Below are positions 1 to 64,000 of a stretch of 64,000 nt of DNA, one piece after another. Within the stretch, counting starts at the first letter, position 1. Every line of letters begins with the position of its first letter. The stretch covers positions 1,956,192 through 2,020,191 of the forward strand of contig PLJL01000004.1 in assembly GCA_003140215.1 (NCBI GenBank), in the 5' to 3' direction. A program made the translations under genes and the position numbers. The notes under the pieces were generated by a model. It saw only the letters and a list, made by a program, of their open reading frames with translations. It had not been told where the DNA came from and did no database searches. The DNA is from Vulcanimicrobiota bacterium (GTDB lineage: Bacteria > Vulcanimicrobiota > Vulcanimicrobiia > Vulcanimicrobiales > Vulcanimicrobiaceae).

Positions 1-24
1 GCGTTGCATCGGTGGCTGCACGGC

Positions 25-58
25 AAAAGGAAAGGGACCCGGCGTGGCGCCGAGTCCC
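25..58 (-). terminator. Intrinsic terminator of the secreted-protein gene
   Basis: On the reverse strand a GC-rich hairpin (GGGAC 34-38 with GTCCC 54-58, and CGGCG 40-44 with CGCCG 48-52, one mismatched pair between, loop TGG) is followed by a T-rich tract, the complement of bases 25-33. It lies 24 bases past the stop of the 82-720 gene, in the right orientation for rho-independent termination. Confidence 0.75.
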
Positions 59-81
59 TGTTCGAACGGTCGCGAAACGCC

Positions 82-720
82 TTAGCGAATCGGCGTCGGA
101 TCGAGGCAGCAGCCCGAGATTTCGAGCGTCGCCGAAACGACCGCGGTGTCGTCTTCCGCGGCGAAGCTCACTTTGCCGCTGGCGATGAGGCTCGCTGGAA
201 CGACGTAGTTGAAGGTCGCCATTTGTCCCAATATCACGGCGCCGGGGAAGATCCGACCGCCCGAAGCGCCGGTCAGGAGTCCGCTCCCGGACCACACGCC
301 GCCGTCGTCGTTCGCCGAAGTGGACGAGTTCGGGGGGCCGGCTTGCAGCGCCCGGTACACGACGGTCAGCTTACCGTCCTTGAACTGGCAGCACTTGGAG
401 TTCGAGGTCTTGAAGTGGAACGAGTCGCGGAACCACTGATTGATCGACGTTTGATTGTACGTGCCGCCCGGCAACGAACCGAAGTCGGCGGGATCCGGCT
501 GGCCCGCAGTATGCACTCCCTGTCCGCCGTGCGTGAGCTTGAGGCTGATCGGCTGCGGGCACGGCACCGCGGGACCAGGCAGCGCGATCGCCTGGCCGGC
601 GACGCTTCTGGGTTCGATTTGGGCGACGGTGGGAGCCGGAGCCAACGCGAGGATCGACAGCGCCGCGAGAGCAGCGAAGACGGCGCGAGACGAATTGATG
701 AAGTTCATGAGTTGGGTCAC
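82..720 (-). CDS. Secreted protein of unknown function
   Basis: A 212-residue protein I do not recognise. Residues 1-33 form a Sec signal peptide (hydrophobic AVFAALAALSILALAPAP, then a likely signal peptidase cut after TVA), so it should be exported. The mature part has no clear family motif; it contains a CC pair around residues 109-110 and another CC near the C terminus (ISGCCLDP), suggesting disulfides. The last third is rich in beta-forming residues. It stands alone, ends at an intrinsic terminator, and its promoter region carries a perfect 11-bp tandem direct repeat next to a SARP regulator gene, so it is probably the target of that regulator. Gene call is firm; function is unknown. Confidence 0.75.
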   Translation of the reverse strand: MTQLMNFINSSRAVFAALAALSILALAPAPTVAQIEPRSVAGQAIALPGPAVPCPQPISLKLTHGGQGVHTAGQPDPADFGSLPGGTYNQTSINQWFRDSFHFKTSNSKCCQFKDGKLTVVYRALQAGPPNSSTSANDDGGVWSGSGLLTGASGGRIFPGAVILGQMATFNYVVPASLIASGKVSFAAEDDTAVVSATLEISGCCLDPTPIR

Positions 721-765
721 TTTCGTTGAAGGTGTGTGATTGTGGCGAGCGATCGCCGTTGTCCG

Positions 766-801
766 ATCGTAGCGGCGTCGCTTTCACGCCGCTTTCACGC
801 C
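766..801 (-). promoter_or_regulatory. SARP-like operator and -10 box upstream of the secreted-protein gene
   Basis: GCTTTCACGCC is repeated twice in perfect tandem at 780-790 and 791-801. On the reverse strand this reads as two GGCGTGAAAGC units, followed after 8 bases (772-779) by TACGAT (766-771), a plausible -10. Known SARP regulators bind heptamer direct repeats on an 11-bp period placed about 8 bp from the -10 box; both spacings match here. The repeat begins right after the stop codon of the SARP gene itself (803-805). Start codon of the presumed target is about 46 bases downstream of the -10. Confidence 0.6.
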
Positions 802-802
802 G

Positions 803-1504
803 TCAGGCGACGTACGAGCCCAGCGGGAACGACGGCGCGAGCCCGAGGTCTTCGGTCAGCGCGCGCGTGTAGTCCCGATACTCGCGAATCGCTGAGGCGC
901 GGTCGCCCAGCGCGACGTGGGCGCGGATCGCGAGCTCGCGTGCGCCCTCGTCGCACGCATCGAGATCGATCGTCACCCGGACGAGGGCCAGGGCGAGATC
1001 GGGCTGGCGCTGCGCGAGGGCATGCTTTGCGAGGCGGTTCGTGACGTCACGCGCAGCGGTGTGTATGCGGCGCGCGAGGGCGCCGACGAATTCCGGATCC
1101 GCAGCGCCGTTGACGCAGTCGCAGCATACGCGCCGCGCGACGGGGAGCCAGCGCGCCGCGGCCGTCAGGTCGGGCGCGCGCTCGGTACGCAATCGCGCCG
1201 CGAGCGCTTCGATCTCCCAGAGGTCGAGGACGATCGGGCCGCCGAGGCGATACCCGTCCGCCGACGCGACGACCGTGTCTTCTCCGAGGCGCTTGCGCAG
1301 CCGGTGCAGCGCGATGTTGAGCAAGTTGCGCGCTCGGGCGGGAGCGTCGTCGGGCCAGAGCAGCGCTTCGAGGCGCTCGCGCGGCACGGGATGCCGGCAG
1401 CGCGCCAGGGCGCATACCAGGAGCCGCTGCGCGGGACACAGCGCGATCTCGGCGCCGTTCACCAGCGCTCGACCCGTCAGGACCTCGACTTGGACTGTGT
1501 TCAC
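803..1504 (-). CDS. SARP/BTAD-type transcriptional activator
   Basis: A 233-residue protein with the two-part architecture of SARP regulators. Residues about 1-90 are an OmpR-like winged helix (typical LLWPDDAPARARNLLNIALH and LRKRLGE segment, then VVASADGYRL), and about 95-233 form the all-helical bacterial transcriptional activator domain (BTAD). Length matches small SARPs, with no ATPase or TPR extension. It is divergent from a large LuxR-type ATPase regulator with 96 bases between the two starts, so both may be controlled from one region; that gap contains a hairpin CGCCGC-GAAA-GCGGCG at 1520-1535. A SARP-like direct repeat lies directly downstream, in front of the 82-720 gene. Ligand and regulon are unknown. 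Confidence 0.85.
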   Translation of the reverse strand: MNTVQVEVLTGRALVNGAEIALCPAQRLLVCALARCRHPVPRERLEALLWPDDAPARARNLLNIALHRLRKRLGEDTVVASADGYRLGGPIVLDLWEIEALAARLRTERAPDLTAAARWLPVARRVCCDCVNGAADPEFVGALARRIHTAARDVTNRLAKHALAQRQPDLALALVRVTIDLDACDEGARELAIRAHVALGDRASAIREYRDYTRALTEDLGLAPSFPLGSYVA

Positions 1505-1600
1505 GGTCGCCTCCGGATCGCCGCGAAAGCGGCGTGTGGTTGGATGAGGCGAGCGTAGAGGCCACGGCGCGGCGGGGATATTCGTGCCGCTACCCGACTT

Positions 1601-4402
1601 GTGTACCTAGACGAAGGCGACCCGAGCAGGAGTCCTCCTCTTTCGCGTGGTCCAGAACGCTTGGTGGTCACGACCCCGCTGTACTGCCGCCGCTTCATCG
1701 GCCGCGACCGCGAACTGGGCGCGTTGACGGCGCTGGCGCGCCGGGCTGCCCAGGGTGAGACGTCGTTCGCGTTTCTGGCGGGCGACGCCGGGACCGGGAA
1801 GACGCGCTTGATCGAGGAGCTGCGCCGGCATCTGCCGCGCGGGATGCGCGGCGTGCACGGGATGTGCATGGAGTATGCGCCGTCGCCGATGGGTTCGGTG
1901 CTCGACATCGTCGCGGCGCTCGACGCGGCGCGCGCTACGCCGGCCGGCGAGGTCCGGATCGCACCGCCGACGGGCGACGATCCGGTCGACAAGCGCCGGC
2001 TCTTCGAGCATGTCGCCGCAGCGCTGCGGAGCGCCGGCTCGGCGCAGCCGTTCGCGATGATCGTCGACGATGCCCAGTGGGCCGATAGCGCGACGCTCGA
2101 GATGCTGCAGTTCTTGATCGCAACGCTGCACGGCGCACGCGTCCTCATCGTCGTCGCCTACCGCACCGGCGAGCTCGCCGAGACGCATCCGCTGCTCGCG
2201 CTGATCGCCCGCGCTACGCGGTCGCGCCACGTCGCGCATATCGAGCTCGAGCCGCTCAGCCCCGCGCACATCCACGAGCTGATCGACGCGACGTTGCCCA
2301 AAGGGCTGTTCCTGCCGCCCGAAGCGGTGCGTGAGGTGCGCGAGCGAAGCGAGGGCAATCCGCTCTTCGCCGAAGAGTTCCTCAAGACGATGGCCGACGG
2401 CATGCGCGTCGGCGCGACACACACCACGTTGCCGGCATCACTGCGCGGGCTGCTGCTCGACCGGCTGGGGCGGATCGCGGCCGACGATCTCCGGCTGTTG
2501 GAGATCGCCGCATTGATCGGCCGCCGCTTCTCGGCGGCGTTCCTGGCCCGCATCGCGGGCCGCGAGGTGAGCTCGCTCGACGCGTTTTTGCGCCTCGCGC
2601 TCGACGAACACTTCCTCATCGAGGACGTGGAGGAGCCGGGCTGGTTCAGGTTCCGGCACGCCCTGACGCGTGACACGATCCTGTCCCGCGTCCTCGCATT
2701 GCATGCGCGCGCACTGCACGTCAGCATTGCGCAAGCGATCGAGCGGGAACCCATCACCGACGCGCGCATCCCGGAGTTGGCGGAGCACTACTGGCACGCG
2801 GCGGCGTTCGGCGAATGCGCGGGCTACGCCGAGCGGGCCGGCGATCTGGCAAAGGCCCGTCACGCGTATGCCGAGGCGGCCGAACTCTACGAACGCGCGC
2901 TGGCGTGTGGTGTCGCCGACGAATCCGGTTTGGTCGCGCTCCACGAAAAAGCGGCCTTGGCGTACAAGTCGTTGGGCAGCCCGGTCAAGGTGCTGGAGCA
3001 CCTCGATGTCGCGGTCGCCCACTACAGAGCTGGGGGCAATACCGAAAAGCTGGTCGAGGTCGACCTCGATCTGGCTCTGGCGTACCGGCGCACGGCGCAG
3101 ACGGAGCGCGCGTTCGCGGCGTTGCGCCAAGCCGCGGAGCTGAGCAAAGCCGCCGGCAACGAGCGGCTCGTGCTCAAGAGCGCGGTCCAGCTTGCCCAGC
3201 TGCACGCGCTGGCCGAAGAATGGGCCCAGGTCGAGGCCTACGTCGGTGACGCCGAACCGCGCCTGGCCTGGGGCGACGCGCTGGACCGGGTGCGGTTCTA
3301 CGTTGCCCGCGCGACGCTGCGCCTGGCGCGCCACGACCTCATCCGGTGGCGCGACGATTTCGAGCTGGCCGCCTCGACCGCGCGGTCGCACGGCGATCCG
3401 GCGCTGATCGCCTTCGCGCTGACGAACTTCGGCATCGGCGCGCGCAAGTTCGGGCAGCTCGGCATTGCGGCGACGTCCTTTAGCGAAGCCGCCGAAGCCG
3501 GCCGGTCGGACGGTCCGCTCTACCTGACGACGTTCGCGCGACTCGGGCACATCAACGTTCTGTACCTGGCCGGTGATCTGACCGGATCGCGCAGCGAGAT
3601 GCTCGACGTGCTCGCCGAGCCCCACGAGTCGATGACGCTGCGGATCCTGGTCGCTCAGTTCGGCGTTGCTCTTTCGATCGCGCTGCGCGACGAGACGCTG
3701 TTCGGGCGCTGCTATTCACCCGAAACGCTGGAAGCCGCTTTTTCGACCAATGAAGCGATCCAATATGCCCCGCTCGCTGCGGCCGTGGCCGAGCACCACC
3801 TCGCCGGCGGCGACGAGAGCGCGGCGGTGGCGCTGCTGGGACGAATGCTGGCAGCGCTGCCCGACGGATGGGACGACTGCGAGGTGCTGTTGCCGGTCGC
3901 CGTGTGCTGCTCGCAGGCCGAGGTCGAACGGGCGCGTGCGCGCTTGGACGCAGTCCGGACGACCAATCCGTTCGTGCAGGCGTGCCGAGAGCTGTTCGAG
4001 GCGTATGCCGCGGCGCGGTTCCGCAACCGCGATGCCAAGCTGCGCCGTGCAAAGGCGGCTGCGTCGCTGTTGCACGGGCTCGGCATGCCGCTGCTCGAAG
4101 CGGAAGCCTACGAGTTGGCGGAGCAGCCGGCGCGATCGGTCGCCCTGCGCGAAACGATCGGCGCGCTGCGGCTGGCCCGCCGCTTGGGGCCGCAATCGCC
4201 GCGGCGCGCGCCGGCGACGCAGTTGACCGCTCGCGAACGAGAGGTCGTCGAGCTCGCGCTGGCCAGTCTGTCGAACAGCGCGATCGCCGACGAGCTCTCG
4301 CTCAGCGAGCGAACCGTGGAGGCCCACCTGGCCGCCGCGTACCGGAAGCTCGGCATCCGGTCGCGCGGCGAGCTATTCAGTGTCCTTTCGCGACGGTCTT
4401 GA
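1601..4402 (+). CDS. LAL-family LuxR regulator with AAA ATPase and TPR-like region
   Basis: A 933-residue regulator of the MalT/LAL type. FIGRDRELGAL near residue 32 opens the ATPase module, with a Walker A GDAGTGKT at 61-68 and a Walker B-like MIVDDAQWAD near 150. The middle (about 400-850) is a long helical TPR-like sensor region. The C terminus (TAREREVVELAL to RTVEAHLAAAYRKLGI) is a LuxR helix-turn-helix. ATP-bound oligomerisation driving transcription is family knowledge. The start is a GTG at 1601; the conserved module only begins about 30 residues later, so a later start is possible. It overlaps the convergent small gene by 26 bases at its 3' end. It probably works with the divergent SARP, but its inducer cannot be told. 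Confidence 0.85.
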   Translation: MYLDEGDPSRSPPLSRGPERLVVTTPLYCRRFIGRDRELGALTALARRAAQGETSFAFLAGDAGTGKTRLIEELRRHLPRGMRGVHGMCMEYAPSPMGSVLDIVAALDAARATPAGEVRIAPPTGDDPVDKRRLFEHVAAALRSAGSAQPFAMIVDDAQWADSATLEMLQFLIATLHGARVLIVVAYRTGELAETHPLLALIARATRSRHVAHIELEPLSPAHIHELIDATLPKGLFLPPEAVREVRERSEGNPLFAEEFLKTMADGMRVGATHTTLPASLRGLLLDRLGRIAADDLRLLEIAALIGRRFSAAFLARIAGREVSSLDAFLRLALDEHFLIEDVEEPGWFRFRHALTRDTILSRVLALHARALHVSIAQAIEREPITDARIPELAEHYWHAAAFGECAGYAERAGDLAKARHAYAEAAELYERALACGVADESGLVALHEKAALAYKSLGSPVKVLEHLDVAVAHYRAGGNTEKLVEVDLDLALAYRRTAQTERAFAALRQAAELSKAAGNERLVLKSAVQLAQLHALAEEWAQVEAYVGDAEPRLAWGDALDRVRFYVARATLRLARHDLIRWRDDFELAASTARSHGDPALIAFALTNFGIGARKFGQLGIAATSFSEAAEAGRSDGPLYLTTFARLGHINVLYLAGDLTGSRSEMLDVLAEPHESMTLRILVAQFGVALSIALRDETLFGRCYSPETLEAAFSTNEAIQYAPLAAAVAEHHLAGGDESAAVALLGRMLAALPDGWDDCEVLLPVAVCCSQAEVERARARLDAVRTTNPFVQACRELFEAYAAARFRNRDAKLRRAKAAASLLHGLGMPLLEAEAYELAEQPARSVALRETIGALRLARRLGPQSPRRAPATQLTAREREVVELALASLSNSAIADELSLSERTVEAHLAAAYRKLGIRSRGELFSVLSRRS

Positions 4403-4754
4403 TCACGACCACGCCGGGAACACCATTAGGATCGCTGATCGAGACCACACCCGAGGTGACCGAGACCGTGATCCAGGGAGCGCCGTTGCGCTTTATGAGG
4501 TAGTTGGGCTTGGTGCTCGGATCGACGACGTACTTGTACTGTTTCCCATGGGTACCGGGAACTGTCGTCGCCAGGTGGATCGGCTTGTGGTCGGCGCCCA
4601 TCATGCCGTCGCTGGGCGGGACGACGATCGCATCACAGCACGCGATGACGACGACAGACCCCGCGACGATGAAGCCGATTGCGAGGCCGAGGATCGAGAG
4701 GGCTCTTGGGATGCGAGCCCACCGACGTAGGGTCCTCAAGAATCGATAAGCCAC
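4377..4754 (-). CDS. Small single-pass membrane or exported protein
   Basis: A 125-residue protein with a basic N terminus (about residues 1-18) and one strong hydrophobic segment (ALSILGLAIGFIVAGSVVVIA, about 18-38), acting as an uncleaved anchor or signal peptide with a CC pair at its end. The remaining 85 residues are polar and beta-rich with no known motif. The stop lies inside the end of the convergent LAL regulator gene (26-base overlap). About 107 bases separate its start from the next reverse-strand gene. I do not recognise a family; the gene call rests on the intact frame, the membrane segment and the non-random composition. Confidence 0.55.
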   Translation of the reverse strand: MAYRFLRTLRRWARIPRALSILGLAIGFIVAGSVVVIACCDAIVVPPSDGMMGADHKPIHLATTVPGTHGKQYKYVVDPSTKPNYLIKRNGAPWITVSVTSGVVSISDPNGVPGVVVIKTVAKGH

Positions 4755-4861
4755 GATTCCGTCCTTTCAAGACGATGCTCGAAACCGTTCGGGACGGGGG
4801 CGTTCGCCAGGTCGACTCCCAGACCTTTACCACTGAGCAATCGCTTGCGATGGAGTTCGGG

Positions 4862-5827
4862 TCAACGATTCTGCAGGTCGATCTCGACGCGCGCTTCGAG
4901 CGGCTCTCCCGCCAGGAATCGTTTGAGGTTGCGCTCGACCACGGCGAGGATGCGGCGCGGCGCGACGTCGCCGCCGTACCCGGCGACGTGCGGCGTGACC
5001 AGCGCGTTGGGGAGCGTCCACAACGAGTCGCCGGGCGGCAGCGGCTCGGGCTCGGTGACGTCGATCCCCGCGCCGCCGATTCGGGCCGCAGCGAGCGCGT
5101 CGCGCAAGGCGGCATGGTCGACGACCGGACCGCGCGCGACGTTGACCAGGATCGCGTGCGCGGGCATTGCGGCGAGCGCGCGGGCATCGATGAGGTGGCG
5201 CGTCGCCGCGTTGAGCGGGACGGCGAGCACGACCGCATCGCTGCGCGCGAGCACCTCGAGAAGCCGATCGCTCGGCACGCTCTCGTCGGCGAGCGGATCG
5301 GGGCGTCCGCTGCGGCTCACCGCGATGATCCGCGCGCCGAACCCACGCAAGCGCACCGCGACTTCGCGCCCGATGTTGCCGAAGCCGACCACCGCGACCG
5401 TCGCGCCGTGCAGCGTCCCGATGTTGCGGCCGTCGGACTGGTCCCAGGCCCCGTGCGCGGCCCGCGCGATCGCGCCGGGGAGCCGGCGGACGAGCGCGAG
5501 CAGCAGCGCCAGGGCGTGCTCGGCGACGGTCGGCGCGTACGCGTCGCCGGCGTTGGTCACCACTACCTCGCATGGAGCGCCGTGCTCCTCGACGGTATCG
5601 TAGCCCATCGTGGGCAACTGCAGCCAGCGCAGCCGTGCCGCGTGGCGCCGCAGCCCGGCCGCGACCTCCGCGTCGTAGAACGAAGGCCAGATCCACAGCG
5701 CATCGGCGTCGCCCAGCTCGGCGTCGACTCCGGACGCCTGGGTGAACGTCGCCGTCTCGACGCCGTAGCCGCGGGCCAGCGCCTCGAACTGCGGCGCCAG
5801 AACGGGGGTTGCGATGACGATCCGCAT
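4862..5827 (-). CDS. D-2-hydroxyacid dehydrogenase family protein
   Basis: A 321-residue NAD(P)-dependent dehydrogenase of the D-isomer 2-hydroxyacid family. The Rossmann motif is GFGNIG (about residue 150), followed by the conserved substrate Arg in NVARGPVVD, Glu in GIDVTEPEP and the catalytic His in TPHVAGYGG. These are the expected Arg-Glu-His active-site residues. ATG at 5827 gives the normal family length and starts right at the first beta strand (MRIVIATPV). It lies 8 bases downstream of the amino-acid permease on the same strand, so the two probably form an operon that handles a 2-hydroxy or 2-keto acid linked to amino-acid use. Exact substrate is not resolvable; phosphoglycerate or hydroxypyruvate are options. 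Confidence 0.88.
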   Translation of the reverse strand: MRIVIATPVLAPQFEALARGYGVETATFTQASGVDAELGDADALWIWPSFYDAEVAAGLRRHAARLRWLQLPTMGYDTVEEHGAPCEVVVTNAGDAYAPTVAEHALALLLALVRRLPGAIARAAHGAWDQSDGRNIGTLHGATVAVVGFGNIGREVAVRLRGFGARIIAVSRSGRPDPLADESVPSDRLLEVLARSDAVVLAVPLNAATRHLIDARALAAMPAHAILVNVARGPVVDHAALRDALAAARIGGAGIDVTEPEPLPPGDSLWTLPNALVTPHVAGYGGDVAPRRILAVVERNLKRFLAGEPLEARVEIDLQNR

Positions 5828-5835
5828 GCGCCGCT

Positions 5836-7326
5836 CTAGCTCAACGTCGGGACGTTCGGCACGTCGGCTTCGCTCATGGGCTGCCGGAAGCCGTACGCGA
5901 AGTAAAAGATCAGCCCGACCAGCAGCCAGCCGCCGAACCACGCGAACGTGATTAACCCCAGGCCGAGGCCGGCAAGCAACGCCGTGATGACGATGCCGAG
6001 CGGTGCGGTGACCCAGACGAACGGGGTACGAAACGCGCGTGGTAAGTCCGGCCGCGCGACGCGCAGTACCATCACGCCTAGCGACACGGCGATGAACGCG
6101 CTCATCGTACCGATGTTCACCAGCGACAGCAGAATGTCGAGCGGGACGATCAGGGTGAACGCGGCCACGATGACGCCGGTGATCGCCGACATCTTGGCGG
6201 GCGTGCGGAACCGCGGGTGGATCGACGCGACGGCCGGCGGCAGCATGCGGTCGCGCGCCATGGCGAAGAAGATCCGCGACTGCCCGAGCAGGGAGATCAA
6301 CGCGACCGACGACGTTCCGGCCAGGACGCCGATGCGGATCACCCACTCGGCCCAGGGCTGGTGGAGCGGGGCGAGGGCCGACTGCAGCGGCGTGTCGATG
6401 TTCACCTGTTGCCACGGAACGGCCCCGACGAGGACGATCGCGACCGCGCAGTACAGGACCGTGCCGATGAGCAGCGAGCCGATCACGCCGACGGGGATGT
6501 CGCGCGGCGGGTTCGTGCACTCCTCAGCAGTCGTCGTCGCGGCGTCGAAACCGATGTAGACGAAAAATACGAGCGCGGCGGCGCCGAAGATTCCCGTCGG
6601 GATCCCATCCTTGTCCCACGGCCCGATCCAGCCGACCGGATTGAAGTGCGCGAGGTTCTCAGGGTGAAAGAGCGCCGCGCCGGCGACGATGAACACCAGC
6701 AGCGCCGCGACTTTGATCACCACGAGCACATTGTTCGCGCGCGCCGTCTCCTTGATGCCGATGATGATGAGCATCGTCAGCACGAGCACGAACACGCTGC
6801 CGATCAGATCGATCGACGAATGGCCCCAGTCGACTTGCCACCACAGTCCCGCCGGATGGGCAAGCACGGCCTTTCCCAATACCGGCGGAAGGTGCCAGCC
6901 CCCCAACGCGCGCAGCGCTTCCTGCAACGACTGCGAGAACTGTTGGGCGACCGGAGCGGCCGAGATCGCGTATTCCAGGATCAGGTTCCAGCCGATGATC
7001 CAGCCGACGACTTGGCCCAGCGTGGCGTACGCAAAGGTGTATGCGCTTCCCGCATTGGGGATGACCGCGCCCAGCTCGGCGTAGCACAGTGCCGCCAACA
7101 GCGAGGCGAGTCCCGCCAGGACGAACGCGACCAGGACGGCGGGGCCTGCTTTGTGCACGCCCGTGCCGATCGTGGCGAAGATCCCGCCGCCGATCATCGT
7201 CCCGAGGCCGATTGCGATGAGGTCGCGCCCGCGCAGCACGCGCTTGAGCGCGTGGTGCTCTTCGCGCCCTCGCATTGCCTCGACGGAGGTCTTCCGGAAC
7301 AGGCGCGCGACGAAACCCTGGCTCAT
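5836..7326 (-). CDS. APC-family amino-acid permease (cationic amino-acid transporter type)
   Basis: A roughly 496-residue membrane transporter with about 12-14 hydrophobic segments. LRGRDLIAIGLGTMIGGGIF at about residues 29-49 is the helix I signature of the amino acid-polyamine-organocation superfamily, and the spacing resembles the cationic amino-acid transporter branch. I chose ATG 7326 because the conserved N-terminal helix follows at the usual distance; ATGs at 7362 and 7389 would add 12 or 21 residues of unusual sequence and would overlap the divergent NUDIX gene. It leads an operon with the 2-hydroxyacid dehydrogenase. Substrate is inferred only to be an amino acid. Confidence 0.88.
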   Translation of the reverse strand: MSQGFVARLFRKTSVEAMRGREEHHALKRVLRGRDLIAIGLGTMIGGGIFATIGTGVHKAGPAVLVAFVLAGLASLLAALCYAELGAVIPNAGSAYTFAYATLGQVVGWIIGWNLILEYAISAAPVAQQFSQSLQEALRALGGWHLPPVLGKAVLAHPAGLWWQVDWGHSSIDLIGSVFVLVLTMLIIIGIKETARANNVLVVIKVAALLVFIVAGAALFHPENLAHFNPVGWIGPWDKDGIPTGIFGAAALVFFVYIGFDAATTTAEECTNPPRDIPVGVIGSLLIGTVLYCAVAIVLVGAVPWQQVNIDTPLQSALAPLHQPWAEWVIRIGVLAGTSSVALISLLGQSRIFFAMARDRMLPPAVASIHPRFRTPAKMSAITGVIVAAFTLIVPLDILLSLVNIGTMSAFIAVSLGVMVLRVARPDLPRAFRTPFVWVTAPLGIVITALLAGLGLGLITFAWFGGWLLVGLIFYFAYGFRQPMSEADVPNVPTLS

Positions 7327-7348
7327 TGCGAGGGGGTTGCGACGGACG

Positions 7349-7903
7349 GTGAAGCGATTCATCCCGGGCGGATATGCGCGCCTCGCCAAGCGGATCGTCT
7401 ACGAAAACGCCTGGCTGCGCTTCGAGGCGCACGACATCGTGCATCCCACCGGCACGCCCGGCGTCCACGGGGTCGTGGTGACGCCGCGGGCGAGCGCCGT
7501 CGTGCTCGTGGACGGCGACGTGGTGCTGCTGGCCCGTCAGCCGCGCTTCGCCGTCGACCGCGCGGTGCTCGAGACGATCAAGGGCGGCCGCCACGCCGGA
7601 GAGGACGGCTTGGCGTGCGCGCAGCGCGAGTCGCGCGAGGAAGCCGGCGTCGTCGCCGCGCGCTGGTTCCCGCTGGGTGTCGCGTACGAGATTCCCTCGA
7701 TCGTGCAGGAGCCGGTCGAGCTCTATCTCGGCGTCGGACTCACGCCCGCGCCGCTCGCGCCGGAGGAGGTCGAACGCATCGAGGTGGTGCGCATGGGCTT
7801 TGACGACGCGCTCGACGCCTGCGTCGACGGCCGCATCGACGACGCCGTCACCGCGCTCGCCCTCCTGCGCGCGCGGCACGCCCTCAGCGCAGGGTCTTGT
7901 TGA
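7349..7903 (+). CDS. NUDIX hydrolase, ADP-sugar pyrophosphatase-like
   Basis: About 184 residues with a NUDIX box (GGRHAGEDGLACAQRESREE, then AGVV; residues about 75-98). The N-terminal segment (RIVYENAWLRFEAHDIVHPTG) is typical of ADP-ribose or ADP-sugar pyrophosphatase-like NUDIX proteins, which cleave nucleoside diphosphates linked to another moiety. The P-x-G that often precedes the box is IKGG here. GTG 7349 is chosen; it sits only 22 bases from the permease start on the other strand, leaving very little room for two promoters. Its last 20 bases overlap the convergent dienelactone hydrolase gene. Exact substrate is unknown. Confidence 0.8.
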   Translation: MKRFIPGGYARLAKRIVYENAWLRFEAHDIVHPTGTPGVHGVVVTPRASAVVLVDGDVVLLARQPRFAVDRAVLETIKGGRHAGEDGLACAQRESREEAGVVAARWFPLGVAYEIPSIVQEPVELYLGVGLTPAPLAPEEVERIEVVRMGFDDALDACVDGRIDDAVTALALLRARHALSAGSC

Positions 7904-8771
7904 AGAAGTCGATGGTGCGTTGCCAGGCGAGCTTTGCCGCCGCGGCGTCGTAACGCGGGGTCGTGTCGTTGTTGAAACCATGCTCGACGCCCGGGTAGGT
8001 GTACTCCTGATACTTCACGCCGGCGGCCTTGAGCGCGGCTTCGTACGCCGGCCAGCCGGCGTTGATGCGTTCGTCGTTGCCCGCGTAGTGGATCTGCAGG
8101 GGCGCCTTGATCTTGGCCGCCTCTGCGGCGGCCGGTTGGGCGCCGTAGAAGGGCACCGCCGCCGCCAAATCGGGGATGCGTGTCGCCAAAAAATTGGCGA
8201 CCCCGCCGCCGTAGCAAAAGCCCACCACACCGACCTTGCCGTTCCCCTCGGGAAGCCTCTTGAGATAGTCCGCGGCGGCCAGGAAATCGTTGCGCGTCTT
8301 CGCTTGGTCGAGCTTGCCGAAGAGGTCGCGGGCTTTGTCCTCGTCGCCGGGATACCCGCCCAGCGGGAACAGCGCGTCGGGCGCGAGGGCGATGAAGTTG
8401 TCCACCGCAAGCCGCCGCGCGATATCTTCGATGTGGGGGTTGAGGCCGCGGTTCTCGTGCACCACCAGGACCGTCGGCAGCTTGCCCGCGGCCTTGGCCG
8501 GCGTCGCGAGATATGCGCGCACTCTTCCGTAGCCCTGCGGTGAGGGAAACTCGACGAACCGCGTCTTGATGCGCGCGTCGGTGGCCGGAACTTGCTGCGC
8601 CTCTGCAAACTTCGGCGAGAGCGCTTCGAGGAGCGCCTCGGCGGTCAGGCCCGCAACGGCATAGCGAGCCGCCGCCTTGAGAAATTCCGGTCGCGGGATC
8701 GCGCCGTGCACGTATTTGTCAAAGAGCTTGAGAATTTCGGGATGAAAATCGCTGGCCGTCTGGCGTGGCAT
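7884..8771 (-). CDS. Dienelactone hydrolase family protein
   Basis: A 295-residue alpha/beta hydrolase of the dienelactone hydrolase (carboxymethylenebutenolidase) family. The nucleophile elbow is GFCYGGG with Cys186, as in true dienelactone hydrolases, and the C-terminal YPGVEHGF supplies the catalytic His; the Asp is likely in NDERINAGW. Preceding the catalytic domain is a helical N-terminal extension of about 65 residues (IPRPEFLKAAARYAVAGL), commonly seen in the larger YghX-like members. No aromatic-degradation genes are nearby, so the physiological ester or lactone is unknown. It is 36 bases downstream of the cobalamin adenosyltransferase gene on the same strand. Confidence 0.88.
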   Translation of the reverse strand: MPRQTASDFHPEILKLFDKYVHGAIPRPEFLKAAARYAVAGLTAEALLEALSPKFAEAQQVPATDARIKTRFVEFPSPQGYGRVRAYLATPAKAAGKLPTVLVVHENRGLNPHIEDIARRLAVDNFIALAPDALFPLGGYPGDEDKARDLFGKLDQAKTRNDFLAAADYLKRLPEGNGKVGVVGFCYGGGVANFLATRIPDLAAAVPFYGAQPAAAEAAKIKAPLQIHYAGNDERINAGWPAYEAALKAAGVKYQEYTYPGVEHGFNNDTTPRYDAAAAKLAWQRTIDFFNKTLR

Positions 8772-8807
8772 GAGAGGCCTTTCGCTACGGGTGGTAACGG
8801 TGGGTGG

Positions 8808-9440
8808 TCAGGTCGACGGGGCGGGCGGCTGCGTCCGTGCGTTCCAGAGGTGTTCGGGCTGCTCGAGCGCGTGGTTGATCCAGCGCGACCAGACGAACAG
8901 CGCGTCGGAGAGGCGGTTGACGTAGCGCACGGCGTCGGGCGTGATCGGTTCGCTCTCGGCGAGCGCGATCAGCAGCCGCTCGGCACGGCGGCAGACGGTG
9001 CGCGCTTGGTGCAGGAACGCGCCGGGATACGAGCCGCCCGGAAGGATGAAGTTGGCCAACGGCTCGAGGTCCTGCTGCGCACGGTCGATCGCGCGCTCCA
9101 ACGCGGTCGCGTCGCCGGCGCTCACCAGCGGCATCCCCTCCCAGCGGTCCTTGGGCAGCGTCGCGAGGTCGCTGCCCAGGTTGAAGAGCGCGTCTTGCGT
9201 CCACGCCAGCCACTCGTCGAGCTCGCGCGCGGTGTCGTGCGCGCGGCCGATGTCCTGGACGGGGCGCGTGCGCAGCACGTCGGTGAGCGCGGTGCGGGCC
9301 AGCCCGATCACCGACGACAGCTCGTCGACGGTCCCGTATGCTTCGATTCGCAGCGCGTTCTTTTTGATGCGCTGACCTCCCACGAGCCCGGTCGTGCCGT
9401 CATCGCCGGTGCGGGTATAGATGCGCGTCAGCTTCGGCAT
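8808..9440 (-). CDS. ATP:cob(I)alamin adenosyltransferase, PduO type
   Basis: A 210-residue cytosolic enzyme that transfers the adenosyl group of ATP to cob(I)alamin to give coenzyme B12. Family signatures are all present: the ATP-binding N terminus TRTGDDGTTGL, YGTVDELSS, the FILPGG turn and CRRAER (about residues 146-151). Length is standard. It starts inside the last 13 bases of the upstream pentapeptide-repeat gene, so the two are probably co-transcribed. No other B12-dependent or B12-synthesis genes are adjacent, and I saw no cobalamin riboswitch. Confidence 0.93.
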   Translation of the reverse strand: MPKLTRIYTRTGDDGTTGLVGGQRIKKNALRIEAYGTVDELSSVIGLARTALTDVLRTRPVQDIGRAHDTARELDEWLAWTQDALFNLGSDLATLPKDRWEGMPLVSAGDATALERAIDRAQQDLEPLANFILPGGSYPGAFLHQARTVCRRAERLLIALAESEPITPDAVRYVNRLSDALFVWSRWINHALEQPEHLWNARTQPPAPST

Positions 9441-10777
9441 GCCGAGGCCTTCGGCAGAGTCACCTGGTTCGCCTGACTCTGTCGCGCAGGGGCTACTTCG
9501 TCGATGGCGACCCTTTTACGCCCTGGCATTGAAGGCACCGGGACGCCGCTTGCGTGGCCAGGCCCGCCTCCTGAAGCGACCGTCGGCGCGGAATCAGGTC
9601 TGGACGCTGCGCGCGTAAGCGCCTCGGCTAGGCCGCCATCGAACTTCGCGCGGCGATAGTCGATCGCGCGGAGTATCGATTTTACCAGTGTGTCTCGCGA
9701 AGTGTCCAAGTAGCGAGCGCCGCGGAAATCAGTCGCTGTGTCCATGATTGCTCCGGCAAAGTTCGCTTTTTCGACTAGGGTACCGCTGAAGACGGCGCCG
9801 CGCAGGCATGCTCCAGAAAAGTCTACGGAGTTCAACTTTGCGTTCGTAAAATCGCTCCCCGAGAGATCGGCATTGCGGAAGTAACTGGACTCTAGCGTTG
9901 CGTTCGTGAAATCGTCCCCCGCGAGATCGGCATTGCGGAAGTCACTGGAGTCTAGCCTTGCATTTCTAAACTTACCATTCGAAAAATTGCTATCGCGGAA
10001 ATCGCTCTGTAGCGCGGTGAAGCCAATGAACGTCGACGTATTAGCAGATGCGCGCCGAAAACTGGCCTGGATAAACTTCCTTCCGTCGAAACGTGAATAG
10101 TCGACGGCAGCGTCGTCAAATACCGTACGACCATCCTCGCGGAAGGGACTGAACGAACCGAGGGTCGGATCGTCGCGCTTCCGGGTAACCCGAAAGTCGC
10201 TGAACGGGAGGTTGCTTTTCCCGGAGAAGTCCGCCTCGCTCAACGCAGCATTGAGAAAAGATGTGACGGTGGGTGCCGGAAGGTTGTCGATGTCGATCGT
10301 CGGTTCATCGCGCTCATCAATCGTCACGGCGTGGCGGAAATCGGCACCGCTCAAGTCCGCTGCGTCAAATACGGCTCGCCGAAGGTTCGCGGATGTGAAC
10401 TTCGCTTGGCGCAGAGAAGCGCCCACCAGACGGAGGTGATCGAGGAATGCTCCGCTGACGTCGACTCCGTCGAGCGGGACGCCGTTTTGCGCGAGCGCCT
10501 CCAACGCCTCGACGCGTCCAGCCGAGCCGCGCTGACCATGGGACGCATTGATCAGTTGCCAGGCGGCATAGTCGACCTGGCGGGTTCGTTCGGGTGCGGA
10601 CAGGACGTACGTAAGGGCGGTCAAAACGGCGGTTACGAGGGCAACGATCTTCCCCAGGTTTTCCGCGATTTTGGAGCCAGAGCGCAAACTCGGCGCTTTC
10701 GATAGCGCGCCAAGTGCATTGGAGATGCGACGCCAACCTCCGGATCCGGCGGCGGACCCGTGCGTGTGTTGCCCCAA
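9428..10777 (-). CDS. Membrane-anchored pentapeptide-repeat protein
   Basis: About 449 residues. A basic N-terminal region is followed by one hydrophobic segment (IVALVTAVLTALTYVLS), then a long array of A(D/N)LXX-type pentapeptides (for example ANLRRAVFDAADLSGADF, then NADLAGDDFTNATL) that should fold as a right-handed quadrilateral beta-helix outside or at the membrane. I start it at TTG 10777, because GGGAGG lies 7 bases upstream, whereas the ATGs at 10903-10921 would collide with the divergent proS start. A 60-base unit is duplicated in tandem (9841-9960), adding one 20-residue helix coil. The gene is visibly less GC-rich than its neighbours. The role is unknown; the family includes DNA-mimic and scaffold proteins. 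Confidence 0.8.
   Translation of the reverse strand: MGQHTHGSAAGSGGWRRISNALGALSKAPSLRSGSKIAENLGKIVALVTAVLTALTYVLSAPERTRQVDYAAWQLINASHGQRGSAGRVEALEALAQNGVPLDGVDVSGAFLDHLRLVGASLRQAKFTSANLRRAVFDAADLSGADFRHAVTIDERDEPTIDIDNLPAPTVTSFLNAALSEADFSGKSNLPFSDFRVTRKRDDPTLGSFSPFREDGRTVFDDAAVDYSRFDGRKFIQASFRRASANTSTFIGFTALQSDFRDSNFSNGKFRNARLDSSDFRNADLAGDDFTNATLESSYFRNADLSGSDFTNAKLNSVDFSGACLRGAVFSGTLVEKANFAGAIMDTATDFRGARYLDTSRDTLVKSILRAIDYRRAKFDGGLAEALTRAASRPDSAPTVASGGGPGHASGVPVPSMPGRKRVAIDEVAPARQSQANQVTLPKASACRS
9841..9960 (-). repeat. Tandem 60-bp duplication within the pentapeptide-repeat gene
   Basis: Bases 9841-9900 and 9901-9960 are two adjacent 60-base units differing at 7 positions (53/60 identical). 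Sixty bases encode four pentapeptides, one full turn of the predicted beta-helix, so the duplication lengthens the coil by exactly one turn. Confidence 0.9.
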
Positions 10778-10901
10778 CGTCAGCCCTCCCGTAGCGACGC
10801 GACAAGACGAGCGATTGCATTTTCCTGCTTGCGTGAGGTCGGCCTCCCGGCCGCCCGAGACAGGACGGCAGCGGACCTGCGCGAACCCCGGCCGGTTGGT
10901 C

Positions 10902-12335
10902 ATGGAACGCATCCCGTCCAAGAGCGCCGATCTTTCGGAGTGGTATCAGGCCGTCTGCTATCAGGCGGAGCTGGTGTCGCAGGCGCCCGTGCGCGGTTGC
11001 TTGGTCCTGCGGCCCTACGGGATGGGCCTGTGGGAGCGCCTCCAGTCCGAACTGGACCGGCGTTTCAAAGAGACCGGACACGAGAACGCCTACTTTCCGC
11101 TGCTGATCCCTGAATCGCTGTTCGCGAAGGAAGCCGAGCACGTCGAGGGTTTCGCGCCGGAGGTAGCCTGGGTCACCGAGGGCGGAACCGAAAAGCTGGC
11201 CGAGCGCCTGGCGATCCGGCCCACCTCGGAAGTCATCGTCGGCGTCATGTACGCGGAGTGGATTCAGTCGTACCGCGATTTGCCGGTGCTGATCAATCAA
11301 TGGGTCAACGTCATGCGTTGGGAGAAGCGCACGCGCCCGTTCTTGCGGACCGCTGAGTTCTTGTGGCAAGAAGGCCATACCGCGCACGCGACCGAGGCCG
11401 AGGCCGCCGAAGAGGTCGCGCGCATGCTCGAGGTCTACCGCGAAGTCGCCGAGGACATCTGCGGCGTCCCCGTCTACACCGGAGAGAAGTCGCAGTCCGA
11501 GCGGTTTGCCGGCGCCGAGCACACGTATTCGATCGAGGGGCTGATGCCCGACGGCCGCGCGCTGCAGTCGGCCACGTCGCACGAGCTGGGCCAGAACTTC
11601 GCGCGCACCTACGACATCACGTACGCCGCCGAGGACCAGACGCTGCAGCACTGCTGGACGACGTCGTGGGGGATGTCGTGGCGGATGCTCGGGGCCCTCA
11701 TCATGACCCACGGCGACGACCGCGGACTGCGCATCCCGCCCAAGATGGCGCCGACCGAGGTGGTCATCGTTCCGATCCCGCGCGGCGACACCAGCGCGCT
11801 CGACGCCGCAGTGCGCGAGCTGTACGCACGCTGCAAGGCCGCGGGGCTGCGGGTGAAGCTCGACGACCGCGCCGGCCAGTCGCCGGGCTACAAGTTCAAC
11901 GAGTGGGACCTGCGGGGCGTGCCGATTCGGCTGGAGATCGGCAACCGCGATCTCGAAGCGGGCGTCGCCACGCTGGTGCGCCGCGATAAGGCGGTCAAAG
12001 AAGACGGGCAGAAACAGCAAGTGCCGCTGGCGGAGGTCGTCGAGTTCATCCCCGCCGTGCTCGAGCAGATCCAGCACAGCTTATTCGCCCAAGCCAAGAC
12101 GTTCTTGCAGGACCACACGCTCGCGACGCTCGACCGCGCAGAGTTTCTGCGCCTGCTCAAGGGGCGCGCCGGAATGGTCGACGTCCCGTGGTGCGGGCTC
12201 CCCGAATGCGAGGCCGCCGTCAAGGATGCGACGGGCGCCACGACCCGTAACCTGCGCCGGCCCGCGCGCGCGGAGCGCTGCGTGCCGTGCGGCGAACCCG
12301 CGCGGTGGCAAGCCTATTTCGCGCAGAGCTACTAG
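10902..12335 (+). CDS. proS: Prolyl-tRNA synthetase, short archaeal/eukaryal type
   Basis: A 477-residue class II aminoacyl-tRNA synthetase that charges tRNA-Pro. Motif 2 is around VMRWEKRTRPFLRTAEFLWQEGHT and motif 3 around MSWRMLGALIMTHGDDRGL, followed by an anticodon-binding domain (VVIVPIPRGD onward) and a C-terminal zinc-ribbon-like extension (Cys in VPWCGLPECE and CVPCGE). This is the form without the editing insertion found in Archaea and in scattered bacteria. ATG 10902 precedes the usual MERIPSKSADLSEWY start. The start is divergent from the pentapeptide gene. Its last codons overlap the frame of the next gene. Confidence 0.95.
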   Translation: MERIPSKSADLSEWYQAVCYQAELVSQAPVRGCLVLRPYGMGLWERLQSELDRRFKETGHENAYFPLLIPESLFAKEAEHVEGFAPEVAWVTEGGTEKLAERLAIRPTSEVIVGVMYAEWIQSYRDLPVLINQWVNVMRWEKRTRPFLRTAEFLWQEGHTAHATEAEAAEEVARMLEVYREVAEDICGVPVYTGEKSQSERFAGAEHTYSIEGLMPDGRALQSATSHELGQNFARTYDITYAAEDQTLQHCWTTSWGMSWRMLGALIMTHGDDRGLRIPPKMAPTEVVIVPIPRGDTSALDAAVRELYARCKAAGLRVKLDDRAGQSPGYKFNEWDLRGVPIRLEIGNRDLEAGVATLVRRDKAVKEDGQKQQVPLAEVVEFIPAVLEQIQHSLFAQAKTFLQDHTLATLDRAEFLRLLKGRAGMVDVPWCGLPECEAAVKDATGATTRNLRRPARAERCVPCGEPARWQAYFAQSY

Positions 12336-12864
12336 TCCGCTCTTCGCCGCCGCGCTGCTCGCGTTAGCGTGCTGGTTGCCGGTGGGCGCGGCGCCGTCGA
12401 GTGACGACGCTCGGGTCGTCGGCCGCAGCTCCGGAACCGACGTGGCGACGGCGCGCCGGATCGCCGCTGCGCTGCTGGGCCGGCCGCTGGCCGCCCAGCT
12501 GTTGCGCGTGCGATGCGAGCGGGTCGGCGCACACGTCGACTGCGGGTTGGTCGTGTCCGGGTCGAAGTTCCACCGCCCGCTCGACCTGCGCGCGTGGAAC
12601 GAGGAGATCGCGAGCCTGATCGACGGGGCGTACGCCGCCGCACCGGACGTCGACGAGGTCGATTGCTGGGCGGTCGTGCCGCTCGATGCCGGCAAGGGTG
12701 CGATCGTGAGCGGCGACTTGGCCCAGCCGACCTCGGCGACCGTCTTCTCGATCACCGTCCCGCGCAGTGCTCGCCGGAGCGTGCGCAGCCGCCTGACGGG
12801 AGGGTCGGGGATTTTCTGGGACCCGGCCTTCCGGGGATCGCTGTCGAAGGGCAGTCGCGGATGA
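12316..12864 (+). CDS. Secreted protein of unknown function
   Basis: About 182 residues with an N-terminal export signal (SPLFAAALLALACWLPVGA) and no family I recognise. The mature part alternates short hydrophobic strands and has two or three Cys (VRCERVGAHVDCGLV, VDCWAVVPL). No ATG, GTG or TTG sits at a sensible place: an ATG at 12226 would overlap proS by 110 bases, while an ATT at 12316 gives a normal signal peptide (SRRATSPLFAAALL). The true start is therefore uncertain. Its stop overlaps the start of the M16 peptidase gene (ATGA), so it is translationally coupled to it, and a copy of the GTCGAAGGG core lies just before that overlap. Confidence 0.55.
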   Translation: MSRRATSPLFAAALLALACWLPVGAAPSSDDARVVGRSSGTDVATARRIAAALLGRPLAAQLLRVRCERVGAHVDCGLVVSGSKFHRPLDLRAWNEEIASLIDGAYAAAPDVDEVDCWAVVPLDAGKGAIVSGDLAQPTSATVFSITVPRSARRSVRSRLTGGSGIFWDPAFRGSLSKGSRG

Positions 12865-14120
12865 TCCGCAGCTCGACCCTCCCTAACGGCCTCCTGGTCT
12901 TGACCGAGACCATGAACCACGTCCGGTCGGCGACGATCGGGTTGTGGTGCGACGTCGGTTCGGCGGTCGAGCCGGCGCCGCTGCGCGGCATCTCGCACCT
13001 CCTCGAGCACATGGTGTTCAAGGGGACGCCGCGCCGCTCGGCGCGGCAGATCGCCGAAGAGATGGACGCGGTGGGCGGCGAGCTCAACGCGATGACCGAC
13101 AAGGAAACGACCTGTTTTTACGCCCACGTCGTCGACCGCCGGCTCCCGCTCGCGGTCGACATCCTGGCTGACATGCTGCAGCACGCGCGCTTCGCGGCCG
13201 ACGATCTGGCCCGCGAGCAGCAGGTCGTCCTCGAAGAGATCAAGATGTACGACGACTCGCCGGGCGAGGTGGTGCACGATCGCTTCACGCGCACGTTGTG
13301 GCGCGGCGCGAACCTGGGCGATCCGACGATCGGCTTCGCCCACACCGTCGGCGCCATCACGCGTGACGACCTGCTGGCCTGGCGTGCCGCCCGCTATGCA
13401 CCCTCGACGGTGTTCCTCACCGCGGCGGGCAACATCGATCACGCTGAAGTGGTGCGGCTGGCGACCGCCGCGCTGGGGTCCTTCGGCGGATACGCGCCGC
13501 CGCCGGCCCCGGAGCGCCCGCGCTTCACCGCGGCACTCGACGTGACGGTCGACGACACCGAGCAAGCCTACGTGCTGCTCGGCATGCCCGGGATGGGGCT
13601 GCGCGACGAGCGCCGCTACGCGTTCTCGGTGCTCGATGCGCTGCTGGGCGGCGGCATGTCGAGCCGGCTCTTCCAAAGCGTGCGTGAGGAGCGCGCGCTG
13701 GCCTACGAGATCTCGACCTTTCAGCAAGGCTATCGCGATGCCGGACTATTCGGCGTGAGCGCGGGCTGCACGCCCGAACGGGTCCAGGAATGCGTCGACG
13801 TCGTTGTCGACGAGATCGATCGCCTGCTCAACGACGGCGTGCGCGAGGACGAGGTCGCGCGGACGATCGAGCACCTCAAGGGGAACCTGACGCTGGCGCT
13901 CGAGAGCACCTACAACCGCATGTCGCGCTTGGCGCGCAACCACATCGTGCACGGGCGCCAGATTCCGACCGAAGAGGTCGAGGCCGCCTTCGACGCGGTC
14001 ACGACCGCGGACGTCGATGCGCTCGCGCGCGAGCTGCTAGGGCCGGCGCAGCGCGGGCTGTGCGTGCTGGGGCCCGCGGAGGTCAGCGGGGTCACGCTGC
14101 GCGGCGCGGAGGCGGCGTGA
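12861..14120 (+). CDS. M16 family zinc peptidase (processing peptidase-like)
   Basis: A 419-residue insulinase/processing-peptidase relative. The inverted zinc motif HxxEH is HLLEH at residues 46-50, in the typical context GISHLLEHMVFKGT, and the distal Glu lies in the EEIKMYDDSP region. Both M16 halves are present (N-terminal catalytic, C-terminal with GGGMSSRLFQSVREERALAY). It is the single-chain size of bacterial YmxG-like peptidases. ATG 12861 overlaps the upstream stop (ATGA) and its stop overlaps the GTG of the Amj gene. It has no signal peptide, so is likely cytosolic. Substrate is unknown. Confidence 0.92.
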   Translation: MIRSSTLPNGLLVLTETMNHVRSATIGLWCDVGSAVEPAPLRGISHLLEHMVFKGTPRRSARQIAEEMDAVGGELNAMTDKETTCFYAHVVDRRLPLAVDILADMLQHARFAADDLAREQQVVLEEIKMYDDSPGEVVHDRFTRTLWRGANLGDPTIGFAHTVGAITRDDLLAWRAARYAPSTVFLTAAGNIDHAEVVRLATAALGSFGGYAPPPAPERPRFTAALDVTVDDTEQAYVLLGMPGMGLRDERRYAFSVLDALLGGGMSSRLFQSVREERALAYEISTFQQGYRDAGLFGVSAGCTPERVQECVDVVVDEIDRLLNDGVREDEVARTIEHLKGNLTLALESTYNRMSRLARNHIVHGRQIPTEEVEAAFDAVTTADVDALARELLGPAQRGLCVLGPAEVSGVTLRGAEAA

Positions 14121-14965
14121 CCGGGGTCCTGGTCACGCAACTCGTCGTCGCATCCGGGCTTACGCTGGTGACCCAGGCGATCCAGATCGGCGCCTACGGC
14201 GCGCGCCTCGCCGGCGTGATCACCGGACGGATCGCGACGGCGATCTCGCTGTTTTCGCTCTTCGTCACGGCCAGCCGGCTCGCGAACCTCGTCGCGACGC
14301 CGGCGATGGGTGCGCTCGCCGACACGCCCGCGAACGCCGCGCAGGCGGCGCACACGGCCGTCATGCCGGCGCAGCTGCACATCTTCGACACGCAGATGCG
14401 GATCATCGTCGGTGCCGGATCGGTCGGGATCCTCGTCGGCGGGTTGCTCATGCCGGTGTTCATCGTGCTGTTCGTGCGCGGCGTGCGCGCGTTCGAGCGC
14501 CTGGGCTCGATCCCGAGCGCATTGGCGCGCCTGACCGACCCGCGCGTGCTGGGCGCCCTGGTCCGGGCCGCCCGCGTGCCGTCGGTGAGCGAGCTGCGCG
14601 CGCTGCCGTACGCGGCCATCCCGGGCAAGCTGATCGTCGGCAACACGGTCATCATGATGGTGTACTCGATCGGCGTCGTCGCTGCATACTACGCCAGCGT
14701 GCTCAACCTCGACGCGCGCGGGACCGCGATCGGCCTTTCCGGCTTGGTCAACGGTATCGGGACGGTCGCCTTCTCGCTGTTCGTCGATCCGACGTCGTCC
14801 TACATCGTCGACCAGACCGCGCGCGACGAGCGGCCGATCGATCACGTGCGCGCGATGATCGTCGCGCTGATCGCCTCGGCGTTCGTGGGGACGCTGCTCG
14901 CCCAACTGATCCTGTTCCCCGCCGCAGAATACATCGCCCTCGGAACCCACCTCTTTAAACGCTGA
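14117..14965 (+). CDS. amj: Lipid II flippase of the Amj family
   Basis: A 282-residue polytopic membrane protein matching DUF2837/Amj, the 'alternate to MurJ' flippase that translocates lipid II across the cytoplasmic membrane for peptidoglycan synthesis. Recognised from the N-terminal signature YGARLAGVITGRIATAISLFSLFVTASRLANL, written here only in part as ARLAGVITGRIA, and the overall pattern of about six to seven hydrophobic segments. A GTG at 14117 overlaps the M16 stop (GTGA). It ends overlapping the start of a TPR lipoprotein gene. The family is known mainly from Firmicutes; its presence here in a core operon suggests it could be a main rather than a backup flippase, which is inference. 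Confidence 0.82.
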   Translation: MTGVLVTQLVVASGLTLVTQAIQIGAYGARLAGVITGRIATAISLFSLFVTASRLANLVATPAMGALADTPANAAQAAHTAVMPAQLHIFDTQMRIIVGAGSVGILVGGLLMPVFIVLFVRGVRAFERLGSIPSALARLTDPRVLGALVRAARVPSVSELRALPYAAIPGKLIVGNTVIMMVYSIGVVAAYYASVLNLDARGTAIGLSGLVNGIGTVAFSLFVDPTSSYIVDQTARDERPIDHVRAMIVALIASAFVGTLLAQLILFPAAEYIALGTHLFKR

Positions 14966-15630
14966 TGAAACGCACGCTTCGACTTCTCGCCTTGCTGCTC
15001 GGCTGCGCCGCGCTGCCGCTCGGAACGACGGGGTGCGCCACCGGCGTGGCGCAGTGGATCGTCAAGGAGCGCAACAACCAGGGTGACGCCGCGTTGCAGC
15101 ACGGAAATTATCCCGACGCCTCGGTCGCCTATCAGCTCGCCCTCAAGATCGACCCCACCAACGAGCACGCCATCACCGGGCTCACCAACGTGCAGATCCG
15201 GTTGGCCAAGACGTTCTTCGCCGCGGCGCGTTTCGACGAAGCGATCGACGCGTTGGCGGTCGCGGGGCGCATCAGCCCGGCCGACGACCGCGTGCAAAGC
15301 CTGCGCAACGAGATCGAACAAGCCCAGATCAAGCGCGACATCGTGGTCTCGAACTACCCGTCCTACAAGGTCACCGGCGTATCGATCCAACGCTCGTACG
15401 CGCAGCTCAAGACCCAGAATGCGGAGATCTTGGCGGCGCTCAAACGCTTCGACTACACCTACGATACGGCCGACCTCAGCGCGGCGATCCGGCAGAGTTA
15501 CGCGCTCAACGAGGAGATCGCGCGCTTGACCAACCGGCTGCAGCAATACCGTCAGCTCGTCGAGTCGGGTGTCCCCGAGCACGGGGCCGAGAACCTCGCC
15601 CCGCCGGCCAGCCTGCTGCCGCTGCCATAG
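14965..15630 (+). CDS. TPR-type lipoprotein
   Basis: A 221-residue protein with a lipoprotein signal (LLALLLGCAALPLGTTGCAT; lipobox ending at the Cys near residue 25). It then has TPR-like helices (GDAALQHGNYPDASVAYQLALKIDP, abbreviated core YPDASVAYQLAL) and a C-terminal half with coiled-coil character (LNEEIARLTNRLQQYRQLV). It is likely anchored in a membrane facing the periplasm and acts as an assembly or scaffold protein. The ATG at 14965 shares a base with the Amj stop, so it belongs to the M16-amj operon. No specific function can be assigned. Confidence 0.82.
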   Translation: MKRTLRLLALLLGCAALPLGTTGCATGVAQWIVKERNNQGDAALQHGNYPDASVAYQLALKIDPTNEHAITGLTNVQIRLAKTFFAAARFDEAIDALAVAGRISPADDRVQSLRNEIEQAQIKRDIVVSNYPSYKVTGVSIQRSYAQLKTQNAEILAALKRFDYTYDTADLSAAIRQSYALNEEIARLTNRLQQYRQLVESGVPEHGAENLAPPASLLPLP

Positions 15631-15662
15631 TGTGCGAAACCAGAAGTTCGCGCACTAGCGAA

Positions 15663-17468
15663 TCACGCGCGCAGCGCCGCGAGCACGGTCGCGGCTAGGC
15701 GGAGCGGCGACGGCTTGGCGGTGTAGGCGAACAAGGCGCGCCCGACCGCGTCGGCGCGGCGATGGGTGACGAACCACGGCGGGGTGGGGAGCAGCGTGCG
15801 TTCGCCGTCGCCGAACGAGCGCGGGAACGGCGCGAACGGGGCGTACACGACCGTTTTCTGCGGCTGGTCGAAGAGGTAGGCGTTGTGGACGGTGCCGATC
15901 CCGCTGCCGACGTCGGCGAGCGTGTTGCCCGGATAGGCGCCCCAACTCGCGGTCGCCAGCGTGAAGCCGACGCCGGGCCAGGTGTTGATCGTTATGCAGC
16001 CGTAGCGCAACGCGGCAAGCGCGTCGTCGAAGTCCGCGCCGAGCTCCTTGATGGTGCGCGGATGGATCAGGATGGCCACCCCCAGCGTGCCGTGCAGGCG
16101 TTCGTTGCAGAAGGCGACCGCGTTGCGCAAGAACGTTCGCGCGTCGTCGCCCGGCAGCGCGGTTTGCCCGAGCACCGGCCCGAATGCTTCGCGGGAAAAC
16201 AGCGGTTCGCTCGCGTCGCCGGCGTCCAGGCCGCCGACGAAGGTGCGATGGATGCCGTCCATCGGGACGCCGACCGGCTCGGCGGCGGGATGGTCGCTCG
16301 TCACGGCGCGCACCCGGCCCGCCGAGCCCGGATAGTACGACGGCCGCGCCGGCGAGTCGGCCATCGCCGCGCGAACCTTTTCGAGGAACCGCGGCGCCAG
16401 CTCCCACGAGCTCGCGGTCACGAGGATCTGCGCCGCGATGCAGTTCGCACCGGCGTTGTGGAGCTTCTGGGTCGCGACGTGCGCCGCTTGAAATACCAGG
16501 TCGGGCTCCGACCACGGGCCGGGGACCACGATCACCGGGGTGACGTTGCCCAGCTCGCTCGTCACCGGTTTGGCGACGACGGGCTGCCCGGTGTGCTTGC
16601 GCGCCGCGGCGTCGGGTCCGCTGCCGAAAACGATCGCGTCGTGGGTCTGCTCGCCGCCGGTAAGGTGGATCGCGTCGATCCCGGGATGCGCAGTCAGATA
16701 CGCCCCGGTGTCGGCGCCCCCGCCTGCCAGACGCACGAACCCCTCGTCGATGAGGGTTGCGAAGATGCGCGCAAAGATCGGCAGCAGGTATGCGTTGACC
16801 GGGTTGAGCTTGAGCAGTGCGACGCTGCCGTGCGCGTAGAGTACCGAGAGGACGTCGAGCGGTGGAATGCTCGCGATGTTACCGGCTCCGAGCACCAGCG
16901 TGACGCGTCCCGCGGGTTGGGTGCGTTTGTAGAAGCTCGCGATGTGGTCGCGCAGCGTGGCGCGCGTCACCTCGGGCTGCATCCAAACCTCGGCGCGCAG
17001 ACCGTTGAGCAGGATGCGGTCCGCAGTGTCGACGGGGAACACCTCGACGACGACTTGGCCAGCCTGTCCTGACGTGGTGTCACCTGCGGGTGAGCCCGTC
17101 GAAGGAGAGCGCGTCCGGATCGCGCGTTCGGGGATCGGCGGTGTCCCGTCGCGGGCGATGCCGCCCAGCGTCGACGCGAGGCGGTCGAGCGCGGTGAGCA
17201 GCGGCCAGGGCCCCGAAAGCCACTCCTCGCCGGCGAGCGCGGTCCCCGCGATCCCTTTGGCCTCCGCCGCGCAGGCGACCCAATCGCGCGCAACCTCGAC
17301 GGTGCCCGCGCGCATCGCGCGGAGATGGCGTATCTTCCCGGCTAAGCCAAGCCGCGCCCACGCGTCTGCACACGCGCGCAGCGCTGCAACGTCACGGTCG
17401 AGCTCGGCTCGCGCCGGACCCGTCGGGAGGTCGAGCCGGATCACGCACCGGCCTTGCTTGCGCCGCAT
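15663..17468 (-). CDS. Aldehyde dehydrogenase superfamily protein, 601 residues
   Basis: An NAD(P)-dependent aldehyde dehydrogenase fold enzyme. Visible are the cofactor region (RVTLVLGAGNIASIPPLD, KLNPVNAYLLP), the conserved Glu in TSELGNVTPVIV and the catalytic Cys in LHNAGANCIAAQ, followed by the ALDH C terminus (GCITINTWPGVGF). At about 600 residues it is longer than the usual 480-500. Residues about 134-153 (SPSTGSPAGDTTSGQAGQ) come from a dispersed 45-bp repeat inserted in frame. ATG 17468 is chosen from the start of the helical N-terminal domain. The specific aldehyde is unknown. It is a single gene, convergent with the TPR lipoprotein and divergent from a secreted-protein gene. Confidence 0.85.
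   Translation of the reverse strand: MRRKQGRCVIRLDLPTGPARAELDRDVAALRACADAWARLGLAGKIRHLRAMRAGTVEVARDWVACAAEAKGIAGTALAGEEWLSGPWPLLTALDRLASTLGGIARDGTPPIPERAIRTRSPSTGSPAGDTTSGQAGQVVVEVFPVDTADRILLNGLRAEVWMQPEVTRATLRDHIASFYKRTQPAGRVTLVLGAGNIASIPPLDVLSVLYAHGSVALLKLNPVNAYLLPIFARIFATLIDEGFVRLAGGGADTGAYLTAHPGIDAIHLTGGEQTHDAIVFGSGPDAAARKHTGQPVVAKPVTSELGNVTPVIVVPGPWSEPDLVFQAAHVATQKLHNAGANCIAAQILVTASSWELAPRFLEKVRAAMADSPARPSYYPGSAGRVRAVTSDHPAAEPVGVPMDGIHRTFVGGLDAGDASEPLFSREAFGPVLGQTALPGDDARTFLRNAVAFCNERLHGTLGVAILIHPRTIKELGADFDDALAALRYGCITINTWPGVGFTLATASWGAYPGNTLADVGSGIGTVHNAYLFDQPQKTVVYAPFAPFPRSFGDGERTLLPTPPWFVTHRRADAVGRALFAYTAKPSPLRLAATVLAALRA
17061..17105. repeat. Dispersed repeat, copy A (inside the aldehyde dehydrogenase gene)
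   Basis: About 45 bases almost identical to 56782-56825 apart from a one-base gap and a few substitutions. The left part holds a short dyad TGAC-GTGGT-GTCA, the right part the core GAGCCCGTCGAAGG. It lies within a coding frame, read through without a stop as SPSTGSPAGDTTSGQ on the reverse strand. Confidence 0.75.
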
Positions 17469-17523
17469 CAAAGCTCCTCGCGCGGAGGCGTCCGTACGTA
17501 CGGCATCCAAGGGCCGCTGCGTA

Positions 17524-18117
17524 GTGTTCGGGCCACTCGCACTCGCTTTCGTGCTGGATACCGCAACGCCGGAAGCGCTGCAAACTCCGACGCCGTTCGA
17601 CAAGGTGTGTGGGCGGGCGCCGTCGCGTATCGCCGACTTCAACGCCGCCGCGGCGACGTTCGACCTGCGCAAGATCGCCGCCGCCGCTCAGGGTGTCGTC
17701 AACGCCTATCACTACTGCGAGGTGGACGCGCGCGAAGCGCCGCAGTACGAGGAGCCGGGCATCAACTACCTCGTCGCGCGTCAAGCGCAATATCTGATCG
17801 TCGAGGGCCGCTGCTACGGCGCGCTGGGCGACGTACCAAACGCGCTGCGGGTGTTGCGCGAAAGCGACAAGCTGGCCGAGATCGTCGCGACCTGGCAACC
17901 CAGCTCGGTCACGCTGTCGGGCCGCAACCGCGATCTGCGGCCGTCGATGTATCGCCCGGCGGCGCTGGATATTCGAGCCGCTGCGAGCTACGAGATCCAA
18001 AAGGTTCTCACGCGCCGGCAGCCCGGCCGGCCTCCGGAGCTTCCGGCGATCCCGGAGCCGCCGCCGCCGTCCGCAGCTCCGCAAAGTTCAGTCACCCCCG
18101 CGGCGCCACGAGCCTGA
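17524..18117 (+). CDS. Exported protein with Pro-rich tail, unknown function
   Basis: About 197 residues starting at GTG 17524, the only ordinary start near a short hydrophobic N terminus (FGPLALAFVLDTATPEA), which may be a weak signal peptide. The central 120 residues look helical (ALGDVPNALRVLRESDKLAEIVATW is TPR-like in spacing). The last 35 residues are rich in Pro, Ala and Ser, ending PAAPRA. Three or four Cys are scattered (KVCGRAPS, YHYCEVDA, GRCYGAL). I do not recognise a family. It is divergent from the aldehyde dehydrogenase gene (55 bases) and convergent with the GT39 gene, with a short hairpin at 18115-18135 between them. Confidence 0.6.
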   Translation: MFGPLALAFVLDTATPEALQTPTPFDKVCGRAPSRIADFNAAAATFDLRKIAAAAQGVVNAYHYCEVDAREAPQYEEPGINYLVARQAQYLIVEGRCYGALGDVPNALRVLRESDKLAEIVATWQPSSVTLSGRNRDLRPSMYRPAALDIRAAASYEIQKVLTRRQPGRPPELPAIPEPPPPSAAPQSSVTPAAPRA

Positions 18118-18132
18118 ACGCGCGCCTGGCGT

Positions 18133-19755
18133 TCAACGGCACGGATCGGCTGCGGTCTTCCAGTCGCGTCGCCAATGCGCGAACGCACCCGCCATCTCGC
18201 GGCGCCTGAACGCGCGCCAGCGTTCTTCGGCACCGGGCAGCACCAACGCGGGATCGGTGTGATACACCGGCCACTTCACCGCCGGGTCGAGCACGGGAAA
18301 GCGCGACAGCCAGCAGTAGAGCTCCAGGTTCGTCTGCTCGAGCCGCGCGTGCTCGACCGAGACGTAGTAGCGCGCGCCCTTACGGATCGCGCTCTGCTCG
18401 TTGAAGGGCGTCCACAGCTGCGGATCCTCTTCCCAGCCTTTGCGGCCGATGGTGTAGAGAATCGACGGGTCGTAGTGGCCCATCACGATGAGGACGCCCG
18501 GCGCCAGCGTCGCGTCGAGCTGCTTCGCGCGCAGGTAGTTGGCGTGGTTCCAAACGTAGTACGGCGCGATCTGCCGGTATCCGGTGAACGTCGCGCCGAT
18601 CCAAACGGCGGCCGCGATCGCGGCGAGCGTCAGTTGCCGCTCGCGCACCGGGGATCGGTCGCCGCCGGTCGAGTCCTCGGAGCCCCAGCGGTCGAGCACG
18701 AACCCGCACAACCGCCCGATCAACAGCGCGGCCAGCGGCAGCAGAAGGTACAAGTAGTAGTCCACCCGCTCGACGGTGACCACGACGTAGGCGTAGAGCA
18801 GGCCGCCGCCGAGCCAGCCCCAGACCAGCGCGTCGCTGCGCGAGCGCACGCGGGCGAACGCGCCGAGGATGGCGAGCCCGAACCCGACCGGACCGGCCAT
18901 CGTCGTCGCGAGCAGCTTGAGCGCGTGGCCGAAGCCGATCGCTTTGGCCGCAAAAGCGGCGGGCGACGTGAGCGCCGCCTGCAGCGACGGGATCACGTGC
19001 AACGTCGTGATCCCGCTGGCCCAATGCCACTCCGCGTGCGCCGAGACGAACCGGTCGTAGAGCACCAACGGCACGAGAGCGATCACCGCGAGAGCCCACA
19101 GCTGCGGCCGCGTCGCCGCGCCGCGCCACCCTAACCGCGCGACGGCGCAGGTCGCCAGCGGGATCGCGGCGACCACCGCAACCGGTTTGGCCAGAAACGC
19201 CAGCGGCAGCAACAGCGCAACGGGCCACCAGCGCCGCCACGAGCGCGCCTCGTCGTCGACGATCCAGCGCGCACCGGCGTACAACGCCGCGGTGGTGAAG
19301 AACACCATCGCCGTGTCGGGCATGAAGGTGTGGCTGTAGTACCACGCCCCCGGCAGGACCGCGAACGCCGCCGCTGCGGCGATGCCGGGCAACGCGCCGC
19401 GCCACAACCAGCGCCCGAAGACGCCGACGAGCGGGATCGTCGCAACGCCGAACGCCAGCGAGATCAAGCGGCCGAAAATCTCGTGCACGCCGAAGAGCTT
19501 GTACAGCGTCGCGGCCAGAAAGGGGACGATCTGGAGCTCCAGCTCGACGTAGTTGGGCGGCGGCCCGTCGTAGTCGGTCTGGGGGAACATGATGTTGTAC
19601 TGCAGCTGCGCGAAGTTGCGCGCGATCGCCGCGGTATCGCCCTGGCGCCAGCCGGGATGATCGAAGATCGGATCGTGGATGCCCTTGAGCCGCAGGACCG
19701 TTCCGACGATCGCGAAGGCGAGCGTGGCCGGCCAGAACAGCCGTGCCGCCGTCAC
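18133..19755 (-). CDS. GT39-family membrane glycosyltransferase (ArnT/PMT-like)
   Basis: A 540-residue integral membrane protein with about 10-12 hydrophobic segments and a periplasmic C-terminal domain. The N-terminal loop DPIFDHPGWRQGDTAAIARNF carries the acidic residue pattern of GT39/GT-C enzymes, followed by PPPNYVELEL. Such enzymes use polyprenyl-phosphate-linked sugars to glycosylate lipids or proteins outside the membrane. GTG 19755 overlaps the GtrA stop (GTGA). It is the last gene of a three-gene operon with GtrA and a PIG-V-like protein. Donor and acceptor are unknown. Confidence 0.82.
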   Translation of the reverse strand: MTAARLFWPATLAFAIVGTVLRLKGIHDPIFDHPGWRQGDTAAIARNFAQLQYNIMFPQTDYDGPPPNYVELELQIVPFLAATLYKLFGVHEIFGRLISLAFGVATIPLVGVFGRWLWRGALPGIAAAAAFAVLPGAWYYSHTFMPDTAMVFFTTAALYAGARWIVDDEARSWRRWWPVALLLPLAFLAKPVAVVAAIPLATCAVARLGWRGAATRPQLWALAVIALVPLVLYDRFVSAHAEWHWASGITTLHVIPSLQAALTSPAAFAAKAIGFGHALKLLATTMAGPVGFGLAILGAFARVRSRSDALVWGWLGGGLLYAYVVVTVERVDYYLYLLLPLAALLIGRLCGFVLDRWGSEDSTGGDRSPVRERQLTLAAIAAAVWIGATFTGYRQIAPYYVWNHANYLRAKQLDATLAPGVLIVMGHYDPSILYTIGRKGWEEDPQLWTPFNEQSAIRKGARYYVSVEHARLEQTNLELYCWLSRFPVLDPAVKWPVYHTDPALVLPGAEERWRAFRRREMAGAFAHWRRDWKTAADPCR

Positions 19756-20189
19756 GCGACCGCCCGAAACGTCCAATACTTGTTGACGAAGAAGTTGACG
19801 AAGATCCCCGAGAGCGTCGCGACGAACCATGTCCGGTGGCCGTGGCCCAGCGCCGGCGCAACGAGGGCCGAGACCACCAGCCCGACGATGAGCGCGAGGA
19901 CCGAGACGCTCAGAAACTGCAGCGCCTCCCGCCCCGCATGGCCGGTGCTGCGGAACGTCCAAATCCGGTTGAGGAAGTAGTTCGAGACCCCGCCGGCCAG
20001 GAAGGCGACGGAGTAGATCGCGTAGTACGGGCCCGCCGAACCGTGATTGGGCACGACGCGCTGCAGCAGCGTGAAGATCGCCAGGTTGACGAGAAAGCCC
20101 GAAGCGCCGACGATGCCGAACTTGATGAATTGGCGCACGCCGCGCCGTTGGCGCACGCGGGAGAAGAAGTTCGTGCTCGGTGCGCTCAC
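19752..20189 (-). CDS. GtrA-like membrane protein
   Basis: A 145-residue protein with four hydrophobic segments typical of the GtrA family: FIKFGIVGASGFLVNLAIF at residues about 21-39, then VAFLAGGVSNYFLNRIWTF and a terminal FVNFFVNKYWTF. GtrA proteins are thought to move or present undecaprenyl-phosphate-linked sugars for membrane glycosyltransferases. It is translated from GTG 20189, which overlaps the stop of the PIG-V-like gene, and its stop overlaps the GT39 start. The position between two GT-C proteins supports a supporting role in one glycosylation system. Confidence 0.88.
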   Translation of the reverse strand: MSAPSTNFFSRVRQRRGVRQFIKFGIVGASGFLVNLAIFTLLQRVVPNHGSAGPYYAIYSVAFLAGGVSNYFLNRIWTFRSTGHAGREALQFLSVSVLALIVGLVVSALVAPALGHGHRTWFVATLSGIFVNFFVNKYWTFRAVA

Positions 20190-21724
20190 GCCACCCAATA
20201 CCAGTCCGCGAAGAGCACGGTGAACAGCCCCAAGAGCGGCAGGGAGAACGCGACGTAGGCGTTCTGGAACGTCGGGCGCGCTCCCCACAGACCGAACAGC
20301 GCGAACATCGGGAACAGCACCAACGCGAAGCGCGGCATGCTCATGAGACTCGACGTGCACATCGGGATGAGAACCGAGAGCGCCATGTAGACGACGTAGG
20401 AGAGGCGCAAGCGCCGCGCTCCGGCGATCAGTACCGCCAGCATGAGCACCGTGAACGCGAGCTCGATCGTCTCCGTCGCCACCGTCTGCGTCGAGTGCGC
20501 CGTGGCGATCTTGTGGATCGTGGCGGTCACCGAAACCCAGGGCGGCGCGAAGATGCGGCCCCAGTGCTCTTGCACGTGCGAGAATTTGAGCGGGTCGCCG
20601 TTGAGAACCCACAGATAGCCCATGTAGGTCGCCAGCCCCAGCGGCACCAGCGCCATGCCGGCCAGCGGCTTGACCACGTCGTCGAACCAGTAGCGCAGAA
20701 ACTCGCGGCCGCCTTCCTTGGCGGCGACGACCCATTCGATGAACAACGGTGCCGCCAGCAGTACGCCCTCCGCGCGCGTCAGGGCGGCCAGGAAACCGAA
20801 GGCGCCGGCGGTGAGCCAGCGCCGCTCGCGAGCATAGTAGAACGACGCTACGGTCAGGAACAGGAACAGCGCCTCGCTGTAGACCGCCGAGAAAAAGATC
20901 GCGGCCGGAAAGATCGAGACGAAGAACGTGGCGCGCTGGGCGACATGGCGGTTGTACTGGTGCTCGACGAGCTTGTAGAGGTACAGCAGCGCGAGAAAGC
21001 TGGCGGCATTGGAGATCACCAGTCCAGCGATCAAGTTCGAGCCGGTGAAGCCGGCGACGATGCGGATCAGCAACGGGTACAGCGGGAAGAACGCAGCCTC
21101 GGTCCCGGAGTAGCCGTGCATGGCGATGCGCAAGTAGTGCTCGGCGTCCCAGCGGCCCCAGACCGCGAGCAGCGGGTTGTCCGATGCCGAGTAGTGGATC
21201 CCGGGGCGCTGCCCGATCACCATCGAGGCCAACTCGGCGATGGCGATGAGCGGCAGGCGGGTCATGAGGAAGGTGAGCGAGACGTCGCGCACCGTGCGGT
21301 TGAAGCGCGCGGCGACGACCAGCTTCGCCAGCACGAAGGCGCCCAACGCGAACGCCGCGGCGCGGCCGGTTCCGTGCGCGCCGGTCGGGGCGAGCAGCGT
21401 CCCCCACAGGAGCACCAGGCCGGACCACGAGATCGCGTCGTACTGCAGCGCGGTGATCTCGTCGACGCGGGCGCGGCGCGAGAAGTAGCGCGCGTAGGCA
21501 GCCCAGCCGCCGTAGACGCCGACCACCCCGGCGACGAGGGCGAGCCCGAAAGTGAAGTCGAGGAAGGCCGCGCCGTGGGGGGCGCGCAGCGCCAACGCGT
21601 ACCACAGGAAGAACCCGGCGGTGAGCCCCGCGACGCCGACCGCGACGACCGCAGGATACCCGACGGCGCCGGCCAGCTCCGCGGGTTTCGAACGGGCGGC
21701 GGGCCCGGCGGTGGCGAGATTCAC
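20186..21724 (-). CDS. PIG-V-like mannosyltransferase, GT-C fold
   Basis: A 512-residue polytopic membrane protein with about 12 hydrophobic segments. The segment RWDAEHYLRIAMHGY (about residues 197-211) followed by AAFFPLYPLLIR is the signature of PIG-V and its bacterial homologues, which transfer mannose from a polyprenyl-phosphate donor. It has an N-terminal extension with two extra hydrophobic stretches. It is the first gene of the operon PIG-V-GtrA-GT39, all joined by GTGA overlaps. Role in glycolipid or protein O-glycosylation is inferred from family. Confidence 0.82.
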   Translation of the reverse strand: MNLATAGPAARSKPAELAGAVGYPAVVAVGVAGLTAGFFLWYALALRAPHGAAFLDFTFGLALVAGVVGVYGGWAAYARYFSRRARVDEITALQYDAISWSGLVLLWGTLLAPTGAHGTGRAAAFALGAFVLAKLVVAARFNRTVRDVSLTFLMTRLPLIAIAELASMVIGQRPGIHYSASDNPLLAVWGRWDAEHYLRIAMHGYSGTEAAFFPLYPLLIRIVAGFTGSNLIAGLVISNAASFLALLYLYKLVEHQYNRHVAQRATFFVSIFPAAIFFSAVYSEALFLFLTVASFYYARERRWLTAGAFGFLAALTRAEGVLLAAPLFIEWVVAAKEGGREFLRYWFDDVVKPLAGMALVPLGLATYMGYLWVLNGDPLKFSHVQEHWGRIFAPPWVSVTATIHKIATAHSTQTVATETIELAFTVLMLAVLIAGARRLRLSYVVYMALSVLIPMCTSSLMSMPRFALVLFPMFALFGLWGARPTFQNAYVAFSLPLLGLFTVLFADWYWVA

Positions 21725-21855
21725 GGTCGGCCTCGTTCCGCGCGCACGGCCTCGGTCGCCTGCCGGAACCGTCCGCCGCGTTGAGCGTGTCCACAGACTC
21801 GGGACTTACGCCCGGCGGCCGGGACCGCCGGTGCAGACCCCGAGGAGCAGAGACC

Positions 21856-23259
21856 ATTCCGAATCGATTCGATGTGATCGTCGTCGGTGCGGGCAGCGGC
21901 GGCTACGCCGCGGCTCGGACCGCCCGAGATCTGGGCGCCACCGTAGCGCTGGTCGATCACGGGCCGCTGGGCGGCCTGTGCATTCTGCGCGGTTGCATGC
22001 CGTCCAAGACCCTCTTGGCGACCGGCGACCGCCTGCACGACATCCGGGCCGCGGGGGAGTTGGCGATCGACGCCGGAACGGCTCGGCTCGACTACCGCGC
22101 GCTGGCCGAGCGCAAGCGAACGCTCGTGCAGGGGTGGGCCGACTATCGGATCGCCGGAATCGAGACCTTCCCGGTGTTTGCCGGCGCCGCACAGTTCGAG
22201 TCGCCCACGACGCTGCGGGTCGGTGACGACGTGCTCTACGCGCCGCGCTACATCATCGCCACCGGGAGCAGCGTCGCACCGGCCGCGGTCCCGGGACTGG
22301 CCGAAGCCGGTTTCATCGACAGCGACGCCGCCCTCGATCTCGAGGCGCCGCCCGCGTCACTGATCGTGCTGGGCGGCGGCTACGTCGGCAGCGAGCTGGG
22401 CCAGTTCTTTCATCGCGCCGGCGTGCAGACGGCGATGATCGTGCGCTCCGGGCACTTGCTCTCCGGCGAAGATCACGACATCGGGCACGGTTTGACGGCG
22501 TACCTGCGCGAAGAGGGGATGCGGATCGAGACCTGCGCGCAGGTGCATCGTGTGAGCGTCGGCGCCGACGGTCGCAAGGTCGTGCACTATCGTCAGGACG
22601 ACCAGGAGCGCGAGCTCGCCGCGGCCGAGATCTTTTACGCGCTCGGACGCGTCCCCAACGTCCTCGGGCTCGAGCTCGACCGCGCCGGCGTCGAGCATCA
22701 CGACATCACCGGGATCCCCGTCGACGACACCTTGCGCACGTCGAACCCCGACATCTACGCCGTCGGCGACGTGACCGGGCGCTACCCGCTCGTACACGTC
22801 GCGATCCAGCAAGGCGAGATCGCCGGGCGCAACGCCGCCACCGGCGCGCGCGAGCGCGCCGACTACCGGCTCACCAAGACCCACACGATCTTCACCGATC
22901 CGCAGGTCGCCGTCGTCGGCGAGAGCGAGCGCGAGCTCGAAGCCGCAAAGGTCCCCTACGTCACGGCGAGCTACCCGTTCGGCGATCATGGCAAGGCCGT
23001 CGCGCTCGGGAAGACCAAGGGGTTCGTGAAGATGATGGCGGCGCCCGGCGACGGCCGCATCCTCGGCGCGGCAATCCTCGGCCCCGACGCGTCCGATTTG
23101 ATCGAGCCGCTCATCGTCGCAATGGCGTACCGCGCAACGGTGCAGGACTACGCGCGCATCCCGCATTTGCACCCGACGCTGGTCGAGATCTTGACCTATC
23201 CGGCGGAGGAGATCGCGGAACGCCTGCGCACCACGCCGTCGCTCGCCGTCGCCCAGTGA
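21856..23259 (+). CDS. Pyridine nucleotide-disulfide oxidoreductase (dihydrolipoyl dehydrogenase-like)
   Basis: A 467-residue FAD flavoprotein. It has the FAD motif VIVVGAGSGGYAAA at the N terminus, a redox-active disulfide in GGLCILRGCMPSKTLL, an NAD motif GGGYVGSELGQ, the second FAD motif IYAVGDVTG, and the C-terminal His in HLHPTLVEIL that acts on the partner subunit. The disulfide context differs from the usual CLNVGC. An ATT at 21856 with GAGGAG eight bases upstream gives the standard N terminus (PNRFDVIVVG); the only conventional in-frame option is a TTG at 21781 with 25 unlikely residues. No lipoamide E1/E2 genes are nearby. It heads the NAD-related operon, coupled to the amidase by GTGA. 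Confidence 0.87.
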   Translation: MPNRFDVIVVGAGSGGYAAARTARDLGATVALVDHGPLGGLCILRGCMPSKTLLATGDRLHDIRAAGELAIDAGTARLDYRALAERKRTLVQGWADYRIAGIETFPVFAGAAQFESPTTLRVGDDVLYAPRYIIATGSSVAPAAVPGLAEAGFIDSDAALDLEAPPASLIVLGGGYVGSELGQFFHRAGVQTAMIVRSGHLLSGEDHDIGHGLTAYLREEGMRIETCAQVHRVSVGADGRKVVHYRQDDQERELAAAEIFYALGRVPNVLGLELDRAGVEHHDITGIPVDDTLRTSNPDIYAVGDVTGRYPLVHVAIQQGEIAGRNAATGARERADYRLTKTHTIFTDPQVAVVGESERELEAAKVPYVTASYPFGDHGKAVALGKTKGFVKMMAAPGDGRILGAAILGPDASDLIEPLIVAMAYRATVQDYARIPHLHPTLVEILTYPAEEIAERLRTTPSLAVAQ

Positions 23260-24164
23260 CCCCGCTCGCGGCGCTGGTGCAGTTCAAGCCGCGTAAGGGC
23301 GACGTCGCGGCCAACTTGGCCGCGATGCGTGACGTCTTCGCCCAGTGCGCCGCGTGGGACGAGCGGCCCGCGCTCGTCGTCTTCCCCGAAGCGGCGCTGA
23401 CCGGCTACTTTCTCGAAGGCGCGGTGTACGAGTTGGCCTTCGACGCCGCGACGATGGCCCGCAACGTCGACGAGCAATGGCGCGCTTCGGGCGCGTCGGG
23501 CCCCGGCGACGTCGTCGCCGGATTTTTCGAGAACTACTCCGGCGCCTTCCACAACAGCGCGATGTACCTGCGCTGCGGCGAACCCGGCGGGCCGCGCATC
23601 GTGCACGTGCACCGCAAGATGTTCCTGCCCACCTACGGCGTGTTCGACGAGGAGCGCTTCCTCACGCGCGGCCGGCGCCTGGCGGCCTTCGAGACGCAGT
23701 TCGGCAAAGCGGCGATCCTGATCTGCGAGGACGCCTGGCACGCGATCATGCCCACCGTCGCGGCACTCAAAGGTGCGCGGCTGCTGATCGTGCCCAGCGC
23801 GTCGCCCGGGCGCGGCCTCGGCGCCGCCGGCGAGCTCGAAAGCACCACGCGCTGGAAAGCGATCCTGTCGTCGGCGGCGTCCGAGCACGGCGTGTACGTG
23901 CTCTACGCCGGGCTCACCGGCTTCGAAGGCGGCAAGGGGATGTCGGGTGGCACCTGCGCGTTCTCACCGCGCGGCGATCTGCTCGAGTCCGCCGGGCCGC
24001 TCGATGCCTGCATCATCAAAATACCGCTTGATCTCGCGGAGGTCGACCTCGCGCGCGCGACGCTGCCGCTCTTGGGCGACCTCTCCGCCGTGTTGCCCGA
24101 CTTGTGGCTCGACGATGAGATTTTTCCGCAGGCGGCGGCGCTGCGGACCGAGGAGCGCTCGTGA
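23256..24164 (+). CDS. Nitrilase-superfamily amidase, probable glutaminase partner of NadE
   Basis: A 302-residue carbon-nitrogen hydrolase with a complete triad: Glu45 in VVFPEAALTGY, Lys121 in HRKMFLPTYGVFDE and Cys157 in ILICEDAWH. The HRK-LPTYGVFDE stretch is very close to that of the glutaminase domain of glutamine-dependent NAD synthetases. The gene overlaps nadE by GTGATG, so I infer that it supplies ammonia from glutamine to the separate NadE, giving a split form of a normally fused enzyme. A general aliphatic amidase is the alternative. The GTG start overlaps the previous stop. Confidence 0.85.
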   Translation: MTPLAALVQFKPRKGDVAANLAAMRDVFAQCAAWDERPALVVFPEAALTGYFLEGAVYELAFDAATMARNVDEQWRASGASGPGDVVAGFFENYSGAFHNSAMYLRCGEPGGPRIVHVHRKMFLPTYGVFDEERFLTRGRRLAAFETQFGKAAILICEDAWHAIMPTVAALKGARLLIVPSASPGRGLGAAGELESTTRWKAILSSAASEHGVYVLYAGLTGFEGGKGMSGGTCAFSPRGDLLESAGPLDACIIKIPLDLAEVDLARATLPLLGDLSAVLPDLWLDDEIFPQAAALRTEERS

Positions 24165-25009
24165 TGCTGCCGGTGATCGAAGCGCGGGTCGACGAGCCGT
24201 CGCTGCAGATCGATCCGGGGCTCGCGGCGCGCTGGCTCGAGGCGTTTCTGCGCGACGAGATGGTCGAACGCCGGGGGATCGGGCGCGCCATCCTGGGGCT
24301 GTCGGGCGGGATCGACAGCGCGCTGGTCGCGTACCTGTGTGCGCGCGCGCTGGGTCCGGCCAACGTCTACGCGATCCGCATGCCGTATCGGTCGTCGAGT
24401 CCGGATTCGCTCTCGGACGCCCAGCGCGTCATCGACGCGCTGGGGATTCAGAGCGAAACGATCGAGATCACCGATGCGGTCGACGGCTACTTGCGCCATG
24501 CCGCCGATGCCGATCCGCGGCGCAAAGGAAACGTGATGGCGCGGATGCGGATGCTGGTGCTCTTCGACCAGTCCGCACGTCGCAACGCGCTGCCGGTCGG
24601 CACCGGGAACAAAACGGAGCGGCTCATGGGATACTTCACGTGGCACGCCGACGACACTCCGCCGGTCAACCCGATCGGCGACCTGTTCAAGACGCAGGTA
24701 TGGGCGCTCGCGCGGCACCTCGGCGTGCCCAAAGAGGTCGTCGACAAAGCGCCCAGCGCGGACCTCGAGGCCGGGCAAACCGACGAGGGCGATCTGGGGA
24801 TCACCTACGCGACGGCCGACCGCATCCTCAACCTGATCCTGTTGGGCTATCATGACGACGCCATCGCGGCGCGCGGCCTCGACCCGCGCGACGTGACGCT
24901 GGTGCGGCGGCGCGTCGACTCCACCCACTGGAAGCGCCACCTGCCGACGACGGCGCTGGTCTCAGGGACCGCGATCAACGAATTCTACCTGCGCCCGGTG
25001 GACTTTTGA
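24161..25009 (+). CDS. nadE: NAD(+) synthetase
   Basis: A 282-residue ATP pyrophosphatase-type amidotransferase/ligase that converts deamido-NAD to NAD. The PP-loop is SGGIDS at residues 48-53 (GLSGGIDSALVAYLC). Other conserved regions are GTGNKTERLMGYFTWHADD and PSADLEAGQTDEGDLGI. It lacks an N-terminal glutaminase domain, which the adjacent nitrilase-type gene probably replaces. GTG 24161 and ATG 24164 are both possible starts in the overlap with the previous gene. Its stop overlaps the TTG of the siroheme gene. Confidence 0.95.
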   Translation: MMLPVIEARVDEPSLQIDPGLAARWLEAFLRDEMVERRGIGRAILGLSGGIDSALVAYLCARALGPANVYAIRMPYRSSSPDSLSDAQRVIDALGIQSETIEITDAVDGYLRHAADADPRRKGNVMARMRMLVLFDQSARRNALPVGTGNKTERLMGYFTWHADDTPPVNPIGDLFKTQVWALARHLGVPKEVVDKAPSADLEAGQTDEGDLGITYATADRILNLILLGYHDDAIAARGLDPRDVTLVRRRVDSTHWKRHLPTTALVSGTAINEFYLRPVDF

Positions 25010-25653
25010 ACGTGCGCGCGATTCCGCCGGGGCCCGTCGCGGATCCGCTGCCGGCGGGCGGATTCTATCCGGTCGGCCTCAACCTGGCCGGACGGGCGTG
25101 CGTCGTCATCGGCGCGGCTGGCGATCGCGAAGCCGCCGCGAAGGCCACCGCGTTGCGCGAGGCGGGCGCCGAGGTGCGCTGGATCACCGATCCCACGGCT
25201 TTGCGCGACGACGACGTGCGCGACGCGTTCTTCGTGATCTCGACGCCGCAGGACGACGCGCTCTCGGCGCGCTTGCGCGCGCTCGCCGACGTGCACCGCT
25301 TCTTGCTGTGCACGATCGATCAACCGCGCTACGGCTTCGTCGCGATGCAGGCGATCGTGCGCTCGGGGCCGGTGCGCATCGCGATCTCGACCGGCGGCGT
25401 CGCACCCCGCGTCGGCAAGATCCTCAAGGCTGCGCTGCAGGGCGTGCTCGACGCCAAGTTCGCGCGTTTCGTGGAGTGTCTGGGGACGCAGAAGCTGCGC
25501 AACCGCGCCGCCTTGCCCGACCGCCGCGACCGCCGCAACGCGATCGTTGCGGCGACCGACGGTTTTGCCCTCGACGCACGCGCGACGTATCCGGCCTGGT
25601 ACGAGGATCAGCTGCGCGCCGGAGCGCCCCAGATCGCGGAGCCGCGCGGATGA
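25006..25653 (+). CDS. Precorrin-2 dehydrogenase / sirohydrochlorin ferrochelatase family protein
   Basis: A 215-residue protein resembling the CysG N-terminal or Met8 domain, which oxidises precorrin-2 with NAD and may insert iron to make siroheme. Seen are the Rossmann start YPVGLNLAGRACVVIGAAGDREAAAKATAL, AFFVISTPQDD, and the conserved turn IAISTGGVAPRVGKILKAAL that binds the tetrapyrrole. Start is TTG 25006 overlapping the nadE stop (TTGA) or GTG 25012. No uroporphyrinogen methyltransferase is adjacent, so the substrate must come from elsewhere. It shares the operon with NAD genes, matching its NAD dependence. Confidence 0.82.
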   Translation: MNVRAIPPGPVADPLPAGGFYPVGLNLAGRACVVIGAAGDREAAAKATALREAGAEVRWITDPTALRDDDVRDAFFVISTPQDDALSARLRALADVHRFLLCTIDQPRYGFVAMQAIVRSGPVRIAISTGGVAPRVGKILKAALQGVLDAKFARFVECLGTQKLRNRAALPDRRDRRNAIVAATDGFALDARATYPAWYEDQLRAGAPQIAEPRG

Positions 25654-25663
25654 GCGCCCGCTG

Positions 25664-26938
25664 ATGGCGTCCGTCGAGATCGTCACGATCGGGACCGAGA
25701 TTCTGCTGGGCCACCTGCTCGACACCAACGGCGGGCACATCGCGCGGGCCCTCGCCGATCACGGCGTCGACGTGTACGCCAAGCACTCCGTCGGCGACAA
25801 CGCCGACCGGCTGGCGCTGATGCTCGAAGGCGTGCTCGAGCGCGCCGACGGCGCGATCGCGACCGGCGGCCTGGGCCCGACCGTCGACGACCTGACCAAG
25901 GACGCCGTGGCCCGCGCGGTCGGGCGCGAGCTGCGCCTGCACGAACCGTCGTTGCGCGCGATCGAAGAGCGCTTTCGCTCGTTCGGGCGGCCGATGGCCG
26001 AGAACAATCGGCGCCAGGCGTACCTGCCCGAAGGCTGTATCGTGATGGAGAACCCGCACGGCACCGCGCCCGGGTTCATCGCGCTGCGCGACGACGGAAA
26101 GTTCATCGCGTGCATGCCCGGCGTGCCGCGCGAGATGCGGCCGATGCTGGCGGAGCATCTCATCCCCTGGCTGGTCGAGCGCTTCGGGCTGCGCGAGGCG
26201 ATCTACACGCGCACGCTCCACACCGTGGGGATCGGCGAGTCCGACCTCGACCGGCGCGTCGAAGATTTGTTTCGCACCCTCGAGAACCCGAAGATCGCGA
26301 TGCTCGCGCACGGCGGGCGCGTCGACGTCAAGGTGATGGCCAAGGCTGACAGTCCCGAGCACGCGGCGGCGATGATCGAACCGGTCGCAGCCGAGTTGCG
26401 CACCCGGATCGGCAGCGGCTACTACGGCGACGACGAGACGACGCTGCCCGGCGCGATCGTGCAAGCGCTGGTGCGCCGCGGCCTCACGCTGGGGTTGGCC
26501 GAATCGTGCACCGGCGGCGCGATCGCCGATGAGATCGTCGGCACGGCCGGCGCCTCGGCGGCGTTTCGCGGCGCGATCGTCGCCTATGCCGACGCAGTCA
26601 AGACGGCGCTGCTCGACGTTCCTGAAACGATCCTGGCAAGCGCCGGCGCGGTGAGCGAAGAGACCGCCGTCGCGATGGCGCGCGGCGCCCGCCGGCGGTT
26701 GGGCGTCGACGTAGCGCTGGCCACCACGGGGATCGCCGGACCGGGCGGCGGCACGCCCGAGAAGCCGGTCGGTCTGGTGTGGTTCGCGCTGGCATTGGGG
26801 GACGGTGAGATGGAGACGCGGCGGCTCACATTTCCAGGTTCGCGTGCCGACATACGAGAACGCGCGACCGTCGCGGCGCTGGGTCTTTTATGGCGCCGCC
26901 TCGAACGTCAGGCTCAGGCTCCAGCAGCCGTCCCCTAA
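25664..26938 (+). CDS. cinA: CinA family nicotinamide mononucleotide deamidase / ADP-ribose pyrophosphatase
   Basis: A 424-residue two-domain protein. The N-terminal MoaB-like COG1058 domain (VEIVTIGTEILLGHLLDTN, TGGLGPTVDDLTKD, MPGVPREM) hydrolyses ADP-ribose in characterised members. The C-terminal PncC domain (LTLGLAESCTGGAIADEIVG, TTGIAGPGGGTPEKPVG) deamidates NMN to NaMN, which can be recycled to NAD. ATG 25664 gives the normal length and lies 10 bases after the previous stop. Its place after nadE makes biochemical sense: NMN deamidation feeds the NaMN-NaAD-NadE route. Confidence 0.95.
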   Translation: MASVEIVTIGTEILLGHLLDTNGGHIARALADHGVDVYAKHSVGDNADRLALMLEGVLERADGAIATGGLGPTVDDLTKDAVARAVGRELRLHEPSLRAIEERFRSFGRPMAENNRRQAYLPEGCIVMENPHGTAPGFIALRDDGKFIACMPGVPREMRPMLAEHLIPWLVERFGLREAIYTRTLHTVGIGESDLDRRVEDLFRTLENPKIAMLAHGGRVDVKVMAKADSPEHAAAMIEPVAAELRTRIGSGYYGDDETTLPGAIVQALVRRGLTLGLAESCTGGAIADEIVGTAGASAAFRGAIVAYADAVKTALLDVPETILASAGAVSEETAVAMARGARRRLGVDVALATTGIAGPGGGTPEKPVGLVWFALALGDGEMETRRLTFPGSRADIRERATVAALGLLWRRLERQAQAPAAVP

Positions 26939-26956
26939 GACAAGGAAGCGATCCGC

Positions 26957-29101
26957 ATGACCTCTCGTCCCGCTGTACGCCTCCTGGCGCTGCTCGCGCT
27001 GACCGCCCTCGGCGCGTGCTCGAAGAGCCACAAGACGGTGCCGGCGCCGAAGGTCACGCTGGCCCCCGGGTGCGCCGCGCTGGCGGCTCAGGCGGCCAAT
27101 CCGGTCCCCAGCCTCTACACGCTGCAGTCCAACCCGAGCGGGATCGCCGTGATGCGCGAAGACGCCTCGAGCACCCAATGCGTCTACTTCACCGGCGTTA
27201 CGCAAACGACCGACGTCCCGCAGACGGCGCCCCACCAGTGGGAGTACGTGTTCGCGCCGACGTCGGCAAGCCCGTACAACGTCTTCGTGGCGCAGACGCT
27301 CGACGGCGGGCACACGCTGTTCTACAACCAGGCCGGCGACTCGAGCGGCTCGATCAACGTGGCCTCGCTGCAATCGGTCCAGCGCCGCGCCGCCTCGCTG
27401 CCCGCGACGCGCGATGTCGTGACGCGCGGGATCCAGCGCTTCACCGGCGCCGGCGTCGTCTCGAACAAGGTGCTGGTCCGCTATCGCGGCGGCAGCGGAG
27501 CCCAGGCTCGCGCCCGCGCCCAGGAGATCGAGGCGGCCCAGGGCGCGACCGGCGGCTTCGACGTTCCCGCCGCGCCGGGCGGCAGCTACCAGCGCATCGT
27601 CGTCGTGCCGGCCGGATCCGACGCCGCGAGCTTCGCCGCCCAGTTGCGTTCGCAGTCCGATGTCGTCGACGTCTTCCCCGTCCACAAGCGCTTCGCGTTG
27701 CTGCGGGGGTCGTTCCCGGTCAGCGACCCGCACGCCAACAACGTCGACCAGTGGTATCTGTTCGCCGACGGATTCGACCATGCGTGGTCCTACAATCTGG
27801 GTGCAGCCGCCAAGATCGCGATCATCGATACCGGCGTCGACTTGAACAACGCCGACCTGTCCTCGAAGATCGACTTTTCGACCGGTTACCGAAGTGCAGC
27901 GCTCACCGCGCAAGACACCAACGGACACGGAACCAACGTCGCCGGCATCGCGGCGGCGATGACGAACAACGCCACCGGATTCGCCGGTGCCGGCTTCAAC
28001 GCCCGGCTGCTCGTCTACAACATCTTCCCCGACGCCACGGCGTCGAGCGACAAGCAGACCGCCGATACCGCCGATGAGGTTCGCGCGATCCAGGATGCCG
28101 TCGGACGCAACGCGGACGTCATCAGCCTGAGCTTGGGCTCCTCCCAAGAAGTCGGCAGCGCCAACGGCTTCGATCAAGCCGAGCACGACGCGGTCGCCGC
28201 GGCCATCGCGTCCGGCGTCGTCGTCGTCGCCGCGGCCGGCAACGACGCCGACGGCGGCGAGTCGGGCACGCCGCACACCGTCCTCGATTACCCCGCCGCC
28301 TACGACGGCGTGATCTCCGTCGGCGCGAGCGCGCTCAAGGACAACAACTCCGGAACGTTCGCCGGCTCGACCGAATACGTCGCCTCGTATTCGCAGTTCG
28401 GCCCGACCCTCGGGGTCGTCGCACCCGGCGGCGACCCCGGCGCGAACGACGTGAGCCCGCTGCACTGGATCTGGAACTACTCCACGTCGACCGCCAACCT
28501 TCCGGCCGATCAGTGCACGTACAGCCACGGCACGCTGCCGCACGTGCCCACGAACTGCACGGCGTTCTTCGCCGGCACGTCGCAGGCGACGCCGCAGGTG
28601 AGCGCCGCGGCAGCGTTGTTGATCTCGGCCGCGGGCGGACACGGGTCGCTGACACCCGCTCGCGTCGCGCAACTCCTCGACGACACCGCCGACAACATCG
28701 GCGACCCGCATCAAGGTCACGGTCGGCTCAACATCTATAAGGCGATCGCGGCGCTCTTGGGCGATACGGGCGCCTACACCGGCCCCAGCAAGCAGGCGAC
28801 CAGCCCGACGCAGACGGTCGCCTTCGCCTACACGAACTCGGGCTCGAACAAGCCAATCATCCTCAACGTCAACTATCCCAACGGCATTCCGCTCGACTCC
28901 AGCGGCGCTTTCCGCATGGGCGACGTTCCCGCGGCTACCGGCACCTACCGCGTCGGCGTGTGGTACGACGCCAACGGCAACGGCGTCATCGATGCCGGCG
29001 ACCAGTTCGGGAGCTCGGCAGCGTCGTGCAACTCCGCGCAGAAGTGCGTCATGGGAACGATCACGATGACCACCGTCGGAGCCGGTTTCAGCCTGCCCTA
29101 G
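26957..29101 (+). CDS. Subtilase (S8) family lipoprotein
   Basis: A 714-residue exported serine protease. The signal LLALTALGAC has a lipobox with Cys21, so it should be lipid-anchored. A propeptide-like region extends to about 270. The catalytic triad is Asp291 (IAIIDTGVD), His324 (NGHGTNVAGIAA) and Ser542 (GTSQATPQVSAAAALL). The usual GTSMATP is GTSQATP, with Met replaced by Gln. A C-terminal 100-residue domain has a dockerin-like or EF-hand-like loop (YDANGNGVIDAGDQFG) that may bind calcium. It lies 18 bases past cinA, and its stop overlaps the convergent oxidoreductase gene by 4 bases. Confidence 0.92.
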   Translation: MTSRPAVRLLALLALTALGACSKSHKTVPAPKVTLAPGCAALAAQAANPVPSLYTLQSNPSGIAVMREDASSTQCVYFTGVTQTTDVPQTAPHQWEYVFAPTSASPYNVFVAQTLDGGHTLFYNQAGDSSGSINVASLQSVQRRAASLPATRDVVTRGIQRFTGAGVVSNKVLVRYRGGSGAQARARAQEIEAAQGATGGFDVPAAPGGSYQRIVVVPAGSDAASFAAQLRSQSDVVDVFPVHKRFALLRGSFPVSDPHANNVDQWYLFADGFDHAWSYNLGAAAKIAIIDTGVDLNNADLSSKIDFSTGYRSAALTAQDTNGHGTNVAGIAAAMTNNATGFAGAGFNARLLVYNIFPDATASSDKQTADTADEVRAIQDAVGRNADVISLSLGSSQEVGSANGFDQAEHDAVAAAIASGVVVVAAAGNDADGGESGTPHTVLDYPAAYDGVISVGASALKDNNSGTFAGSTEYVASYSQFGPTLGVVAPGGDPGANDVSPLHWIWNYSTSTANLPADQCTYSHGTLPHVPTNCTAFFAGTSQATPQVSAAAALLISAAGGHGSLTPARVAQLLDDTADNIGDPHQGHGRLNIYKAIAALLGDTGAYTGPSKQATSPTQTVAFAYTNSGSNKPIILNVNYPNGIPLDSSGAFRMGDVPAATGTYRVGVWYDANGNGVIDAGDQFGSSAASCNSAQKCVMGTITMTTVGAGFSLP

Positions 29102-30123
29102 TAGCCGATCGCATCGAGCGAGCGCTGCACGACCAGCCCGTCGGCGAAGGTCGGAACGCCCGGCGTTCCGAGGTCGATGCGCTGCGCGAACGCGTCGAGC
29201 AACGGCAGCAGGAACGGGACGTTACCGTGAACCGCGGCGTGCTTGTGGTGCGGCGAGGCGGCGATCTCGAGCTCGTCCTGTTCGTCGTCGGCGATCGTGT
29301 ACACGCGCAGGTCGCCGAAGAAGCCGCCGTTGGCGACCGCGCTGCGCGTCTCGCCGTGGACCGCCACGGTCGTCGACTCCACCACCGTCGTCGAGTCGTT
29401 GCCGACCCGCGCGACGAGTCCGCTGCCGTAGTCCAGTAGCGCGAAGGCGCCGTCCGCGACGTCGGTTTCAAATGGCCCTGCGGCATCGGAGCGGCGCGGG
29501 TTGGCGGTGCGCAGCAAGCCCTGCGTGGTGCGCGGCGGGCGGCCGGCCAAGTGCGTGGCCAAGTCCAAGAGGTGCGGCATGACCGAACTGGCTACGCCGC
29601 CCCCGGCCGCGCGCGAGAACCACCAGCCACGCTCACGCAACGTGTTGCGTTCGAGCAACTCGCGGCTGAGGCGGGCCACCTCGAGCTCGCGCAGCGCGCC
29701 CAGGTGGCCGTTGTCGATGAGCTCTTTGATGGCGATGATCGCCGGAACGTAGCGAAACTCGAACGCCAGCGCGCAGGCGGTCCCGGCGCGCTCGCCGGCG
29801 GCGACCATCTCCTCGGCTTGAGCCAGCGTCAGCGCGAAGGGCTTTTCGCACAGCACGTGCTTGCCGGCGCGCAGCGCCGCCAGCACCGAACGGTGATGGT
29901 CGAAGGGCGGCGAGGCGACCGCGACGACGTCGAGCTCGGCGCCGGCGAGCATCGCCTCGACCGAGTCGAACGCGTGTGGGATCTTGCGCTCGCGCGCCAC
30001 GTGCGCCGCGCTCGAGGGCGAGGCGATCGCCACCACCTCGAAGCGCGGGTGCAGCGCGAACGCCGGCGCGTGCGCCGCGCCGCCGAACCCGGTCCCGACG
30101 ATCCCGACTCGTAACCTGTTCAC
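29098..30123 (-). CDS. Gfo/Idh/MocA family NAD(P)-dependent oxidoreductase
   Basis: A 341-residue two-domain dehydrogenase. The N-terminal Rossmann motif is GIVGTGFGGAAH (residues about 7-18), and the family hallmark is EKPFALTLAQAEEMV (Glu-Lys-Pro near residue 95). The C-terminal alpha/beta domain includes GGGVASSVMPHLLDLATHL. Such enzymes usually oxidise or reduce a sugar or cyclitol carbonyl, but some act on imines or other small molecules. The GTG at 30123 overlaps the aminotransferase stop (GTGA). It is the last gene of the LuxE-LuxC-aminotransferase operon and may act on its product or on the amino donor; this is inference. Confidence 0.88.
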   Translation of the reverse strand: MNRLRVGIVGTGFGGAAHAPAFALHPRFEVVAIASPSSAAHVARERKIPHAFDSVEAMLAGAELDVVAVASPPFDHHRSVLAALRAGKHVLCEKPFALTLAQAEEMVAAGERAGTACALAFEFRYVPAIIAIKELIDNGHLGALRELEVARLSRELLERNTLRERGWWFSRAAGGGVASSVMPHLLDLATHLAGRPPRTTQGLLRTANPRRSDAAGPFETDVADGAFALLDYGSGLVARVGNDSTTVVESTTVAVHGETRSAVANGGFFGDLRVYTIADDEQDELEIAASPHHKHAAVHGNVPFLLPLLDAFAQRIDLGTPGVPTFADGLVVQRSLDAIGY

Positions 30124-31421
30124 GTTGCCTCCTCCGTCTCGCGTGCCGCGTCTTCGAACAGCTCGAGCGCCCGGGCTAGTTGCTCGTCGCCGATCGTGGG
30201 CGGCGGCGCGATCGTGATCGACGTTCCGGTCGGCCCCGACTGCAGGAGGATGACGCCCTTGGCGAGCCCTCGCACGACGATGCGGTTCGCGAGCGCCGCC
30301 CCGGCGAACTCCACCGCCCACAGGAAACCGCGGCCGCGCACGTCCCGCACGATCGAGAGGCTGCGCATGCGGCGGAGCCGCTCGCCCAGCGCGGGCTCGC
30401 GTGCGCGTACGAGGCCAGGAACGTCGAGCCGCGCGATCTCGTCGAGGTTGGCGAGCGCCGCCGCACACGCGAGCGGGTTGCCGAGGAACGTCGAGGTGTG
30501 CAGGGCCTCGCCGGTGCTCGCAGGCCACGCGTCCATGACGCGCGCGGAACCCATCGTCGCCGACAGCGGGACGCCGCCGCCGAGCGCCTTCCCGAGACAC
30601 AGCAGGTCGGGAACGACAGCTTCGCGCTCGCAGGCGAACATCGTGCCCGTGCGTCCGAAGCCGGTGTAGATCTCGTCCAGAATCATCAGCACGCCGCGCG
30701 CGTAGCAGAGCTCGCGCAGCGCGTGCAGGAAGCCGTCGGGCGGAACGATCACGCCGCCCCTTCCCTGGATCGGTTCGAGCAGAACCGCGCCGGCGTCCGG
30801 ATCGCGGTCCAGCGCGTCGCGCACGTCAGCGATTGCGGAGTCGACCGCAACGTCCGCACCAGGATACGGCAGAAAGGTGGCGCGATCCGCGACCAGCGGC
30901 GCAAACGGCAGACGGAACTTCTCGATGCCGGCGACCTCGAGCGCCCCCAGCGAAAGCCCGTGATATGCTCCGTGATACGCGATCGTGCGGGGCTTGCCGG
31001 TTACGAGCAGCGCGGTCTTGAGCGCGAACTCGATCGCGTCCGCGCCCGAGGTCGAGAGGTAGGTTTTCATCAAATCGCCCGGCGCCAGCTCGGCGAGCCT
31101 CATCAGCAGCCGCGTGCGCGCTTGCGTGGGATGGACGTCGCCCATCCCGTGGATCAGCCGCTGTGCCTGCGCGGCGATTGCGTCCGCGACACGCGGGTTC
31201 GTGTGGCCGGTCGCAGCGACGCCGAACGCCGAGGTCAGGTCGAGATACCGATTGCCGTCGACGTCCGTCACGGTCGCACCCGATGCGCCGGCCCAGAATA
31301 CCGGGTAGTCTTCGCCGAGGTAGGTAACGCCGGGCGCCTCGTAGCTCGCGAGCTCCGCGGCGAGCGCGCGCGAGAACGGCCCGGGAACCGCGGTGACGAT
31401 CGACTCGAGCGTCTCGCTCAC
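30120..31421 (-). CDS. Class III PLP-dependent aminotransferase
   Basis: A 433-residue omega-type aminotransferase. Lys278 in CLGKALGGGVPL is the Schiff-base lysine and Asp249 in LDEIYTGFGRTG binds the PLP ring nitrogen. The N-terminal half has VFWAGASGATVTDVDGNRYLDL and GHTNPRV, typical of acetylornithine, GABA and diamine aminotransferases, which interconvert terminal aldehydes and primary amines. GTG 31421 overlaps the LuxC-like stop. Placed directly after an aldehyde-forming pair, it is well suited to amination of the aldehyde product; the amino donor is unknown. Confidence 0.92.
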   Translation of the reverse strand: MSETLESIVTAVPGPFSRALAAELASYEAPGVTYLGEDYPVFWAGASGATVTDVDGNRYLDLTSAFGVAATGHTNPRVADAIAAQAQRLIHGMGDVHPTQARTRLLMRLAELAPGDLMKTYLSTSGADAIEFALKTALLVTGKPRTIAYHGAYHGLSLGALEVAGIEKFRLPFAPLVADRATFLPYPGADVAVDSAIADVRDALDRDPDAGAVLLEPIQGRGGVIVPPDGFLHALRELCYARGVLMILDEIYTGFGRTGTMFACEREAVVPDLLCLGKALGGGVPLSATMGSARVMDAWPASTGEALHTSTFLGNPLACAAALANLDEIARLDVPGLVRAREPALGERLRRMRSLSIVRDVRGRGFLWAVEFAGAALANRIVVRGLAKGVILLQSGPTGTSITIAPPPTIGDEQLARALELFEDAARETEEAT

Positions 31422-32677
31422 GCGCCGTCGATCCAGCGAATGAAGTCGGCGATTCGCGGTGCGCCGCCGTGATGGCCGCCCACCGGCGGTGCCTGCAGCG
31501 CTCCGAACGACGCAACGCGCACCGCACCCAGCCGCTCGGCCAGCGCGAACGCGGCGGCATCGGCGGCAACGACGCCCAGCGCCTGGACCGGCAGCCGATG
31601 CCGGCGTGCGTAGCGCGCGATCGCGTCATCACCGTCGACCGGGATCAACGGGATCGTGCGCGGCAAGAACGGCGGCGTCTCGTCCTGGGGCGGATCGACG
31701 ACGACGGTCGCGTCGGCGGCCCGCAAGACGGCGCCGCCGCCGCTTGCCGCGCGAAACGTCGCGAGGTTGCGATACGCCGAGACCGCGGCGGCGCGGCTGG
31801 GCGAGCGGGGGCCGCCGGGAAACTCGACCGCGACCCGCTCGCAGGCCGCGGTGAGCAGCGCGGCGACCCGCGCTAGCGCGTCCCCCTGCGCTTGGACGAA
31901 CAGTGCGTGCAGCGAGAGGCAACCCTCCCCGTCGTACAGCAGCGCGTCGCGCACGATGCGCTCGGCCTGGGCGTCGTCGAGGCCGGCGGCCTCGGCCTGC
32001 GTGAGCCGGCCGACGCTGGCGCGGTGGCCGAAGGCGACGAAACGGGCGTCCGGAGCGCAGCGCGCGCGGATGGCGCGCAGCGTCTCGTCGCGGCCGAACG
32101 CTACCACCACGTCGGCACGGGCGAGCAATATGTCTTCGGCGGGATCGTGGCCGCCGCTCCAGGTGCGTGCCGCGGCGGCGCTCGCGAAGGCCGGATGCTC
32201 GTCGGCGAGCGTCGCGAAAAACGCTGCGATCAACGCGTCGCCGCGATCCTTCACCACGACGTCGCACTTCGCGCACAGCGCGAAGACCGCGGGAACCAAC
32301 GCCACCCCGATCGTCGTGTCGCTCGAGATGATGACCGCGCGATCGACGCCGCGCGCCCACGCCGCCGGCGCACCGGGCCGCGTGACGATGCCGTCGAGCG
32401 CGCCGACGCTACCCAGTTCGGATGCGATCGCGGCTGCGAGCGCGTCGCGGCTCAGTCCGGCGAACAGGCGGTCGAGCGCGTAGTCGACGACCGGTGTGGT
32501 GTATCCCAGACGAGCCTCGATCGCGGCGGTTACGCGCACGCGCGGCGCGAAGTCGGCGTTGCACCAGCGTTGCGCCGCGTCCGCGATGAAGCCCGCGATG
32601 CGCGCCGCCGGCAGCGGCCGGAGCGCTCCCGGGTGCGCAGCCGCTTCAGCCACGGCGAGCCAGCAACGTCTCGGCAT
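31418..32677 (-). CDS. LuxC-type acyl-CoA / acyl-protein reductase
   Basis: A 419-residue protein of the LuxC acyl reductase family, which reduces an activated acyl group to an aldehyde with NADPH through an acyl-cysteine. Evidence is the ALDH-like core (AVIISSDTTIGVALVPAVFA, CDVVVKDRGDALIAAFFATL) and a probable nucleophile Cys253 in LYDGEGCLSLHALFV, equivalent to the QSCSSPQ-type segment of LuxC. The sequence ends HHGGAPRIADFIRWID. ATG 32677 overlaps the LuxE gene by 32 bases; a GTG at 32653 would overlap by 8. No luciferase genes are near. With LuxE it forms a fatty-acid-reductase-like pair. Confidence 0.8.
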   Translation of the reverse strand: MPRRCWLAVAEAAAHPGALRPLPAARIAGFIADAAQRWCNADFAPRVRVTAAIEARLGYTTPVVDYALDRLFAGLSRDALAAAIASELGSVGALDGIVTRPGAPAAWARGVDRAVIISSDTTIGVALVPAVFALCAKCDVVVKDRGDALIAAFFATLADEHPAFASAAAARTWSGGHDPAEDILLARADVVVAFGRDETLRAIRARCAPDARFVAFGHRASVGRLTQAEAAGLDDAQAERIVRDALLYDGEGCLSLHALFVQAQGDALARVAALLTAACERVAVEFPGGPRSPSRAAAVSAYRNLATFRAASGGGAVLRAADATVVVDPPQDETPPFLPRTIPLIPVDGDDAIARYARRHRLPVQALGVVAADAAAFALAERLGAVRVASFGALQAPPVGGHHGGAPRIADFIRWIDGA

Positions 32678-33743
32678 CGAGCGAGCACCCGCGCAGCTCC
32701 GCGCCCTGCTCGCGACCCAGCAGCACCAGTCCGGCGTGCTCCGAGCCCGTCGAAGGGCCGACGAGCGCGCCGACGTCTTCGGTGTCGATCGCGATCACCG
32801 AACCCCGGTTTGCGAGATCGATGTGGCGAATCGCGCCGACGACGCCGTCGGGGAGCGGCCGCCCCTCGCCGTCGACGACGACGGCGCGCAGCCACGGCGG
32901 TGCGACCTTCACCCGCGGTTCGATGCGGCCGCGCGACGCGGAGTCGTCGTAGTACTGCGACGACAGCTCGGTCATCCCGTACTCGGCGACGATCGCCGAG
33001 GCCGGGATGCCCAGCCGCGCCGCCGCCTCCCCGTAGAGCGCGGAACGTTCGACGGTGCGCGTGCGGCCCTTGAAGCCGCCGGTCTCCATGACGCGCGAGC
33101 CGGGCGCAAGCGCGAGGTCGCGAGCGCGCTCGCGCAACGCGTCCAGGAGCGCCACGAGCGCGAACGCCGTGGTCGCGATGCAGACCGCGGCACCGTCGTC
33201 GCTTGCACGCGCGACGTCCCGCACGAAGCGCTCGACGTCGAGCTCGTCGCCCTGGAGGTACCAGCCGCAGTGCTCGTCGCCACGCTCGCGCGCGACCGTC
33301 GCCATCATGAACCCCAGCGAGCTGTGCGGGTGGTCGCGTGGGTCGGCAACGAGGTTGAGGTAGCGCAGCCGCGCGCCGTCGGCGAGCATCATGCGGTCGA
33401 ACGAGGCCAGCAGCGCGGCTTCGTACAGCCGTGTGGTCGGCAGCTCGTGACGCCCGCTGCGGTCGCGCGTGGTGCCGCTCGTCTCGAACCAGGCGACCGT
33501 TTCGTGGGGCGGAAACGTCGCCAGCCGGGCTACCTTGAACGCAGCGGCGGGGACCGCCGGGATGTCCTCGACCCGCGCGGGTGCGTCCGCGCCCCGGGCG
33601 CGCACGAACGCGGCGTAGGGTGCGTTGTGCGCGACTTGGTACACGAACAGGTCGAGCGCCAGCGCCCGAAACGCATCCGCGTCAAGCGCATACGTCTCGA
33701 TGGCGGTGAGGATCCGCGCATCGAGCGCCGCCGCGTCGGGCAT
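32646..33743 (-). CDS. LuxE-type acyl-protein synthetase
   Basis: A 365-residue member of the LuxE/PaaK adenylate-forming group. It shows the ATP-binding loop FETSGTTRDRSGRH, the motif METGGFKGRTRTVER and EYGMTELSSQYYD. Cys353 in LRGCSLDAETLL near the C terminus matches the acyl-accepting Cys that LuxE carries on its flexible tail. The reaction by family: carboxylate plus ATP to acyl-AMP, then transfer to Cys and on to LuxC. Residues near 330 (VGPSTGSEHAG) include the short repeat core GTCGAAGG. The ATG lies 10 bases after the secreted-protein stop, so they are likely one transcript. Confidence 0.85.
   Translation of the reverse strand: MPDAAALDARILTAIETYALDADAFRALALDLFVYQVAHNAPYAAFVRARGADAPARVEDIPAVPAAAFKVARLATFPPHETVAWFETSGTTRDRSGRHELPTTRLYEAALLASFDRMMLADGARLRYLNLVADPRDHPHSSLGFMMATVARERGDEHCGWYLQGDELDVERFVRDVARASDDGAAVCIATTAFALVALLDALRERARDLALAPGSRVMETGGFKGRTRTVERSALYGEAAARLGIPASAIVAEYGMTELSSQYYDDSASRGRIEPRVKVAPPWLRAVVVDGEGRPLPDGVVGAIRHIDLANRGSVIAIDTEDVGALVGPSTGSEHAGLVLLGREQGAELRGCSLDAETLLARRG
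32743..32757. repeat. Dispersed repeat core, copy C (inside the luxE-like gene)
   Basis: GAGCCCGTCGAAGGG, identical to the right-hand core of copy A. Only about 15 bases match, so taken alone it could be chance, but it is read in the same frame (PSTGS) as in copy A. Confidence 0.45.
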
Positions 33744-33752
33744 CAGCTCACG

Positions 33753-34307
33753 TCAGACGGAGAGCCCTGCCCGCTTGCGGTGCGAAGCCGTGAACGGCGT
33801 CCCTTTGTCCTTGGGGTCGGCCGTGAGCAGCAGGCCGACCATGTCCGAGAAGTTCTCGGCGTAGCCGGCGAAGGTCCAAGCATTGTCCTTGGCATCCTTC
33901 GCGGTGAGCTTGAACAGCCGTCCGTCGAAGGTTCCGGTGAAGCTGAGCTTCTCGTTGCCGCGCAACCAGGTCCCATTCAACGCGTCGCCCTTCTGGGTGA
34001 CGACGAGGTGCGAGTAGACCGTTCTGCCGCTGCCGGTGAGGGGCTGGAGCTGCACTTCCCAGATGCCGTCCATGGTGGAGAACTGCAGCGGTTCGGGCGA
34101 CTCCGACGCGCTCGGCGCGGGCTCGGGGGAGCTGCCGCGGCGGCCGCGGCGGCCGGCCGGGGCAGGGCTGGCGCTGGGGGCGGGCACCGCAGACGGCGCC
34201 GGCGTGCCGGCCTGATCGGAAGGACCGGATTGTCCGGACGCGGCGACGGCGGTACCGCTGAGCGCCAGGGCGGCGAGCGCTGCGAGCGCGAGCTGACGAA
34301 GGTTCAC
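33753..34307 (-). CDS. Secreted Pro/Ala/Ser-linker protein with a beta-rich C-terminal domain
   Basis: A 184-residue exported protein. GTG 34307 is supported by AGAGG six bases upstream and starts a clean signal peptide (LRQLALAALAALALSGTAVA). Residues about 25-75 are a low-complexity Pro-Ala-Ser linker interrupted by GRRGRRG. The last 100 residues read as successive beta strands (DGIWEVQLQPL, SHLVVTQKGDALNGTW, LSFTGTFDGRLFKLTA, NAWTFAGYAENF), suggesting a small beta-barrel, perhaps lipocalin-like; this is a guess from strand pattern. It is the first gene of the LuxE-LuxC operon, 9 bases upstream, which links an extracytoplasmic factor to that pathway. Confidence 0.75.
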   Translation of the reverse strand: MNLRQLALAALAALALSGTAVAASGQSGPSDQAGTPAPSAVPAPSASPAPAGRRGRRGSSPEPAPSASESPEPLQFSTMDGIWEVQLQPLTGSGRTVYSHLVVTQKGDALNGTWLRGNEKLSFTGTFDGRLFKLTAKDAKDNAWTFAGYAENFSDMVGLLLTADPKDKGTPFTASHRKRAGLSV

Positions 34308-34509
34308 GGGACCTCTTCTTGGCTGGATGGGAACGGCTCTGTGTTCGCAAACGCCGTCGCCGTTCATCCCGGCAGCGGCCTCGCCCGGAAAACGAAATAC
34401 GGCCCGCGGCGGTGCCGCACCCGGCCGGCTCGCATCCCCTGGCCAGCGAGGCTACGGCCGTTCGGCCGCTGGGGAAGCCTCTTGCGGCCGGTGCTAAAAT
34501 AGAAAGGCT

Positions 34510-34785
34510 GTGAAAACCAAGGGTCACCCCAAATGGTATCCGGAAGCGCACGTCGCGTGCGCCTGCGGTGCCCAATTTACCACCGGATCGACGTCACCGA
34601 CCATCCAAGTCGAGGTCTGTTCCAACTGCCATCCCCTGTGGACCGGGCAGCAGAAGTTCCTCGATACGGCCGGACGCGTCGACAAGTTCAACCAGCGCGT
34701 CGCGATGGCCGACAAGAAGAAGGCCGAAGCCGCCGCGCGCAAGACTCGCAAAGAGGCCGAGGAGGCCGCTCCGGCCTCGGCTTAG
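34510..34785 (+). CDS. rpmE: 50S ribosomal protein bL31
   Basis: A 91-residue ribosomal protein of the large subunit. The zinc-binding form is recognised by the Cys pairs CACG (residues 16-18) and CSNCH (about 37-40), followed by PLWTGQQKFLDTAGRVDKF. The C-terminal 20 residues (KKKAEAAARKTRKEAEEA) are a charged helical extension longer than in E. coli. The GTG start has AGAAAGG just upstream. A TAAAAT at 34495-34500 stands out in the GC-rich leader but without a good -35, and it would leave almost no 5' leader. It is followed by an intrinsic-type hairpin and then prfA. Confidence 0.95.
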   Translation: MKTKGHPKWYPEAHVACACGAQFTTGSTSPTIQVEVCSNCHPLWTGQQKFLDTAGRVDKFNQRVAMADKKKAEAAARKTRKEAEEAAPASA

Positions 34786-34805
34786 CGCCGCTCCAACCGA
34801 TCACC

Positions 34806-34836
34806 GAAGCGCGCCGTTTCTCGGCGCGCTTCTTGC
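34806..34836 (+). terminator. Perfect hairpin between rpmE and prfA
   Basis: GAAGCGCGCCG (34806-34816), loop TTTCT, CGGCGCGCTTC (34822-34832): an 11-bp perfect stem followed by a weak T-rich tail (TTGC). It could terminate or attenuate transcription from rpmE into prfA. Only 8 bases separate it from the prfA ATG, so it may also affect initiation there. Confidence 0.65.
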
Positions 34837-34840
34837 TTGC

Positions 34841-35929
34841 ATGATGCAATACACCGATCGCCTCGAGACGCTCTCGAAACGCTTCGACGAGATCGAGGCT
34901 GCGCTCGCCGACACGAGCGGCGGCTTCGATCAAACGCGCTTTACCGCGCTGATGAAAGAGCGCGCGGCGAACGAGGAAACGGTCGCCGCGTACCGGCAGC
35001 ACCGTGGGCTGCTGCGCGAGATCGCGGAGAACGATGCCGTGCGCGCCGACAGGAGCGATCCCGAGCTTGCGGCTCTGGCCGAAGAAGAAGCGCCCGCGTT
35101 GCGCGAACGCCTCGACGGGCTTGAAGCGCGACTGCAGGAATTGATGCTGCCGCGCGATCCCAACGACGACAAAGACGTCTTTCTCGAAGTGCGCGCCGGC
35201 GCCGGGGGCGACGAGGCCGGGATCTTCGCCGGCGACCTGTTGCGCATGTACACGCGCTTCGCCGAGGGGCGCAAGATGCGCGTCGAGCTGCTGACCGAGA
35301 GCGAGAACGAGGCCGGCGGCTACAAGGAGGTCGTGGTCGCGATCAAAGGCGGCGAGCCGTATCGCTGGTTCAAATACGAGTCCGGGGTGCACCGCGTGCA
35401 GCGCGTCCCGGCGACCGAGGCGGCCGGGCGCATCCACACCTCGACCGCGACCGTGGCGGTGCTCCCCGAGGTCGAAGACGACGGCGCGATCGAGATCCGG
35501 TCGACCGATCTCGAGATCGATACGTTCAAGGCTTCCGGCGCGGGCGGGCAGCACGTCAACAAGACCGAGTCGGCGATCCGCATCACGCACAAGCCCAGCG
35601 GGATCGTCGTGTCGTGCAGCGAGGAGCGCTCGCAGCTGCAGAACCGTGCGCGGGCGATGGACATGCTGCGCGCGCAACTGGCCGCCAACCAGCGCCGCGA
35701 ACGCGAGGAGTCCGAAGCGTCGCTGCGGCGCAGCCAAGTCGGCACCGGCGACCGCAGCGAGAAGATCCGCACCTACAACTACCCGCAGGACCGCATCACC
35801 GACCATCGCATCAACCAGAACTTTCAGAACATCAAGGCGATCCTCGACGGCGACATGGAGAAGCTGATCGTCGAGCTGCAGAAGTGGGAGAAATCCCGCC
35901 TGCTAGCCGGCGAAACCAGCGCCGCGTGA
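34841..35929 (+). CDS. prfA: Peptide chain release factor 1
   Basis: A 362-residue release factor recognising UAA and UAG. The catalytic GGQ is in GAGGQHVNKTESAIRI (about residue 237) and the stop-codon-reading tripeptide is PAT in RVPATEAAGRIHTS, which marks RF1 rather than RF2. Start is one of two adjacent ATGs at 34841 and 34844. It overlaps prmC, which encodes the methyltransferase that modifies the GGQ glutamine, by GTGA, a widely conserved arrangement. Confidence 0.97.
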   Translation: MMQYTDRLETLSKRFDEIEAALADTSGGFDQTRFTALMKERAANEETVAAYRQHRGLLREIAENDAVRADRSDPELAALAEEEAPALRERLDGLEARLQELMLPRDPNDDKDVFLEVRAGAGGDEAGIFAGDLLRMYTRFAEGRKMRVELLTESENEAGGYKEVVVAIKGGEPYRWFKYESGVHRVQRVPATEAAGRIHTSTATVAVLPEVEDDGAIEIRSTDLEIDTFKASGAGGQHVNKTESAIRITHKPSGIVVSCSEERSQLQNRARAMDMLRAQLAANQRREREESEASLRRSQVGTGDRSEKIRTYNYPQDRITDHRINQNFQNIKAILDGDMEKLIVELQKWEKSRLLAGETSAA

Positions 35930-36789
35930 CGATCGGCGAAGCGTTGCGCGACGGTTCCGTGCGGCTCGAGCCGGTCGGTGGCAGCGGACGGCTCGACGCG
36001 GTGTTCCTGCTCGCGCACGCCGGGGGTGTTTCGCGCGCCGAGATGATCGCGCACCGCGAGCGCGAGCTGGACGCCGACGTCGGCGCACGATTCGAGACGC
36101 TCGTAGCACGGCGCGAGCGCGGTGAGCCGCTGGCCTATGTCACGGGCGAGGCCGGCTTTTGCGCGCGCATGTTCGAGGTGGACCCGCGGGTGCTCGTGCC
36201 GCGTCCGGAGACCGAGCTGCTCGTGGAGTGGGCGGTGCGGCACCTGCGCGCGATCGGGCGTGAAAACGGGTCGGCGGCCGACGTCGGAACAGGCAGCGGC
36301 GCGATCGCGGTGACGTTGGCCGCGGAACTCCCCGAGCTCAGCGTGTACGCAAGCGACATCTCGCAGGATGCGCTGGCGCTGGCCCGCAGGAACGCAGCGC
36401 GCAACGAGGTCTTCCAGCACGTCACGTTTCTGCACGGCGATCTTGCCGCGCCGCTCTTGCCGTACGCACCCTTCGACTGCCTCGTCGCGAACCTGCCCTA
36501 CGTCCCTAGCGCGGAGTGCGCCGCGGCGCCCGATCCCGTCTCGTTCGAGCCGTTGCTCGCGCGCGACGGCGGGGGCGACGGCCTAGCGCTGTACCGGCGC
36601 TTCGTCCCCGGGCTCGCGCGCCTTGTCGCACCACGTGGAATCGCGATCCTGGAGGCATCGCCGGCGAATGCCCCGGCGTTGGAAACCCTCGTTCGGGAGG
36701 CCCTGCCGCAGGCGGGCGTTGAGATGATCCGCGACTACGCGGAGCTCGACCGCTTCGTCATCGCGCTCATCGCCGCGCCGTTGCGGTGA
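35926..36789 (+). CDS. prmC: Release factor glutamine N5-methyltransferase
   Basis: A 287-residue SAM-dependent methyltransferase acting on the GGQ glutamine of release factors. The SAM motif is VGTGSGAIAVTLAAELP, and the substrate-binding motif is NLPY in LVANLPYVPS, a variant of the normal NPPY. RPETELLVEWAV is also characteristic. GTG 35926 overlaps the prfA stop. The end overlaps the convergent lipoprotein gene by 23 bases. Confidence 0.94.
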   Translation: MTIGEALRDGSVRLEPVGGSGRLDAVFLLAHAGGVSRAEMIAHRERELDADVGARFETLVARRERGEPLAYVTGEAGFCARMFEVDPRVLVPRPETELLVEWAVRHLRAIGRENGSAADVGTGSGAIAVTLAAELPELSVYASDISQDALALARRNAARNEVFQHVTFLHGDLAAPLLPYAPFDCLVANLPYVPSAECAAAPDPVSFEPLLARDGGGDGLALYRRFVPGLARLVAPRGIAILEASPANAPALETLVREALPQAGVEMIRDYAELDRFVIALIAAPLR

Positions 36790-37777
36790 TCCGGAACGGC
36801 GAGAAATCAGAGGTCGCTGAAACCGTGTGGCTTCCGTTCGGAACGACGATCGCGCCGGAGCCGGAGGAGACGTGCGCGAAGAGATTCCCTGACGCGTCGA
36901 TCGCCAGCGGAACGTCTCCCGGAAAGGTCTCACTCGCGACGTCCGGCCCGTAGGTGGTCTTTCCGCTTACGAACGAGGATGCTGGATAGGCCGTGATGAT
37001 CTTGCCATCCGGTACGCTGATCGTGGCGTCGTGTCCATTGAAGGTCGTTGCGCTGTAGACGTTGCCGTGCGTGTCGACCCGGAACAGCGCAGGATCGCCG
37101 TAGATATTCGAAATCACCACGAGGGCGGCGTCGCGCTTCAGGGTCCCGCCCGTTCCGATCGTGTAGCGGATGATGTTCGAAGTACCCAGATCGCCTGAAC
37201 GGAATCCGGCGTAGAGATAGCCGCGCCCGTCAATGCCGAACGTGTGTACCGCGTGCGGGCGATTGGTCCCGAACTCGCTGCAATCGGCCGCCGTTGTGGC
37301 GTTCGTTGTCGGGCCCGTGAGCGTCACGTGCGCGATCGCGCACTGGATACCATCCGTGCCGCGGAAGAACCGGACGAACGCGCCTCCCGCTCCGTCGAGC
37401 GCGAACCCGCTGGCACCTTTGAACGATCCGCCCGGCGGAGGGTTCAAGACGATGCTCGACACCGGGGCGACGTTGCCCGAGGCGCTAGCCGGGTACACGT
37501 TGACCGTTCCGTCCCAGAACGTGTAGACGTTTCCGTCCGAATCGGTGGCAAGCTCGCCGACCACGTCGAGCTGCGTGTTCGAGCCGGCGATCTGCGCCAG
37601 CGGCACGAGGTTCGCGTCGAAGTGGACGAGCGCCCTGCTGCCGTTCGCGTCGACGCCGTACATCCACGCTCCGCCCGCGGCAGTCGGTGCAACGCGGGGC
37701 GCGACGGTAGCGCTCCCACAAGCCGCGAGCAGCGACGCGAACCCGAACGTGACGACCAGCACGGCGGCGCAGCGCAT
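36767..37777 (-). CDS. Lipoprotein with beta-propeller-like repeats
   Basis: A 336-residue exported protein with a lipobox (VVTFGFASLLAACGS, Cys near residue 20). The rest has recurring blade-like segments (VVGELATDSDGNVYTFW, TFGIDGRGYLYAGFRSG, LFRVDTHGNVYSAT, PLAIDASGNLFAHV), each with the DxxGNxY pattern of NHL or SMP-30-like beta-propellers. Binding or structural role is likely; no catalytic residues are recognisable. ATG 37777 is used; an ATG at 37816 would add 13 residues before the signal. It is divergent from pyrG with 91 bases between. Confidence 0.78.
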   Translation of the reverse strand: MRCAAVLVVTFGFASLLAACGSATVAPRVAPTAAGGAWMYGVDANGSRALVHFDANLVPLAQIAGSNTQLDVVGELATDSDGNVYTFWDGTVNVYPASASGNVAPVSSIVLNPPPGGSFKGASGFALDGAGGAFVRFFRGTDGIQCAIAHVTLTGPTTNATTAADCSEFGTNRPHAVHTFGIDGRGYLYAGFRSGDLGTSNIIRYTIGTGGTLKRDAALVVISNIYGDPALFRVDTHGNVYSATTFNGHDATISVPDGKIITAYPASSFVSGKTTYGPDVASETFPGDVPLAIDASGNLFAHVSSGSGAIVVPNGSHTVSATSDFSPFRITATARR

Positions 37778-37853
37778 CTCACGGCCAATTCGCGGGCGCG
37801 GTTGGCCTGCCTGCATTGCCGCTTCCGGAAGGCAGCCCAGGACCGGGCGGTGA

Positions 37854-40260
<2,407 letters not shown>

Positions 40261-40264
<4 letters not shown>

Positions 40265-41283
40265 CACCCGACATCGCGCTCGATGTTCGCGAGACGTCGC
40301 ACATGTCGGCCGGGATGCGCGCGTACGTCGGCGCCCTGCGCCGGCTGTTGCCCGTCGTCGCGCCGGACCTGCGGGTGGCGGAGTTCGGCAGCGGCGACAA
40401 CTTCGACGTTGCCGAGCAGCTGGCGATGCCGCTGCGCTTGGCGCGCCTGCGGCCGCGGCTCGTGCACGTGCCGACGCCGTTCGTCCCGCGCATCCTACCG
40501 GTGCCGCACGTGGTGACCGTGCACGACGTGATCGATCTGGAGTTTGCGCAGTACGCCAAACGCAAGGTCGGGCCGTACTGGCGGCGCGTGGTCGGGCCGG
40601 TGCTGCGTTCGGCGCGCGCGGTGATCACCGACGACGACGCCACCGTGCCGCTGCTGGAACGCTACCTCGGCGTGGCGCCGTCGCGAGTCGCGGTCATCCC
40701 GCTGGGCGTCGACGCTCCCGAGCCGTTGCCCGAGCCGATGGTGCGCGCGCGGCCGTATTTCTTCTATGCGGGCAACCACCGGCCGCACAAAGACCTCGCG
40801 ACGCTGGTCACCGCCTGGGCTTCGCTGCCGGACCGTGACGCGATCGATCTGGTGCTGACCGGCGCCGAGGAACCGGCGTTGCGGCTGGCGCGGCACGCCC
40901 GCGGGGAGCTCGTTTTTGCCGGCGACTGCAGCCTCGAAGAGGTGTGGCGCTGGCATTGCGGCGCCGTGGCGTACGTCCATCCGGCGCTGCGCGAGGGCTT
41001 CGGGCTGCCGCTGCTCGAGGCGGTGCGCGCGGGGACGCCGGTGATCGCGGCCGATACGGCGACGCCGTCGGTGCTCGCGCCGTACGTGCACCGCTATGCG
41101 GCACACGACGCCGTCGCGTTACGCGCTCTGCTGCTGCGCGCGGCGGAGCAGCCCGACGCCTTCCGGGCGGGGGTCGAGCCGGCACGCGCGGCGACGGCGT
41201 ATCTGACCTGGGAGCGCACCGTGCGCGACACGGCCGGCCTCTACCGCCGGCTGCTAGCCGAGCCGCGAGCCCGCCGCGCGTGA
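40261..41283 (+). CDS. GT4-family glycosyltransferase (first of a tandem pair)
   Basis: A 340-residue retaining glycosyltransferase with the GT-B fold. Motifs include SAGMRAYVGALRRLLP near the N terminus, VVTVHDVIDLEF, AGNHRPHKDLATLVTAW and the donor-binding EGFGLPLLEAVRAGTPVIAAD with the E-x7-E pattern. GTG 40261 overlaps the preceding stop. It is closely similar in order and motifs to the next gene, suggesting a tandem duplication. The product is probably a surface glycan or glycolipid. Confidence 0.88.
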
Positions 41284-42263
41284 TCCGCGTCGCGTTGGCC
41301 GCGCGGCCGACGGCGCGCGCTTCGGCGGGGATGCGCGCCTACGCGCGCGCGCTGCTCGAGCGCATCCCACGCGTCGCGCCCGACATCGAGCTGGTCCCAA
41401 TCGAGTCGCCGCTCGCACTCCATCCGCTCGCGCTGCGAGCCGCTCGGGCGCAACTCGTCCACCTGCCCTACCTCGAGGCGGCACCGCTGGTGCCGCGCCC
41501 TTACGTCGCCATGCTGCACGACGCGATCCAACTGCAGTACCCGGCGCTCTTCTCGCGCGCGACGGCAGCCTACTGGCGTTTCGTCGCCGGCCCGCTGTAT
41601 CGCGGCGCGGCGCGGGTGCTGGTGAGCGAGCCGCGCGTCGCCGACGACTGCGTCGCGCTGTTGGGCGTTGCGCGCGAGCGGGTGCGGGTCGTCCCGCTTG
41701 GGTACGGCGACGCGGTCGCCGGCGCCGCGCCGTGGGAGGCGCAGCGGCCGTACGTTCTGTATGCCGGCAACCATGCCGCGCACAAGGATCTCGCCACGCT
41801 CTATGCGGCATGGGCGGCGCTCCCCGGCGATCTGACGCTCGATCTGGTGCTGACGGGACGAGACGAACCCGCCGTGCGTTCGAAGTTCGTGCGAAACGGC
41901 GGCGCGATCTCGTTTTTGGGTGATCTCGACGACGCGACGCTGGCACGACGGTATCGCGGTGCCCTGGCGTACGTGCAACCGTCGCTCGCAGAGGGCTTCG
42001 GCATTCCGGCGCTGGAGGCCGCGGTGGCTGGGGTTCCGGTGCTCGCGACGACGACGGCGGTCCCCTCGATCGTCGCACCGTTCGCGCAGACGTTCGCACC
42101 CGGCGACACGGGTGCGCTCGCCTCGCTGCTGGCAACGCTCGCGCGTGACCCCGGGCCGGCGCGCCGGCGCGCGGCCGAGGGCGTGGTCGTGCTGCGGGCG
42201 TATACCTGGGATCGGTTCGCGGCTTCGACTGCCGCCGTCTATCGCGAGGTGGTCTGCCCTTGA
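41280..42263 (+). CDS. GT4-family glycosyltransferase (second of a tandem pair)
   Basis: A 327-residue paralogue of the previous gene: ASAGMRAYARALLERIP, YVAMLHDAIQLQYP, AGNHAAHKDLATLYAAWAALP and EGFGIPALEAAVAGVPVLAT line up with it. Retaining GT-B glycosyltransferase by family. GTG 41280 overlaps the first copy's stop and its own stop overlaps the TTG of the stalk-domain gene. Donor and acceptor sugars are unknown. Confidence 0.88.
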   Translation: MIRVALAARPTARASAGMRAYARALLERIPRVAPDIELVPIESPLALHPLALRAARAQLVHLPYLEAAPLVPRPYVAMLHDAIQLQYPALFSRATAAYWRFVAGPLYRGAARVLVSEPRVADDCVALLGVARERVRVVPLGYGDAVAGAAPWEAQRPYVLYAGNHAAHKDLATLYAAWAALPGDLTLDLVLTGRDEPAVRSKFVRNGGAISFLGDLDDATLARRYRGALAYVQPSLAEGFGIPALEAAVAGVPVLATTTAVPSIVAPFAQTFAPGDTGALASLLATLARDPGPARRRAAEGVVVLRAYTWDRFAASTAAVYREVVCP

Positions 42264-43819
42264 TCCGCCCTTCCCGACGCGCCACGCTGAGAACGACCGC
42301 GGCACTGCTCGCCCTGGGCGTGGCGGCGTGGTCCGGTCCGGCGTGCGCCGCGGCGCCCAAGAAGGACGAGGCGCCGGTCCGGGCGATCGCCATCGTCGTC
42401 AACGGCGAGGAGCTCTCGCGCGACCCCGCCCCGCGTTCGGTCGGCGACCGGATCCTGGTTCCGGTCGTGCGCATCTACAGCGCGCTGGGGATCTCTGTGG
42501 CGCGCGACGGCAACACGCTCGTCGCGTCCGCGCCGTCCAAGCGCATCACCATCACGGTCGGCTCGAGCCGGGCGACCGTCGACACGCGCCGGGTCACGCT
42601 GGACTCACCGGCCGTCGAGATCGAGGGCGCGACCTACGTCCCGCTGCGGTTCGTCGCCGACTCGCTGGGCGCGCAGGTTTCTTACGACAAGAAAGCTCAG
42701 CGCATCGAGGTCGTCTCGTCGATCGTCGGCCGTGCTCCGGGGCTCGAGCAGCACACCCCCGGCGGCTCGACGCAGATCGTCGGGACCGTCAGCGCGGTCG
42801 ACCTCGACTCCGCCCCGGAGTCGGTCACGGTGACGCGCGGGCCGTCGGTTCGCTCGATCGCGATCACGTCGGACGCACGGATCGTCGTGCAGGACGTCGT
42901 GACCCGCACCACCACGCCGGGCACGCTGCGCGACGTGCACGTCGGTGACGCGGTCAGCATCATCTTGCGCCACGACGGCCGCGTCGATCAAGTCATCGCC
43001 CGGTACGCGTCGCGCGCCGGCACGATCGCGGCGGTGTCGCCGAGCCAGTTCGTCTTCCTCAATGGGTACATCGTGACGCCCGACAAGAGCACCGAGATCA
43101 CGCTCAACGGTCAGCCTGCCGCGTTGACCGACCTCAAGGTGGGCGACGTCGTCACGGTGCGGCTCAATCCCGACACCGGCGAAAAGCGCCAGATCCTCGT
43201 CGCGCGCGCGATGCCCTCGACCCCGACGCCTGCCGGCTCGGCGCAGATAACCGACGTCGGGGTGATCGCCAAGGGGGCGTTGCGCGCCGGCGATGCGTTC
43301 ACCGTGACGCTGCACGGGACGCCGGGCGGCAAAGCGACGTTCGACATCGGCACCTACCTGACCGGGATCCCGCTGCCGGAGACGCAAGCCGGGACGTACA
43401 CCACGAAGTACACCGTGCCGGCGGGGGTGAACTTCAGCCGCACCTCGGTGTACGGACATCTGGCGGTGGGGGCCAGCGAGGCCCCGCGTGCCGAGGCCCC
43501 GCAGCTCGTGGCGGTCACGACGGCGGCGCCGCAGATCGTCGACATCGCGCCGCCCAACGGCCAGACCGTCAACAACAACAAGCCGTCGATCTACGCCACC
43601 TACCGCACGCCGACCGACGTCGGCATCGACGTCTCGAAGGTGCGCATCGAGGTCAACGGCCTCGACGTCACCGCGGCTTCGACGCGCACCGACCAGTTCG
43701 TGACCTATAGTCCCGGCGCAGCGCTCCCCGACGGCCCGGTGACGGTCAAGATCACGATCGCCGACAACGCGGGCAACGTGCAGTCGCGCTCGTGGACGTT
43801 CAACGTGCGTACCCACTAA
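42260..43819 (+). CDS. Exported protein with copper-amine-oxidase-like stalk domain and Ig-like tail
   Basis: A 519-residue secreted protein. The signal peptide (TTAALLALGVAAWSGPACAA) is followed at about 45-150 by a stalk domain resembling the copper amine oxidase N-terminal domain (RILVPVVRIYSALGISV, EIEGATYVPLRFVADSLGAQVSYD), common in surface proteins that bind the cell wall. The middle repeats DUF5666-like beta units (VVTRTTTPGTLRDVHVGDAVSI; VTPDKSTEITLNGQPAALTDLKVG). The last 100 residues are Ig-like (PQIVDIAPPNGQTVNNNKPSI). TTG 42260 overlaps the upstream stop. It probably acts at the cell surface; no catalytic role is visible. Confidence 0.82.
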   Translation: MIRPSRRATLRTTAALLALGVAAWSGPACAAAPKKDEAPVRAIAIVVNGEELSRDPAPRSVGDRILVPVVRIYSALGISVARDGNTLVASAPSKRITITVGSSRATVDTRRVTLDSPAVEIEGATYVPLRFVADSLGAQVSYDKKAQRIEVVSSIVGRAPGLEQHTPGGSTQIVGTVSAVDLDSAPESVTVTRGPSVRSIAITSDARIVVQDVVTRTTTPGTLRDVHVGDAVSIILRHDGRVDQVIARYASRAGTIAAVSPSQFVFLNGYIVTPDKSTEITLNGQPAALTDLKVGDVVTVRLNPDTGEKRQILVARAMPSTPTPAGSAQITDVGVIAKGALRAGDAFTVTLHGTPGGKATFDIGTYLTGIPLPETQAGTYTTKYTVPAGVNFSRTSVYGHLAVGASEAPRAEAPQLVAVTTAAPQIVDIAPPNGQTVNNNKPSIYATYRTPTDVGIDVSKVRIEVNGLDVTAASTRTDQFVTYSPGAALPDGPVTVKITIADNAGNVQSRSWTFNVRTH

Positions 43820-43833
43820 AGGCCGGCGCAAGG

Positions 43834-45450
43834 GTGAAGACGATCGTGGCAGCACGGGCCCGCAACCCGCTCGCGGCGCTCGCGCTCGCCGTCGGCGTGA
43901 GCGCCTGCGGCGGCGGGGCCTCGAGCGACGCCGGCGCGGGCGCCGCGCCGCTGGTGATGGCGCGCGTCAAGGACGCGGTGGTGCTCGATCCGTCGCACGC
44001 GACCGACGGCCTCTCGCTCAATACGACCAACGAGGTGATGCAAAACCTCGTCGCCTTCAAGCCCGGCTCGTTCGACGTCGTCGGCGACGTTGCCAAGAGG
44101 TGGTCGGTGAGCGCGGACGGCAAGACCTGGACCTTCGACCTCAAGCCGGGCCTGGTGTTCTCCGACGGGACGCCGCTCGACGCCAAGGCGGTGAAGTTCA
44201 ATTTCGATCGCTGGCGCTTGCCGTCGGATCCCGCGCACGGCAACTTCGCGTATTCCTACTATGTCGTGACCTTCGGTGGTCTCCCCGGCGCGATCGCCGA
44301 CGTCGCGACGCCCAGTCCGACGCGGGTCGTGATCCGCCTGAGTAAACCGCTGGGGCCGTTTCTGCGCGACATCGCCGAGCAGGCGTTCGCCTTGGGATCG
44401 CCGCGCGCGATCGCGGCCGATCCCAAAGGCTTCGAGCTCAAGCCGGTCGGCAGCGGGCCATATCTGGTCGCCGAGTGGCAGCGCGACGACCACATCACGC
44501 TTGTCGCGAACCCGCGCTGGTCCGGCCCCAAGCCCGGGTATCAGACGGTGATCATCCGGGACATCCCCGACCAAGCGACGAGCGTGCTGTCGATCCAGAA
44601 GGGCGACATCGACATGTTGACCGACCCGCGCCCGGACGACGCCGCGAATCTGGCCAAGCAGACCGGGATCACGGTGTTGCGGCAACCCTCGAACAACGTC
44701 AGCTACCTCGCAATGGAGGTGGAGAAGAAGCCCTTCGGCGACGTGCGGGTCCGCCGCGCCGTGGCGTACGCGATCGACGTTGCGACGATGGCGCAGAGCC
44801 TGTACTCCGGCGGCGCGACGGTCGCCGGCAACTGGACCCCGCCCGGGATGCTCGGCGAGAACGCCTCGTTGCACGTCTATCCGCACGACGCCGCGAAAGC
44901 GCGGGCGCTCCTCGCTGGGGCCGGCTTCCCGCACGGCTTCACGAGCTCGCTCATGTACTCCACCGCGCCGCGGCCGTACCTTCCCGAGCCGCAACGCGTC
45001 GCCGAGACCATTCAGGCAAACCTGGCCGAGGCCGGCATCACCGTGACCCTGCAGCCCTACGAGTGGGGCGTCTTCCTGGACAAGATCCGGCACGGACAGC
45101 ACGAGATGTGCCTCATTGGCTGGACCGGCGACAACGGCGATCCGGACAATTTCTTCTATCCGTTGCTGGACCAGGACGCAGCGCACAAGGACGGCTCGGC
45201 GCAGAATTACTCATTTTGGCGCGATCCGGCGTTTCACCGGCTGATGCTCGCCGGGCAGGCGACGATCGACGACGCGCGGCGCAAAGGCGTGTACCAGCAA
45301 GCCAACGCGATGGTGCACGATCAGGTTCCCGCCGTCTCGCTGGTCCATACGACGGTACCGATCGTGATGAAAGCCGCGCTGAACGGCTTCGTCCCCAGCC
45401 CGAACACGTCGTACCACTTCAATTTGATCCGTGCACCGAAGGGGCCGTAA
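43834..45450 (+). CDS. ABC transporter substrate-binding lipoprotein, family 5 (peptide/nickel type)
   Basis: A 538-residue solute-binding protein. The lipoprotein signal is LAALALAVGVSACGGG, with the Cys near residue 24. The family 5 signature region is present (VAKRWSVSADGKTWTFDLKPGLVFSDGTPLDAKAVKFNFDR, core WSVSADGKTWTFDLKPG) plus VRRAVAYAIDVATMAQSLY and LIGWTGDNGDPDNFF. These bind oligopeptides or similar solutes for ABC import. No permease or ATPase genes are adjacent, so its transporter is elsewhere. GTG 43834 is chosen for the signal peptide; GTG 43792 is an alternative overlapping the previous gene. Confidence 0.9.
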   Translation: MKTIVAARARNPLAALALAVGVSACGGGASSDAGAGAAPLVMARVKDAVVLDPSHATDGLSLNTTNEVMQNLVAFKPGSFDVVGDVAKRWSVSADGKTWTFDLKPGLVFSDGTPLDAKAVKFNFDRWRLPSDPAHGNFAYSYYVVTFGGLPGAIADVATPSPTRVVIRLSKPLGPFLRDIAEQAFALGSPRAIAADPKGFELKPVGSGPYLVAEWQRDDHITLVANPRWSGPKPGYQTVIIRDIPDQATSVLSIQKGDIDMLTDPRPDDAANLAKQTGITVLRQPSNNVSYLAMEVEKKPFGDVRVRRAVAYAIDVATMAQSLYSGGATVAGNWTPPGMLGENASLHVYPHDAAKARALLAGAGFPHGFTSSLMYSTAPRPYLPEPQRVAETIQANLAEAGITVTLQPYEWGVFLDKIRHGQHEMCLIGWTGDNGDPDNFFYPLLDQDAAHKDGSAQNYSFWRDPAFHRLMLAGQATIDDARRKGVYQQANAMVHDQVPAVSLVHTTVPIVMKAALNGFVPSPNTSYHFNLIRAPKGP

Positions 45451-45451
45451 C

Positions 45452-45802
45452 ATGGCGCTGGACCCCAACTGCCTCTTTTGCAAGATCGTCAGCCGAGAGA
45501 TCCCGGCCGACGAGGTGTTGCGCGATGACCACGTGGTTGCGTTTCACGACCGCAATCCGCAGGCGCCGACGCATGTTTTGGTCGTGCCGACCGAGCACGC
45601 GGCGCACTTGAGCGATTTCACGCGCAGCGCCGGCGACGACCGGGCGGCCCGGCTGCTCGCCGCGGCCTCGGAGTTGGGCCGCCGCTTCGGCCCCGACGGA
45701 TACCGGGTCGTGATCAATGAGGGTAACGACGGCGGGCAGACCGTCCACCACCTCCACGCTCACGTGCTGGCGGGCCGGCGGATGAACTGGCCGCCTGGTT
45801 GA
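45452..45802 (+). CDS. HIT family hydrolase
   Basis: A 116-residue histidine triad protein. The nucleotide-phosphate-binding motif is QTVHHLHAHVLAG (H-x-H-x-H) near residues 95-107, and the N terminus CLFCKIVSREIPADEVLRDD is the typical HinT form. Such enzymes hydrolyse adenosine phosphoramidates and aminoacyl-adenylates. Zinc-type Cys pair CLFC is present. It starts 1 base after the transporter stop and is followed by the rpsU promoter. Confidence 0.95.
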   Translation: MALDPNCLFCKIVSREIPADEVLRDDHVVAFHDRNPQAPTHVLVVPTEHAAHLSDFTRSAGDDRAARLLAAASELGRRFGPDGYRVVINEGNDGGQTVHHLHAHVLAGRRMNWPPG

Positions 45803-45806
45803 TCCT

Positions 45807-45835
45807 TTGACCCCGCGGCCCGGTTGTGCTATCGT
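45807..45835 (+). promoter_or_regulatory. Promoter of rpsU
   Basis: TTGACC (45807-45812), 17-base spacer, TATCGT (45830-45835), with TGC just before the -10 (extended -10). Predicted start about 45842, leaving a leader of about 60 bases containing GGAGGGAGG at 45881-45889 before the rpsU ATG. Confidence 0.65.
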
Positions 45836-45901
45836 CTCTGGTCGGGCCCGTGCGGGTCACGAAGCGGTTTCGGCCGCGCCGGAGGGAGGTGTTTCGTAGC
45901 A

Positions 45902-46072
45902 ATGGAGATTCGAGTCGCACCAGGCGAGACGATTGAAAGTGCCCTGCGCCGCTTTAAAAAGGCGACGCAGAAGGCCGGCGTCCTCGCGGAGGCGCGTAAA
46001 CACGAACACTACGAGAAACCCAGCGTAAGGCGCAAAAAAAAGAGCGCCGCAGCACGCAAACGCCGGAGCTAG
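45902..46072 (+). CDS. rpsU: 30S ribosomal protein bS21
   Basis: A 56-residue very basic small-subunit protein ([20 protein letters not shown], then a tail of [12 protein letters not shown]). A strong ribosome binding site lies upstream. It has its own promoter and is followed directly by a terminator, so it is a single-gene unit. The neighbouring yqeY downstream is a common arrangement in other bacteria. Confidence 0.96.
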
Positions 46073-46081
46073 CGAAAATCG

Positions 46082-46112
46082 CAAAGGGCCTCGAAAGAGG
46101 CCCTTTGTTGTT
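46082..46112 (+). terminator. Intrinsic terminator after rpsU
   Basis: CAAAGGGCCTC (46082-46092), tetraloop GAAA, GAGGCCCTTTG (46097-46107): a perfect 11-bp stem followed by TTGTTGG. It begins 9 bases after the rpsU stop codon. Confidence 0.85.
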
Positions 46113-46202
46113 GGTGTCGTGAGAGAACAAGCAATGTGTGTTTCGCGCCCCCTCGGGGAACGTTACCCGGCCGGTATGGCGAGGGCGCGCGCTTTTTGGG
46201 GG

Positions 46203-46223
46203 CCCCGCCGCGAAGCGGTGGGG
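46203..46223. repeat. Hairpin in the rpsU-yqeY spacer
   Basis: CCCCGCCGC (46203-46211), GAA loop, GCGGTGGGG (46215-46223): nine pairs with one G-T wobble, in a G-rich stretch (46190-46250) unlike ordinary coding sequence. It may be a small dispersed palindrome or part of the yqeY leader; the second half (GCGGAGCCAGGGGCGGAGC) itself repeats GCGGAGC. Confidence 0.4.
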
Positions 46224-46254
46224 GGCGCGGAGCCAGGGGCGGAGCGCCGTTAGA

Positions 46255-46701
46255 ATGAGCATTCACGAGCAGATAAGCTCCGACCTCAAAGACGCTATGC
46301 GGGCGCGGGATCAGGTGCGCCTCGATACCTTGCGTAGCGTGGTGTCGGCGTTCAACTATCGGCGGATCGAGGCGGGCGCGGAGCTTTCGGATGCCGACCA
46401 GCAGGCGGTGGTGCAGAAGCTCGTCAAGCAGCGCGGCGACTCGATCGAGCAGTTCACCAAGGCCGGGCGCACCGAGCTGGCGGCAAAGGAGACCCGTGAG
46501 CGCGAGATCCTCCAGCAGTACCTCCCGGCACAGCGTTCGCCTGACGAGATCCGCGCGGTCGTCCGAGCCGCGCTCGAGGGGCTGCCGGCGGAGGGTCGCA
46601 ACCAGGGTGCCGTGATGAAGGCGGTGATGCCGCAGCTCAAAGGCCTCGCCGACGGCAACGCGATTCGTCAGATCGTGACCGAGGAGCTCGCCCACGCGTA
46701 A
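46255..46701 (+). CDS. yqeY: GatB/YqeY domain protein
   Basis: A 148-residue all-helical protein homologous to the C-terminal tRNA-binding domain of GatB. Motifs: LKDAMRARDQVRLDTLRSVVSAF, ILQQYLPAQRSPDEI and the end GRNQGAVMKAVMPQLKGLADGN. YqeY proteins may act in tRNA or amidotransferase metabolism but have no settled role. ATG 46255 has weak upstream sequence. Its place after rpsU is conserved in many phyla. Confidence 0.93.
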   Translation: MSIHEQISSDLKDAMRARDQVRLDTLRSVVSAFNYRRIEAGAELSDADQQAVVQKLVKQRGDSIEQFTKAGRTELAAKETREREILQQYLPAQRSPDEIRAVVRAALEGLPAEGRNQGAVMKAVMPQLKGLADGNAIRQIVTEELAHA

Positions 46702-46732
46702 CCATCGTCGCGCCGGGAAGGTAGTCCCTAGC

Positions 46733-48025
46733 GTGATCGTCCGCCGCCTCGTCGCGCTGTCCTGCCTGGTTGCCGGGGCCCTCTCGGCCTGGGCGCAGCT
46801 TGTCTCCGCGGCACCGAGCGCCCGAGGGATCGTCGTGGTCGAGATCCACGGCACCATCGATGCCGGGATGGCTCACCTGGTGACGCGGGCCGTCGCCGAG
46901 GCCACGGCCCAGCACGCGCGCGCCATCGTGCTCGACGTGAACACCTTCGGCGGCCTCGTGTCGTCGGGGACCGAGATTCGCGACGCGCTGCTGGGCAGCG
47001 AGGTCCCCGTCGATGCCTACGTTGCGCGGGCGTGGTCGGCGGGCGCGCTGGTGACCTTAGCGGCCTCGCGGATCGTGATCTCCGCGGCCGGAACGATCGG
47101 CGACGCGCAGCCCATCCCCAAGACCGCCAAGACCGTTTCGGCGCTGCGCGGTGAGTTCGAGGTGACGGCGAAGCGTTTTCACCGCGACTCGCGCCTTGCC
47201 GCCGCGATGGTCGACGCGACCGTCGAGACGAAGTACAAGGATCACGACATGATCCTGACGCTGACGGCGGACAAGGCGCGCGAGGCCGGCTTCTCGGAGG
47301 CGACCGTTCAGAATTTCGACGCCGCCTTGGCGCACTTCGGCCTCACCGGCGCGCCGCGCACCGACGCTGCATATACGGTGGCCGAACAGATCGCGCGGTT
47401 CGCGACCGACCCGACGGTCAGCGGGTTCCTGCTGACGCTCGGCTTTCTGGGGCTGCTCATCGAGCTGCAGACGCTGCACGGGATCGCCGGTGCGATCGGC
47501 GTCGCCTCGCTGGCGCTGTTCTTCGGCACGCACGTGTACGCGGGATTCTCCAACGGGCTCATCGTCGCGCTGGCGCTGGTGGGCGTCCTGCTGATCCTGT
47601 TCGAGCTGCACGTGCTGCCCGGCCATGGAATCGCCGGAACGCTCGGAGCGCTGATCCTCGTCGCCTCGGTTCTGCTGGCCTTCGGGATCTCGTTCTTCGT
47701 GGGTGCATTGCAAGCGCTGGCAATCGCGATCGTGCTCAGCACGGTCATCTTCGCGCTGCTGCTGCGGGTCTTGCCCGAGAACGCATTCGTGAAGCGCTTG
47801 ACCTTCGCCGGGATGCAGGGTCCCGACTATGTCGCGAGCTTGGATCACCGGCACTTGCTGGGAGCCAAAGGTACCGCTCTGTCGTTTCTGCGCCCGGCTG
47901 GTGTGGCGACCTTCGGCGACGTTCGCGCCGACGTCCTCACGGAGGGGGACTTCGTCCCCGCTGGAACACCCATTCGCGTCACCCGCGTAGAAGGCGCGCG
48001 CATCTTCGTGCGCCCGGAACCATAG
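46733..48025 (+). CDS. NfeD-family membrane serine protease homologue
   Basis: A 430-residue protein: signal peptide ([16 protein letters not shown]), a ClpP/SppA-like periplasmic protease domain ([22 protein letters not shown]; possible Ser nucleophile in [15 protein letters not shown]), four to five hydrophobic segments (about 230-350) and a C-terminal OB-fold NfeD domain ([36 protein letters not shown]). NfeD proteins work with flotillins/stomatins in membrane quality control. GTG 46733 follows GGGAAGG. It is 17 bases before floA, matching the conserved pairing. Confidence 0.92.
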
Positions 48026-48042
48026 CTAGGAGCTCCGCCGGC

Positions 48043-49053
48043 ATGCCAACTGTCCTGCTCGTCGTCATCATCGCGCTGATCTTCGTCGCGGTCGTGATGT
48101 TCTTATACTATTTCCCGCTGGGGCTGTGGATTCGAACGATCGCTGCGGGCGTACCGTTGTCGATCGGCTCGCTCATTCGCATGCGCATCATCGGTGTCCC
48201 GGCCGGGCTGCTGGTTTCGAACCTGGTGCGGGCCCGCAAAGCCGGGCTGCCGCTGACCGTCGACCAGTTGCAATCGCACATTCTGGCCGGCGGTAACATC
48301 GACAAGTGCGTGCTGGCCATGATCGCCGCCCAGCGCGCGCAGATCCCGCTGGAGTGGCAGCGCGCCGCCGCGATCGACCTGGCCGGCCGCGACGTGCTCG
48401 AAGCGCTGCAGACGTCGGTGAACCCCAAGGTGATCGAGACGCCGCTGTTCCAAGGCGTGGCGCAGAACGGGATCCAGCTCAACGTGAAAGCGCGCATCAC
48501 GGTGCGCTCGAACCTCGACCGCTACGTCGGCGGAGCCGGCGAACCGACGATCGTCGCGCGCGTCGGCGAAGGTGTCGTCAGCGCGGTCGGCGCGGCCGTC
48601 GACCACAAGGAAGTCCTCGAGTATCCCGACCGCATCTCCAAGGCGGTCCTCGCGAAAGGCCTCGATGCGGGCACCGCGTTCGAGATCGTCTCGATCGACA
48701 TCGCCGACGTCGACGTCGGCAAGAACATCGGCGCCGACTTGCAGACCTCGCAGGCCGAGGCCGACCGGCGCATCGCGCAAGCAAAAGCCGCCGAGCGTCA
48801 GTACGCTGCAATGGCCGCGGAGCAAGAGATGAAGGCCGAGACCCAGCGCATGCGCGCCAAGGTCGTCGAAGCCGAAGCGCAGATCCCCGAGGCGATCGCC
48901 GAAGCGTTCCGTGCCGGCCATCTGGGCGTGATGGACTACTACAAGATCAACAACATCCAAGCCGACACCGGGATGCGCGGCGCGATCGGCCAGAGCGTCG
49001 GCATCGAAAACCCGAGCCCGCCGCCGGCCGGGGGGACCTTGCCGCCGCAGTGA
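48043..49053 (+). CDS. floA: Flotillin-like protein FloA
   Basis: A 336-residue flotillin-like scaffold that organises membrane microdomains. An N-terminal membrane hairpin ([21 protein letters not shown]) precedes the SPFH domain ([46 protein letters not shown]) and a coiled-coil region rich in Ala, Glu, Gln and Lys ([17 protein letters not shown]). The length and the [20 protein letters not shown] terminus match FloA/YqfA. It forms an operon with nfeD upstream and a small membrane protein downstream (GTGA overlap). Confidence 0.95.
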
Positions 49054-49547
49054 CCCTGCACGACATCTTCCCGTTCCTGTTCGTCGCGATCATCGTGATC
49101 GCGGCGATCGGCAAACAGCTGCGCGGCCTGGGCCGCGGCTACAACGCCCTCGTCGAGCAGCAGCGGACCGCGGAGGCGCGCGCCGCCGATGCGCCGCGCG
49201 CCGCGGCGCCGGCGCGTGGCCTGTCGCCCGCCGCCGCGACGACGGCCGGACGCTCGGACGTCGCCGCGGTCATCAAGGCGGCGGTCGCGGCCTATGAGTC
49301 GGCTCCCGCCTACACCGCCGCCGTCTCAGCGGCGCCGCCGCCGTATCAGGCTCCGCCCCAGCAGCGGCCCGCCGCGGTGAGGCGCGCCGTGCCGGCGGCC
49401 CGCTCGGTCGACGTCCCCGTCGCGGCCGTCGCCGCCGTCGCCCCGGCCGGGCGCTGGGTGCTCGCCGACGCATTCCGCAACCCCGCCAACGCTCGGTCGG
49501 CGGTCATCATGGCCGAGATCCTGGGGCCTCCCCGCGCGCTGCGGTGA
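49050..49547 (+). CDS. Small membrane-anchored Ala/Pro-rich protein
   Basis: A 165-residue protein not recognised as a named family. A single hydrophobic N-terminal helix ([16 protein letters not shown]) is followed by a low-complexity linker rich in Ala, Pro and Arg (about 45-135), and a short conserved-looking tail, [30 protein letters not shown]. The tail looks like a docking motif, and similar GPP-(A/V)-LR endings occur in other bacterial small proteins from memory. GTG 49050 overlaps the floA stop, so it is translationally tied to the flotillin operon and may be an accessory of the NfeD-FloA complex. Confidence 0.7.
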
Positions 49548-49580
49548 CACTTCGCAACCTCCGCTCGCGTTGGAGCTAGT

Positions 49581-50540
49581 GTGCCGTCGATTACCAGCGA
49601 GGCGACGTTCGACCTGAGCGGGCTCTCCGATCCGATCCGCTTCTGCGGATATCGCGATCAAAATCTCAACGCGCTCGAGGCGCTCATCCCCGTCGTGCTG
49701 CGGCTCGACGGCGACCGCGTCCACCTCAGCGGCGACAGCGGCGCCGTCCGCCGCGCCGAGAACGTCCTCGGCGCGATGCTCAGCGCCGCCCGCTCGGGCG
49801 CGCAGGTGACGCCCGACGATGTCGCCCTCGCAGCGCGAGCCGCAGGCGCTCAAGGCATCCCGCCGACGCTGGCCACGACCGCGCGCGGGCGCGAGATTCG
49901 TCCCAAGACCGACGGCCAGCGCGCGCTCGTCGCGGCGATCGACGCAAACACGTTGTCGTTCGCGATCGGCCCGGCCGGTACCGGAAAGACGTTCCTGGCG
50001 ATCGTGATGGCGGTTCGCGCCCTGAAGCGGCGCGAGGTTGCTCGCATCGTGCTCTCGCGCCCGGCCGTCGAGGCGGGCGAAAAACTGGGCTTTCTTCCGG
50101 GCGACCTCAAGGAGAAGGTCGACCCGTACCTGCGGCCGCTCTACGACGCGCTGCAAGAGCTGCTCGAAGACGGGACGACGCAGAAGTACCTCGAGCGCGG
50201 GACCATCGAGGTCGCGCCGCTGGCGTACATGCGCGGGCGCACCCTGGGCGACGCGTTCGTGATCCTCGACGAGGCCCAGAACGCCACGCACGAGCAGCTC
50301 AAGATGTTCCTGACGCGTTTGGGCGCCAACTCGAAGATGGTCGTCAACGGCGACGACACGCAGATCGATCTCCCGCGCGGGATGCGCAGCGGCATCGGCG
50401 ACGTCGAACGGCTCTTCAGCGACATGGACGACGTTGGGATCGTGCGGCTCGACGAAACCGACGTCGTGCGCCATCCGCTGGTCGGTCGCATCGTCGCAGC
50501 GTACGGGCGTCTCTCGCGAGAACGTGGGGCGCAGCGCTGA
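49581..50540 (+). CDS. phoH: PhoH-like ATPase
   Basis: A 319-residue P-loop protein. The N-terminal KH-like segment (residues about 20-75) precedes Walker A GPAGTGKT (about 133-140), the [25 protein letters not shown] signature and Walker [21 protein letters not shown]. PhoH proteins are often encoded beside ybeY and have been linked to RNA metabolism. GTG 49581 is preceded by TTGGAG. The stop overlaps the ybeY start as CTGA. Confidence 0.95.
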
Positions 50541-51040
50541 TCTACCTCGCGAACAGAACCCGCGGCACGGGTCTCGACGCGCGGGCGATGGCGCGCGTGC
50601 TGGAGCGTCTGCTGGGCGAGATCGACGAGGGAGATTCGTGCGTCTCGCTGTCGTTCGTGCGCGACCCCGCGATGCGAGAGCTCAACCGCGTGCACCGCGG
50701 CAAGGACGCGCCGACCGACGTGCTGAGCTTCCCGATGTATCCGCGTGAGGCATTCGACCACGGCGGGCGTACGCGGCCGCGCGCCCGTGGCCGGCCCGAC
50801 GATCCCGAGCGCTTGTTAGGCGATCTGGTGGTAAGCGTCGATACCGCCTTGCGGCAGGCGGCAGCATACCACGCTTCGCTCGAGCGCGAGGTGGAGCGGC
50901 TGCTCATCCACGGCGTGCTCCATTTGGCCGGGCACGATCATCTCGAACCGGCTGAGCGCGCGCGCATGGAGGCGGAGGAGCGGCGCTTGGCGGACTCGAT
51001 CGGAATGCCGTGGCCGTATCTCGAATCGAGCGCCGGATGA
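50537..51040 (+). CDS. ybeY: Endoribonuclease YbeY (rRNA maturation factor)
   Basis: A 167-residue metalloprotein needed for 16S rRNA 3' processing. The zinc motif H-G-x-L-H-L-x-G-x-D-H is HGVLHLAGHDH (about residues 118-128), and the central DVLSFPMYPRE is typical. The first conserved strand (IYLANRTRG) is reached only from CTG 50537, overlapping the phoH stop; the first ATG at 50588 would cut 17 residues. A 15-residue Arg-rich loop (HGGRTRPRARGRPDDPER) is inserted after the DVLSFP strand. It is followed by a TPR gene through ATGA. Confidence 0.92.
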   Translation: MIYLANRTRGTGLDARAMARVLERLLGEIDEGDSCVSLSFVRDPAMRELNRVHRGKDAPTDVLSFPMYPREAFDHGGRTRPRARGRPDDPERLLGDLVVSVDTALRQAAAYHASLEREVERLLIHGVLHLAGHDHLEPAERARMEAEERRLADSIGMPWPYLESSAG

Positions 51041-52533
51041 CGCTGCCGGCACGCGCCGGCCGGGCGCTCGCGCTGGCCGCCGGGATCGTTGCCGGGCTCA
51101 CACTGCCCGTGCGCGGCGCCGAGGAGGCGCGCGCACACTGGGGCGTGACGACCGCCGATCCGCGTGCCCAGGATCTGTTCGACCGCGGCCTCGCGATGAT
51201 GTATGCGTTCGACATCGGCGAAGCGCGGGTTGCGTTCGAGCAGGCGGCGCAGCGCGATCCCGGTCTGGCGATGGCGTATTGGGGGATGGCCGAGGCCGAC
51301 ACGATCGACATCAACCGGCCCTCCACGCCGGAGGGCGAGCGGCGCGGCGTCGAGGCGGTCGCGCAAGCCCGCAGCCGGCTCGCGCACGCGAGTGCCGAGG
51401 AGCGCCTCCTGGTCGACGCGATCGCCAAGCGCTACGCGAAGGGGACGGAAAAGCAGAAGTTCTCGCGCTATGCCGACGCGATGAGCGTGTTTGCCAAAGC
51501 GCACCGCGACGAGCCGAACGCGCTCGTCGTCACCGGCTTCGCGATCTATACCGCGGAGGACGCGCTGCTCGACGGTAAGGACGCGCTCACGCCGAAGGCG
51601 CGCGAGATCCAAGAGGATGCCGACCGCGCGCTGGAGCTCGAACCCACTAACCTGGGCGCGCATCACCTGCGCATTCATCTGCTCGAGAACGCGCACCGTT
51701 CGAACCAAGCGGTGCCCGACGCCGACGCGCTTTCGTCCTATACGTATCCGCCCGGGGAGTCGCATTTGCCGCACATGGCGGGCCACATCTGGTCGCGGAC
51801 CGGCGAGTACGAGCGGCTCGTCGCCGACAACCAGCACGCCGTCGACAACGACCGCGCCTGGTTTGCTCTAGGCGACGGACCGGGCCAGCAGTACATGAAG
51901 CTCTACCACGCCCACGACGTCGACTTCGTCTCGTACGGTCTGACGACGCTGGGCCGCAACGACGAAGCGCGGGCCGCGGTGAAGGGCGAGGACACGCTTT
52001 CGCAGCTCAAGACCGCGTTGCGGCTGCACGACGACGCGCGCGTCGTGGAGCTCGCGCGAAACTCGAGCAGCGGCTTCAACGGCTTCGCCGGGGCGGTCGC
52101 CGCCGGACGTCGCGGCGATGCGCCGGCGGCGCGGGCCACGCGTGCGAAGCTTGCAGGCGACGGTGCATCCGGCGTGCGCGTCGCGCTCATCGACGCGGCG
52201 ATCGCGCTGGGCGAGCACGACCCGGCCGCGCGCGCTGCGGCGTACGCGCGCGCGTACGGGCTGACGAAGTCCGACTTTCCGGGCGATCCGAAAGACTACT
52301 GGCCGACGCCGATCGGCGAGGGCTACGCCGCGGCGCTGCTCGCGGCGAGCAAAGCCGCCGACTCCGAGACGGTGTTCGGGGCGGAGCTCAAGCGCTTCCC
52401 CAACGACCCGCACTTGGAGTTCGGGCTGGCCGAAGCGCTCAAAGCACAGGGCAAGGACGATACCGCGCCGCGCGCCGCCTACAAGGCGCACTGGAAGGGG
52501 ACGCGCGATCTCACGCTCGCCGATCTCGGTTGA
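51037..52533 (+). CDS. Exported TPR-type protein
   Basis: A 498-residue protein with a signal peptide (ARAGRALALAAGIVAGLTLPVRGAEE). The rest is helical with several TPR-like units (AQDLFDRGLAMMYAFDIGEARVAFEQAAQRDP, core GEARVAFEQAAQRDPGLAMAYWGMAEAD). The conserved block HHLRIHLLENAHRSNQAVPDADAL with SHLPHMAGHIWSRTGEY is seen in a widespread family of uncharacterised periplasmic TPR proteins. ATG 51037 overlaps the ybeY stop. Function unknown; protein-binding is assumed. Confidence 0.82.
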   Translation: MTLPARAGRALALAAGIVAGLTLPVRGAEEARAHWGVTTADPRAQDLFDRGLAMMYAFDIGEARVAFEQAAQRDPGLAMAYWGMAEADTIDINRPSTPEGERRGVEAVAQARSRLAHASAEERLLVDAIAKRYAKGTEKQKFSRYADAMSVFAKAHRDEPNALVVTGFAIYTAEDALLDGKDALTPKAREIQEDADRALELEPTNLGAHHLRIHLLENAHRSNQAVPDADALSSYTYPPGESHLPHMAGHIWSRTGEYERLVADNQHAVDNDRAWFALGDGPGQQYMKLYHAHDVDFVSYGLTTLGRNDEARAAVKGEDTLSQLKTALRLHDDARVVELARNSSSGFNGFAGAVAAGRRGDAPAARATRAKLAGDGASGVRVALIDAAIALGEHDPAARAAAYARAYGLTKSDFPGDPKDYWPTPIGEGYAAALLAASKAADSETVFGAELKRFPNDPHLEFGLAEALKAQGKDDTAPRAAYKAHWKGTRDLTLADLG

Positions 52534-52555
52534 TCCGCCGCCGCGCCGTCACGGC

Positions 52556-52900
52556 CTGATCGCGGCGTTCGGTTACGCGTTCGCGGGGCTCGCCGCGGCC
52601 TGGCGCAGCCAACCAAACGTGCGCATCCACGCAGTCCTCGGCGGGGTGGTCGTGATCGCAGGTGCGGCGTTGCGCATCCCGCCGGTCTGGTGGGCGCTCG
52701 TGGTGCTGGCGATCGGCCTCGTCGTCACCGCCGAGTTGATGAACACCGCGATCGAGGCCACCGTCGACCTCGCGTCGGCCGCCGACCACCCGCTCGCAAA
52801 GCGCGCCAAAGACGTCGCGGCCGCCGGGGTGCTCGTAGCGGTCCTCACCGCGCTGGCGATCGGCCTTGCGCTGGGCGTCGGGCTGCTCGCGCGCCGATGA
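52556..52900 (+). CDS. dgkA: Diacylglycerol / undecaprenol kinase, DgkA type
   Basis: About 114 residues of a small integral membrane kinase with three membrane segments. The signature AELMNTAIEATVDLASAADHPLAKRAKDVAA matches Gram-positive DgkA proteins, which mainly phosphorylate undecaprenol for cell-wall carrier recycling. The N-terminal conserved part (FGYAFAGLAAAWRSQPNVRIHA) lies upstream of the first GTG at 52619, so translation must begin earlier; CTG 52556 is the nearest candidate and no ATG, GTG or TTG exists in frame back to the previous gene's end. Start therefore uncertain. It is followed by a promoter for the next operon. Confidence 0.85.
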   Translation: MIAAFGYAFAGLAAAWRSQPNVRIHAVLGGVVVIAGAALRIPPVWWALVVLAIGLVVTAELMNTAIEATVDLASAADHPLAKRAKDVAAAGVLVAVLTALAIGLALGVGLLARR

Positions 52901-52917
52901 AGCGGGTCCGAACCGTG

Positions 52918-52926
52918 TGTTATAAT
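52918..52926 (+). promoter_or_regulatory. Extended -10 promoter of the CNNM/recO operon
   Basis: TGT followed by a perfect TATAAT at 52921-52926, standing out in GC-rich sequence. No good -35 is visible 17 bases upstream, fitting an extended -10 promoter. Predicted start near 52933, about 50 bases before the CNNM-type ATG. Confidence 0.6.
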
Positions 52927-52982
52927 GACCCCCGCTTGAGTACCGACCCGCTACCCTTGGGCACGAGCCGCCCGGCCCCGCT

Positions 52983-54290
52983 ATGACAACGGAGGCGCAC
53001 TGGCCCGGGATCGTCGCCCTCGTGGTCCTCGTCGGGGCGGCCGCCTTCTTCGCGGCTTCCGAGGCGGCGATCGTTTCGATGAACCGCATTCGAGCCCGTG
53101 CGCTGGCGGAAAAGAGCGTCCGCGGCGGTAGCCTGCTCGAGAAGTTGCTGGAGAGCCGCAACCGGACGCTCACCTCCGTGCTGATCGGCTCGACGTTCGT
53201 GCTGCTGGCCGCGGACTCGCTCGCCACCGAGCTGTTCATCCGCTGGAACGTCCCCAACGCGGCGATCTGGTCCACGATCGTGATGACGGTCGTGATTCTG
53301 CTCTTCGGCGAGATCTTGCCCAAGACGATCGCCGTCGGTTCGGTGGACCGCACGGCGCTGCGGCTGGCGCCTTTCTTGAACGTCGTGACCCGCGCGCTGA
53401 CGCCGTTGACCAGCGCCTTTCTGTGGCTCAGTGACGGACTGGTCCGCCTGCTGGGCGGCAAGCCGCACATCGGGCCGTACGTCACCGAAGACGACATCAA
53501 GACGCTCGTCAACGTCGGCGTGGAACAGAACGTGCTCGAGGAGCAAGAACGCGAGCTGATCCACTCGATCATCGAGTTCGGCGACACGATCGTGCGCGAG
53601 GTGATGACGCCGCGTACCGACATGGTGACCGTCGAGGTCAGCTCGTCGCCACGGCTGGCCCTGGACCGCGTGATCGCGGAAGGCTACTCCAAACTCCCGG
53701 TCTACGAGGAAACGGTCGACAACGTCATCGGCGTCGTGCACGACCGCGAGCTGCTCATCGCGCTGGCGAACGGGACGATCGCCTCGACCACGTTACGCTC
53801 GCTGATGCGCCCGGTAACGCTCGTGCCGCAGAACAAGCGGATCTCCGAGCTGTTACGCGAGATGCAGCGTGCGAAATACTCGCTGGCGATCGTGCTCGAC
53901 GAGTACAACGGCACCGCCGGCCTCGTGACGATGGAAGACCTGCTCGAAGAGATCGTCGGCGAGATTCGCGACGAACACGACGAGGGGGAAGAAGAACCGA
54001 TTCGCCGGTTGAGCGACACGGAAACCGTCGTCGAGGCCGGAACCAACATCGAAGACGTCAACAACGCGCTCAACATCAGCTTGCCGCATGAAGAGTTCGA
54101 GACTATCGGCGGCTATACCGTGGGTCTCTTCGGCCGGCTCCCGCGTGAGGGCGAGGAGATCGACGCGGGCGGCGGGGTGCACCTGCGCGTCGATCGTACG
54201 CGCGGCCGCCGCATCTTGGCCGTGCGCGTTCTGATCGATCGCAAGGCCGCCGCCGTGCCAGAGGCCGAAGCCGCCGCCGTTGACCGCTAG
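52983..54290 (+). CDS. CNNM/CBS-domain membrane protein (CorC/HlyC family)
   Basis: A 435-residue transporter-like protein. Residues about 1-150 form a CNNM/DUF21 membrane domain (AAFFAASEAAIVSMNRIR, GEILPKTIAVG), followed by a CBS pair (VREVMTPRTDMVTVE, LVTMEDLLEEIVGEIRDEHD) and a C-terminal CorC/HlyC domain (GGYTVGLFGRLPREGE). Family members export magnesium or cobalt. It is the first gene after a TATAAT promoter and overlaps recO by 11 bases. The name 'hemolysin' in older annotations is misleading. Confidence 0.93.
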   Translation: MTTEAHWPGIVALVVLVGAAAFFAASEAAIVSMNRIRARALAEKSVRGGSLLEKLLESRNRTLTSVLIGSTFVLLAADSLATELFIRWNVPNAAIWSTIVMTVVILLFGEILPKTIAVGSVDRTALRLAPFLNVVTRALTPLTSAFLWLSDGLVRLLGGKPHIGPYVTEDDIKTLVNVGVEQNVLEEQERELIHSIIEFGDTIVREVMTPRTDMVTVEVSSSPRLALDRVIAEGYSKLPVYEETVDNVIGVVHDRELLIALANGTIASTTLRSLMRPVTLVPQNKRISELLREMQRAKYSLAIVLDEYNGTAGLVTMEDLLEEIVGEIRDEHDEGEEEPIRRLSDTETVVEAGTNIEDVNNALNISLPHEEFETIGGYTVGLFGRLPREGEEIDAGGGVHLRVDRTRGRRILAVRVLIDRKAAAVPEAEAAAVDR

Positions 54291-55017
54291 GAGCTCCACC
54301 ACCGACGCTATCGTGCTGCGCGCCCGACCGCTGGGCGAGGCGGATCGCGTCTACACGCTGCTCACCCGCGAGCGCGGGAAGGTCGACGCCGTCGCCAAGG
54401 GGGCGCGCCGTCCGCGCAGCTCGATGGCCGGGCGGCTCGAGCCGCTCGCCGAGGTGCGCGTCGCGTTGCACAAGGGGCGCTCGCTCGACGTGATCACCGA
54501 AGCGCGAACGATCAAATCCTACTGGAACGGGCTGGTCCGGCCCGATGCGCTCGCTACGGCGTCGCTGTTCGCCGAGACCGTCGACATGTTCTGCGAGCCC
54601 GACCTGGCGCTGCCAGAGATCTATGCGCTGCTCGCGGGCGCCGTCGGTGCGGTGGCGTCGAGTGAATCGCCGGCCGGCCTGGTGCCGCGCTTCCAGTTGC
54701 GGTTGCTCAACGCGTTGGGGCTCGCGCCCGCCGGGGACGCTTGCGTGCACTGCGGCGACGCCTTCGGCGACCACGGCGCGTGGCTCGATCTCGAGGCCGG
54801 CGGCCTGGGTTGCGGACGTTGCTGCGGCGCGCGCGGCGACGCTCACGCGCTCGGCGCCGCCGATGTTGCCAACTTTCGAGCCCTCGGCGCAGAGCGCGGT
54901 TCGGGGGCGGCGCTGCTGGCGACGCAGCGCGTGGCGCGAGCCGCCGACGACATCATCACCTGGCAGCTCGGCCGCCGGCCCAAGGCCCGCGCGCTGGTGT
55001 ACGAGCTGTCGCTATGA
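54280..55017 (+). CDS. recO: DNA repair protein RecO
   Basis: A 245-residue recombination mediator that loads RecA with RecF/RecR. The N-terminal OB fold is DAIVLRARPLGEADRVYTLLTRERGKVDAVAKGARRPRS (core RPLGEADRVYTLLTRERGK). The C-terminal zinc site has CVHC and CGRCC. TTG 54280 overlaps the preceding gene by 11 bases. It is followed at 19 bases by ruvX. Confidence 0.93.
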   Translation: MTARSSTTDAIVLRARPLGEADRVYTLLTRERGKVDAVAKGARRPRSSMAGRLEPLAEVRVALHKGRSLDVITEARTIKSYWNGLVRPDALATASLFAETVDMFCEPDLALPEIYALLAGAVGAVASSESPAGLVPRFQLRLLNALGLAPAGDACVHCGDAFGDHGAWLDLEAGGLGCGRCCGARGDAHALGAADVANFRALGAERGSGAALLATQRVARAADDIITWQLGRRPKARALVYELSL

Positions 55018-55036
55018 CCGCGGGCAGCACGCGCCC

Positions 55037-55450
55037 GTGAGCGAGACCATCATCGCCCTCGACGTCGGCACGCGGCGCATCGGCGTCGCCGTCGGCGAAG
55101 GAACCTTCGCGTTTCCGCACACGACGCTGGCGCGCACGAATGTGCGCGACGACGTGGCGGCGATCGTCGCGATCGCACGCGAGCGCAACGCGCGCACGAT
55201 CGTGGTCGGCGATCCGCTGACGCTGGCCGGCGAGCGGGCCCTAGCGAGCGAGCAGATCGATGCCTTCGTCGCCCACCTGAGCCGCGTGTTCGACGGCGGG
55301 ATCGAACGCGTCGACGAACGGCTGACGACGGCCGCCGCGCAGAAGGCGCTCATCGCAGCCGACGTATCGCGAGCGAAGCGCAAACAAGTCGTAGACCAGC
55401 TCGCAGCGGTCGGGATCCTCGAGACGTGGCTAGCCCGCAGGCCGCGGTGA
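55037..55450 (+). CDS. ruvX: Putative pre-16S rRNA nuclease / Holliday junction resolvase-like
   Basis: A 137-residue RNase H-fold protein (YqgF). It shows IIALDVGTRRIGVAVGEG, TIVVGDPLTLAGE and VDERLTTAAAQKAL, giving the acidic residues of the active site (Asp in ALDVG, Glu in DERLTT, and the D of the C terminus). YqgF proteins process pre-16S rRNA. GTG 55037. Its stop overlaps the mltG start (GTGA), a pairing widely conserved. Confidence 0.93.
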   Translation: MSETIIALDVGTRRIGVAVGEGTFAFPHTTLARTNVRDDVAAIVAIARERNARTIVVGDPLTLAGERALASEQIDAFVAHLSRVFDGGIERVDERLTTAAAQKALIAADVSRAKRKQVVDQLAAVGILETWLARRPR

Positions 55451-56457
55451 ACCGCGCGGGCCGCGCGCTCGTCGGCGTCGCGGTTGCAATCGTCTTGGGT
55501 GTCGGCGTCATCGTCGGCGCGGCTTCGCTGTGGTTTCGGGACGCAGTCTACATCGACCGGGCGCTACCCGAACATCAGACGGATGTCGTGATCGAGCGCG
55601 GCTCGACGTTCTCGCAAGTCGTCGCCGCCCTCAACGACAAGCGTGTGCTCACGAGCCCGCTGGCGTTTCGGCTGTTGGCGCGCCTGCGGCACGTCGACAG
55701 CGACGTCAAAGCCGGAGAGTATCGCTTCCCCGCGCACCAGACGAGCGACGAGGTCCTGCGGCGGCTGGTGCGCGGGGAGCAGTTCGCGGTCTGGGTGACG
55801 CTGCCGGAGGGCTACACGGCGCGGGAGATCGCGCAGGCTCTGGCCGCCCGCGCGCTCGGGGATGCAAGCACGTACGAGCGCATCTTCCTCCACGAGGGCG
55901 GGATCACTGTGGGCGGCAGGCGGACCCGTAACCTCGAGGGGTACCTGTTTCCGAGCACCTACCTCATGCCGATCGACGACACGCCAGACCGGGTCGCGCG
56001 GATCCTGACCGACGAATTCCAGCGCGAGCTGCCGCGCGATGCCGCGGCGTGTGCCAAGCGGCTGCGGCGCACGATTCCGGAGGTCGTGACCATCGCCTCG
56101 CTCGTCGAGCGGGAAGGCAAGGCCGATGACGAGCGACCGCTCATTGCGTCGGTCATCTACAACCGGCTGCGCCTGGGGATGCCGCTCGAGATCGACGCGT
56201 CGATCGAGTACACGTTCCCGGAACATCACGACGTGATCACGAAACGCGATCTGGAGAGCGACTCCCCGTACAATACCTACCGGCACACCGGTTTACCCCC
56301 GACCCCGATCGCCAGCCCCGGCAAGCCGTCGCTCGATGCGGCATTCGGACCGGCGCGCAGCGACTACCTGTTCTATGTCGCGAAAGGCGACGGCCACCAC
56401 GCCTTCGCCAAGACGCTGGCGGAGCACAACGCGAACGTCGCGCGCTATCTCAAGTAA
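55447..56457 (+). CDS. mltG: Endolytic murein transglycosylase MltG
   Basis: A 336-residue single-pass membrane enzyme that cleaves nascent glycan strands and sets their length. A membrane helix at about 7-32 (GRALVGVAVAIVLGVGVIVGAA in parts), a LysM-like region (VVIERGSTFSQVVAALNDKRV), and the YceG catalytic domain with the Glu in IASLVEREGKADDERPLIASVIYNRL. GTG 55447 overlaps ruvX. Followed immediately by a DUF1292 gene. Confidence 0.95.
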   Translation: MNRAGRALVGVAVAIVLGVGVIVGAASLWFRDAVYIDRALPEHQTDVVIERGSTFSQVVAALNDKRVLTSPLAFRLLARLRHVDSDVKAGEYRFPAHQTSDEVLRRLVRGEQFAVWVTLPEGYTAREIAQALAARALGDASTYERIFLHEGGITVGGRRTRNLEGYLFPSTYLMPIDDTPDRVARILTDEFQRELPRDAAACAKRLRRTIPEVVTIASLVEREGKADDERPLIASVIYNRLRLGMPLEIDASIEYTFPEHHDVITKRDLESDSPYNTYRHTGLPPTPIASPGKPSLDAAFGPARSDYLFYVAKGDGHHAFAKTLAEHNANVARYLK

Positions 56458-56781
56458 GTGAAGGAGACTGTCATCGACACCAACGGCACGGCGGGCCCGA
56501 GCACCAACGGCAGCGGCGGCGAGAAGCAGCCGTTAGACCTCAAGAACATCCTCAAGTTGCACATGCAAGACGGAACCGAGCTGCACTTCGAGGTCGTGGG
56601 CCTGGTCGAGGACGATGAAGGCAACGCCTACGCGGTGTGCTACAACGAGCAGTCGGACGAATTCGTCGTCACCGACTCGTTCGGCGATTTGCTCGAAGAT
56701 GAAGATCTCGCGCAGGAGATCCTCGACGACTTCTTCGTGTTGGCGGAAGAGTCGGCGCCGCCCGAGGAGCAAGCTCCGTAG
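56458..56781 (+). CDS. DUF1292 family protein
   Basis: A 107-residue acidic protein (YrzB-like). After a Gly/Thr-rich N-terminal 20 residues comes the DUF1292 region: LHMQDGTELHFEVVGLVEDDEGNAYAVCYN (core ELHFEVVGLVEDDEGNAYAV). It ends in a very acidic tail. The function is unknown, but genes of this family commonly sit with ruvX and mltG, as here. GTG 56458 is immediately after the mltG stop. A dispersed repeat begins at the base after its stop codon. Confidence 0.85.
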   Translation: MKETVIDTNGTAGPSTNGSGGEKQPLDLKNILKLHMQDGTELHFEVVGLVEDDEGNAYAVCYNEQSDEFVVTDSFGDLLEDEDLAQEILDDFFVLAEESAPPEEQAP

Positions 56782-56825
56782 AGCCTGCCCTGACGTGGTG
56801 TCACCTGCGGTGAGCTTGTCGAAGG
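56782..56825. repeat. Dispersed repeat, copy B (between DUF1292 and MGDG-like genes)
   Basis: About 44 bases nearly identical to copy A at 17061-17105, including TGACGTGGTGTCACCTGCGG and the core TGAGCTTGTCGAAGG. Its last third supplies the apparent GTG start (56810) of the following gene. Confidence 0.75.
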
Positions 56826-57949
56826 GTCCCGTCCTCTTCCTCTCCGCGCGCGTCGGCGAAGGCCACCGCTCGGCCGCCGATGCGGTGTGCGTCCGGCTCG
56901 CTGCGCGCGGAATGCGCGGCGAGGTCGTCGATAGCTATCGCTACGCCGCATCGCTGTTCTCGAAGGTGGTCAGCGACGGTTACATCGGAATGGTGCGGAC
57001 GATTCCGCAACTGTACGGCTTCATCTACGATCGCGCCGAGCGCGCAACCGCCGCAGGCGGCTTCCGGGTATGGGCGAGCGAGTTCACCGCGCGCAACATC
57101 CGTGGTCTGATGGAGCGAATGAAGCCGAGCGCGGTGGTGTGCACGCATGCGTTTCCGTGCGGTGTGATGGCCGCCTACAAGCGGAACTACGAGCCGGCCC
57201 TACCGGTGATGGGCATCGTGACCGACTTCGTCGTGCACCCGTTCTGGATCTACAAGAACGTCGACGCCTACGCCGTCGCCACCCCCGAGATCCGCGCGGC
57301 CCTCGTTGCCCGTGGGATCGATCCGCTGCGTATCGGTGTGGACGGCATTCCGGTCGACCCGCGGTTCGGCGAGCCCCCGAATGACCGCGGCGCGTTGCGC
57401 GAGCGCTTGGGTCTTCCGCGCGATGCGGCCGTCGTGCTGGTCATGGGCGGCGGACTGGGACTCGGTCCCGTTGCCGCGACAGTGCGTTCGCTGGCACGCA
57501 GCATGACGCCCGTGACGCCGGTGGTGATCGTCGGCAAGAACGTGCGGCTGCAGCGCCGCGTGGTCGAAGAGGCACGCCGCGACGGGGAGGAAGTGCGCGT
57601 CCTGGGGTTCGTCGAGAACGTCTTCGATTGGATGCACGCAAGCGACGTGCTCGTCACCAAACCGGGCGGGCTGACGACCTCCGAAGCGCTCGCCGCCGGG
57701 GTTCCGCTGGTGCTCCTGCGCCCGCTGCCTGGACAGGAGGAGCGCAACTCACGCTATCTCGTGTCGCGCGGTGCGGCGCTGCGCGCGCGCGGTGCCGGCG
57801 AGCTCGTCCGGTTGGTCGACGCGGTGCTCAACGGTCGCGACGTCGCGGCCGGCGTGCGTGCGGGTGCGGCTTTGCTTGCACACCCCGACGCCGCCGAACG
57901 GATCGCGGCGCGGATCGCGGCGCTGGTTTCGAGCCCGGTCCCGGCCTGA
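56810..57949 (+). CDS. MGDG-synthase-like glycosyltransferase (processive diacylglycerol glucosyltransferase type)
   Basis: A 379-residue GT28-family enzyme. The N-terminal MGDG synthase domain is recognised by SARVGEGHRSAADAV and VVCTHAFPCGVMAAY; the C-terminal donor domain by VVLVMGGGLGLGPV and VTKPGGLTTSEALAAGVPLVLLRPLPGQEERN. Relatives transfer glucose or galactose to diacylglycerol to make glycolipids, sometimes for lipoteichoic acid anchors. The GTG start lies inside the dispersed repeat; the conserved sequence starts only about eight residues later, so start is uncertain. DgkA lies close by. Confidence 0.88.
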   Translation: MSLSKGPVLFLSARVGEGHRSAADAVCVRLAARGMRGEVVDSYRYAASLFSKVVSDGYIGMVRTIPQLYGFIYDRAERATAAGGFRVWASEFTARNIRGLMERMKPSAVVCTHAFPCGVMAAYKRNYEPALPVMGIVTDFVVHPFWIYKNVDAYAVATPEIRAALVARGIDPLRIGVDGIPVDPRFGEPPNDRGALRERLGLPRDAAVVLVMGGGLGLGPVAATVRSLARSMTPVTPVVIVGKNVRLQRRVVEEARRDGEEVRVLGFVENVFDWMHASDVLVTKPGGLTTSEALAAGVPLVLLRPLPGQEERNSRYLVSRGAALRARGAGELVRLVDAVLNGRDVAAGVRAGAALLAHPDAAERIAARIAALVSSPVPA

Positions 57950-58004
57950 CGGCCGCGTGCGCCGCGCCGCCGGCGCAGGTCCGCGCATAGCGGTATACGA
58001 ACTC

Positions 58005-58025
58005 CTGAGCTTCGTCGAAGGACCC
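58005..58025. repeat. Dispersed repeat core, copy D (upstream of tRNA-Ser)
   Basis: CTGAGCTTCGTCGAAGGACCC matches the right-hand core of copy B with a one-base insertion (TGAGCTTGTCGAAGGGTCCC there). It lies 12 bases before tRNA-Ser(GCT). Confidence 0.5.
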
Positions 58026-58037
58026 GGATCGCAGCCG

Positions 58038-58126
58038 GGAGAGGTGGCCGAGCGGCTGAAGGCGGCGGTTTGCTAAACCGTTATACGAGTTACATCGTAT
58101 CGAGGGTTCGAATCCCTCCCTCTCCG
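58038..58126 (+). tRNA. tRNA-Ser(GCT)
   Basis: An 89-base class II tRNA: acceptor GGAGAGG with CCTCTCC, D-arm GGCCGAGCGGCTGAAGGC, anticodon loop TTGCTAA with anticodon GCT, long variable arm, and T-arm GAGGGTTCGAATCCCTC. Reads AGC/AGU. No CCA is encoded. Confidence 0.96.
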
Positions 58127-58203
58127 ATGTTGCCGACGTGCGGCAGGGATCGAATCCCAAGCGCCGTATCCCACCCCGTCGCCGCAGCTCGCGTGCGACG
58201 CGC

Positions 58204-58277
58204 GCGGTCGTAGCTCAATTGGATAGAGCAACAGGCTACGAACTTGTAGGTTGGGGGTTCGAGTCCCTCCGACCGCG
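58204..58277 (+). tRNA. tRNA-Arg(ACG)
   Basis: 74 bases: acceptor GCGGTCG with CGACCGC, D-arm TAGCTCAATTGGATAGAGC, anticodon loop CTACGAA with anticodon ACG, T-arm GGGGGTTCGAGTCCCTC. The A34 is the known substrate of TadA, which is encoded about 2.3 kb downstream. No CCA encoded. Confidence 0.96.
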
Positions 58278-58282
58278 TTTAC

Positions 58283-58318
58283 GAGAAAGAGCCCGCACGA
58301 CGTGCAGGCTCTTTCTCT
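58283..58318. terminator. Long hairpin terminator, probably bidirectional
   Basis: GAGAAAGAGCC (58283-58293) pairs with GGCTCTTTCTC (58307-58317), and inside it GCACG pairs with CGTGC around a one-base loop. It is followed by a T/C-rich tail on the forward strand, and the reverse strand is also A/T-rich before it. It separates the tRNA pair from the convergent protease-like gene, which ends at 58320. Confidence 0.75.
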
Positions 58319-58319
58319 C

Positions 58320-59852
58320 TCAGTAGTGTTTGCGCGGGATCATCACCATGATGCCGTCGGGGTAGGCGAAGACGAAATTGAATGCCCGCATGAAGTCAAG
58401 GCCGACGAGAATCTCGTTGTTCGCGAACGAGGGCGAATCGCACGCGGCGGGCAGCGGATAGCGGATCGGGCCGAGCGCGAGTGATTGCAACTTCCCACAG
58501 TTTTCGATTTCCACGCCGCCGATTCCGCCGCTGATCGCATAGTACTTCGTCATGAAAGCAATGTGGTTCCGCCGCACGAAATCGGTTGAAACAAGCACGT
58601 CGGCGGGGTTGCCGCTGTCGAGCGTCGCGATGACGTCGACCTTGTCGTCGACGCGCATCGGCGTCCGAATGTGGTGGTCCGACAGGTCGATGTGAACGAC
58701 CATGCCGGCCTGCTCGTCGGGCGCGACCTTTGCCGGGTCCATGAGGCGCAGGGTGTTCGCATCGAGGCTCAGGTCGGCGACCGTCGCCGCCAACAGGTCG
58801 AATCCGATGATCCCGACGACGCCCTCGCGCGACCAGCCCTGCTCGTCCAGCCCGCTCGAGACGATGACGTCGTGCAGCGTCGACCCGCCGACCGCAAGCG
58901 TGTCGACGCGGAACAGGTTCGCGCGAACGGTCGCGGGACCGATGCCGCCGATCGGGACATCGCCGAACCGCTTCGCCCCTGTGCTGCGAGCAAACGAGTC
59001 GAGCATCGCGGTACCGTCAGCGCCCGTGTCAAAGATGAACTTGCCTTTGACCCCGTTTACGACGACGTTGAGGTAGATGCGTGGCGCCGGCTGGTCGACA
59101 TACTCGATGCGCGCGGGTTCGTCGCCGAAGGTCCAGATCGCCGTTTGTTTGGGCGGGCGAAGTTGGTCCGGCTCGACCGGCGCGTTTGGGACAATCGCAG
59201 TGTACGCGTAGCGGGTCTTTGCATTGCCATGGTGCCACGACGACAAGAACTGCTTGCCGTCGACCGCGGTGTAGCCCAGACCGTCGAACGAGCGCTCGTA
59301 TTTTCCGTCGGGGTCCACGACTGCGCGACGGTATGCGCCCGTCGCCGGGTCGATGTACACGTCGAACGGGAACCCGACCTTCGACGTGAGGCGCACGATG
59401 GCGCAGTCGATGCCGTCGATCTTCTGCGCCCCTCGATACGAGCCCGCGAAGGCGTCGGTCGCCGTCGTCTCGGCGAACAGGGCGTCGGTGTCGAAGAGCG
59501 CGCGCACGACCTCCCCGATGGGACGTACCGTGAACCCATTCTCATTCGACGTCCACGAGACGCTCCCGGTGAATCCGTCGTCGAAATGCAACCCCTCGGC
59601 GCTCACAAACGTGTCCCGATGGGCCAGACCGTAGCGGAGTGATGTCAGCGTCCCGCGGGACTTTCCGTCACGGGTCGCTTCGCCCGTCTCGCGCAACGTC
59701 TTGACCACGCCGTCGCCGGCGTGCCACTTCACGTAGGCGGCATGCTTCGCGAGCAGCGCCGCCGCGTCGTCACTCGACGCGGATCGCGCGGTATCGGAGC
59801 CGAGGACGAATGCGAACGCCGCGACCGCCCCGGCAAGAAACACCCGGTGCAT
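58320..59852 (-). CDS. Exported retropepsin-like aspartyl protease family protein with two D-(T/S)-G motifs
   Basis: A 510-residue exported protein (signal VFLAGAVAAFAFVLGSDTARSA). Residues about 30-250 form a beta-rich domain resembling outer-membrane lipoprotein-sorting LolA-like folds. The C-terminal half contains retropepsin-like motifs: FIFDTGADGT (Asp275) with the later GIIGFDLL hydrophobic-hydrophobic-Gly, and ATLDSGNPADVLVS (Asp412) with ILVGLDFMRAF. Two catalytic-type motifs in one chain suggest a single-chain pseudo-dimer, like pepsins, rather than a homodimer. Activity is inferred. It is a single gene ending at the bidirectional terminator. Confidence 0.8.
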   Translation of the reverse strand: MHRVFLAGAVAAFAFVLGSDTARSASSDDAAALLAKHAAYVKWHAGDGVVKTLRETGEATRDGKSRGTLTSLRYGLAHRDTFVSAEGLHFDDGFTGSVSWTSNENGFTVRPIGEVVRALFDTDALFAETTATDAFAGSYRGAQKIDGIDCAIVRLTSKVGFPFDVYIDPATGAYRRAVVDPDGKYERSFDGLGYTAVDGKQFLSSWHHGNAKTRYAYTAIVPNAPVEPDQLRPPKQTAIWTFGDEPARIEYVDQPAPRIYLNVVVNGVKGKFIFDTGADGTAMLDSFARSTGAKRFGDVPIGGIGPATVRANLFRVDTLAVGGSTLHDVIVSSGLDEQGWSREGVVGIIGFDLLAATVADLSLDANTLRLMDPAKVAPDEQAGMVVHIDLSDHHIRTPMRVDDKVDVIATLDSGNPADVLVSTDFVRRNHIAFMTKYYAISGGIGGVEIENCGKLQSLALGPIRYPLPAACDSPSFANNEILVGLDFMRAFNFVFAYPDGIMVMIPRKHY

Positions 59853-60006
59853 CGTGGCGGCTTCTCGGCCGCAGTAGGGTGGCCTGCCGCCCGATTGCAG
59901 CCGTGGAGGGTCTTGACGGGTTCTGGATAATCGACGTGCGGTTTCCCTCGACGACTCAGGTCGGCCTCAGCACCGAGCCGATAGAATCGTCGTAGGATGC
60001 AGCAGC

Positions 60007-60078
60007 GGCTCGGTAGCTCAGCGGTAGAGCGGGGGACTCATAAGCCCTAGGTCGTAGGTTCAAATCCTACCCGAGTCA
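60007..60078 (+). tRNA. tRNA with CAT anticodon (Met or Ile2)
   Basis: 72 bases: acceptor GGCTCGG with CCGAGTC (one G-T pair), D-arm TAGCTCAGCGGTAGAGC, anticodon loop CTCATAA with anticodon CAT, T-arm GTAGGTTCAAATCCTAC. The last pair of the anticodon stem is an A-G mismatch. No G-C triplet typical of initiator tRNA is seen, so it is elongator Met or lysidine-type Ile. Confidence 0.92.
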
Positions 60079-60094
60079 GAGTTTTCTCGAGGTA

Positions 60095-60352
60095 ATGACA
60101 ATGTCGACGATCCCCTGCGATTTTTGTCCGCATCCGGTCGACCGGGCGCAGATGGAAGAAATCGAGATCAGCCACTACGTGCCGGACAGCTCGGGGGACG
60201 ATTTGGCGTACGCGCGGACGTATTTCTTCGGCCACCCGGATTGCGTCCGCAAGTTCTATCGCGGGCTCGTCGAGCACAAGCTCGACCTCTTCAAGCACAT
60301 GCCGACCACGGGCCCCACAGGCCCCACCCCCACCGAAAACCCCGGCCGCTAA
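60095..60352 (+). CDS. Small Cys-containing protein, unknown
   Basis: An 85-residue protein starting 17 bases after the tRNA, at ATG 60095 or 60101. The N-terminal CDFCPHPV has a CxxC, with a further Cys in HPDCVRKFYRG, so a small metal site is possible. The last 18 residues are a Thr/Pro/Gly tail. No family recognised. Coding is supported by consistent GC-rich third positions and the zinc-like motif. Confidence 0.6.
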   Translation: MTMSTIPCDFCPHPVDRAQMEEIEISHYVPDSSGDDLAYARTYFFGHPDCVRKFYRGLVEHKLDLFKHMPTTGPTGPTPTENPGR

Positions 60353-60459
60353 CCCCGCCAAGGCCGGAGACTGTCTCGCCATTCGCCACCAGGAAGGGCT
60401 GACAGAGCGCAAGCGGACGTCATGCCGATGCCTGCAACGAGCGAAGCGAGATGGAGGCT

Positions 60460-60533
60460 GCTCCCGTAGCTCAATTGGATAGAGTGTCGCCCTCCGAAGG
60501 CGAAGGTTGCCCGTTCGAGCCGGGCCGGGAGCA
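60460..60533 (+). tRNA. tRNA-Arg(CCG)
   Basis: 74 bases: acceptor GCTCCCG with CGGGAGC, D-arm TAGCTCAATTGGATAGAGT, anticodon loop CTCCGAA with anticodon CCG, T-arm GCCCGTTCGAGCCGGGC. No CCA encoded. It is directly upstream of tadA. Confidence 0.95.
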
Positions 60534-60585
60534 CATTTTCCCTGCCGCCGAGGAGCCTGCGCCCGAGCCCGAGGCCCAGCTACGG

Positions 60586-61032
60586 ATGCGGCGGGCGATC
60601 GAGCTTGCCGGCCAGGCGGCCGCTGCGGGCGACGTCCCGATCGGGGCCGTGCTGGTGGTCGACGGTCGCGTCTTCGAAGCGTTCAATCAGAAGGAGCAGC
60701 GCCCGGACCCCACCGCGCATGCCGAGCTGCTCGTGATTCGCGCGGCCGCCGCGGCGCTGGGGCGTTGGCGCGTCGGGGGGGTCCTGTACGTCACCAAGGA
60801 GCCTTGCGCGATGTGCGCGGGCGCGCTTGCAGCGGCGCGCGTCGAGCGCCTCGTGTACGGCTGTCGCGACCCTAAGGGAGGGGCGGCGGGGTCGGCTATC
60901 GATATACTCGGATCGGCCGCCGTGAACCATCGCGTCGACGTGATCGACGGGGTGCTTGCGGACGAAACGGCCGCACAACTGCGCGAGTTCTTCGCGCAGA
61001 AGCGGCGCCCGGAGAGGTGGTCGAGTGGTTGA
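60586..61032 (+). CDS. tadA: tRNA(Arg) adenosine-34 deaminase
   Basis: A 148-residue zinc deaminase converting A34 to inosine in tRNA-Arg(ACG). The catalytic TAHAELLVIRAAA holds the zinc His and Glu, and PCAMCAGAL the two zinc Cys. ATG 60586 matches the usual start (MRRAIELAGQAAAAGDVPIGAV). It sits between tRNA-Arg(CCG) and tRNA-Ser(CGA), and its last 22 bases overlap the latter. Confidence 0.95.
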   Translation: MRRAIELAGQAAAAGDVPIGAVLVVDGRVFEAFNQKEQRPDPTAHAELLVIRAAAAALGRWRVGGVLYVTKEPCAMCAGALAAARVERLVYGCRDPKGGAAGSAIDILGSAAVNHRVDVIDGVLADETAAQLREFFAQKRRPERWSSG

Positions 61033-61101
61033 AGGCACCCGCCTCGAAAGCGGGCGAACGTTGATAGCGTTCCGAGAGTTCGAATCTCTCCCTCTCCGCC
61101 A
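61011..61101 (+). tRNA. tRNA-Ser(CGA)
   Basis: A class II tRNA, acceptor GGAGAGG with CCTCTCC, anticodon stem-loop CCCGC-CTCGAAA-GCGGG with anticodon CGA, long variable arm, T-arm GAGAGTTCGAATCTCTC. CCA is encoded (61099-61101), unlike the other four tRNAs here. Its first 22 bases are the end of the tadA coding region. Confidence 0.95.
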
Positions 61102-61103
61102 GT

Positions 61104-61145
61104 CACGAGCGCGACGATCGCACGATCGCCGCGCTCGTGCTTTTC
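61104..61145 (+). terminator. Intrinsic terminator after tRNA-Ser(CGA)
   Basis: CACGAGCGC (61104-61112) pairs with GCGCTCGTG (61131-61139); inside, CGATCG at 61115 pairs with CGATCG at 61123. It is followed by CTTTTCC. Confidence 0.75.
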
Positions 61146-61305
61146 CGCGCTCTCGACATCCGCGCAGCGAATCGGAAGCACACGTTCGAAGCATCGCGTC
61201 TTAGCGTAAGCGCAACGACCGGCCGTTCTTCTCGCCGTCCTCGCACGCGAGGTGCATCGTGCGGATGCGTGGCGACGGGTCCGAGTGAGGCGGGCGCGAA
61301 ATATC

Positions 61306-61335
61306 TTGACTCACTCATAACCAATGGGTTATCGT
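61306..61335 (+). promoter_or_regulatory. ArsR-operon promoter with overlapping operator
   Basis: TTGACT (61306-61311) and TATCGT (61330-61335) with an 18-base spacer. A perfect inverted repeat ATAACC-AATG-GGTTAT (61317-61332) covers the spacer and part of the -10, the expected position for repression by an ArsR-type protein. The predicted transcription start is about 61342, at the GTG of the regulator, so the mRNA would be leaderless. Confidence 0.75.
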
Positions 61336-61341
61336 TTCTAG

Positions 61342-61662
61342 GTGCAAGCTACCGCGGATGACCTCTTCCGGGCACTCGCCGACCCCACACGGCGGGCAAT
61401 CTTCGAGCGCCTCGCCCTCGAGGAGCTGCCTGTTCACGCCCTGACCGAGCGTGCCGGCGTCTCGCAGCCCGCCGTGTCAAAGCATCTCCGCGTTCTGAAG
61501 CAGGCCGGGCTGGTACGCGACCGCCGTGCAGGACGCCAAACCCACTATAGCGCGCAGCTCGGCGCACTTGCCCCCCTGATCGACTGGACAAGCCAGATGG
61601 CCGGGTTCTGGCAGAGCCGGTTCGACCACCTCGAAGACCTGTTGAAAAGGATGGACCAATGA
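61342..61662 (+). CDS. ArsR-family transcriptional regulator
   Basis: A 106-residue winged-helix repressor. ALADPTRRAIFERLALEELPV and the recognition helix SQPAVSKHLRVLKQAGLV are typical. Metal-binding Cys of ArsR/SmtB sensors are absent, which fits the subgroup paired with SRPBCC proteins. GTG 61342 lies at the predicted transcription start. The operator in the promoter suggests autoregulation. It overlaps the next gene by ATGA. Confidence 0.92.
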   Translation: MQATADDLFRALADPTRRAIFERLALEELPVHALTERAGVSQPAVSKHLRVLKQAGLVRDRRAGRQTHYSAQLGALAPLIDWTSQMAGFWQSRFDHLEDLLKRMDQ

Positions 61663-62069
61663 ACGGAAAGTCGCCCGAAACGCTCTCCGTCGTTGTCGAA
61701 CGTGAGGTACCTCATCCGCCGGAAAAGATCTGGCGCGCTCTCACGCAACCACCGTTAATCGAGGAGTGGCTGATGAAGAACGACTTCAAGCCCGTTGTGA
61801 ACCACCGTTTCAATCTTCGCGCAGACTGGGGCGCTGTCGACTGTCAGGTCCTGGCAGTCGAGCCGAACAAAACGCTGTCTTACACGTGGGCGGCCTATGG
61901 TCTCGAGAGTGTCGTCACGTGGACTCTCACCCCTACGAGTACGGGGACGAACGTGCGCATGGAGCAGTCGGGCTTCCGGCCGGATCAGCAGCAGGCCTAC
62001 CAGGGCGCCAAGGGCGGGTGGCAGCAGTTCTTTGCGGCCCTGGAGCAGGTATTGGCGCGGATAGATTGA
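61659..62069 (+). CDS. SRPBCC (AHSA1-like) domain protein
   Basis: A 136-residue START-like ligand-binding fold: VVVEREVPHPPEKIWRALTQPPLIEEWL at the N terminus, then VNHRFNLRADWGAVDCQVL and the C-terminal helix GAKGGWQQFFAALEQVL. Such proteins are often encoded beside ArsR regulators; ligand unknown. ATGA overlap with the ArsR gene shows co-transcription. Confidence 0.9.
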   Translation: MNGKSPETLSVVVEREVPHPPEKIWRALTQPPLIEEWLMKNDFKPVVNHRFNLRADWGAVDCQVLAVEPNKTLSYTWAAYGLESVVTWTLTPTSTGTNVRMEQSGFRPDQQQAYQGAKGGWQQFFAALEQVLARID

Positions 62070-62125
62070 TGCCGGCAGAATTCAAAAGCTAGAAACGGGA
62101 CCAGAATTCGAGGCATAAAGATCCA

Positions 62126-62545
62126 ATGAATCCATCGGAACGTATTGACCAGCTGATCGCAGAACTCACAGACTGGCGTGGCAAAACGTTCGCCGGCATC
62201 CGCAAGACCATCCTTGAGGCCGACCAGGAGATAATCGAGGAATGGAAGTGGATGGGAAGCCCGGTGTGGTCTCACGACGGAATAATCGCGGTCGCCAACG
62301 CCCACAAAGGGAAGGTGAAGCTTACCTTTGCCCACGGGGCGAGGCTCCCAGATCCTGACAAGCTCTTCAACGCGGGCCTCGAAGGCAGCACGTGGCGAGC
62401 GATCGATTTTTTCGAAGGTGCTACGATTAATGCGCGTGCTCTAAAAACGCTCGTCCGTGCCGCTGTTGATTACAATCAGATCAAATTGAAGAAGAAAGCG
62501 CCTGCGGGTACTCGAGCGAAAGTACACAAGAGTAAAAAGACCTGA
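62126..62545 (+). CDS. DUF1801 domain protein
   Basis: A 139-residue small protein matching DUF1801 (iron-chaperone-like YdhG fold): LIAELTDWRGKTFAGIRKTIL, WKWMGSPVWSHDGIIAVANAHKGKVKLTF and the C-terminal lysine-rich tail (KLKKKAPAGTRAKVHKSKK). It follows the SRPBCC gene by 56 bases; ArsR-SRPBCC-DUF1801 clusters recur across bacteria. This block is less GC-rich than its surroundings, suggesting transfer. Confidence 0.87.
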   Translation: MNPSERIDQLIAELTDWRGKTFAGIRKTILEADQEIIEEWKWMGSPVWSHDGIIAVANAHKGKVKLTFAHGARLPDPDKLFNAGLEGSTWRAIDFFEGATINARALKTLVRAAVDYNQIKLKKKAPAGTRAKVHKSKKT

Positions 62546-62743
62546 AGCTATACCTTTTCCTCACCGGTGAACCCGCCCCGCGAACGGCCAAAAGCTTGTT
62601 CGTGAGTGCCCCTCTTGCGCCGAACTCCCGTCTGCCCGCACATCCTCGCATCCGCTGAGGGCGTCTCGGCTCCGTAGTTTTACGGACGATCTGCGCCGCG
62701 CGCCGCTCTACAGTAGGTTCACACTCACTGTGGAGATCGCTCG

Positions 62744-63313
62744 ATGGACCAACTTTCCTCGATCGTAGTCGATATCGCATCCGTTCCGGCGTGCCTGCTG
62801 GCGGTGGACCTCTTAAGCGGGTTCATCCACTGGGCCGAGGACACGTGGACGGCCCCCGGGGCATCGAAGCTGCTCGACCAGTGGGTCGTGCTCGACAACA
62901 TCGAGCATCATCGCAAGCCGGGCACGATTCGGGCCGGTCACTATTGGGCCACCAATCGCGTGTGCATCGCGCTCGCGTTGGTGGTCGGGTGCGCGCTGGT
63001 ACTTCTCGGGGTGCATGCATGGCAGGCGTTCGCGATCGTGGCGCTGGCGTCGCAGTCGAATCACGTGCATCTGTGGGCGCACAGCGCCAACCCGCCGCGC
63101 GTCATCGCGTGGTTGCAGCGCTACGGCATTCTCCAGTCGCCGGCGCACCACGGCGAGCACCACAAGCGGCCGTACGCGTCGAGGTTTTGCACGATGACGA
63201 ACTACCTGAACCCGGTGCTCGACGGAATCCACTTTTGGCGCGGCTTGGAACGCGTGATCGAGGGTTGCGGCGCGACGATGTGGCGCGCGAGCGCCGCGCG
63301 GCAGGGCTACTAG
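62744..63313 (+). CDS. CarF/TMEM189 (Kua)-type plasmanylethanolamine desaturase
   Basis: A 189-residue membrane protein matching the CarF/TMEM189 family, which introduces the vinyl-ether bond of plasmalogens. The histidine motifs are FIHWAEDTW, NIEHHRKPG, HLWAHS and SPAHHGEHHKRPYASRFC, followed by NYLNPVLDGIHFWRGLERVI. Two to three hydrophobic segments separate them. All histidine clusters expected for the di-iron centre are visible. It stands alone, with 198 bases before it that contain a small hairpin (TCCGTA 62673-62678 with TACGGA 62683-62688) but no clear promoter. It ends one base before the convergent truncated gene. Confidence 0.87.
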   Translation: MDQLSSIVVDIASVPACLLAVDLLSGFIHWAEDTWTAPGASKLLDQWVVLDNIEHHRKPGTIRAGHYWATNRVCIALALVVGCALVLLGVHAWQAFAIVALASQSNHVHLWAHSANPPRVIAWLQRYGILQSPAHHGEHHKRPYASRFCTMTNYLNPVLDGIHFWRGLERVIEGCGATMWRASAARQGY

Positions 63314-63314
63314 G

Positions 63315-64000
63315 TCACCCGGCCAGCTTGGGGTCGCTGGGCGTCGCCGGAAAGCTGAAGCCGCTGTTCGTGGCCTCGGCGGTCGCGGTGACGCGCCCGA
63401 TCCGCAGCGGGGCGTAGAAGGTGTGCGCGTAGACCGCGTGCTTGACCAGCCAATGACCCTCGACGACTTCGTAGTCGCAGCTCAACGAGGTCGTCGGACC
63501 GACGTAGTTCACGCGCGTCGGCAGGTTGCTCGTCGTGTCCACGTAGACGTCATGAATGTAGAAGTCCGAGGAGTTGTTGTTCGTCAGCGCCGGCAACGGG
63601 TCCATGAGGATGTGCGCGATGGCGTCGTTGGAGTCGGGCGCATAGGAGGCCCGGTAGTTGCGCAGCGAGACCACCACCACGTCGGCCTGCGAGCTCGGGG
63701 TCGTGAACGTGATCGGGGGGCCGGGCTCGACGTAGCTCAACAGGTCGCGCCGCACCCCGTTGAACGTGACCCGAAAATACGAGAGCGCGTCGAAGGTTGG
63801 TATGAGCGGAAAACTGTGCGCGTACTGGTGCTGCCCCCGGGGGAGGTCCTGCAACGCTGCAAAGTCGTCCCGGGTCCGCGTTTCGACCGCCCGCGAGATG
63901 ACCTGGTGGCGGCGCATCGACGGCACGTCGACCACGACGTCCGTCTTGTAGGCGAGGTAGGGCGGTGACTGCGCAAACGCCGCCGCGGCCGTGTTGGCGC
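63315..64000 (-). CDS. Truncated exported-type protein, unknown function
   Basis: The gene runs off the right edge: its frame stays open to 64000 (reading AFAQSPPYLAYKTDVVVDVP), so the start and any signal peptide are missing. About 228 residues are visible. It has beta-rich segments (YAHSFPLIPTFDALSYFRVTFNGV, FYIHDVYVDTTSNLPTRVNYVG) and a single Cys. No family recognised; possibly a secreted or periplasmic lipid-binding-like protein. An internal GTG at 63935 is unlikely to be the true start. Confidence 0.65.
   Translation of the reverse strand, partial: ANTAAAAFAQSPPYLAYKTDVVVDVPSMRRHQVISRAVETRTRDDFAALQDLPRGQHQYAHSFPLIPTFDALSYFRVTFNGVRRDLLSYVEPGPPITFTTPSSQADVVVVSLRNYRASYAPDSNDAIAHILMDPLPALTNNNSSDFYIHDVYVDTTSNLPTRVNYVGPTTSLSCDYEVVEGHWLVKHAVYAHTFYAPLRIGRVTATAEATNSGFSFPATPSDPKLAG

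Follow-up and report, generated by a model that had tools for sequence, protein, structure and literature searches.

The genes for a LuxE-type acyl-protein synthetase, a LuxC-type acyl reductase and a class III aminotransferase, which lie next to one another in the analysed window (the whole stretch of DNA, 64,000 nucleotides), are proposed to constitute a separate branch of queuosine biosynthesis in place of QueC and QueF, a reading to which a probability of about 0.75 was assigned. As a tRNA modification queuosine is widespread, and conversion of 7-carboxy-7-deazaguanine (CDG) to 7-aminomethyl-7-deazaguanine (preQ1) is taught as the work of QueC and then QueF. In the proposed route, CDG, a heteroaromatic acid, would be supplied by QueD and QueE from genes elsewhere in this genome; LuxE would activate the CDG carboxylate with ATP and hold it as a thioester on Cys353, from which the acyl group would pass to Cys253 of LuxC for NAD(P)H-dependent reduction to 7-formyl-7-deazaguanine. 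This aldehyde would be converted to preQ1 by the class III aminotransferase, and TGT would insert preQ1 into tRNA. We infer CDG as substrate, the aldehyde and preQ1 as product from gene presence and order, family membership, fold, catalytic residues and linkage to QueD and QueE. No link of LuxE or LuxC to queuosine was found in the literature searched, nor any description of this exact gene set, in agreement with an earlier note on this DNA that had known of none. The genes are as follows.

32646 to 33743, minus strand: LuxE-type acyl-protein synthetase, 365 aa; Pfam LuxE; Cys353 as acyl carrier; proposed to activate CDG.
31418 to 32677, minus strand: LuxC-type acyl reductase, 419 aa; Pfam LuxC; Cys253; proposed product 7-formyl-7-deazaguanine.
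30120 to 31421, minus strand: class III aminotransferase, 433 aa, GTG start; Pfam Aminotran_3; Lys278; proposed product preQ1.
29098 to 30123, minus strand: Gfo/Idh/MocA oxidoreductase, 341 aa, GTG start; Pfam GFO_IDH_MocA; co-transcribed, judging by position.

All four open reading frames lie on the minus strand within positions 29098-33743, and the short overlaps reported in the earlier note were confirmed from the coordinates, amounting to 32 bases between LuxE and LuxC and 4 bases at each of the LuxC/aminotransferase and aminotransferase/oxidoreductase junctions. Third-position GC was 0.86-0.92 across all four genes. The enzyme classes assigned in that note were upheld by Pfam scores above the cut-offs, at 49.9 bits for LuxE (cut-off 24.9), 130.6 bits for LuxC (21), 317.2 bits for Aminotran_3 (30.5) and 99.4 bits for GFO_IDH_MocA (24), and Cys353, Cys253 and Lys278 were found at the positions given there; the two cysteines were invariant in alignments of 20 LuxE and 12 LuxC sequences, respectively. 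A phmmer search with the window LuxE matched 7xc6_E (4.5e-16). When predicted structures were compared, as had been suggested, the model of the window LuxC was nearest among PDB structures to Photobacterium LuxC (7xc6_A), and that of the window LuxE was nearest to PaaK and ClxA, which are acid-adenylating, aromatic-acid ligases. The earlier idea of an acid converted through an aldehyde to a primary amine is supported, and the statement that luciferase is absent agrees with the list of open reading frames for positions 20000-42000 of the window, among which no luciferase or LuxD gene was noticed.

LuxE and LuxC were searched for with protein queries, since the genome search with the Pfam LuxE model had failed to recover the LuxE of the window itself; they were detected in 111 and 108 of the 117 genomes of the class, respectively. 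LuxE, LuxC and the aminotransferase were consecutive in 33 of 35 class loci, so that the gene order, whose conservation the earlier note had proposed to check, is kept far beyond one strain. The Gfo/Idh/MocA gene was present in 17 of 18 contiguous loci of group f1 and 2 of 3 loci of group f2, the f2 proteins being only 27-29% identical, and was not found in any of 12 loci of group f3 (f1, f2 and f3 being labels of groups within the class). The oxidoreductase is therefore probably not a core step. The f1 neighbours (metY-like, CoA_binding_2, leuCD, cinA, nadE and S8 protease genes) were judged to reflect synteny, because the f3 loci carry other neighbours.

The genomes of the class were also searched for the known genes of the pathway, the family searches for QueC, QueF, TGT and LysA all being a loose first look by which divergent copies may be missed. 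At this level QueF was found in none of the 117 class genomes; it was detected in 8 of 32 outgroup genomes and not found in the other 24, so that lack of QueF does not set the class apart. The same loose look gave no strong QueC in 44 class genomes, 41 of them having nothing above 43 bits, and QueC at 168-248 bits in 10 of 11 outgroup genomes. Divergent QueC-like proteins scoring 80-102 bits occurred in 3 of the 44, and both of the two that were checked fell under the QueC cut-off. QueE was detected in all 44 class genomes tested, although the proteins checked score below the curated cut-offs for QueE (that of the window's genome 105 against 240), and QueD lay at most 1.2 kb from QueE in 20 of 20 class loci. 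TGT was found in 108 of 117 class genomes, with one of these proteins scoring 494.1 bits on TIGR00430 (cut-off 306.75), and gave no match in 9, including G049 and G061, both at least 95% complete. A scan of 31 sources, of which 30 were LuxE loci, gave no preQ1 riboswitch at threshold. The class genomes with QueC-like proteins or no TGT match, the QueE score of the window's genome and this riboswitch result count against the proposal, as do three further observations, namely that genome G122 (96% complete) contains TGT and gave no LuxE or LuxC match, that a divergent QueC-like protein is present in 5 of 25 genomes outside the class, and that QueE is weak in 5 of 25 such genomes.

Outside the class, 39 loci were examined from among the best 80 of 582 LuxE relatives; since these were ranked by likeness to the LuxE of clusters preceded by TPP riboswitches (TPP-type LuxE), they do not form an even sample. 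Within this selection from the best 80, an aminotransferase adjoined LuxE-LuxC in 12 of the 39 loci, in several phyla, and QueE or QueD adjoined the gene set in 6. In two Verrucomicrobiota genomes the set is split into LuxE-LuxC-QueD and, elsewhere, QueE-aminotransferase; the aminotransferases there are close relatives of that of the window and follow QueE directly, at distances of 3 and 15 bases. In the aminotransferase tree (88 rows kept, those shorter than 230 residues having been dropped), the aminotransferases of the set grouped in a single clade, separate from 21 others found in the phylum, and that of the window was placed in a 100/100 clade with aminotransferases from other phyla that belong to the operon or are linked to LuxE. 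Synthesis of preQ1 by the set is considered probable in Eremiobacterota and in several other phyla. As a separate observation, LuxC-PaaK fusions occur in the outgroup, and an analogy with the ether-lipid ElbD was considered for them and put aside.

The luminous LuxC-LuxE fatty acid reductase (7xc6) shares with the window proteins its families, the C-terminal acyl-carrier Cys of LuxE, the catalytic Cys of LuxC and the LuxC fold, and its use of long-chain fatty acids is established. It was considered whether the set might turn a fatty acid through a fatty aldehyde into a fatty amine that goes into an unusual membrane lipid, LuxE and LuxC keeping the roles they have in luminous bacteria while the aminotransferase caps the chain; for a cultured relative, Vulcanimicrobium alpinus, only unidentified polar lipids are reported in the available part of the source (PMC9758169). 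However, the partner here is an aminotransferase, with no LuxD or luciferase gene noticed nearby, and the window proteins far missed the cut-offs of the NCBIfam luminous equivalogs (53.4 against 550 bits for LuxE and 33.7 against 750 for LuxC). In the LuxE tree (128 rows kept, those shorter than 250 residues dropped) the luminous LuxE proteins were set apart, on a separate side from that of the window, although their exact place is unsure because of their long branch. No lipid gene was recognised among the annotated neighbours, which are a minority of the neighbours, and a fatty amine would leave the QueD/QueE linkage unexplained. On the equivalog cut-offs, the LuxE tree and the context, this explanation was set aside as very improbable: a fatty acid is an unlikely substrate, and the fatty acid, amino-lipid, polyamine and sugar side chain suggested in the earlier note give way to CDG and preQ1, which context and gene presence favour. 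Another product considered was some other small amine from core metabolism, such as a thiamin, lysine, polyamine or beta-alanine intermediate, with the QueD and QueE neighbours in other phyla being coincidental. Most of the nearest annotated LuxE-LuxC clusters are preceded by TPP riboswitches, so that this branch acts on other acids too, and the loose search found no LysA in 4 of 15 genomes of the class, one of them that of the window. Thiamin salvage in the class was rejected, however, as ThiC was found in 15 of 15 genomes and the TPP riboswitch lies at thiC, not at LuxE, in the 14 of 15 where one was found; a lysine route, suggested by the nearby leuCD, was judged unlikely because LysA is present in 11 of 15. 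The adjacency of QueD or QueE in several lineages, together with the QueE-aminotransferase pairs, also argues against such an amine, which is regarded as an unlikely product.

The linkage to QueD and QueE supports CDG as the substrate whatever the product, and the set could in principle yield a different 7-deazaguanine, destined for DNA modification, for a secondary metabolite or for some other tRNA base, while TGT uses salvaged preQ1 or queuine. Consistent with this, no QueA gene was found around TGT (18 class loci) or around QueE (20 class loci), the two settings covered, and the f3 TGTs have an unusual base pocket, with Trp in 4 of 4 and Val at the Cys158 place in 3 of 4; both observations also count against the preQ1 proposal. 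According to the available part of the source (PMC3660597), change of Cys158 to Val in Zymomonas TGT lowers preQ1 affinity, change of Ala232 to Ser is reported as a 100-fold loss in kcat, and queuine-using eukaryotic TGT is marked by Val for Cys158 and Gly for Val233. The f1 and f2 TGTs carry Ser at the Ala232 place, which likewise counts against the preQ1 proposal, although the outgroup TGTs examined share this Ser. Unlike the eukaryotic enzyme, however, all 14 f1/f2 TGTs examined keep the Cys158 and Val233 places, and a Q-type TGT occurs in almost all genomes of the class; a different deazaguanine product is accordingly held to be improbable.

The canonical pair of QueC and QueF shares with the proposed route its start at CDG, its end at preQ1 and ATP activation of the CDG carboxylate, and both routes use QueD, QueE and TGT. 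Canonically, QueC makes a nitrile that QueF reduces, whereas the route proposed here would proceed by thioester, aldehyde and transamination, using three unrelated enzymes. Reduction to an aldehyde is likewise joined to class III transamination in PigE of prodigiosin biosynthesis, a single fused protein of secondary metabolism with a reductase from another family; the NCBIfam PigE match was 273.9 bits, below the cut-off of 850. The nearest annotated LuxE relatives, 30-38% identical, belong to LuxE-LuxC-SDR clusters that mostly lie behind TPP riboswitches, in which an acid would likewise be activated and reduced; as an SDR takes the place of the aminotransferase, the product is presumably an alcohol and not an amine. 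A TPP riboswitch was located at 11 of 16 loci of this type scanned, whereas no riboswitch was found in the window and no TPP riboswitch at seven class LuxE loci scanned. The grouping of these clusters is our own reading, and no published name for it was found in the literature searched.

More broadly, it appears fairly likely that a nitrile-free route to preQ1 is the standard of the class and occurs also in Myxococcota, Verrucomicrobiota, Gemmatimonadota, Omnitrophota and others, and that the sister LuxE-LuxC pair of the TPP-riboswitch clusters acts as reductase on a thiamin-related acid; the branch would then serve generally to reduce heteroaromatic carboxylates of vitamins and bases. If the proposed role of LuxE, LuxC and the aminotransferase is true, a three-enzyme bypass unrelated to QueC and QueF would take the place of both known steps together, the many genomes whose pathway seems to end at CDG would be complete and their pathway predictions corrected, and the LuxE and LuxC families would gain a role beyond light and lipids.

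The gene set, LuxE, LuxC, a class III aminotransferase and a Gfo/Idh/MocA oxidoreductase, was delimited by open reading frame and family match. It is listed here together with the small gene whose end lies 9 bases ahead of LuxE.

29098-30123, minus strand, Gfo/Idh/MocA oxidoreductase
30120-31421, minus strand, class III aminotransferase
31418-32677, minus strand, LuxC
32646-33743, minus strand, LuxE
33753-34313, small gene without Pfam match

Taken from LuxE onward, successive genes of the set overlap by 32, 4 and 4 bases, and profile matches and alignments bore out the families that the earlier note had proposed for all four and the catalytic residues that it had named for LuxE, LuxC and the aminotransferase. 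The predicted LuxC model (mean pLDDT 88.3) was closest to Photobacterium LuxC (7xc6_A, E 4.5e-22, TM 0.82). Structure comparison placed the LuxE model (mean pLDDT 88.8) closest to the aromatic-acid ligases PaaK and ClxA, and the sole PDB relative of this LuxE by sequence was the LuxE of 7xc6. The small gene occupies the same place in two genomes of the window's genus, but is probably a neighbour and not part of the set, because metY-like and CoA_binding_2 genes often intervene between its position and LuxE in other genera. Five tRNA genes (Ser-GCT, Arg-ACG, Met-CAT, Arg-CCG, Ser-CGA) were also observed within about 3 kb at 58038-61101 on the plus strand.

Conservation was assessed in 149 genomes of the phylum, 117 of them in the window's class (families f1, f2 and f3). 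Searches detected LuxE in 111 and LuxC in 108 of these class genomes, and the set was retained in two genomes of 1.9 Mb (G003 and G061). LuxE, LuxC and the aminotransferase were consecutive in 33 of 35 class loci laid out (f2, 3/3; f3, 12/12; f1, 18/20); in two of these 18 f1 loci, one additional gene separated LuxE from LuxC. In the remaining two f1 loci, from genus g5, LuxE was relocated, while LuxC and the aminotransferase were still paired elsewhere. The Gfo/Idh/MocA gene accompanied 17 of the 18 consecutive f1 sets and two of three f2 loci (27-29% identity), the third stopping at a contig edge, and was seen in none of the 12 f3 loci. The gene set of the class looks like core metabolism.

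The substrate proposed for this set is 7-carboxy-7-deazaguanine (CDG), and the proposed product, preQ1, is that used by TGT. As described in PMC5372724 and PMC6593275, QueE makes CDG, QueC converts CDG to the nitrile preQ0, and QueF converts preQ0 to preQ1. With a five-sequence profile, its rows drawn partly from three of the 25 outside LuxE genomes (those beyond the class) and one outgroup genome (of the phylum but not the class), QueE was detected in 44/44 class genomes (106-150 bits) and in the outside genomes at 150 bits or more (14), at 67-96 bits (6) or weakly (5). QueD lay within 1.2 kb of QueE in 20/20 class loci, the match being weak in f3. In the window's genome, QueD exceeded its cut-off (95.0 versus 89.25), whereas QueE matched QueE models best but below their cut-offs (105 versus 240). 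TGT was present in 108/117 class genomes. Of the nine in which it was not found, two have a completeness of 95% or more; in G122 (96% complete), TGT was detected but LuxE and LuxC were not. QueF was found in 0/117 class genomes and in just 8 of 32 other phylum genomes, and its absence alone is therefore not distinctive of the class. QueC was tested in 80 genomes (11 outgroup, 44 class, 25 outside). Ten of the 11 outgroup genomes matched at 168-248 bits and one weakly; 41 of the 44 class genomes had no match above 43 bits, and three (G097, G065, G125) had a homologue at 80-102 bits. The weak class matches look like other ATP pyrophosphatases, that of the window's genome being NadE by position. 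Five outside genomes matched at 94-123 bits and 20 had no match above 31 bits. Five of the eight divergent QueC-like proteins, all from different genomes, scored 74-92 bits on the QueC equivalog (cut-off 150.3), compared with 199 and 180 bits for two true QueC controls. A QueC-like family (L284-L289, 46-52% identity to L284) was observed in 5 of the 25 outside genomes, and the three members scanned were all below the same cut-off. With E. coli proteins as queries, neither QueA nor QueG was found near TGT (18 class loci) or QueE (20 class loci), and no preQ1 riboswitch was found in 31 sources scanned, 30 of them LuxE loci. Taken together, the presence of QueE, QueD and TGT and the counts for QueC and QueF suggest that most of the class makes CDG and has TGT, seemingly without recognised enzymes between.

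Linkage beyond the class was sought by a scan of genome contigs, in which the best 80 of 582 LuxE relatives, ranked by likeness to the LuxE of clusters behind TPP riboswitches (TPP type), were kept. The 44 that were not TPP type (L145-L188) comprised 5 class members and 39 from elsewhere; L157, L163 and L171 fell within class clades, and L157 shares an identical LuxE with an f3 genome. Of the 39 outside loci in these best 80, 12 have an aminotransferase next to LuxE-LuxC, or next to LuxE where the contig breaks off, and 6 have QueE or QueD adjoining, as follows.

L151: QueE-aminotransferase-LuxE-LuxC
L168: QueE-LuxE-LuxC
L178: QueE next to a divergent LuxE
L164, L167, L180: QueD immediately behind LuxC (in L180 with an MFS gene between LuxE and LuxC)

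The QueE of L151 (303.7 versus 300) and all three QueD proteins were above curated cut-offs, whereas the QueE-like protein of L178 was below. The clusters of L164 and L180 have no aminotransferase; elsewhere in the same genomes, one lies 3 and 15 bases behind QueE, 49-51% identical to that of L151. This split arrangement completes the picture: taken with L151, these loci link QueD, QueE, LuxE, LuxC and the aminotransferase through pairs that overlap. Judged from gene number, such adjacencies should be rare by chance, although the LuxE tree placed the three QueD cases in one related group of Verrucomicrobiota.

That tree (128 rows, midpoint root) had two sides, each with support 99: one held luminous LuxE, a long branch of unsure placement, and the outgroup LuxE that accompany LuxC-PaaK fusions; the second held the class, the TPP type and other phyla. 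L168 was drawn beside f1 and f2 (support 81), f3 formed a separate group, and the TPP type formed one group (99). The aminotransferase tree (88 rows) grouped 62 of the 64 sequences from the class or linked to LuxE in a single clade (100/100), which also contained an unlinked L178 aminotransferase and excluded 21 from elsewhere in five phylum genomes. The aminotransferases of L166 and L179 belong to another lineage outside this clade, which suggests independent recruitment to what would be the same job. In other families of the phylum (L047, L049, L050, L088, L089, L090), LuxE was accompanied by a fusion of LuxC with a PaaK-like AMP-binding domain, all in one frame in L050. A conserved gene encoding about 400 aa adjoins them; in L088, the single example scanned, it had no Pfam match. 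L088 also has QueE in head-to-head orientation with the cluster, in a genome with a strong QueC.

A role in thiamin metabolism was considered because of the TPP-type clusters. A LuxE relative was found in 28 annotated plasmid records, and in 27 of these it showed 30-38% identity to the window's LuxE. In all six of the 27 that were examined, LuxC and then an SDR followed LuxE; two of the six loci include a ThiXYZ-like ABC transporter, and one includes a nucleobase permease. A TPP riboswitch lay upstream of LuxE in 5/6 plasmid loci and 6/10 further loci (11/16 scanned), at a distance of <0.1 to about 2 kb. The transporter's binding protein was present in 27 of the 36 TPP-type loci among the best 80 of 582 relatives, and many of the LuxE-LuxC-SDR loci (L091, L092, L094, L095, L096, L111, L113, L114, L117, L121, L144) have a ThiXYZ-like transporter. 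The TPP-type branch, we infer, is able to convert a thiamin-related acid into an alcohol by reduction. The clusters look like an undescribed thiamin-salvage route, the acid being perhaps that of the thiamin pyrimidine. ThiC, however, was found in 15/15 class genomes tested and a TPP riboswitch in 14/15, located at thiC; thiamin is therefore not the answer in the class, and this role was dismissed for its gene set.

The TGT base pocket bears on the proposed use of preQ1. According to PMC3660597, Cys158 to Val and Val233 to Gly mark queuine-using eukaryotic TGT, and a change to Ser at the Ala232 place is reported there to cost 100-fold in kcat. Cys and Val were kept in 14/14 aligned f1/f2 TGTs; these have Ser at the Ala232 place, as do both outgroup TGTs. 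The f3 enzymes (L200-L203) have Trp at the Ala232 place (4/4), Val at the Cys158 place (3/4) and Leu at the Val233 place (1/4), an unusual pocket that weighs slightly against a straightforward use of preQ1 by this family. Among the papers listed by searches of open-licence PubMed Central, including the 15 of 144 matches listed in the most direct search, none connects queuosine to LuxE or LuxC. LuxE, LuxC and the aminotransferase are a predicted acid-to-aminomethyl converter, about as universal in the class as QueE and linked to QueD and QueE in other phyla, which probably acts between CDG and TGT.
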